Both the position numbers and the translations under genes were made by a program. The notes below the pieces were generated by a model. The model did no database searches, was not told the DNA's origin, and was given only the letters and a program-made list of their open reading frames with translations. This document shows, in pieces, positions 1-21,773 of a DNA stretch of 21,773 bases (its first letter is position 1; every line of letters starts with the position of its first letter). The DNA comes from a virus, in the IMG/VR virus record IMGVR_UViG_3300042923_000965, positions 1 to 21,773 of that record. One strand, given 5' to 3'.

Positions 1-167
1 ATGTAGCTAATTTATTGAAGGTAAAAACGATAATTACCTTAACAGTTATCATTGCTGTATCTGTATTGGCTGTAAAAGGCAAAGAAATTGATGCAGCATA
101 TCTCACGATTGCAGGAACAATTATTGCTTTTTATTTTAGCAAGTCAGATTCGAAGAAGGAGGAATAG
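1..167 (+). CDS. Small membrane protein, probable holin (5' end outside window)
   Basis: The open frame enters from the window edge (first full codon at 3) and stops at 165-167, leaving 54 visible residues. These form two hydrophobic stretches (around ITLTVIIAVSVLAV and YLTIAGTIIAFYF) separated by a short charged turn, and end in a lysine/glutamate-rich tail (SDSKKEE). That hairpin topology with a charged C-terminus, placed two bases upstream of an endolysin gene, is what small phage holins look like. A holin would form inner-membrane lesions that release or activate the endolysin at the end of the lytic cycle. The ribosome site of the endolysin (AGGAGGA, 157-163) lies inside this gene's last codons, so the two are translationally coupled. 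Holins are too diverse to name the family, so the call rests on topology and position. Confidence 0.6.
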   Translation, partial: VANLLKVKTIITLTVIIAVSVLAVKGKEIDAAYLTIAGTIIAFYFSKSDSKKEE

Positions 168-169
168 AT

Positions 170-931
170 TTGAAGAATTATTTAACATACCCTGTCAAGT
201 TTATGAACATAAGTCAAAGTTGGACAGGCGAATACAGTCACGCTCCACACGTTTCAGGGGTTCCTTGTGACTTTCCGATTGATGAAGCCGGAGAGGATGC
301 ATATAGAAGTTGGATGCATTGTCCTTGCGATGAGATGGTTGTAAAGCGTATTAGCGGTCTAGGAAGTGCCTATATCAACACGATATGGCTACAATCAACA
401 TCAAAAGTTATCCTGGCAAATGGGGAAGAAGATTATGTAGTAATAATGGTGTTGCATCCAGATGATGATGATTTATTAAAGGTAAAAGTTGGCCGAACAT
501 TTAAACGCAGTGAATTGATGTTCAGAGAGGGCAGAGACGGCTATTTGACAGGCAAGGCAACAGGCTACCATTTCCATATGAGCGTTGGACAAGGGCAAAT
601 AAAGGGTAATGGATGGCAACAAAACAGTAAGGGTACATACGTTTTGACTACAACCGTAGGACCTTTAAAACCAGAAGATGCTTTTTTTGTTGATCCGTAC
701 TTTACTAAAATTAAAAGTAGCAAAGATCTGCTATTTAAAAACTTACCGAAAGAGGTGATAGAAGTGAAAGAAATAGGAAAAGAAGTAGTAATAGATCAAC
801 CTGCAGAGTGGGCAAAAATATCCTGGAATAAAGCTGCAGTTAAAAAAATATTAGACGGAACTAGACCAGGGGAACAACTTACACGACAAGAGTTTGCTTG
901 TGTACTAGATAGACTTGGATTACTAAATTAA
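170..931 (+). CDS. Endolysin, M23-type peptidoglycan endopeptidase
   Basis: A 253-residue protein starting at TTG, 6 bases after AGGAGGA. Zinc-peptidase-like motifs are visible: His24/His27 followed by Asp34 (HVSGVPCD), His96, and the HxH pair His134-His136 (GYHFHMS), matching the His-x(n)-Asp and HxH layout of LytM/M23 metallopeptidases that cut peptide crosslinks in peptidoglycan. There is no signal peptide, as expected for an enzyme released by a holin. The C-terminal ~45 residues (from about 209) contain W..A.......DGT.PG..LTRQEF, an SLH-like pattern seen at the end of many clostridial phage lysins and probably a wall-binding element. The gene closes the lysis cassette and is followed at once by a terminator. 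The family is moderately sure because the first metal motif is spaced more widely than in typical M23 enzymes; the lysin role is well supported by context. Confidence 0.75.
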   Translation: MKNYLTYPVKFMNISQSWTGEYSHAPHVSGVPCDFPIDEAGEDAYRSWMHCPCDEMVVKRISGLGSAYINTIWLQSTSKVILANGEEDYVVIMVLHPDDDDLLKVKVGRTFKRSELMFREGRDGYLTGKATGYHFHMSVGQGQIKGNGWQQNSKGTYVLTTTVGPLKPEDAFFVDPYFTKIKSSKDLLFKNLPKEVIEVKEIGKEVVIDQPAEWAKISWNKAAVKKILDGTRPGEQLTRQEFACVLDRLGLLN

Positions 932-938
932 AACAATG

Positions 939-967
939 CCCCTAGCCTTATGGTTAGGGGTAATTAT
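939..967 (+). terminator. Intrinsic terminator after the lysis cassette
   Basis: CCCCTAGCC (939-947), loop TTAT, then GGTTAGGGG (952-960): a 9-bp stem with one G-T wobble, starting 8 bases after the endolysin stop and followed by an AT-rich but not pure T tract. It probably ends the late transcript. Confidence 0.7.
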
Positions 968-1157
968 TATTAGCTATTATTTCACCGATCATTTCTTTTA
1001 AATCTTTTTTACCAAATCTTAATATATCTGTAAAACTTGAATTCAAAACACGTTTGTCCTTACCAGTGTAATACTGCTTGTATCTGTTTATATATCTCAG
1101 TATTCCTATCTTATCTATAATATCACCTTCCTTGTACATATTATATAGAAGAAACAT
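954..1157 (-). CDS. Possible small protein of unknown function
   Basis: A 67-codon open frame converging on the endolysin gene, with its stop codon inside the terminator stem at 939-960. The composition looks protein-like (alternating charged and hydrophobic residues, for example RYINRYKQYY and FGKKDLKEMIGEII). However, neither the ATG at 1157 nor the one at 1139 has a visible ribosome site, and no promoter was found. It may be a small accessory gene or the remains of one. I recognise no family. It is listed because it fills most of the space between the lysis cassette and the attachment region. Confidence 0.3.
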   Translation of the reverse strand: MFLLYNMYKEGDIIDKIGILRYINRYKQYYTGKDKRVLNSSFTDILRFGKKDLKEMIGEIIANNNYP

Positions 1158-1240
1158 TGATTTATAAATAGTACATTGGTACTAGAAAAGTAACATTATG
1201 ATATTTTGAGAAAGGTACATATATAATTTGATATTATTAC

Positions 1241-1266
1241 GTGGACAATGTCCACAGCTTGTCCAC
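1241..1266. repeat. Left cluster of TGTCCAC repeats
   Basis: Three copies: GTGGACA at 1241-1247, TGTCCAC at 1249-1255 (together a near-perfect 15-bp palindrome) and TGTCCAC at 1260-1266. Probably integrase arm-binding sites. Confidence 0.75.
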
Positions 1267-1404
1267 ACTGAATAAGTTTTATTGTGAGATAGTAGGTGAT
1301 TATAAATTGCAAAAAGTAGTATACAATTTGGAAAATGCTTAATTTTCAGTTGTTGTAAAGAATCTTAAATCTTTATAAGTTATACAAGATGTTGTACAAG
1401 GAGA

Positions 1405-1476
1405 ATGGGTAACAACCCAATGGTTGGCGCAACAGTTGCAGTAGCTGTAGCAATTGAAGAAGGAATGAATAAGTAA
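1405..1476 (+). other. Coding-like short segment, possible attachment core or end of a host gene
   Basis: An ATG-to-TAA frame of 23 codons (MGNNPMVGATVAVAVAIEEGMNK). It is less AT-rich than its surroundings and ends in a helix typical of an enzyme C-terminus. The frame stays open for a few codons upstream, and an AAGGAGA lies just before the ATG at 1398-1404. Two readings are possible. It may be the 3' end of a host gene carried in attP so that integration restores that gene, as many tyrosine-integrase phages do, or it may be a real micropeptide with its own ribosome site. I do not recognise the host protein. Confidence 0.35.
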
Positions 1477-1530
1477 AAACAAGGATTTGTATAATTTGAA
1501 ATAATTTTAAAAAAGATATATATAATAATT

Positions 1531-1577
1531 TGTCCACGATTTGTCCACGTTTTTTTTATACGTGGACAACGTGGACA
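1531..1577. repeat. Right cluster of TGTCCAC repeats forming a large hairpin
   Basis: TGTCCACG (1531-1538) and TTGTCCACGT (1541-1550) face ACGTGGACAA (1560-1569) and CGTGGACA (1570-1577). Together they can fold into an 18-bp stem with a 2-base bulge and a 9-base loop of T/A. It starts 4 bases beyond the integrase stop, so it may both bind integrase and terminate the leftward integrase transcript. Confidence 0.75.
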
Positions 1578-1580
1578 TTT

Positions 1581-2768
1581 TTATTTTAATATATCTTCCA
1601 AGATATTAATCGTATGAATCTGCATTTTTTCAGTTACGTGTGCATAGGTTTGCAATGTAGTTTCAATGTTTTTATGACCTAGTCGGTGTTGAACATCTTT
1701 TATATTTGCCCCTGCTTCAAGTAACATAGTTGTGTGTGTATGTCGTAAAGAATGATAATCAAATTCTTTATTTCCTAACTGATAATGAACAACCCTTCCA
1801 AGATGCTGTGTAACTCGGGGCTGAATATATGTTCCGTCTTCTCTAATGTTCACCATCCATATTGGAGTACCTTTTGAACCGAGTTGTTTTTTTTCATTAA
1901 CGTATAGCTGTGAATAATGGTCAGCGTAATATTCTTTTGCTTTCTCCTGCCTTGCTTTTTCTCTTTGCAAAAGAGACATCAAAAACGAATCAATTTTTAT
2001 TACTCTAAACGAATCATATTTTGGATTTGTAAAAGTCCAATATTTGTCTTGCTCCTGAACTTGTTTATTTATATCTAATGTAGAATTGGCAAAGTCTATA
2101 TCATTCCAGGTCAAAGCGAACACTTCACCAAGGCGTAAACCACATCTGTAAGCTAGTTGTAAAGGAATATGACAGCTATGACCTTCAGGAAACCTTGTTA
2201 ATATTGCTTCCATCGTTTCTTTATTAACTATTTGCTTTTCTTTTTTTCTTGTTGGTGTATTTGCTACGGCGCGCGGTGAAGGAAGTTTTACTGCCAACAT
2301 AGGATTGCTTTGTATAAATCCAAGTGGCTCAATGGCGTATCCTAAACAACCCGATAAAATACCCTTAATAGATGCGAGTGTATTTCTGCTATAGCCGTCA
2401 TTAAACTTACTGTTTGTAAATAATTGAAGAACGGCAGGCGTAAGAGCTTTTAACTTATATATTCCAAGAGCGGGCTTTATGTGTATACGTATTTTTTTTT
2501 CATAACCTTCGCATGTTGTTTTCTTTAAATTTATTTCACAATATTCTTTCATCCAATAATCCAAGTAATCTGAAAAGGATATTTCAGATGGAGTAAAGCG
2601 TAATCCAGCGTTGTTATATTCGGCAAGTGCTTTAGCTCCTGCTTCAAGGCATACTTTTTTAGTTATAAAACCACCTTTGGTTATTTGATTTCTATTTCCA
2701 TTAATCTTGGCACCCTCAAATCGGTATTCCCATTTTGAACCTCTTTTTCTGACATTGATTTCTGCCAT
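1581..2768 (-). CDS. int: Tyrosine-type site-specific integrase
   Basis: A 395-residue protein of the phage integrase / Tn916-like tyrosine recombinase family that joins attP to attB and, with an excisionase, reverses the reaction. The N-terminal ~60 residues fit an AP2-type arm-binding domain (KWEYRFEG...). Residues ~62-160 form the SAM-like core-binding domain. The catalytic domain carries Arg212 (GLRLGE), Lys250, His339 and Arg342 (HSLRH), His365 (LGH) and the nucleophile Tyr375 (TYAH), so all catalytic residues are present. I chose the ATG at 2768 because AAAGGG lies about 8 bases upstream; the in-frame GTG at 2777 overlaps that site. It reads away from the repressor, with the attP candidate just past its stop. 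Confidence 0.95.
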   Translation of the reverse strand: MAEINVRKRGSKWEYRFEGAKINGNRNQITKGGFITKKVCLEAGAKALAEYNNAGLRFTPSEISFSDYLDYWMKEYCEINLKKTTCEGYEKKIRIHIKPALGIYKLKALTPAVLQLFTNSKFNDGYSRNTLASIKGILSGCLGYAIEPLGFIQSNPMLAVKLPSPRAVANTPTRKKEKQIVNKETMEAILTRFPEGHSCHIPLQLAYRCGLRLGEVFALTWNDIDFANSTLDINKQVQEQDKYWTFTNPKYDSFRVIKIDSFLMSLLQREKARQEKAKEYYADHYSQLYVNEKKQLGSKGTPIWMVNIREDGTYIQPRVTQHLGRVVHYQLGNKEFDYHSLRHTHTTMLLEAGANIKDVQHRLGHKNIETTLQTYAHVTEKMQIHTINILEDILK

Positions 2769-2791
2769 TTTAACCACCCTTTCTTATAAAT

Positions 2792-2822
2792 GGGTATAAA
2801 AATACCCTAGTTTACAAACTAG
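2792..2822. promoter_or_regulatory. Two adjacent palindromes, probable operators
   Basis: GGGTAT-AAAA-ATACCC (2792-2807) abuts CTAGTTT-AC-AAACTAG (2807-2822); both are perfect inverted repeats. They lie between the integrase start and the plus-strand promoter at 2811-2839, and the second covers that promoter's -35 box. They are probably binding sites for a dimeric regulator controlling integrase and/or the small RNA. The regulator is unknown; the sequences differ from the ACTTC motif at the CI/Cro switch. Confidence 0.55.
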
Positions 2823-2839
2823 AGCTTAAATGATATAAT
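2811..2839 (+). promoter_or_regulatory. Near-consensus sigma-A promoter for a small RNA
   Basis: TTTACA (2811-2816), 17-bp spacer, TATAAT (2834-2839). It points rightward against the integrase and repressor genes, and no open frame follows before the terminator at 2889. Confidence 0.75.
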
Positions 2840-2845
2840 ATGCTT

Positions 2846-2918
2846 GTCTAAGGCGATATTGTATTGGCTCTAGCCGATGCGTATCGTAAACCGTCTCTAT
2901 ACCAGTAGAGGCGGTTTT
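2846..2918 (+). ncRNA. Probable ~73-nt structured small RNA
   Basis: It is bounded by the promoter at 2811-2839 and the terminator at 2889-2920. The first part folds into a two-part hairpin: CGATA (2854-2858) with TATCG (2882-2886), enclosing ATTGGC (2863-2868) with GCCGAT (2873-2878, one wobble) and a 4-base loop. The terminator stem follows directly. There is no coding potential. It lies between integrase and ImmA and is read opposite to both, so a leftward transcript running from the repressor genes into integrase would be complementary to it. A role as antisense or trans-acting regulator of integrase or immunity is inference. No known RNA family was recognised. Confidence 0.6.
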
Positions 2919-2920
2919 TT
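2889..2920 (+). terminator. Strong intrinsic terminator of the small RNA
   Basis: AACCGTCTCTA (2889-2899), loop TACCAG, TAGAGGCGGTT (2906-2916) followed by a T run ending at 2920. The stem is 11 bp with one G-T wobble. Confidence 0.85.
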
Positions 2921-3009
2921 AATTTATTTGATTGTATTGTTTTATATCAGTAATTAGTTCGGTATTTATATCCTAAAACAAAACTCATAATATCACCCAT
3001 CAAATAGTA

Positions 3010-3450
3010 TTAATTATTACACTTCAATTTTAATAATTCAATATCATATCCTGTCTTATAAGAAAGTTGTTCTAAAGTAAAACCTCTAAATTGATTAATT
3101 AATTCATCGTCTATTAATAACTCTGCAGCAAATTTATTAGCTTGAATCTCAATTTTTGAAGTAAGTAAAAACGTTTTAGATGCCATAAAACAACAATTTG
3201 TTCTAGTATGCAATATAGCATGACCTATCTCATGGGCCATAACCATCTTTGAATTAACGTAATCTAAGTTGCTATTTAGAAAAATACATTTGTGTTTTTT
3301 TAAATACATATAGCATCCTGAAAATTTACCAAGGTCACCTTTTTGAACTATAATTTTTAAATAATCAGCTAATAGAAATGGATCATTTGTCTTATACTTT
3401 CTTGTATAGTACGAAACTATATTCTTAATATCGCCCCCCAAAAACCTCAC
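3010..3450 (-). CDS. immA: ImmA/IrrE-family metallopeptidase
   Basis: A 146-residue protein with the zinc-protease motif HEIGH in MAHEIGHAILH (about residues 82-92) and a later glutamate region (EIQANKFAAELL) that supplies the third ligand, the signature of COG2856/DUF955 proteases. Characterised members such as ImmA of ICEBs1 cleave the cognate HTH repressor after DNA damage or a cell-cell signal and so induce the element. Its gene begins directly after the repressor stop codon (GTG at 3450; TAG at 3451-3453), so the two are co-translated, which fits protease and substrate. The exact start is uncertain because the ribosome site is weak; a TTG a few codons inside is an alternative. Confidence 0.85.
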   Translation of the reverse strand: MRFLGGDIKNIVSYYTRKYKTNDPFLLADYLKIIVQKGDLGKFSGCYMYLKKHKCIFLNSNLDYVNSKMVMAHEIGHAILHTRTNCCFMASKTFLLTSKIEIQANKFAAELLIDDELINQFRGFTLEQLSYKTGYDIELLKLKCNN

Positions 3451-3879
3451 CTACTTCTTATTCTTGTTAGGATTGTATAACGCCTTATTGTATGCTTTTA
3501 AACGTTTTAACATTAATTCTAATTCATCTCTAAACAGTTCAGTTGTTTCTTCTGACATGTCAACTCCGTTAAAGTTTATTGGTCCGTCTTCATCGCTATT
3601 GAGTTTTTTCATTATGCTATTTAAGTCTTTTGCTATGTCTTTTTCATCTCTTAATGTTAATAATGATTTTGGTATTTCAGTAATATCTTCTCTTCCAGTT
3701 ATTAAATAGTCAATAGACACACCAAAATAATCAGCAATTAATTGCAATTTATCTTGCTTTGGGGTACTTACACCTGTCTTCCAGGCAGTGAAAGTAGACT
3801 GTCCGATACCTGTTTCTTTCGCTACCTTATAAGTAGTCACATTGTGTTTTAGTAATAATTGCTCAAAAATTTCATACAT
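3451..3879 (-). CDS. CI-like XRE-family repressor
   Basis: A 142-residue DNA-binding protein with an N-terminal helix-turn-helix (TYKVAKETGIGQSTFTAWKTG) in the first ~65 residues, followed by an acidic C-terminal half with an EETTELFRDELELMLKRLKAY helix, probably for oligomerisation or for contact with ImmA. The start is taken as the ATG at 3879, with AAAGGTG a few bases upstream; upstream extension to 3909 is unlikely. It is divergent from the Cro-like gene at 4112, whose helix-turn-helix is strikingly similar, so both should compete for the ACTTC sites between them. Role: maintaining lysogeny by shutting the rightward early promoter at 3936-3964. Confidence 0.9.
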   Translation of the reverse strand: MYEIFEQLLLKHNVTTYKVAKETGIGQSTFTAWKTGVSTPKQDKLQLIADYFGVSIDYLITGREDITEIPKSLLTLRDEKDIAKDLNSIMKKLNSDEDGPINFNGVDMSEETTELFRDELELMLKRLKAYNKALYNPNKNKK

Positions 3880-3909
3880 AATTTGTTCACCTTTCACAAA
3901 ATTTGGCAT

Positions 3910-4076
3910 ACTTCATAAAAATGAACTAAAACATATTGACTACTTCAAATGATGATGGTATAGTATGACTATACTTCATAAAAAAGAAGTAATTACAAAA
4001 TGTAATTCATTTTTTGATAACTTCATATTTATTAATTACTTTGACCGACATCAAAAGTATATCACAAATCCGAAGT
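3910..4076. promoter_or_regulatory. CI/Cro operator array (six ACTTC half-sites)
   Basis: The pentamer ACTTC or its complement occurs at 3910-3914, 3942-3946, 3973-3977, 3986-3990 (as GAAGT), 4020-4024 and 4072-4076 (as GAAGT), usually followed by AT. The copies at 3973 and 3986 form an inverted repeat with an 8-base A-rich centre. The one at 3910 pairs with ATGAACT at 3921. Two copies sit in the spacer of, or just downstream of, the rightward promoter. This is the expected immunity region between divergent repressor and Cro genes. Confidence 0.7.
3936..3964 (+). promoter_or_regulatory. Rightward early promoter (PR-like)
   Basis: TTGACT (3936-3941), 17-bp spacer, TATAGT (3959-3964). An operator half-site (3942-3946) lies in the spacer and another right after the -10 box. 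It should drive the early operon from 4112 onward with a ~140-nt leader. Confidence 0.8.
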
Positions 4077-4111
4077 ATATACAAGTATTTTAGAGAAAGG
4101 AGTGAATTTTT

Positions 4112-4357
4112 TTGTACGACAGATTTCGACAAATATTACAAGAACGCAGCATAACAGTTTACAGGGTGGCAAAGGACACTGGTATATCACAAGTAACTTT
4201 AAGCGATTGGAAGACAGGCAGGAGCGTTCCAAAAGTTGACAAGCTACAGAAAATTGCTAACTATCTGGGGGTAACTATCGAGTATTTATTGACAGGGAAA
4301 GGAGTGTTAATCAATGAAACAACTAGTATTCAAACGAAAGAAACGTCTACCGATTGA
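4112..4357 (+). CDS. Cro-like XRE-family regulator
   Basis: An 81-residue protein that is almost all helix-turn-helix (VYRVAKDTGISQVTLSDWKTG, then the DKLQKIANYLGVTIEYLLTG helices). It starts at TTG with AAAGGAG 8 bases upstream. Its domain differs from that of the divergent repressor by only a handful of mainly conservative residues, and it lacks the repressor's C-terminal half: a classical Cro against CI pair that arose by duplication. As first gene of the rightward operon it would bind the ACTTC operators and turn down repressor synthesis. The next gene begins inside its last codons. Confidence 0.85.
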   Translation: MYDRFRQILQERSITVYRVAKDTGISQVTLSDWKTGRSVPKVDKLQKIANYLGVTIEYLLTGKGVLINETTSIQTKETSTD

Positions 4358-4508
4358 AGCAACAGGACAAGTAGTAATTAAAATCAATGCAGAAAGTTAC
4401 AATAAAGTTTTAGAAGTAGCAGATGAAACAGGTGAGAGTTTAAGAAACATAGTATCAAGAATGGTTGAGTTTGCATATGAAAATATTACATATGAGAGCG
4501 AAGAATAG
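4314..4508 (+). CDS. Small early protein, possible ribbon-helix-helix DNA binder
   Basis: A 64-residue basic-then-acidic protein starting at ATG 4314 after GGAAAGGAG, overlapping the Cro-like gene by 44 bases. The central part (GQVVIKINAESYNKVLEVADETGESLRNIVSRMVEFA) has the strand-helix-helix rhythm of CopG/Arc-type proteins: a short beta strand with alternating hydrophobics, then two helices. The family assignment is inference from this pattern only. Its place between cro and the excisionase-like gene suggests an early regulatory role. Confidence 0.65.
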   Translation: MKQLVFKRKKRLPIEATGQVVIKINAESYNKVLEVADETGESLRNIVSRMVEFAYENITYESEE

Positions 4509-4525
4509 GCAAAGGTGGCGATTGT

Positions 4526-4729
4526 ATGGAAGATATACTTTATACAGTTTCGGAAGTAGCGAAATTGATTAAAACAAATACCTCGTATGTCTATGAACTG
4601 ATAAGAGCAGGGTTGCTTCCTGTATTAAAACTAGGAAGTTTTAAAGTAAGAAAAAGTACTTTGCTTAATTTTTTAGAAAAATATGAGGGCAAAGATTTAA
4701 CGGATCCAAATAAAATTACTGATTTATAG
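4526..4729 (+). CDS. Excisionase-like helix-turn-helix protein
   Basis: A 67-residue protein with the winged-helix pattern of the excisionase/MerR-like (HTH_17) family: YTVSEVAKLIKTNTSYVYELIRAGLLPVLKLG....RKSTLLNFLEKY. The first helix pair reads DNA, and the KLGSFKVRKS hairpin is the wing. Such proteins either act as phage excisionases, bending attP/attR DNA to favour excision by the integrase, or as small early regulators. It is far from int but in the early rightward operon, so its synthesis would coincide with induction. The ribosome site is GGTGG shortly before the ATG. Confidence 0.75.
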   Translation: MEDILYTVSEVAKLIKTNTSYVYELIRAGLLPVLKLGSFKVRKSTLLNFLEKYEGKDLTDPNKITDL

Positions 4730-4744
4730 GAAGAAGGTGAAAAT

Positions 4745-4879
4745 GTGGCAAACAGTAATCAACTCAGAACAGAGAACAACGAATATCTTCAAAATATGAC
4801 CGTTGAAGATATGATCACACTACATAATCTAGGCAAAGATATTATCTTAAATGATGGACAAATTATAGCAGTTGTATAG
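4745..4879 (+). CDS. 44-residue phage protein of unknown function
   Basis: A short frame starting at GTG (4745) with AAGAAGGTG upstream and ending at TAG 4877-4879. The sequence is mainly polar, with the helix VEDMITLHNLGKDIILNDGQIIAVV at its end. It fills the gap between two tightly packed early genes, and the next ribosome site (AGGAGG) overlaps its stop codon, both of which support it being real. No domain recognised. Confidence 0.6.
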   Translation: MANSNQLRTENNEYLQNMTVEDMITLHNLGKDIILNDGQIIAVV

Positions 4880-4891
4880 GAGGATTGAAAG

Positions 4892-5089
4892 ATGAAAGTA
4901 ACAAAACAAGATTTTATTAAGAGCCTAGAAACAACACTTATACTAGCAGATGCAGACGTTTTATCTTTAGAGCTAGAAGATGATGAAACAGTCATTATTT
5001 ACTTTATAGGTGGTGGCAAAAGAAGGGTAAATATAGCAATGGATAGTCATTTATCTATTGCGAAAGATGTAATGAAAGGAATAAGCTAA
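4892..5089 (+). CDS. 65-residue early phage protein of unknown function
   Basis: ATG at 4892, preceded by AGGAGG (4879-4884). The protein is acidic in its first two-thirds (ADADVLSLELEDDETVIIYF) with a short basic turn (GGGKRRVNIAM). The strand-rich middle suggests a small alpha/beta fold. No family is recognised. It sits in the uninterrupted rightward early operon. Confidence 0.65.
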   Translation: MKVTKQDFIKSLETTLILADADVLSLELEDDETVIIYFIGGGKRRVNIAMDSHLSIAKDVMKGIS

Positions 5090-5160
5090 TGGGCACCAAT
5101 CAAAAACGAGCTCCAAGGAACGGCAATTCCAAAAGAGCCCACACAAAAATATACAACTGA
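5089..5160 (+). CDS. Possible 23-residue basic peptide
   Basis: The ATG at 5089 overlaps the previous stop (TAATG), with AAAGGA 8 bases upstream. The predicted peptide is very basic (MGTNQKRAPRNGNSKRAH...). It is the only frame in the ~100-bp gap before the next gene. It could equally be untranslated leader; without homologues it is uncertain. Confidence 0.35.
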   Translation: MGTNQKRAPRNGNSKRAHTKIYN

Positions 5161-5189
5161 ATTATAGCACTGCAGGAGGGATAAAACAA

Positions 5190-5426
5190 GTGGAAGAAAG
5201 AATTATTACGCTGCTTACTATGTGTATGCAGGCGAAGAAACTAGGAATAGACGTGCATTTTGAGTACAAGCCCAATATTGCCTGGGTACAAATTTACAGG
5301 ATTAAAGAAAATGGTAAATTTGATACACATATTTGGTTTTATACATATTTGGGAGTGGATCAACAAGGAGTTATAGAAGCAACTAGTTATTTGCAAGGAT
5401 TAATAACAGGAGGGATAAAAGGATGA
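5190..5426 (+). CDS. 78-residue early phage protein of unknown function
   Basis: GTG start at 5190 with GGAGGG 12 bases upstream. The protein has a helical N-terminus (IITLLTMCMQAKKLGIDVHFEY), then alternating strands with several aromatics (HIWFYTYLG), and ends in a helix. It overlaps the following AbrB-type gene by 4 bases (ATGA). No domain is recognised. It resembles the small alpha/beta proteins common ahead of phage recombination genes. Confidence 0.65.
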   Translation: MEERIITLLTMCMQAKKLGIDVHFEYKPNIAWVQIYRIKENGKFDTHIWFYTYLGVDQQGVIEATSYLQGLITGGIKG

Positions 5427-5680
5427 TTAAAGGGATAGTACGCAATATAGATGAACTAGGAAGAATAGTAATTCCTAAAGAAATTAGGAAAAGTTTAAGA
5501 ATTAAAAATTATGATTCAATGGATATTTACTTAAAAGATGGAGTGATTTGTATAGCGCAATGTAAATTACAGTGTACGTGTTGCGGCTCTACAAATGAGG
5601 ATAAGTTAGTGGTTGTAAATGATGTTCATATATGTACAAGTTGCATAGCAAGTTACGTTGAGGGGGTAAGAGAACTATGA
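5423..5680 (+). CDS. AbrB/SpoVT-type swapped-hairpin DNA binder with C-terminal zinc ribbon
   Basis: An 85-residue protein. Residues 1-45 (IVRNIDELGRIVIPKEIRKSLRI....DIYLKDGVI) are the textbook AbrB/MazE swapped-hairpin domain found in transition-state regulators. Residues 50-76 carry CTCCG...CTSC, four cysteines set to bind one zinc. It is probably a dimeric DNA-binding regulator of early genes or of the host. It is coupled to both neighbours by 4-base overlaps (the previous stop and the next ATGA), so it is made together with the recombination ATPase. Confidence 0.8.
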   Translation: MIKGIVRNIDELGRIVIPKEIRKSLRIKNYDSMDIYLKDGVICIAQCKLQCTCCGSTNEDKLVVVNDVHICTSCIASYVEGVREL

Positions 5681-7626
5681 AATTAAAACTTAAAGAATTA
5701 CACATACAGAATTTTAAGGGTTGTAAGAACTCTAAAATTAACTTTAAAAATAGGACAAGTATTTATGGCCAAAATGGTTCAGGAAAAACTACAATAGCAG
5801 ATGCATTCTTCTGGGTACTATTTAACAAAGATAGCAACGGTTCAACTAACTTTGATATTAGACCAAAAGATTCTACCGGAGCAGACATTGATTTTATAGA
5901 TATTCAAGTTGACCTAATAGTTGAAGTAGACGGTAAAGAATTGAGTATTAATAAAACTCAAAAACAAAAATGGGTTAAGAAACGCGGATCAGAAGAAAAA
6001 ACTTTTGAGGGTAATGAGAGTTCTTATGAAGTTAATACGATTCCTAAATCAGAGAAAGAGTTTAGGGCTTATATAGATAATTTGATATCAGAGGACGTAT
6101 TCAAGTTTGTGTCAAACACAAGTGCGTTTATGGCACAAAAGCCGGCTGAAAGGCGAGAAACATTGTTTGAATTGGTATCAGAGATTACGGACGTAGATGT
6201 GTTGGCTACAGATAAAAAGTTATTAGATGGACTATCAGATTTATTAGCACAGTTTACAGTTGATGAACTTATGAGCCGTAGCGCAAAAGCATTGAAAGAA
6301 TATAAGAAGAAATTAGAAGAGGTACCTGCAAGGATAGACGAAGTTTCAAAAACCATAGTTGATATAGATTATACAGAACACGAAGAACATTTAAAAGAAC
6401 TCAAAAGTCAGTTAGCTCAAATTGAAGAGCAAATTGCAGATGGCTCCAAAGGGCACGAATTATTAACCCAACTTAAAGATGAAATAGCTTCAATCAAAGA
6501 TAAGATGGCTGATATTGAGAGAGCTGAAAAGAAAAATCTCAATGATAAGAGGCAGGCTGTCCAAACTAAAATTGATTACGCAGGTATTACTTTTAATGAA
6601 CTATTCAACAAGCAAAAGAAGATTGAAAGCGACTTGGAACTTAAAAAATCTACTCTTCCTAACAATGAACAATATCTAGAAAAGTTAGGTAGCGATTACA
6701 AAGAAGAAAAAGTAAAAGAACTGGACCATACAACAACATTTTGTCCTACTTGTCACCAAGAGCTCCCAGGAGAAATGAAAGAGGAATTAATCAAAAATTT
6801 TGCAGCTAAAAAGGATGAAAGGTTACTTGAAATTAATATAAAAGGTAAAAGTGTTGCTGACTCCATCAAAAAAGACAAAGCCGATATTGACACATTAGAA
6901 AAAGAACTTGAAATAGTCAAGGCAGATAAGGTCATTGCTAATGGTGAAAGGAATAAATTATCTACAGAGTTAGAGACAATTCCTACAACAATTGGTACTG
7001 AAATGCTTATGGATATAGAAGAGTATCATAAATTACGCATTGATTTAAGCAACCAAAGCAAATATCTAGAGGAGCTTCAGAACGGTTCTGATGATGATAA
7101 GAAGAATGTATTAATCCAACAAAAACGAGCTATACAAACTGATATTGATAATACCAATAAAACTATAGCAGGCAAACAAGTTATTGAATCAGCTAAGATT
7201 AGGGTAGAAGAATTAAAGTCAGAGCAAAAGGACTTGTCGCAAAAAATTGCTACTGTAGAAAAGGAAATCTATCTATTAGAAGAGTTCAATAAAACAAAAG
7301 TAAATATGTTATCTGAGAAAATCAACAGTCATTTTAAAGTAGTTAAGTGGAAATTGTTTGAACGTCAGATAAACGGTGGATACAAGCCAGTATGTGAGCC
7401 ATTGATTAAAGGCCAATCTTACAACAATGGATTAAATTCAGGGCATAAAATTTTAGCAGAACTCGATATAATCGCAACTCTTCAAAAGATTTATGAAGTT
7501 GAGGTACCTGTGTTTGTTGATAATGCAGAGCGTATTAATGGTTTTAATATTCCGGATATGGATTGCCAGTTGATAACGCTTAATGTAAGTGGTGATAGAG
7601 AATTGAAAGTGGAGGTAAGTAAATAA
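5677..7626 (+). CDS. SMC/Rad50-like AAA ATPase of phage recombination module
   Basis: A 649-residue protein laid out like SbcC/Rad50. It has an N-terminal ABC half-site with Walker A GQNGSGKT (about residues 31-38), a long coiled coil (~200-340), a zinc-hook-like CPTC at 356-359, a second coiled coil (~385-560), and a C-terminal half-site with the Walker-B-like VPVFVDNAER (~605-615). At 649 residues it is shorter than full SbcC (about 1,000). Usual Rad50 proteins have Asp-Glu at Walker B; here Asp-Asn-Ala-Glu is seen. Established relatives work with an SbcD/Mre11 nuclease, but none is encoded next to it. RecT follows with a 1-base overlap, so it probably organises or loads DNA ends for RecT annealing. 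Confidence 0.85.
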   Translation: MKLKLKELHIQNFKGCKNSKINFKNRTSIYGQNGSGKTTIADAFFWVLFNKDSNGSTNFDIRPKDSTGADIDFIDIQVDLIVEVDGKELSINKTQKQKWVKKRGSEEKTFEGNESSYEVNTIPKSEKEFRAYIDNLISEDVFKFVSNTSAFMAQKPAERRETLFELVSEITDVDVLATDKKLLDGLSDLLAQFTVDELMSRSAKALKEYKKKLEEVPARIDEVSKTIVDIDYTEHEEHLKELKSQLAQIEEQIADGSKGHELLTQLKDEIASIKDKMADIERAEKKNLNDKRQAVQTKIDYAGITFNELFNKQKKIESDLELKKSTLPNNEQYLEKLGSDYKEEKVKELDHTTTFCPTCHQELPGEMKEELIKNFAAKKDERLLEINIKGKSVADSIKKDKADIDTLEKELEIVKADKVIANGERNKLSTELETIPTTIGTEMLMDIEEYHKLRIDLSNQSKYLEELQNGSDDDKKNVLIQQKRAIQTDIDNTNKTIAGKQVIESAKIRVEELKSEQKDLSQKIATVEKEIYLLEEFNKTKVNMLSEKINSHFKVVKWKLFERQINGGYKPVCEPLIKGQSYNNGLNSGHKILAELDIIATLQKIYEVEVPVFVDNAERINGFNIPDMDCQLITLNVSGDRELKVEVSK

Positions 7627-8600
7627 TGGCAGCTCAAAATCAAGTAGCAACACAACAACCCAAAACAGGTATAGCAACGTTTTTATCAAGTGAAAAGATA
7701 AAGGCAAATGTTATGCAGGTAGTAGGGCAAAAGAATAGTCAAAGATTTATAGCAAGCATAGTATCAGCGGTTCAAACAAACCCTGCACTACAAGAATGTA
7801 CGCACGCAAGTATATTAAGCTCGGCTCTTCTAGGAGAGGCGCTTAATCTTTCCCCAAGTCCACAATTAGGACAGTTTTATATGGTCCCATACAAGAAAAA
7901 AGACAAAAGCGGAAATGTAGTATCAGTAGATGCACAGTTCCAACTTGGGGCTAAGGGTTATAAACAATTAGCAATGAGAACTGGTCAGTATTTAGATATA
8001 GATTGTATCTACATTCACGAAGGAGAATATCTAGGTAGAGATAAATTCACTGCAAAACCAAAATTCGAATTTATAGTTGATGATGATATCAGAGAATCAC
8101 TTCCGGTAATTGGATATTTGGCATTCTTTGAACTTCTGAACGGATTTAAGAAACAAATATATTGGTCAAAAGCTAAGATGGAAAAGCACGCAAATACATA
8201 TTCACAGGCTTTCAATTTAGACAGTTATTATAAACTACTTAATGGTGAAATTCCTCAAAAAGAACTTTGGAAGTATTCTTCTTACTGGTACAAGTCATTT
8301 GATGAAATGGCAGAAAAGACTATGATTAGGCAACTTATTAGTAAGTGGGGAATTATGAGTATTGAAATGGAAGATGCTTTTACCAAGGATATGGCAGTTA
8401 TTGATGAAAGTGGAAATCCTCATTATGTTGACAATGAAAATGTTACCGCAGACGAAGAAATGGCTGCTGATATCAAGGCAAATGCTAATAGTCAAAGTTT
8501 TGAAACAGTAATAGATATGGAGCCAACCCAAGATAATGACAATAAGCAGAAAGCCACTAATACTAATCAAGTTGATGATATTCCAGATTGGGCAAGGTAG
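7626..8600 (+). CDS. recT: RecT-family single-strand annealing protein
   Basis: A 324-residue protein. The region ~35-230 carries the conserved RecT signature: FIASIVSAVQTNPALQECTHASILSSALLGEALNLSPSPQLGQFYMVPYK, then FQLGAKGYKQLAMRTGQY. RecT proteins coat single-stranded DNA and anneal homologous strands during phage recombination and replication. The C-terminal ~90 residues are acidic and low in complexity (ADEEMAADIKANANSQS..., ending DDIPDWAR), probably a flexible tail for contact with SSB or the nuclease. The ATG overlaps the ATPase stop by one base. No RecE or YqaJ exonuclease is present; the MBL-fold gene that follows is the nearest nuclease-like candidate. Confidence 0.93.
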   Translation: MAAQNQVATQQPKTGIATFLSSEKIKANVMQVVGQKNSQRFIASIVSAVQTNPALQECTHASILSSALLGEALNLSPSPQLGQFYMVPYKKKDKSGNVVSVDAQFQLGAKGYKQLAMRTGQYLDIDCIYIHEGEYLGRDKFTAKPKFEFIVDDDIRESLPVIGYLAFFELLNGFKKQIYWSKAKMEKHANTYSQAFNLDSYYKLLNGEIPQKELWKYSSYWYKSFDEMAEKTMIRQLISKWGIMSIEMEDAFTKDMAVIDESGNPHYVDNENVTADEEMAADIKANANSQSFETVIDMEPTQDNDNKQKATNTNQVDDIPDWAR

Positions 8601-8604
8601 CCAT

Positions 8605-9360
8605 ATGATTTTAAAATGTTTAGGTAGTAGTTCAAGTGGAAACTGCTACCTCCTAGAAAATGAAACAGAGTGTTTGGTCCTGGAATGTGGGATTAAGTTT
8701 TCGGAGGTTAAAAAGGCATTGGATTTTAACATTTCAAAGATAGTTGGAGTTTTGGCTTCGCATTCTCACAAGGATCACTTTGGATATTCAAGGGAATATA
8801 TCGTGTCAGGGATAAATGTTTATTCAAGCTATGAAACTTCTAAGGCTACTTGGAGTACAGAAAATTGCTGTAATAATGTAATACGCAAAGGATATTGGTA
8901 TAAAATCGGTGGGTTTACAGTCACACCATTTGAATGTGTCCATGACGTTGAATGTTTAGGGTTTATAATACAACATCAAGAAATAGGAACCTTGTTATTT
9001 GCAACAGATACAGAGTATGTCAAATACAATTTTAGAAATCAAAAGCTAAATCACATTTTAATAGAGTGTAACTATTCACAAAAAATAATTGATAACCGAG
9101 TTAGCCAGGATGAAATAAATAAAGGTCTGCGAGATAGAGTATTACTGTCACATATGGAATTAGAAACTTGTAAAAGCTTCATTTTAACAAACAAAACATC
9201 AAGCCTATACAATGTATGTCTTTTGCATTTAAGCGATGGAAATTCGAATGAAAAGCTATTCAAAGAAGAAGTACAAGCAGTAGTTGGTGAAAGCGTATTG
9301 GTTACGATTGCAGATAAAGGACTAGAAATCAATTTAGATTTATTCCCATTTCAAAATTAG
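8605..9360 (+). CDS. MBL-fold metallohydrolase (YycJ-like), possible nuclease
   Basis: A 251-residue protein with the metal motif HSHKDH (His53, His55, Asp57, His58) after the opening strand LGSSSSGNCYLLE, plus a second histidine (CVHDVECLGF), an aspartate (FATDTEY) and a late LLSHMEL histidine, together a full set of metallo-beta-lactamase-fold ligands. The SSSxGN opening is typical of the YycJ/WalJ subfamily. I start it at ATG 8605, five bases past recT; an upstream in-frame start would run 65 bases into recT. MBL genes between recT and ssb recur in clostridial phages, where a 5' exonuclease role beside RecT is suspected. That function is inference from position. Confidence 0.85.
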   Translation: MILKCLGSSSSGNCYLLENETECLVLECGIKFSEVKKALDFNISKIVGVLASHSHKDHFGYSREYIVSGINVYSSYETSKATWSTENCCNNVIRKGYWYKIGGFTVTPFECVHDVECLGFIIQHQEIGTLLFATDTEYVKYNFRNQKLNHILIECNYSQKIIDNRVSQDEINKGLRDRVLLSHMELETCKSFILTNKTSSLYNVCLLHLSDGNSNEKLFKEEVQAVVGESVLVTIADKGLEINLDLFPFQN

Positions 9361-9371
9361 GAGGAAGAAAG

Positions 9372-9797
9372 ATGAATAACGTAAGTTTAGTTGGAAGATT
9401 AACAAAGGATCCTGATGTTAGATATACAACCAATGGATTAAGTATAGCAAGAATCAATATAGCTGTGGATAGACAATTTAAAAAAGAGGGACAAGCTACT
9501 GCAGATTTTATACCTTGCATAGCATTTGGAAAAACTGCAGAGTTTGTTGAGAAGTATTTTTTAAAAGGACAACGAATTGGATTGACTGGAAGAATTCAGA
9601 CTGGTTCATACGAAAAGGAAGATGGAACTAAAGTTTATACCACTGATATAGTTATTGATAACGTTGAATTTGTTGAGAGCAAAACAAATGATAACAGCCA
9701 GGCGCAAACAGGAAGACGCCCAGAGCCAAGCGCAGCTCAAGGGGATGGATTTATGAACATTCCTGATGGAATGGAAGACGAATTACCCTTTAACTAA
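9372..9797 (+). CDS. ssb: Single-stranded DNA-binding protein
   Basis: A 141-residue protein with the SSB OB-fold opening (MNNVSLVGRLTKDPDVRYT.NG.SIARINIAVDR), the TADFIPCIAFGKTAEFVEKYFLKGQRIGLTGRIQTGSYE core, a low-complexity linker rich in Q, P and A, and the acidic tip DELPFN that recruits partner proteins. Length and architecture match bacterial SSB. It coats single strands for RecT annealing and for replication. GGAGGAAGA precedes the ATG. Confidence 0.95.
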   Translation: MNNVSLVGRLTKDPDVRYTTNGLSIARINIAVDRQFKKEGQATADFIPCIAFGKTAEFVEKYFLKGQRIGLTGRIQTGSYEKEDGTKVYTTDIVIDNVEFVESKTNDNSQAQTGRRPEPSAAQGDGFMNIPDGMEDELPFN

Positions 9798-9809
9798 TAG
9801 GAGGAAGAT

Positions 9810-10286
9810 ATGAGCAGTCTAACAATACAAATTGACTCGAGGGAAAAAGCGAGAGCAATTAAAAATATATTAGCCGAGTTCGGCAAACAAGGGGTCAAGT
9901 ATTACATATCAAAATTGTTCGTTGGGGACTATATGTCCCTGGACAATCCAAGGCTGATAATTGACCGTAAACAGAATTTAACTGAGATTTGCAGTAATAT
10001 GTGTCAGCAACACGAAAGGTTCCGAGCCGAGCTATTGAGGGCGCAAGAGAACGGTATAAAGATAGTAATATTGATTGAGCACAGTAACCAAATTAAGTCT
10101 GTGGAGGATGTGGCCAAGTGGCAAAATCCAAGACTGAAAGATGGAAATAAAGCTATGACAGGTGAAACTTTGTCAAAGATTATGGCTACAATGGAGCGCA
10201 AGTATGGATGCGAGTTTCTATTTTGTGACAAGTTACATACTGGACAGAAAATAATTGAATTGCTAGGAAGTGGTGGGCTTGACTAA
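9810..10286 (+). CDS. ERCC4-domain (XPF-like) nuclease
   Basis: A 158-residue protein whose strands carry the ERCC4/XPF active site: IDSREK (residues 8-13), VGDY (38-41) and IDRKQNLTEI (51-60), equivalent to the D...GD...ERKxxxD motif, with Asp in place of the usual Glu in ERK. XPF-type nucleases cut branched or flapped DNA. Phage versions lack the helicase and HhH parts and are about this size. It sits between ssb and the primase-like gene and overlaps the latter by 17 bases, so it belongs to the replication-recombination operon, probably resolving branched intermediates. Confidence 0.85.
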   Translation: MSSLTIQIDSREKARAIKNILAEFGKQGVKYYISKLFVGDYMSLDNPRLIIDRKQNLTEICSNMCQQHERFRAELLRAQENGIKIVILIEHSNQIKSVEDVAKWQNPRLKDGNKAMTGETLSKIMATMERKYGCEFLFCDKLHTGQKIIELLGSGGLD

Positions 10287-10749
10287 GGAAGAAATTAAAG
10301 CAACCGTTACTATGGATGAAGTAATTGCCCGTTTTGGATTTAAGAAGAATAAAAGGGGTTACATAGAGTGCCCCTTTCACAATGAAAAAACAGCTTCAAT
10401 GAAAATTTATAAGGATTCTTATTATTGTTTTGGATGTGGATCAAGTGGCGATATATTTACACTTGTTCAGAAATTGGACAACTTAACATTTGATGAAGCC
10501 TTTAAAGAACTTGGTGGAATACACGAAAATAATTTTTTTGCAAAAATTAACATTGATAAAGCCAGGCGCGAGAGAAATAAGTTAGAAATCAAGAAACAAA
10601 AGAAACAAGCTAAAAAGGAATTAAATTGTTTGCTAATAACGGTATATCGCAAATGGTTAAGCAAGTATGAACCTCTTTCTGATGAATGGACGGTTTGTTA
10701 TAACAATTTGCAGAAACAGTTGTATTTATGCGAAATTTTAAATGATTAG
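10270..10749 (+). CDS. CHC2 zinc-finger protein (DnaG-type primase N-terminal domain only)
   Basis: A 159-residue protein with the CHC2 zinc motif of bacterial primases: Cys34, His37, Cys53 and Cys56 (CPFHNEKTAS...YYCFGCG), followed by the SSGDIFTLVQKLDNLTFDEAFKELG segment typical of DnaG. The TOPRIM catalytic domain is absent; residues ~90-159 are lysine-rich and helical. It probably recognises template sequence for a partner enzyme. The start is ambiguous (GTG 10270, GTG 10273 or TTG 10279, all after AGGAAG); all overlap the ERCC4 gene end. It lies directly before the DUF927 ATPase, its likely partner. Confidence 0.85.
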   Translation: MVGLTKEEIKATVTMDEVIARFGFKKNKRGYIECPFHNEKTASMKIYKDSYYCFGCGSSGDIFTLVQKLDNLTFDEAFKELGGIHENNFFAKINIDKARRERNKLEIKKQKKQAKKELNCLLITVYRKWLSKYEPLSDEWTVCYNNLQKQLYLCEILND

Positions 10750-10759
10750 AGGTGAGGCA

Positions 10760-12655
10760 ATGGACATTGATAAGCTAACAGCAGCGACTATATTATCTAA
10801 CAATGTGATGTGTGAAATATTTGATGAGGTCGATCCGGTAGAGCGAGAGAGACTAATACAGGACTTAACAGATAAGGCTAAGATTCTAAGCGTTAAGAAT
10901 AAATTTGAAAATCTATTACAAGCTTTTAAAAAAAAGGAAAAAGAATTTTTAGCTGAAAAAAAGAAAGAAATCAAAAGGGTTGATAACACATTTAATAATT
11001 ATTCTTCTTTCGGTGAAGAGTATGAACCTCTTTTTTGTGGGAATTGGATAGCTGATGATAATGGAATAAGAACCTTTACAATGTTTGGAGAACGATTAGC
11101 TTGTTATCACCCTATTATACCTATATCAAGGCTTGTAAATGCCGAAACAGGCAAAGAGAAAATAAAGTTAGCCTACAAGAAAGGATTCAAATGGAAAGAA
11201 GTTATTGTTGATAAAGGAGTAATTGCTTCAGCAAATAAAATAGTTTCATTGGCAGACTACGGTATTTCAGTTACATCTGAGACTGCAAAAGCATTAGTTG
11301 GTTATTTGTCTGATATAGAAAATTTTAATATAAATCTAATAAAAATACAGGTTTCTACGTCAAAATTAGGGTGGATAGATAAGCAATTTATGCCTTACGG
11401 TGCGGATATTATTTTTGATAATGAAACAAGATTTAAGACAACTTTTGAGAGTATTAAAGAATGTGGTGATATAAATATATGGATTAATTTAATTAAAAAG
11501 GTTCGTAAAACAAAAAGGTTTGAAGCAAAAATTTATCTTGTAGGAGCTTTGGCAAGTGCCCTGATTGAACCTTTGAACGCTTTGCCATTTATTATTAATC
11601 TATGGGGTGATACAGGAAAAGGAAAAACTGTTGCTATGATGTTAGCAGCAAGCGTTTGGGCATATCCAGGAGAGAGTGATTATGTTACGGATCCCAAGTC
11701 AACTGTTACAGCATTAGAGTTAAGGTTAGATTTTTTAAACAACTTCCCAATGCTCATTGACGATATGGCGCAACTTAAGGATAAGTTCGGCGGTGATTTT
11801 TCAGAATTAGTTTATATGCTTTGTTCTGGAAAAGGTAAGGATAGAGCTAACGCTAACCTTGGGTTGAATAAATCCACTACCTGGCGCAATGTAATCCTAA
11901 CAAACGGTGAACACAGCCTTGTAACAGAAACTATGCAAGGTGGAGCTATAAATAGAATTATTGATGTTGAAATGTCAGAAGGTTACATATTCCCTAATGG
12001 TAATGAAGTTGTTGAAATAATAAAACAAAACTATGGATTTTGTGGTAAAAAGTTTATTGAGATTATCGATGAAATAGGCCTTGAAGAGATTAAGAACATA
12101 CAGCAAGGGTTTTTACAAAGGATAAATCAAAGAGCAAAAGAGCTAGGTGTTGACAAAGAAGAAAAACAAACACTGCCAATGTCAATAATTTTAACTACTG
12201 ACAAAATTGCAACAGACTATATTTTTTGCGATGGTGAATATTTAGATTTTGATGCGTGTGTTGATCTCTTGAAAAATAAAGGAGAAGTCAGTGAGAATGA
12301 GAGAGCATATGAGTTTATACTTTCCGAAGTTGCTATCAATATGAATAAATTCAAACCAGATAACTATACCGGAGAATATAAAGGTGAAATTTGGGGATCT
12401 ATCGAAAATGGTTATGCAATTATTTTAAACAACGCATTTAATAAAATTTGTGAACGTGGTAATTTTTCAAGTAAAGCATTCTTGTCATGGGCAGGTAAAC
12501 AGGATTTATTAAGCTCCTCAGGGGGTAAAAATACAAAAACTAAAAGACTAAATGGCTCAGTTGCAAGGTGTGTATGGTTAAAGATAGATAGTATTGATAA
12601 AGACGGTTTTACCAATGTGTCTGATGAAGAACAAGAAAAACTGCCATTTATGTAA
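10760..12655 (+). CDS. DUF927-family replication ATPase/helicase
   Basis: A 631-residue protein. The central region (~90-480) matches the DUF927 family found in phage and plasmid replication modules, with Walker A GDTGKGKT (about 283-290) and the Walker-B-like FPMLIDDMAQ (about 328-337), as in ring-forming P-loop ATPases. The N-terminal ~80 residues are a charged coiled-coil region, and the C-terminal ~120 residues may bind DNA. The ATG at 10760 follows GGTGAGG; the upstream ATG at 10742 lacks a site. Together with the CHC2 protein it probably opens the origin, and the iteron cluster begins at its stop codon. No separate DnaC- or DnaB-like gene is seen. Confidence 0.8.
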   Translation: MDIDKLTAATILSNNVMCEIFDEVDPVERERLIQDLTDKAKILSVKNKFENLLQAFKKKEKEFLAEKKKEIKRVDNTFNNYSSFGEEYEPLFCGNWIADDNGIRTFTMFGERLACYHPIIPISRLVNAETGKEKIKLAYKKGFKWKEVIVDKGVIASANKIVSLADYGISVTSETAKALVGYLSDIENFNINLIKIQVSTSKLGWIDKQFMPYGADIIFDNETRFKTTFESIKECGDINIWINLIKKVRKTKRFEAKIYLVGALASALIEPLNALPFIINLWGDTGKGKTVAMMLAASVWAYPGESDYVTDPKSTVTALELRLDFLNNFPMLIDDMAQLKDKFGGDFSELVYMLCSGKGKDRANANLGLNKSTTWRNVILTNGEHSLVTETMQGGAINRIIDVEMSEGYIFPNGNEVVEIIKQNYGFCGKKFIEIIDEIGLEEIKNIQQGFLQRINQRAKELGVDKEEKQTLPMSIILTTDKIATDYIFCDGEYLDFDACVDLLKNKGEVSENERAYEFILSEVAINMNKFKPDNYTGEYKGEIWGSIENGYAIILNNAFNKICERGNFSSKAFLSWAGKQDLLSSSGGKNTKTKRLNGSVARCVWLKIDSIDKDGFTNVSDEEQEKLPFM

Positions 12656-12885
12656 CACCGTAACACCTGTAACACCTGTAACACGAAAAATAAGGGACCT
12701 TAATATTGGTTATTAAAAAGCGTACAAACTTGAATATTTTATTACTCGCGTAAGGGCATATGCAAAAAAAGGTGTTACAGGTGTTACAACTCTTGAAAAG
12801 CTAGTAAAATCAATGCTTTCAGCGTAACACGTTAGAGGTTACAAACAATATACAAGGTGTTACAACATATTAAATAAGGTGTTAC
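12652..12885. repeat. Iteron cluster, candidate replication origin
   Basis: Nine exact copies of GTAACAC or its complement GTGTTAC in 234 bp. Direct: 12652, 12660, 12669, 12678 and 12824. Inverted: 12772, 12781, 12857 and 12879. Within the tandem parts the period is 8-9 bp with unit TGTAACACC. The first copy overlaps the stop codon of the DUF927 gene. Between the outer groups lies an AT-rich stretch (12700-12770), as expected for a melting element. This ~250-bp stretch holds no gene. Iterons next to the replication ATPase are the usual layout of a phage origin. Confidence 0.7.
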
Positions 12886-12905
12886 AAATGAAAGGAATTA
12901 ACAAA

Positions 12906-13109
12906 ATGGACACTAAATCAATCAACTTAATCGTAAAAGATGTATTTAAAGATACCTATAATCTATATACAAAATATCACGGTATGGCAAATACAGTTGA
13001 GAATTGGGACAAAGTATGTGCAGAGGCAGAGGACTTATATAAGAAATATGATGATCCAATCTGCAAGAAAATGACGTTGCTAGTGATAGAACAGCTTGAA
13101 AGTGAGTAA
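12906..13109 (+). CDS. 67-residue acidic phage protein of unknown function
   Basis: The start is taken as ATG 12906 with AAAGGA 10 bases upstream; an in-frame GTG at 12879 lies inside the last iteron and is unlikely. The sequence is helical and charged (SINLIVKDVFKDTYNLYTKYHGMANTVENWDKVCAEAEDLYKKYDDPICKK...). It resembles small phage proteins found after replication genes in clostridial phages, but I can name no family. Confidence 0.65.
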   Translation: MDTKSINLIVKDVFKDTYNLYTKYHGMANTVENWDKVCAEAEDLYKKYDDPICKKMTLLVIEQLESE

Positions 13110-13133
13110 AAAGAGTAAAGAAGGAGGGATGAA

Positions 13134-13295
13134 ATGAAAGCTCTAGAAGTAAAGAAAGAAACAAAAATTTACTTTTGTCTTTTGTGTGGGAAAGAAGTAT
13201 CAGGCGACCACATAGTGATTAAAACTAGACGAAAATCGGAAATACACATAGATAATCATTGTATGAATGAGTATTTGAAAACTAATAAGAGCTAG
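13134..13295 (+). CDS. 53-residue zinc-binding-type small protein
   Basis: ATG 13134 follows AGGAGGGATGAA, and TAG is at 13293-13295. The peptide holds CLLCG near residue 14 and HIDNHC near residue 40, giving Cys, Cys, His and Cys spaced like a treble-clef or short zinc finger. It could bind nucleic acid or a partner protein. It sits in the run of small genes after the origin. Function unknown. Confidence 0.6.
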   Translation: MKALEVKKETKIYFCLLCGKEVSGDHIVIKTRRKSEIHIDNHCMNEYLKTNKS

Positions 13296-13304
13296 GGGGG
13301 GTAT

Positions 13305-13562
13305 ATGATGAACAACCAAGAAGTAATAAGCCAACTAAAAAGCCTAAGACAAAACAGTGAATGTCACGCAAAGGGCGTATATGCGGATGAGATATGGACA
13401 GCGGATATTGAGGCACTTGACATTGCAATTAAAGCAGTAGAAAAGCAAGTAGAACTTGAAAATCTGATTAAGGACATCAAAAAAGACTTTAACAAAGATG
13501 ATAAATATAGTGTAAGCCTTGTATTGGAGATGTTGGAAAGTGTGAGGAGTGTGGAAGAATGA
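13305..13562 (+). CDS. 85-residue phage protein of unknown function
   Basis: The start is ATG 13305 or ATG 13308; the G-rich ribosome site (13295-13301) favours the second. The protein is helical with the early motif SECHAKGVYADEIWTADIEALDIAIKAVEKQ, a pattern frequent in short phage proteins annotated as hypothetical. It is coupled to the next gene by ATGA overlap. No catalytic motif is visible. Confidence 0.65.
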   Translation: MMNNQEVISQLKSLRQNSECHAKGVYADEIWTADIEALDIAIKAVEKQVELENLIKDIKKDFNKDDKYSVSLVLEMLESVRSVEE

Positions 13563-13705
13563 TTAACGAAATTAAATTACTCAAAGAAATCAAAAACTTC
13601 TTTAAAATGCGAATAGGTAAAACCAATGAATATGTTGATCGCATACTCGATTATAATAAGCAGATTTGCAATATTATTGATAAGCAGGCAAAAGTAACTC
13701 AATGA
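13559..13705 (+). CDS. 48-residue helical phage protein
   Basis: The ATG at 13559 overlaps the previous stop (ATGA), and TGA is at 13703-13705. The peptide (MINEIKLLKEIKNFFKMRIG...IIDKQAKVTQ) is fully helical and basic with heptad-like leucine and isoleucine spacing. It is the last gene of the rightward early run before the opposite-strand Abi-like gene. Function unknown; translational coupling is the main support. Confidence 0.55.
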   Translation: MINEIKLLKEIKNFFKMRIGKTNEYVDRILDYNKQICNIIDKQAKVTQ

Positions 13706-13792
13706 GTTCCGCGTAGTAAGTAACGATATAGAAGTACTTTGTTAGAACTTGAAATGAGTTAAAGATAGAGTTAGTGGGAAGGTTTAAATTGA

Positions 13793-13819
13793 AATATCTG
13801 CACTATTTCAGCAGATATT
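13793..13819. terminator. Shared hairpin between converging transcripts
   Basis: AATATCTGC (13793-13801), 9-base loop, GCAGATATT (13811-13819): a perfect 9-bp stem between the end of the early operon and the stop of the minus-strand Abi-like gene. T-rich flanks on both sides suggest a weak bidirectional terminator. Confidence 0.6.
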
Positions 13820-13824
13820 AATAC

Positions 13825-14598
13825 TTATTTATCTAAAATACATATATTATGAAAAGCGTCTCCATAAGACGTGATGTCTATGCGCGAATGATTAAATTCA
13901 ATTTTAGATTCTGGGTATCGAGCTATATAGGGTTCAACAAAATATATTTGCTTAGCTTGTATTTCAGTTTCATTATACAATTCAGTATTGCCATAAGATA
14001 TGTACTGAGGAATATCGATTAATCTTTGACGTATCAAATTATCAATAGATAGTTGTTGCTGCGCATACGTAAGTATATTGAATAAATTGAAGTTTTTAGC
14101 TAAAGTTAGATAATTACCTTTTGTATTAAGTTTAAGATGTACATCTATAAGGGGTCGAACGTTTATGGAACATAGATATTTAAAGAGTATAGCATCTTCT
14201 GGTGAAAGTTGTTTAATAGTTTCAACAAACGAAGGATGAACCGTTTCTTTGGTATCAATATTCATAGATTTAGCAAGTAAATTAGCGTATAAATTACGAA
14301 GTTCTGCATTATCCATTGAATATGATATTGCTTGTAACGCAGGGACAGCGACATAAGGCTCTGGTGAAACAATTTTTTCTAGACCAATATTATTTAATTT
14401 AATAGCAAGAAGCTTTTCAGTTTCAGCAAGATTATATTCTCTCTGCGCAACCCACTTACGTACTGGAGTAAGAGCAGCATTAATAGTTCGAGGTAACAAT
14501 GATAAGGTTTTACCCAATTCCTTTGCGGTAGGTTGTGCGACATCATTATAAATTTCAGGAACAGTTTCAATAACTTTACTTAATTTGTCCACAGACAT
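13825..14598 (-). CDS. Abi-alpha (DUF4393) abortive-infection-type protein
   Basis: A 257-residue protein. The central part (about 75-150: PEPYVAVPALQAISYSMDNAE, LRNLYANLLAKSMN, then VHPSFVETIKQLSPEDAILFKYL) matches the Abi_alpha/DUF4393 family, whose founding annotation is abortive infection. The N-terminal segment (TLSLLPRTINAALTPVRKWVAQREY) is amphipathic and could touch the membrane. Members occur widely in prophages and mobile elements; the mechanism is not well established. It has its own ribosome site (AAAGGTGA before ATG 14598) and runs against all the surrounding early genes, the mark of an independently expressed lysogenic accessory gene. It probably protects the lysogen against other phages. 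Confidence 0.8.
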   Translation of the reverse strand: MSVDKLSKVIETVPEIYNDVAQPTAKELGKTLSLLPRTINAALTPVRKWVAQREYNLAETEKLLAIKLNNIGLEKIVSPEPYVAVPALQAISYSMDNAELRNLYANLLAKSMNIDTKETVHPSFVETIKQLSPEDAILFKYLCSINVRPLIDVHLKLNTKGNYLTLAKNFNLFNILTYAQQQLSIDNLIRQRLIDIPQYISYGNTELYNETEIQAKQIYFVEPYIARYPESKIEFNHSRIDITSYGDAFHNICILDK

Positions 14599-14614
14599 AA
14601 TAAATCACCTTTCT

Positions 14615-14641
14615 TTGGTAATATTTTCATAATAATATAAT
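14615..14641 (+). promoter_or_regulatory. Weak candidate promoter for the gene at 14683
   Basis: TTGGTA (14615-14620) and TATAAT (14636-14641) with a short 15-bp spacer, in the 84-bp divergent interval between the Abi-like gene and the next rightward gene. The -10 box is perfect; the spacing is poor. I saw no clear leftward promoter for the Abi-like gene. Confidence 0.4.
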
Positions 14642-14682
14642 AACACTATACCATTTAAAATTCTATAAAGGAGGAATATAAA

Positions 14683-14886
14683 TTGAAAATTGCTATCGTA
14701 ATTTTAAATAAAAGAAGGAAGACTATCTCATTTCACAATGGACAAGCAATTGATACAGCTTTAATGGGGGCGTCTTTAATATTTAAAGCAGCAACGGAAA
14801 TATCTGAAGTTAAAAGTATTTCACTAGAAAATGCAATAGATATTATTTTAGAAGCGATATTAAATACTGATAAATCAAAAATTTAA
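14683..14886 (+). CDS. 67-residue phage protein of unknown function
   Basis: TTG start at 14683 with AAAGGAGG 8 bases upstream. It begins with a hydrophobic strand and basic turn (MKIAIVILNKRRKTISFHNG), then two helices (TALMGASLIFKAATEISEV, LENAIDIILEAIL). It resembles small proteins preceding the late regulator in clostridial phages. No family recognised. Confidence 0.6.
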   Translation: MKIAIVILNKRRKTISFHNGQAIDTALMGASLIFKAATEISEVKSISLENAIDIILEAILNTDKSKI

Positions 14887-14975
14887 AAGGAAAACATAGT
14901 GATACAACAAATTTATTAGAACAATGAAATTTGGAGTTGTGTGGCTAAGAATGATAAGGGTTAGGAGGGAATAAA

Positions 14976-15413
14976 GTGACTAAAGATATACTGATACAAT
15001 ATGTTGACCTGAAAGAGGAAATAAAGGATCTAGAAAAGCGTATAGCTGATTTAGAAAAGCAATCCAAGGAAATACAAAAAGATATTGTCAAAGGATCCTC
15101 TAGTGAGTTTCCTTATACAGAACATAATTTTAATATTGCAGGGATTGGAATTAATAGCTTGGGTAGTTATAGCAACAGAATTATCAAGATTAATAGGTAT
15201 AAAGCTAATCTCAAAGCTAGTTATGATGATCTTCTTGAATTGCAGACTAAAGCCGAGGAATACATAAATAGTAACGAAAATAGTAGGATTAGAAGAATTA
15301 TGAGGTATCGCTTTGTGGATGGACTAAATTGGGTTCAGGTGGCTCATAGGATGGGTGGGAGAAGTACTGCTGATAGTTGCAGGATGGAATTAAACAGGTA
15401 TGTTGATAAATAA
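14976..15413 (+). CDS. ArpU/DUF1492-like late transcription regulator
   Basis: A 145-residue protein starting at GTG after TTAGGAGGG. The first ~35 residues are a charged coiled coil (LKEEIKDLEKRIADLEKQSKEIQ), the middle contains a second helix pair, and the end (RIRRIMRYRFVDGLNWVQVAHRMGGRSTADSCRMELNRYV) is a sigma-70 region-4-like helix-turn-helix. This is the architecture of the ArpU, RinA and DUF1492 late activators that sit between replication and packaging genes and switch on terminase and structural transcription. Its position fits, except that the accessory block lies between it and the terminase. Confidence 0.8.
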   Translation: MTKDILIQYVDLKEEIKDLEKRIADLEKQSKEIQKDIVKGSSSEFPYTEHNFNIAGIGINSLGSYSNRIIKINRYKANLKASYDDLLELQTKAEEYINSNENSRIRRIMRYRFVDGLNWVQVAHRMGGRSTADSCRMELNRYVDK

Positions 15414-15431
15414 TAAATATTGTAATATAAT
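15403..15431 (+). promoter_or_regulatory. Near-consensus promoter of the accessory block
   Basis: TTGATA (15403-15408), 17-bp spacer, TATAAT (15426-15431), overlapping the last codons of the late regulator and 31 bases ahead of the next start. This strength suits expression from a silent prophage. Confidence 0.8.
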
Positions 15432-15461
15432 GTAAAAAAATAGTGCTTCATGGAGGAGTAT

Positions 15462-16058
15462 ATGAAAAAGTTAGATTTATTAGCGTATTTGTTTTATTTA
15501 TTTTTAGGGATATCTTTTTATACTATAATTTTGTTAGTTTTAGTTTTTACGGGATTTTTGGATTTTGATAGAACTTCTGAAATAGTAGGACAACTTATTG
15601 GACTTGGTTTATTTTGTTTTGTAGGCTTTTTCATTGTTATTTATGAGATTAAAAAAAAGAAACAAAATGATATTTTTGTTTATAAATTATATGATGCGTA
15701 CGACAAAAAAAGGAAAAGTAATATGCGATACGACGAAATACTAAAAGCTATAAAGGAAATTTGTGAAATAGAAAAAATTAAAGAGACAGAGGTTCTTCAG
15801 TGCTTAGAGGCTGAACTAAAGGCTGAATTGTCAAGAATAAAACTTTTTTCATGGATACCTATTATTATTACATTTTTTTTAAATATATTTGGTAGTTCGA
15901 ATCAAAGTTTCTATTTGGTTAGCTTTATGATATTTGTAGGATTGTTATATTATTATTTTGCAGCGACTATTTTAGTACCTAGAGCTGAATATATTTTAAA
16001 TGTAATAAAGAATTTTAAGAGTAATAAAATTAGCTATAATAAAATGTATGAATTGTGA
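15462..16058 (+). CDS. Four-helix membrane protein, candidate superinfection-exclusion factor
   Basis: A 198-residue protein. The start is ATG 15462, because GGAGGAG (15452-15458) is its ribosome site and overlaps the earlier in-frame ATG at 15450. Two transmembrane hairpins are clear: residues ~6-28 with ~38-60, and ~132-149 with ~153-172. They are separated by a charged, mostly helical ~70-residue cytoplasmic segment (KKRKSNMRYDEILKAIKEICEIEKIKETEVLQCLEAELKAEL). No enzymatic motif is visible. It has its own strong promoter and very low GC. A lysogenic membrane protein with these features is most simply an exclusion or immunity factor, but this is inference from context. Confidence 0.7.
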   Translation: MKKLDLLAYLFYLFLGISFYTIILLVLVFTGFLDFDRTSEIVGQLIGLGLFCFVGFFIVIYEIKKKKQNDIFVYKLYDAYDKKRKSNMRYDEILKAIKEICEIEKIKETEVLQCLEAELKAELSRIKLFSWIPIIITFFLNIFGSSNQSFYLVSFMIFVGLLYYYFAATILVPRAEYILNVIKNFKSNKISYNKMYEL

Positions 16059-16354
16059 TATTCCAATAATTTAAGAGGATAATTGTATAACAAAATTCGT
16101 TATGTTCGGTTAAAATAGTTTATAATTTAAAATGTCGATAGATAGAGTTTGCTATCAGTTGACCTCCTGTGGTGTACGGTTGCCAAGTGTCAAAACTTGG
16201 TGGCTGATTAAACCGATTTTCTATTATTCTTTGTTCCGGTTCAAGAATGACGGTGGGTAAGCGTATACCGTAATAACGCAGAGTGGAATGTCCTATAGTA
16301 CTCACCACTTAAAAATAAAATGACTATTGTTGGCAACTGTCTTACACGTTGCGA

Positions 16355-16425
16355 GGAATTGTAGCTCAGTTGGTAGAGCAACTCAATATATGAGTATATC
16401 GCAGGATCGTAGCCTGTCAATTCCC
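16355..16425 (+). ncRNA. tRNA-like structure with non-decoding loops
   Basis: All four stems of a cloverleaf are present: acceptor GGAATTG (16355-16361) with CAATTCC (16418-16424), 7 of 7 pairs; TA linker; D arm GCTC/GAGC with canonical loop AGTTGGTA; anticodon-arm equivalent ACTCA/TGAGT (16381/16391); 5-base variable region; T arm GCAGG/CCTGT (16401/16413). But the anticodon loop is only ATATA. Re-pairing to a 7-base loop gives UAU with A instead of the invariant U33. The T loop reads ATCGTAG, with the 54-58 pair reversed, and CCA is not encoded. Stem integrity with loop decay argues for selected structure without decoding: a decoy, a processing signal or a domain of the larger RNA. A young pseudogene is the alternative. 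Confidence 0.65.
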
Positions 16426-16513
16426 CTGGAGAATATATCTTTTCCTGTTTCTGTGCGTACTCCATACAAAACGAAAGCAAACAGGCCCCCAAAGTTTTAT
16501 CCCCTAAAACCAT

Positions 16514-16540
16514 CCACTCCCCTGGGTGGTATTGTTGTTG
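16514..16540 (+). terminator. Possible terminator of the structured RNA
   Basis: CCACTC (16514-16519), loop CCCT, GGGTGG (16524-16529), then the T-rich TATTGTTGTT. It abuts the next promoter (16538), which supports separate transcription units. Confidence 0.5.
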
Positions 16541-16566
16541 AATAAAATGAGAAATAATGGTAGAAT
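16538..16566 (+). promoter_or_regulatory. Promoter of the ATPase-STAS operon
   Basis: TTGAAT (16538-16543), 17-bp spacer, TAGAAT (16561-16566), about 48 bases ahead of the ATPase start codon. Confidence 0.65.
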
Positions 16567-16614
16567 ATAGAGAATAATGGTGAAGTATACATAATCATAT
16601 TGGGGAGTGTCAAA

Positions 16615-17778
16615 ATGAATAATATAGATTTGCTCTTAAATAAAAATAATAAAAGTATTACGAAAATTAAGATACAAGAGAAATGTGCGGTATTTGACAA
16701 TAAAGAAGAGATTTTTTCAGGAAAAACAATAGGGAGAATTATAAAGTTTGTTAATTCTTTACATAATCAGTATCCTAAATTAAAAATACCTATCATTTTT
16801 AATTTAGGTGAAATATCATTTATTGATAAATTATCATATATTTTACTAGAATGCATATGCTATAATTTAATAGTTAATTATAAGCAAAAAGTACATATAT
16901 TATGCACTGTTAAAAAAGAAATTGGTACAGAAGGGGCTTATTCCTCTCCTTTATTATTACTAAACGGGATTGATAAGGATAATATTCAAAAATTTGGGCA
17001 AAAATTTATTAAAGACACATACGGATATCATTTACGAAGAGTTATAAATGGGAATGAACTAGAAAATAGTAATTATCTTGGACTTTTATACCAGGAGGTA
17101 GATTCTTTTTTAAAGATATTCAGTGTTGACGAACAGTGTAGAGATGATATTTCAGAGGTAGTTGCAGAGTTAGTTGGGAATGCTTGCGAACATGCAGGTT
17201 CTGATTGTTTGGTTGATATAGATGTTTCCTCTGGGTATAATAAATCTACGAATAATGTTATTGATGAAGATAATTATTATTATGGAATTAATATTGTTGT
17301 GGTAAATTTTTCGGAGACATTATTAGGTAATGATATTAAAAAGAAAGTATCTTTGAAATCTGATTGTGAAACAGAAAGGTATAAAAAGGTATATAATGCA
17401 TATGATTTTCATAAGAAACAATTTAATGATGAGTACAAAAAAGAAGATTTTTATAACATTACTGCATTCCAACATAAAATATCTGGACGACAAAAATACG
17501 AATCAACAGGAGGAACAGGATTAACTCAATTAGTTAAATCTTTAGAAGAGAGGTCAGAAGCACATAGATGTTATGTGATAAGTGGAGATAGAGCATTAAA
17601 TTTTTATCAAGAAATGTTAGAATTTAATAGTGACCAATGGATAGGATTTAATGAACAAAATGATTATTTTAGCAACATTCCCGAGAATGGTGTTGTAACA
17701 GAATGCTTGATTAATATGCCTGGGACGGCATACAATCTTAACTTTGTTATGAAAGGAGAAAAAATAAATGGAGAATAA
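16615..17778 (+). CDS. STAS-like plus GHKL ATPase protein, candidate partner-switch sensor
   Basis: A 387-residue protein starting at ATG 16615 after GGGGAG. Residues ~20-115 look like a STAS/MlaB-type fold (KIPIIFNLGEISFIDKLSYILLECI). Residues ~170-375 form a GHKL (HSP90/histidine-kinase/anti-sigma) ATPase domain with the N-box EVVAELVGNACEHA (181-194, Asn189) and glycine-rich lid STGGTGLTQL (297-306). The G1 box is unusual: IVVVNFSETL (227-236) replaces the usual D-x-G, so nucleotide turnover may be altered. No phospho-acceptor histidine domain is present. It is read with a DUF4325-type STAS-like protein and a membrane protein, which suggests an anti-sigma/anti-anti-sigma-like switch coupled to an effector. 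This is a known fold set but no system I can name. Confidence 0.75.
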   Translation: MNNIDLLLNKNNKSITKIKIQEKCAVFDNKEEIFSGKTIGRIIKFVNSLHNQYPKLKIPIIFNLGEISFIDKLSYILLECICYNLIVNYKQKVHILCTVKKEIGTEGAYSSPLLLLNGIDKDNIQKFGQKFIKDTYGYHLRRVINGNELENSNYLGLLYQEVDSFLKIFSVDEQCRDDISEVVAELVGNACEHAGSDCLVDIDVSSGYNKSTNNVIDEDNYYYGINIVVVNFSETLLGNDIKKKVSLKSDCETERYKKVYNAYDFHKKQFNDEYKKEDFYNITAFQHKISGRQKYESTGGTGLTQLVKSLEERSEAHRCYVISGDRALNFYQEMLEFNSDQWIGFNEQNDYFSNIPENGVVTECLINMPGTAYNLNFVMKGEKINGE

Positions 17779-18055
17779 AATTGATTTAAAATTTGACAAA
17801 ATGACTACTAGGTTAGCTGGAAATCCGTATGGAAAATCGGTATATAAAGAACAAGTTAAAGATAAAATAGATTTTTCAAAAATAAATATCATTTGTTTCC
17901 CTGAAAATATAGAGAAAATCGCATCGTCCTTTACACAAGGCTTTTTCACTGAAATTATTAATGAAATAGGATTTAATGGGATTGATACTAAAATTAAATT
18001 AATTACTAAAAAAAAGGAATTGGAAGAGGAAGTATTAAGAGATTTATTTTCATAA
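17768..18055 (+). CDS. STAS-like (DUF4325-type) protein
   Basis: A 95-residue protein overlapping the ATPase gene by 11 bases, with AAAGGAG upstream. It has the DUF4325 pattern: an N-terminal basic TRLAGNPYGKSVY motif (14-26), a strand KINIICFP, then IEKIASSFTQGFFTEIINEIG, the helix that in STAS proteins carries the switch serine (SSF here), and a final amphipathic helix. Such proteins occur beside GHKL ATPases and are thought to act as their binding partner, as SpoIIAA does for SpoIIAB. Whether Ser49 or Ser50 is phosphorylated cannot be told from sequence. Confidence 0.75.
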   Translation: MENKIDLKFDKMTTRLAGNPYGKSVYKEQVKDKIDFSKINIICFPENIEKIASSFTQGFFTEIINEIGFNGIDTKIKLITKKKELEEEVLRDLFS

Positions 18056-18073
18056 GACGAGGGGGAAGTATAA

Positions 18074-18523
18074 ATGGAGGTATCAATAATATTATCAATA
18101 GCAGCAATTATTATTTCAATTGGAATTCCAATTTTTGAATATTGTAATAATATTAAATTTAACAAAGTCAGCTTAATCTCAGACTACTATAAAGAAATAT
18201 ACAGTGTGTATTTAATGAAGGAGATACCCAAGGCAAGAATGTATATTCGCTACAGTGAAGAAAGGTTGAGTGGAACAGAAAAAATTATTGACGTATTACG
18301 ACTGGTAAGAGAAGATTCGATTTTCTTTAAGTATAATGACCACCTATTTTATGAACAATTAATCACAATAATACAGGAATTAGAAGACCTATTGGTTCTA
18401 ACTGATAAAATGTCAAATGATAATTATGTTTTGTTTTACATTGATTTTGAAAAAAAGCTTGGGCATATTTACGAATGTATATCTAGAAGACATTTGGGGG
18501 AAAAAATAAGAAAAACTAAATAA
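18074..18523 (+). CDS. Single-helix membrane protein, candidate effector of the ATPase-STAS cassette
   Basis: A 149-residue protein starting at ATG 18074 after GAGGGGG, 18 bases past the STAS-like stop. Residues 4-25 (SIILSIAAIIISIGIPIFEYC) form one N-terminal transmembrane helix or signal anchor. The remaining ~120 residues are helical and charged, ending in a basic tail (SRRHLGEKIRKTK), so a cytoplasmic domain is likely. No nuclease, TIR or protease motif is visible. Third in a co-oriented, tightly spaced operon, it is the natural candidate for an output that acts at the membrane. No family recognised. Confidence 0.65.
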   Translation: MEVSIILSIAAIIISIGIPIFEYCNNIKFNKVSLISDYYKEIYSVYLMKEIPKARMYIRYSEERLSGTEKIIDVLRLVREDSIFFKYNDHLFYEQLITIIQELEDLLVLTDKMSNDNYVLFYIDFEKKLGHIYECISRRHLGEKIRKTK

Positions 18524-18928
18524 TTAAGTAATATATTATATGCATCAAGAGGATAATAAAAAGTAAGTATTAATTATTTCCAACAGTAAATAATATGTTG
18601 ATTGGGAATAGATACAATAATTTGACTAGCTACATCCTTACTAAAAGACTTTATAGATTAATTGCTATTATGTTAGGAAATAAATATAACCAAAATGATG
18701 GCGCTGGTCTCGCACTATATTTATTGAGCGTGTTATAGAACCATAATATTATTATTGGATAGAATGTTTAATTTTATTCAGTAAGTTTAATATGTATTTC
18801 ATTACAGTCCTTAACTTTGGTTTAGGACTATTTTTATACAACAAAATGTTAAAATTCAACCGGTTGTTTCCATATTGCTAATTATGGAATATAGTGGTAG
18901 TATTTGTAGTAAAGGGGAGGTGATATAA
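18524..18928. other. 405-bp gene-free interval after the accessory operon
   Basis: Very AT-rich. I found no reading frame with a ribosome site and no good promoter. A stretch with higher GC (18699-18735) stands out but forms no clear stem. The only definite element is the terminator at 18806. It may be a junction where the accessory block was inserted ahead of the packaging genes. Confidence 0.5.
18806..18837 (+). terminator. Intrinsic terminator
   Basis: AGTCCTTAA (18806-18814), loop, TTTAGGACT (18821-18829) followed by ATTTTTATA; 8 of 9 pairs. It isolates the accessory operon from the packaging genes. Confidence 0.75.
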
Positions 18929-19240
18929 ATGAGTGATAAAATAAAACTAAGCGAACTGTTTAAGAAATTAATGATAAATTCTCAATTTGCCATGGCATCT
19001 GAAGATAACCAATTAATTAAAAGATTAACTGAGAATGGTGATTTGAAAGACAAAATGATCTTTCTTCAAGAAACACCAATGATTAATGAATACTTAAGAA
19101 TATCATTTATAAAAACAACTGTAATAACATTGGCAGAACTTGATTTTATTGAAAAAGATTGTGACATACTAGATGTTAATGTATCAAACAATCTCGTAAA
19201 AGAATCTATGGAAATGTTCAAAAAGTTAAAGAATAAATAG
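18929..19240 (+). CDS. 103-residue phage protein of unknown function
   Basis: ATG 18929 follows GGGGAGGTGAT. The protein is helical and charged throughout (KLSELFKKLMINSQFAMASEDNQLIKRLTENGDLKDKMIFLQ...), with a C-terminal lysine-rich helix and no membrane segment or cysteine pair. It has terminators on both sides (18806 and 19251), so it is a single-gene unit just before the terminase. The usual neighbours here (HNH nuclease, small terminase) are absent, but nothing in the sequence says it replaces them. Confidence 0.65.
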   Translation: MSDKIKLSELFKKLMINSQFAMASEDNQLIKRLTENGDLKDKMIFLQETPMINEYLRISFIKTTVITLAELDFIEKDCDILDVNVSNNLVKESMEMFKKLKNK

Positions 19241-19250
19241 ATTGTTAAGG

Positions 19251-19272
19251 GCATCCTTAGGGGTGCTTTTTT
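19251..19272 (+). terminator. Intrinsic terminator before the terminase gene
   Basis: GCATCC (19251-19256), loop TTAG, GGGTGC (19261-19266), then six T residues. One G-T pair. Confidence 0.8.
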
Positions 19273-19307
19273 ATATAACAAAACCGACGAATGAGAGGTG
19301 GTGACGG

Positions 19308-21350
19308 TTGGCAAGAGCTAGAGACCCAAATAGAGACAAAGCATATGACATATATATGCAACATAATGGCAACATAGATTTAGTTGAGATAGCTAGTCAA
19401 CTAAATACTTCTCCTGGATCAGTGCGAGGGTGGAAGTCTAAAGATAAATGGGAACAGAAGTTGAACGGAACGTTCCAATCAGATACGGAACGTTCCAAAC
19501 AAATGAATAAGGTTAAAAAGAAAGTCTTTGATGATGGGACTAAGGAAACTATGTTAAACGAGAACCTTACCCACGAACAAAGGCTTTTTTGTATATATTA
19601 CAGTAAGATATTTAATGCTACCCAAAGTTATCAGAAGGCTTACCAGTGTAGTTATGATGTAGCAAATTCAGAAGGATATAAGCTCCTTGTAAAACCTTGT
19701 GTAAAGTCAGAAATCCAACGACTAAACGAATTGAAGCGTCAACAGATAGTTGCTAATGAAAGTGATCTACTTGAATACCATATGCGAATAGCTTTCTCTG
19801 ACATAGGTAATTACCTCAGTTTTGGGATAAAGGCAATAGAAGAGACAGATGGCGAGGATATAAAGCATACATACAATATAAATTATGTGGACCTTAAAGA
19901 ATCATCTGAAATAGATACGCAGCTCATTCAAGAGGTCAAGCAAGGTAGGGATGGTATATCAATCAAACTTGCTGATAAGTATAAGTCTTTGGATTGGTTA
20001 GATAAATATTTCTTAATTAATCCTATGGATAAGCACAGGATAGAATTTGATAAGAAGAAGTATGAATTAGAATGTAAGAAGCTAGAGCCAGACGACAAGG
20101 CAACAGGTATTATATACAGAGGAACACCTTCCACAATGATAGCTCCTGCATTTGCTCCAGTAGTTTTTGATATCGATAATAAAGATCATAGAGAATATGT
20201 TTTCCCTGGTGGTCGTGGTTCTACTAAATCATCATTTATTAGTGAACAGGTAATAGATCTGTTGATGAAGAATGACGGTATCCATGCATTAGTTGGAAGA
20301 CAAGTTGCTGACACTCTTAGAACGTCCGTATATGCTCAGATACAATGGGCAATAGATGCATTGGGATTACAAGATGAATTTTATTGTACTGTAAGTCCTT
20401 TGGAGATTACACGAAAGAGCACCGGTCAAAAGATATACTTCCGTGGAGCTGATGATCCAGGTAAGATTAAATCAATAAAGGTACCCTTTGGCTATATCGG
20501 AATTCTATGGTTGGAAGAATTAGATCAGTTTGCCGGAGAAGAAGCGGTTAGAAAGATAGAACAGTCCGTTATTCGTGGTGGTGAATTAGCTTATATATTT
20601 AAGTCATTCAACCCTCCTAAATCAGCTAATAACTGGGCAAATAAGTATATTAAGATACCGAAAGCAAGTAGATTAGTAACCTGGTCAACATATTTAGATG
20701 TTCCTAGGCAATGGCTAGGAAAGCCTTTCCTTGATGAAGCGGACTTCCTTAAAGAGGTTAATCCTACTGCATACGAAAACGAATATATGGGTATTGCAAA
20801 TGGGACTGGTGGAGCTGTATTTGATAATGTTATTGTAAGAGCTATTACAGATGATGAGATTAAACAATTTGACCGCATATACAACGGTGTCGATTGGGGC
20901 TTTTACCCTGACCTATATTCATTTGTTAGGCTACAATATGAACCTGCTCAACATAGACTTTATATTTGGCAGGAATATACCAGTAATAAACAGTCTAATA
21001 GAGAAACTGCAGATAAACTCCTTGAATTAGGGATTACTGCAAATGACCTTATAACGTGCGATAGTTCAGAGAATAAATCAGTAGGAGATTACAGAAATTA
21101 TGGATTGCTAGCAAGATCTGCGATAAAAGGACCTGATAGTCGGAAGTATTCATATAAGTGGCTGCAGTCATTAAAGGAAATCATTATCGATAATGTGCGT
21201 TGTCCTGAGGCAGTGCAAGAGTTTCTTAATTACGAGTATGATCGAGATAAAGAAGGTAATGTAATATCAGGATATCCAGATGGTAACGATCACGTTATAG
21301 ATGCTGTAAGATATGCAACTGAATCTATTTGGAAGAAACGAGGACAATAA
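19308..21350 (+). CDS. Fused terminase, small-subunit and large-subunit domains (PBSX/XtmB type)
   Basis: A 680-residue protein with TTG start after GAGGTGGTGA. Residues 1-55 (RDPNRDKAYDIYMQHNGNIDLVEIASQLNTSPGSVRGWKSKDKWE) are the phBC6A51/PBSX-type helix-turn-helix of small terminases. Residues ~86-160 (LTHEQRLFCIYYSKIFNATQSYQKAYQ...) are the Terminase_2 DNA-recognition domain. Residues ~260-680 are a complete large subunit: Walker A GGRGSTKSS (301-309), Walker B GILWLEELDQF (~396-406), and nuclease aspartates in NGVDWGFYPD (~525-534) and NDHVIDAVRYA (~658-668). In most phages these are two genes; here one frame without a break codes both. It recognises pac/cos DNA, pumps it into proheads and cuts it. 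Portal follows. Confidence 0.92.
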   Translation: MARARDPNRDKAYDIYMQHNGNIDLVEIASQLNTSPGSVRGWKSKDKWEQKLNGTFQSDTERSKQMNKVKKKVFDDGTKETMLNENLTHEQRLFCIYYSKIFNATQSYQKAYQCSYDVANSEGYKLLVKPCVKSEIQRLNELKRQQIVANESDLLEYHMRIAFSDIGNYLSFGIKAIEETDGEDIKHTYNINYVDLKESSEIDTQLIQEVKQGRDGISIKLADKYKSLDWLDKYFLINPMDKHRIEFDKKKYELECKKLEPDDKATGIIYRGTPSTMIAPAFAPVVFDIDNKDHREYVFPGGRGSTKSSFISEQVIDLLMKNDGIHALVGRQVADTLRTSVYAQIQWAIDALGLQDEFYCTVSPLEITRKSTGQKIYFRGADDPGKIKSIKVPFGYIGILWLEELDQFAGEEAVRKIEQSVIRGGELAYIFKSFNPPKSANNWANKYIKIPKASRLVTWSTYLDVPRQWLGKPFLDEADFLKEVNPTAYENEYMGIANGTGGAVFDNVIVRAITDDEIKQFDRIYNGVDWGFYPDLYSFVRLQYEPAQHRLYIWQEYTSNKQSNRETADKLLELGITANDLITCDSSENKSVGDYRNYGLLARSAIKGPDSRKYSYKWLQSLKEIIIDNVRCPEAVQEFLNYEYDRDKEGNVISGYPDGNDHVIDAVRYATESIWKKRGQ

Positions 21351-21363
21351 AGGCGGTGATTAG

Positions 21364-21773
21364 GTGTTTGAAAATATAATCAAATTCGTAAAGGAAGTGA
21401 TAAAAAGAATGTTCCCAGTAAAGAACGTAAAACAAGCCATAGGAAGTGACGTTGCTATTTCAGCAGCAATGGTTGATAAAATTGAAGAATGGGCCAATAT
21501 GCTAAAGGGTAAAGCTGAATGGGTAGATAATGACTCTATATATTCCTTAAGGCTAGAGCAAGGCATCACTAGAGAGTTCGCTAATGTATGTTTGAATGAA
21601 ATGACTTCCAAGGTTACAAATAGAAAACTGCACGATATATATGAATCAGCAATAGAGGACCTAAACGAAAACCTACAAAGTGGGCTTGCGTTAGGTTCTT
21701 TTATTATTAAGCCGTTGGGTGAAAATAAGGTTGAATATGTATTGGCCGATAGTTTTATACCAGTAGAATTTGA
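21364..21773 (+). CDS. Portal protein, A118-like family (3' end outside window)
   Basis: The start is GTG 21364, four bases after the ribosome site AGGCGGTGAT and 13 bases past the terminase stop. The visible 136 residues (IIKFVKEVIKRMFP.., VDKIEEWANMLKGKAEW, LRLEQGITREFANVCLNEM, GLALGSFIIKPL..., EYVLADSFIPVEF) follow the N-terminal pattern of A118/SPP1-type portal proteins, including the terminal strand leading into the stem domain. The portal forms the dodecameric gate through which the terminase drives DNA. The order terminase, portal confirms that the structural region begins at the right edge. Confidence 0.85.
   Translation, partial: MFENIIKFVKEVIKRMFPVKNVKQAIGSDVAISAAMVDKIEEWANMLKGKAEWVDNDSIYSLRLEQGITREFANVCLNEMTSKVTNRKLHDIYESAIEDLNENLQSGLALGSFIIKPLGENKVEYVLADSFIPVEF

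Follow-up and report, generated by a model that had tools for sequence, protein, structure and literature searches.

A conserved hairpin in the leader RNA ahead of the packaging genes of Lachnospirales phages and prophages, and its proposed place in late transcription

What kind of RNA, if any, is made from the gene-free block at positions 16132-16540 of the window, by which we mean the whole 21,773-base stretch analysed here, an entire IMG/VR record that agrees base for base, over the stretches compared, with a 33-kb contig from a second record? The original prediction saw in this block a candidate structured RNA of about 400 nt with an embedded tRNA-like fold, perhaps a new member of the large, ornate ROOL or GOLLD type of phage RNA or a new class. 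The window is a Lachnospiraceae-type prophage, with genes for an integrase, a repressor, RecT, SSB, a primase, Abi_alpha and a terminase, and the answer begins with what lies on either side of the block.

The late-operon setting of the block

The order at the locus is a phrog_36 gene, a promoter, hairpin 1, CCTCC, the 12-bp hairpin 2, a varied series of further elements and finally the terminase gene at 19308. The features are as follows.

14976-15413, plus strand: late transcription activator of 145 aa, sigma-region-4/HTH-like, phrog_36 (PHROGs match, E 2.3e-17)
16096-16126, plus strand: late promoter, read from sequence, with TTCG repeats 9 nt apart (16096-16099 and 16105-16108) and the -10 box TATAAT (16121-16126)
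16134-16163, plus strand: hairpin 1 (RNAfold), where the transcript is predicted to begin
16163-16167, plus strand: CCTCC, separating the two hairpins and found in most homologues
16177-16209, plus strand: hairpin 2 (16177-16206), a 12-bp stem with a GUCANA hexaloop, followed by GATT; the family core (51.9-53.9 bits to models R1/R2; covariation)
16211-16250, plus strand: H-type pseudoknot, with S1 pairing 16211-16215 with 16237-16241 and S2 pairing 16224-16230 with 16244-16250 (topology shared with other leaders)
16252-16288, plus strand: RNA module B (GGTGGGTAAGCGTATACCG..AACGCAGAGTGGAAT), common to L049 and L071
16303-16352, plus strand: RNA module C (..TTGTTGGCAACTGTCTTACACGTTGC), common to L049 and the tRNA-array phages L060/L061
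16355-16425, plus strand: tRNA-like fold, called tRNA-Ile UAU (ARAGORN, Rfam)
16509-16530, plus strand: 3' hairpin with an ACUCCCC loop and a T-rich tail, weak and terminator-like (-11.2 kcal/mol)
16538-16566, plus strand: promoter-like site ahead of the small-gene cassette that follows (TTGAAT-17-TAGAAT, the second hexamer preceded by TG)
16600-18055, plus strand: two cargo genes, for a 392-aa protein (ATG at 16615) and for a 95-aa DUF4325/STAS-like protein (ORFs, domain matches)
19308-21350, plus strand: terminase of 680 aa, start of the packaging operon (Pfam Terminase_2 and Terminase_3)

The phrog_36 family supplies the gene that precedes the leader in all 12 loci tested, and in the window a single small gene stands between it and the block. 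The promoter has no good -35 in its sequence, and repeats spaced by 9 nt are found at the corresponding place in L038, L041, L049 and L072 (L numbers denote the loci compared), where the -10 box is preceded by a 5-nt repeat (TGTTC, TGTTA, TGTTA, TGTCC) in three copies spaced at exactly 9 nt. Short repeats at this spacing before a -10 box are the pattern expected for activator sites, and they are likely to be those of the phrog_36 late activator. The block as the 5' leader RNA of the prophage late (packaging/structural) operon is well supported.

The outward features by which the block had been recognised were found again. Its longest plus-strand reading frame is one of 72 aa with a TTG start and no support, so the block is indeed gene-free; it is also less AT-rich than its neighbours, as had been noted, with 38-40% G+C against 20-27% in most flanking windows, and the TATAAT box on its left and the hairpin, T-rich tail and new promoter on its right are all in place. 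RNAfold drew about a dozen stems in 16090-16545 (-115.1 kcal/mol, z = -2.0, with 2 of 100 shuffles equally good), a modest signal for single-sequence folding. The count of about ten stems thus stood but their membership of one fold did not, the block being a chain of separately inherited modules. The evidence that goes beyond chance is comparative, coming from covariation in hairpin 2, the pseudoknot and the shared modules, and that the block is a real structured RNA, with a tRNA-like fold inside it as predicted, is well supported by these homologues and their covariation.

The 392-aa cargo protein is without a Pfam match and shows 35% identity to one unannotated gut phage contig; a search of viral contigs for relatives of the protein downstream of the block returned the same virus only. 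In the terminase, the small- and large-subunit domains are fused in one 680-aa reading frame. Beside the late region, on the minus strand, lies the Abi_alpha gene (13825-14598; Pfam 7e-46), which also matches the PADLOC candidate defence family PDC-S47 (6e-95).

Hairpin 2 and the pseudoknot behind it

ROOL and GOLLD are non-coding phage RNAs that lie near or contain tRNAs, and GOLLD has a conserved 3' region and is often over 800 nt long (PMC12286853). The block differs on each of these counts, as it is about 410 nt long, is conserved in its 5' part, has a conserved core of some 35-80 nt rather than hundreds, and is otherwise a mosaic. Its only Rfam matches, at gathering score or up to E 10, were tRNA (RF00005) and one chance CRISPR-DR match. 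The ROOL and GOLLD models matched neither the block nor its counterpart in Blautia phage Montmirail (L006) at gathering score or E <= 10, and the models for the T-box, group I/II introns, HEARO and EAR were unmatched in the block up to E 10, so that it is a member of none of these. The proposed ROOL or GOLLD membership therefore falls, and the alternative of a new class is the one that holds, with tRNA alone matching among the Rfam families. The idea of a free-standing RNA fares no better in its context, since a constant 5' region of about 80 nt leads a late operon and the other 330 nt or so are variable cargo. Rfam matches to GP20-b and SpF41 in relatives were set aside, as they are located elsewhere in those loci.

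A blastn search with the block against phages and plasmids gave no match. The region before the terminase gene of Montmirail carries the same hairpin, at about 17,066 of ON453898.1 and between a promoter and a tRNA-Asn, and the pattern that it has in common with the window (CGGYTG-N5-TGTCA-N9-GGCTGATT) was found in 27 stretches of viral contigs, with identical spacing in nearly all of them though 15 spacings were allowed. In about 20 of the 27, a promoter-like site and the hairpin are followed by a terminase small-subunit gene (terS), often with small genes in between. Matches in L012/L018/L027, L013, L016, L037 and L042 were dropped as chance, being without promoter context and scoring poorly with the model. 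The covariance model R1 added further divergent copies in bacterial genomes (L049-L059, L072), and by this model about 2% of the genomes in family samples carry hairpin 2; class- and phylum-wide searches added no member outside the genomes that the narrower ones had yielded. Hairpins resembling hairpin 2 at 43 bits in two contigs of about 160 kb (L028 3784-3816 and L032 3826-3858) directly follow a gene, in surroundings where no terminase was seen. They were excluded from the alignments and may be relatives or chance.

Hairpin 2 is an RNA structure that is conserved across its homologues. It recurs as 35 distinct sequences in Lachnospirales phages and prophages, in which 98.6% of cells are paired and changes on both sides occur at nine of the 12 pairs, so that compensatory changes, which a search for homologues was meant to look for, were found. 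None of 500 shuffles reached any of the five covariation measures, and slid controls were far lower. In L072, both sides have changed at two basal pairs. The loop is UGUCANA in most members, and two basal positions retain G-U wobbles, a feature that argues for an RNA structure rather than a DNA palindrome. Of the elements around it, hairpin 1 has a counterpart in just some of the homologues (L014, L033, L034 and L035), and CCTCC is absent from L017 and L025; hairpin 2 is the constant part of the leaders, and the sequence behind it varies. In L057, L059 and L067, hairpin 2 and the pseudoknot lie inside a late operon, ahead of a terminator and a small gene.

The strictness with which the hexaloop and basal G-U pairs of hairpin 2 are conserved would fit recognition by a protein, and the hairpin might accordingly be a putative site for a protein, of phage or host origin, with a regulatory role outside termination, for example in RNA stability or in a coupling of late transcription to packaging. 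We consider this improbable, as the only adjoining candidate for a partner gene is the activator, which is of a DNA-binding type, and as the terminators before terS (discussed below) would be left unexplained.

Directly 3' of hairpin 2 in L049, interleaved helices of 7 and 9 bp form a pseudoknot that none of 200 shuffles equalled, and the same topology with other sequences was seen in L020, L023, L050, L057, L059, L066 and L067 (0-9 of 200 shuffles as good). Taken alone, the pseudoknot of the window is weaker (5 + 7 bp, 13 of 200 shuffles as good), and its 5' sequence is repeated exactly in L075 behind a shortened hairpin 2. The total is the window and nine other leaders, a count based on topology compared by script and not on pair counts, MAFFT having misplaced gaps for the window and L020. 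A pseudoknot in every leader was rejected, because the best candidates in L006, L014, L021, L022 and L024 were no better than shuffles; the element is common, not universal.

These comparisons also bear on the possibility that the block consists of the scrambled remains of tRNA genes or is a functionless chance fold. A degenerate tRNA-like fold and single-sequence folding only mildly above shuffles are what such an origin would produce, but the strong covariation of hairpin 2 contradicts it for the 5' part, and it is hard to reconcile with a pseudoknot in ten leaders and with modules B and C conserved across unrelated phages. We regard it as very improbable for the block; tRNA remains, whose discovery had been named in advance as grounds for refutation, would fit 16355-16425 at most and not the rest.

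Exchangeable modules and tRNA-like folds

Behind the constant 5' part, different pieces of the block are common to different phages. Module B in L071, a 60-kb phage contig with no hairpin 2 match in the stretch searched, directly abuts a tRNA-like fold whose first 27 bases are those of the window. Module C occurs in L060/L061, where a hairpin 2 match is likewise absent. In the window, L014, L033, L034 and L075, the tRNA-like is succeeded by a hairpin whose loop is C-rich (ACTCCCC or similar). As the modules are separately common to different phages, the block is an assembly of exchangeable parts. Searches of the phage collection with the regions holding modules B, C, E and F gave tRNA and coding matches only.

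Other arrangements of such parts were observed along the way. Module E (GTTTAGCCTTTGCATNAAATGGTTTCGC..CATGGRAAATAACGTTTGG) is common to L071 (about 3430-3590, reverse complement), L033 and L075 (5545-5600), and in all three it directly abuts the 5' end of a tRNA-like fold. The stretch of L060 that has module C in common with the window (about 1-2330, minus strand) and its counterpart in L061 form a 2.5-kb array, which holds tRNAs, tRNA-likes whose D or anticodon arms are odd, long structured spacers and an HU gene. In Montmirail, two annotated small hypothetical proteins, WAK79243.1 (L006 4589-4708) and WAK79244.1 (L006 4803-4904), overlie the structured leader, and they are probably not genes.

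The tRNA-like fold of the window was matched by RF00005 at 16355-16425/6 with 46.3 bits (E 1.3e-8), ARAGORN agrees in calling it tRNA-Ile UAU, and it forms a cloverleaf with acceptor, D, anticodon and T arms. The positions that matter in a tRNA include U33, T54, A58 and, for Ile, the discriminator A73. Here, the fold departs from a tRNA that it otherwise resembles in its acceptor, D and T arms, as it has A33, A54, U58 and C73 in their stead; an encoded CCA is also absent from 16355-16425.

Could the leader then simply be a late-expressed tRNA-Ile(UAU) gene that serves AUA codons, with hairpin 2 and the modules stabilising or processing its precursor? Both programs call the tRNA, AUA makes up 212 of the 469 Ile codons in the main ORFs, and canonical tRNAs are found in three homologous leaders (L006, Asn; L023, Met; L050, Ile), that of L050 also being Ile-UAU. 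The chance of this being right nevertheless seems small, for the window fold has lost all four of the positions above, many leaders (L015, L017, L020, L021, L026 and L035) are without any tRNA, and several tRNA-likes have abnormal anticodon arms. The latter arms are enlarged, missing or displaced in L014, L034, L075, L011, L022, L029, L033 and L041.

RNase P and RNase Z chiefly need the acceptor and T arms, which makes a processing signal a fair reading of the tRNA-like; its role would most simply be that of an RNase P/RNase Z processing signal or that of a decayed tRNA, and of the two, decay is the simpler. Whether RNA processing or decoys are involved is a separate question, raised by the tRNA-likes with abnormal anticodon arms. 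Those of L014, L034 and L075 (5600-5681) have a conserved anticodon loop of about 18 nt, GCGCGCGCAYAACARGUA, with acceptor and T arms that differ, and to our knowledge no known tRNA type fits these folds.

Terminators and proposed antitermination

Of 28 loci, 14 have an intrinsic terminator that stops 20-37 nt short of a gene start, either that of terS or that of the first gene in the packaging operon. Another promoter would not fit into this gap, so that any transcript begun at the leader promoter has to pass the terminator. Predicted intrinsic terminators number 1.19 per kb behind the hairpin and 0.32 upstream of it, rough figures because the loose pattern anchored the wrong site in L026, L036, L038 and L041. 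Terminators directly before the terminase genes also occur in two of five terminase relatives that lack hairpin 2 (L009 and L010), and such terminators are therefore not specific to carriers. The window has none directly before its terminase gene, and its own terminator-like hairpin (16509-16530) is weak. The leaders of L017, L035 and L015 could equally be read as short RNAs ending at the first terminator.

A constant promoter-near hairpin, terminators and a variable cargo recall three known systems. HK022 put (putL) consists of two stem-loops of about 70 nt just behind a promoter, a phage leader RNA with operon terminators downstream (PMC9378689). Compared by layout, the window is similar, with hairpins at 16134-16163 and 16177-16206 behind TATAAT and terminators in the homologues, hairpin 1 being unclear in some; put, however, belongs to the early operons of a lambdoid E. 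coli phage, whereas the window leader belongs to a late operon of Lachnospiraceae phages, often with a pseudoknot and tRNA-like cargo. The canT RNA of Tn916 is a structured RNA of 452 nt and a processive, cis-acting antiterminator at intrinsic terminators (PMC11658703). It resembles the block as a structured RNA of about 450 nt from a Gram-positive mobile element, with cis-antitermination a feature of canT itself; compared by description, it comes from another kind of element, and the description consulted mentions no conserved short core hairpin. The dfn leader, finally, has a UNCG-type hairpin and an intrinsic terminator in a Gram-positive operon and is bound by the NusG paralogue LoaP (PMC12691694). 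The leader hairpin and intrinsic terminator are alike, but the loop of hairpin 2, UGUCANA, is not of the UNCG type. No gene for a NusG-like partner was present among the window proteins searched, a scan that a host-encoded one would escape.

By analogy with put, canT and dfn, the leader is best read as a cis-acting, processive antitermination RNA of the put/canT kind, with the tRNAs, tRNA-likes and small genes as its cargo, and we hold this with moderate confidence. We infer the following course for transcription and antitermination, and with it the place of the tRNA-like fold. The late activator would turn on the promoter at about 16121, and hairpin 1 and the conserved hairpin 2 would open the transcript, in many leaders with the pseudoknot next. 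This 5' part would act in cis on RNA polymerase during elongation, whether by itself in the manner of HK022 put or via a bound factor, as with LoaP and the dfn hairpin, and the polymerase so modified would resist the intrinsic terminators between the leader and the packaging genes. The conserved hairpin, in short, probably helps RNA polymerase to ignore stop signals. The space behind the element would thereby be free for cargo with terminators of its own, such as small genes, tRNAs, tRNA-likes and other RNA modules; in the window, this cargo would comprise modules B and C, the tRNA-like fold, the ACUCCCC hairpin and the genes at 16600-18055.

The same elements could instead make up a trans-acting late RNA, a stand-alone non-coding RNA of some 130-450 nt composed of promoter, leader and terminator and perhaps trimmed by RNase P/RNase Z at the tRNA-like. 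A promoter and terminator without an ORF, recurrent C-rich stretches and structured modules (B, C and E) conserved between unrelated phages speak for such an RNA. We think it unlikely, however, as the invariable part is one short promoter-near hairpin while the remainder differs among phages, and as the 14 loci described above need read-through of a terminator if terS is to be expressed from the leader promoter. Action through the C-rich CCTCC and ACUCCCC stretches on Shine-Dalgarno sequences, which forms part of this trans-acting reading, is similarly doubtful, with CCTCC missing in L017 and L025.

The leader RNA would represent a new family whose proposed antitermination function is of a known kind. 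It is absent from Rfam 15, and a literature search found no account of it; a bare prediction may be listed in a large set of microbiome RNA predictions (PMC8040213). The literature search likewise found no description of late-gene expression through terminators in these gut Clostridia phages. If the cis-acting antitermination reading is true, a short conserved RNA hairpin is the Gram-positive late-operon counterpart of put, and the build-up of tRNAs and small genes with their own terminators ahead of terminase genes is explained. A more far-reaching version is tentative and, on balance, rather doubtful: that a new RNA family governs late transcription in Lachnospiraceae phages through an antiterminator hairpin and pseudoknot, either protein-free or factor-assisted; that the front of the packaging operon is a landing site for RNA cargo; and that tRNA-likes with odd anticodon arms are RNase P/Z cut sites or decoys, which unrelated phages trade together with the modules B, C and E on their 5' side.

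A last observation concerns one of the terminase relatives without hairpin 2, Roseburia phage Jekyll (L010). Right before its terminase gene, positions 5865-5977 match the Rfam SpF41 sRNA with 53.5 bits, and a strong terminator lies 29 nt ahead of that gene; the region is perhaps another leader RNA from the same kind of place.
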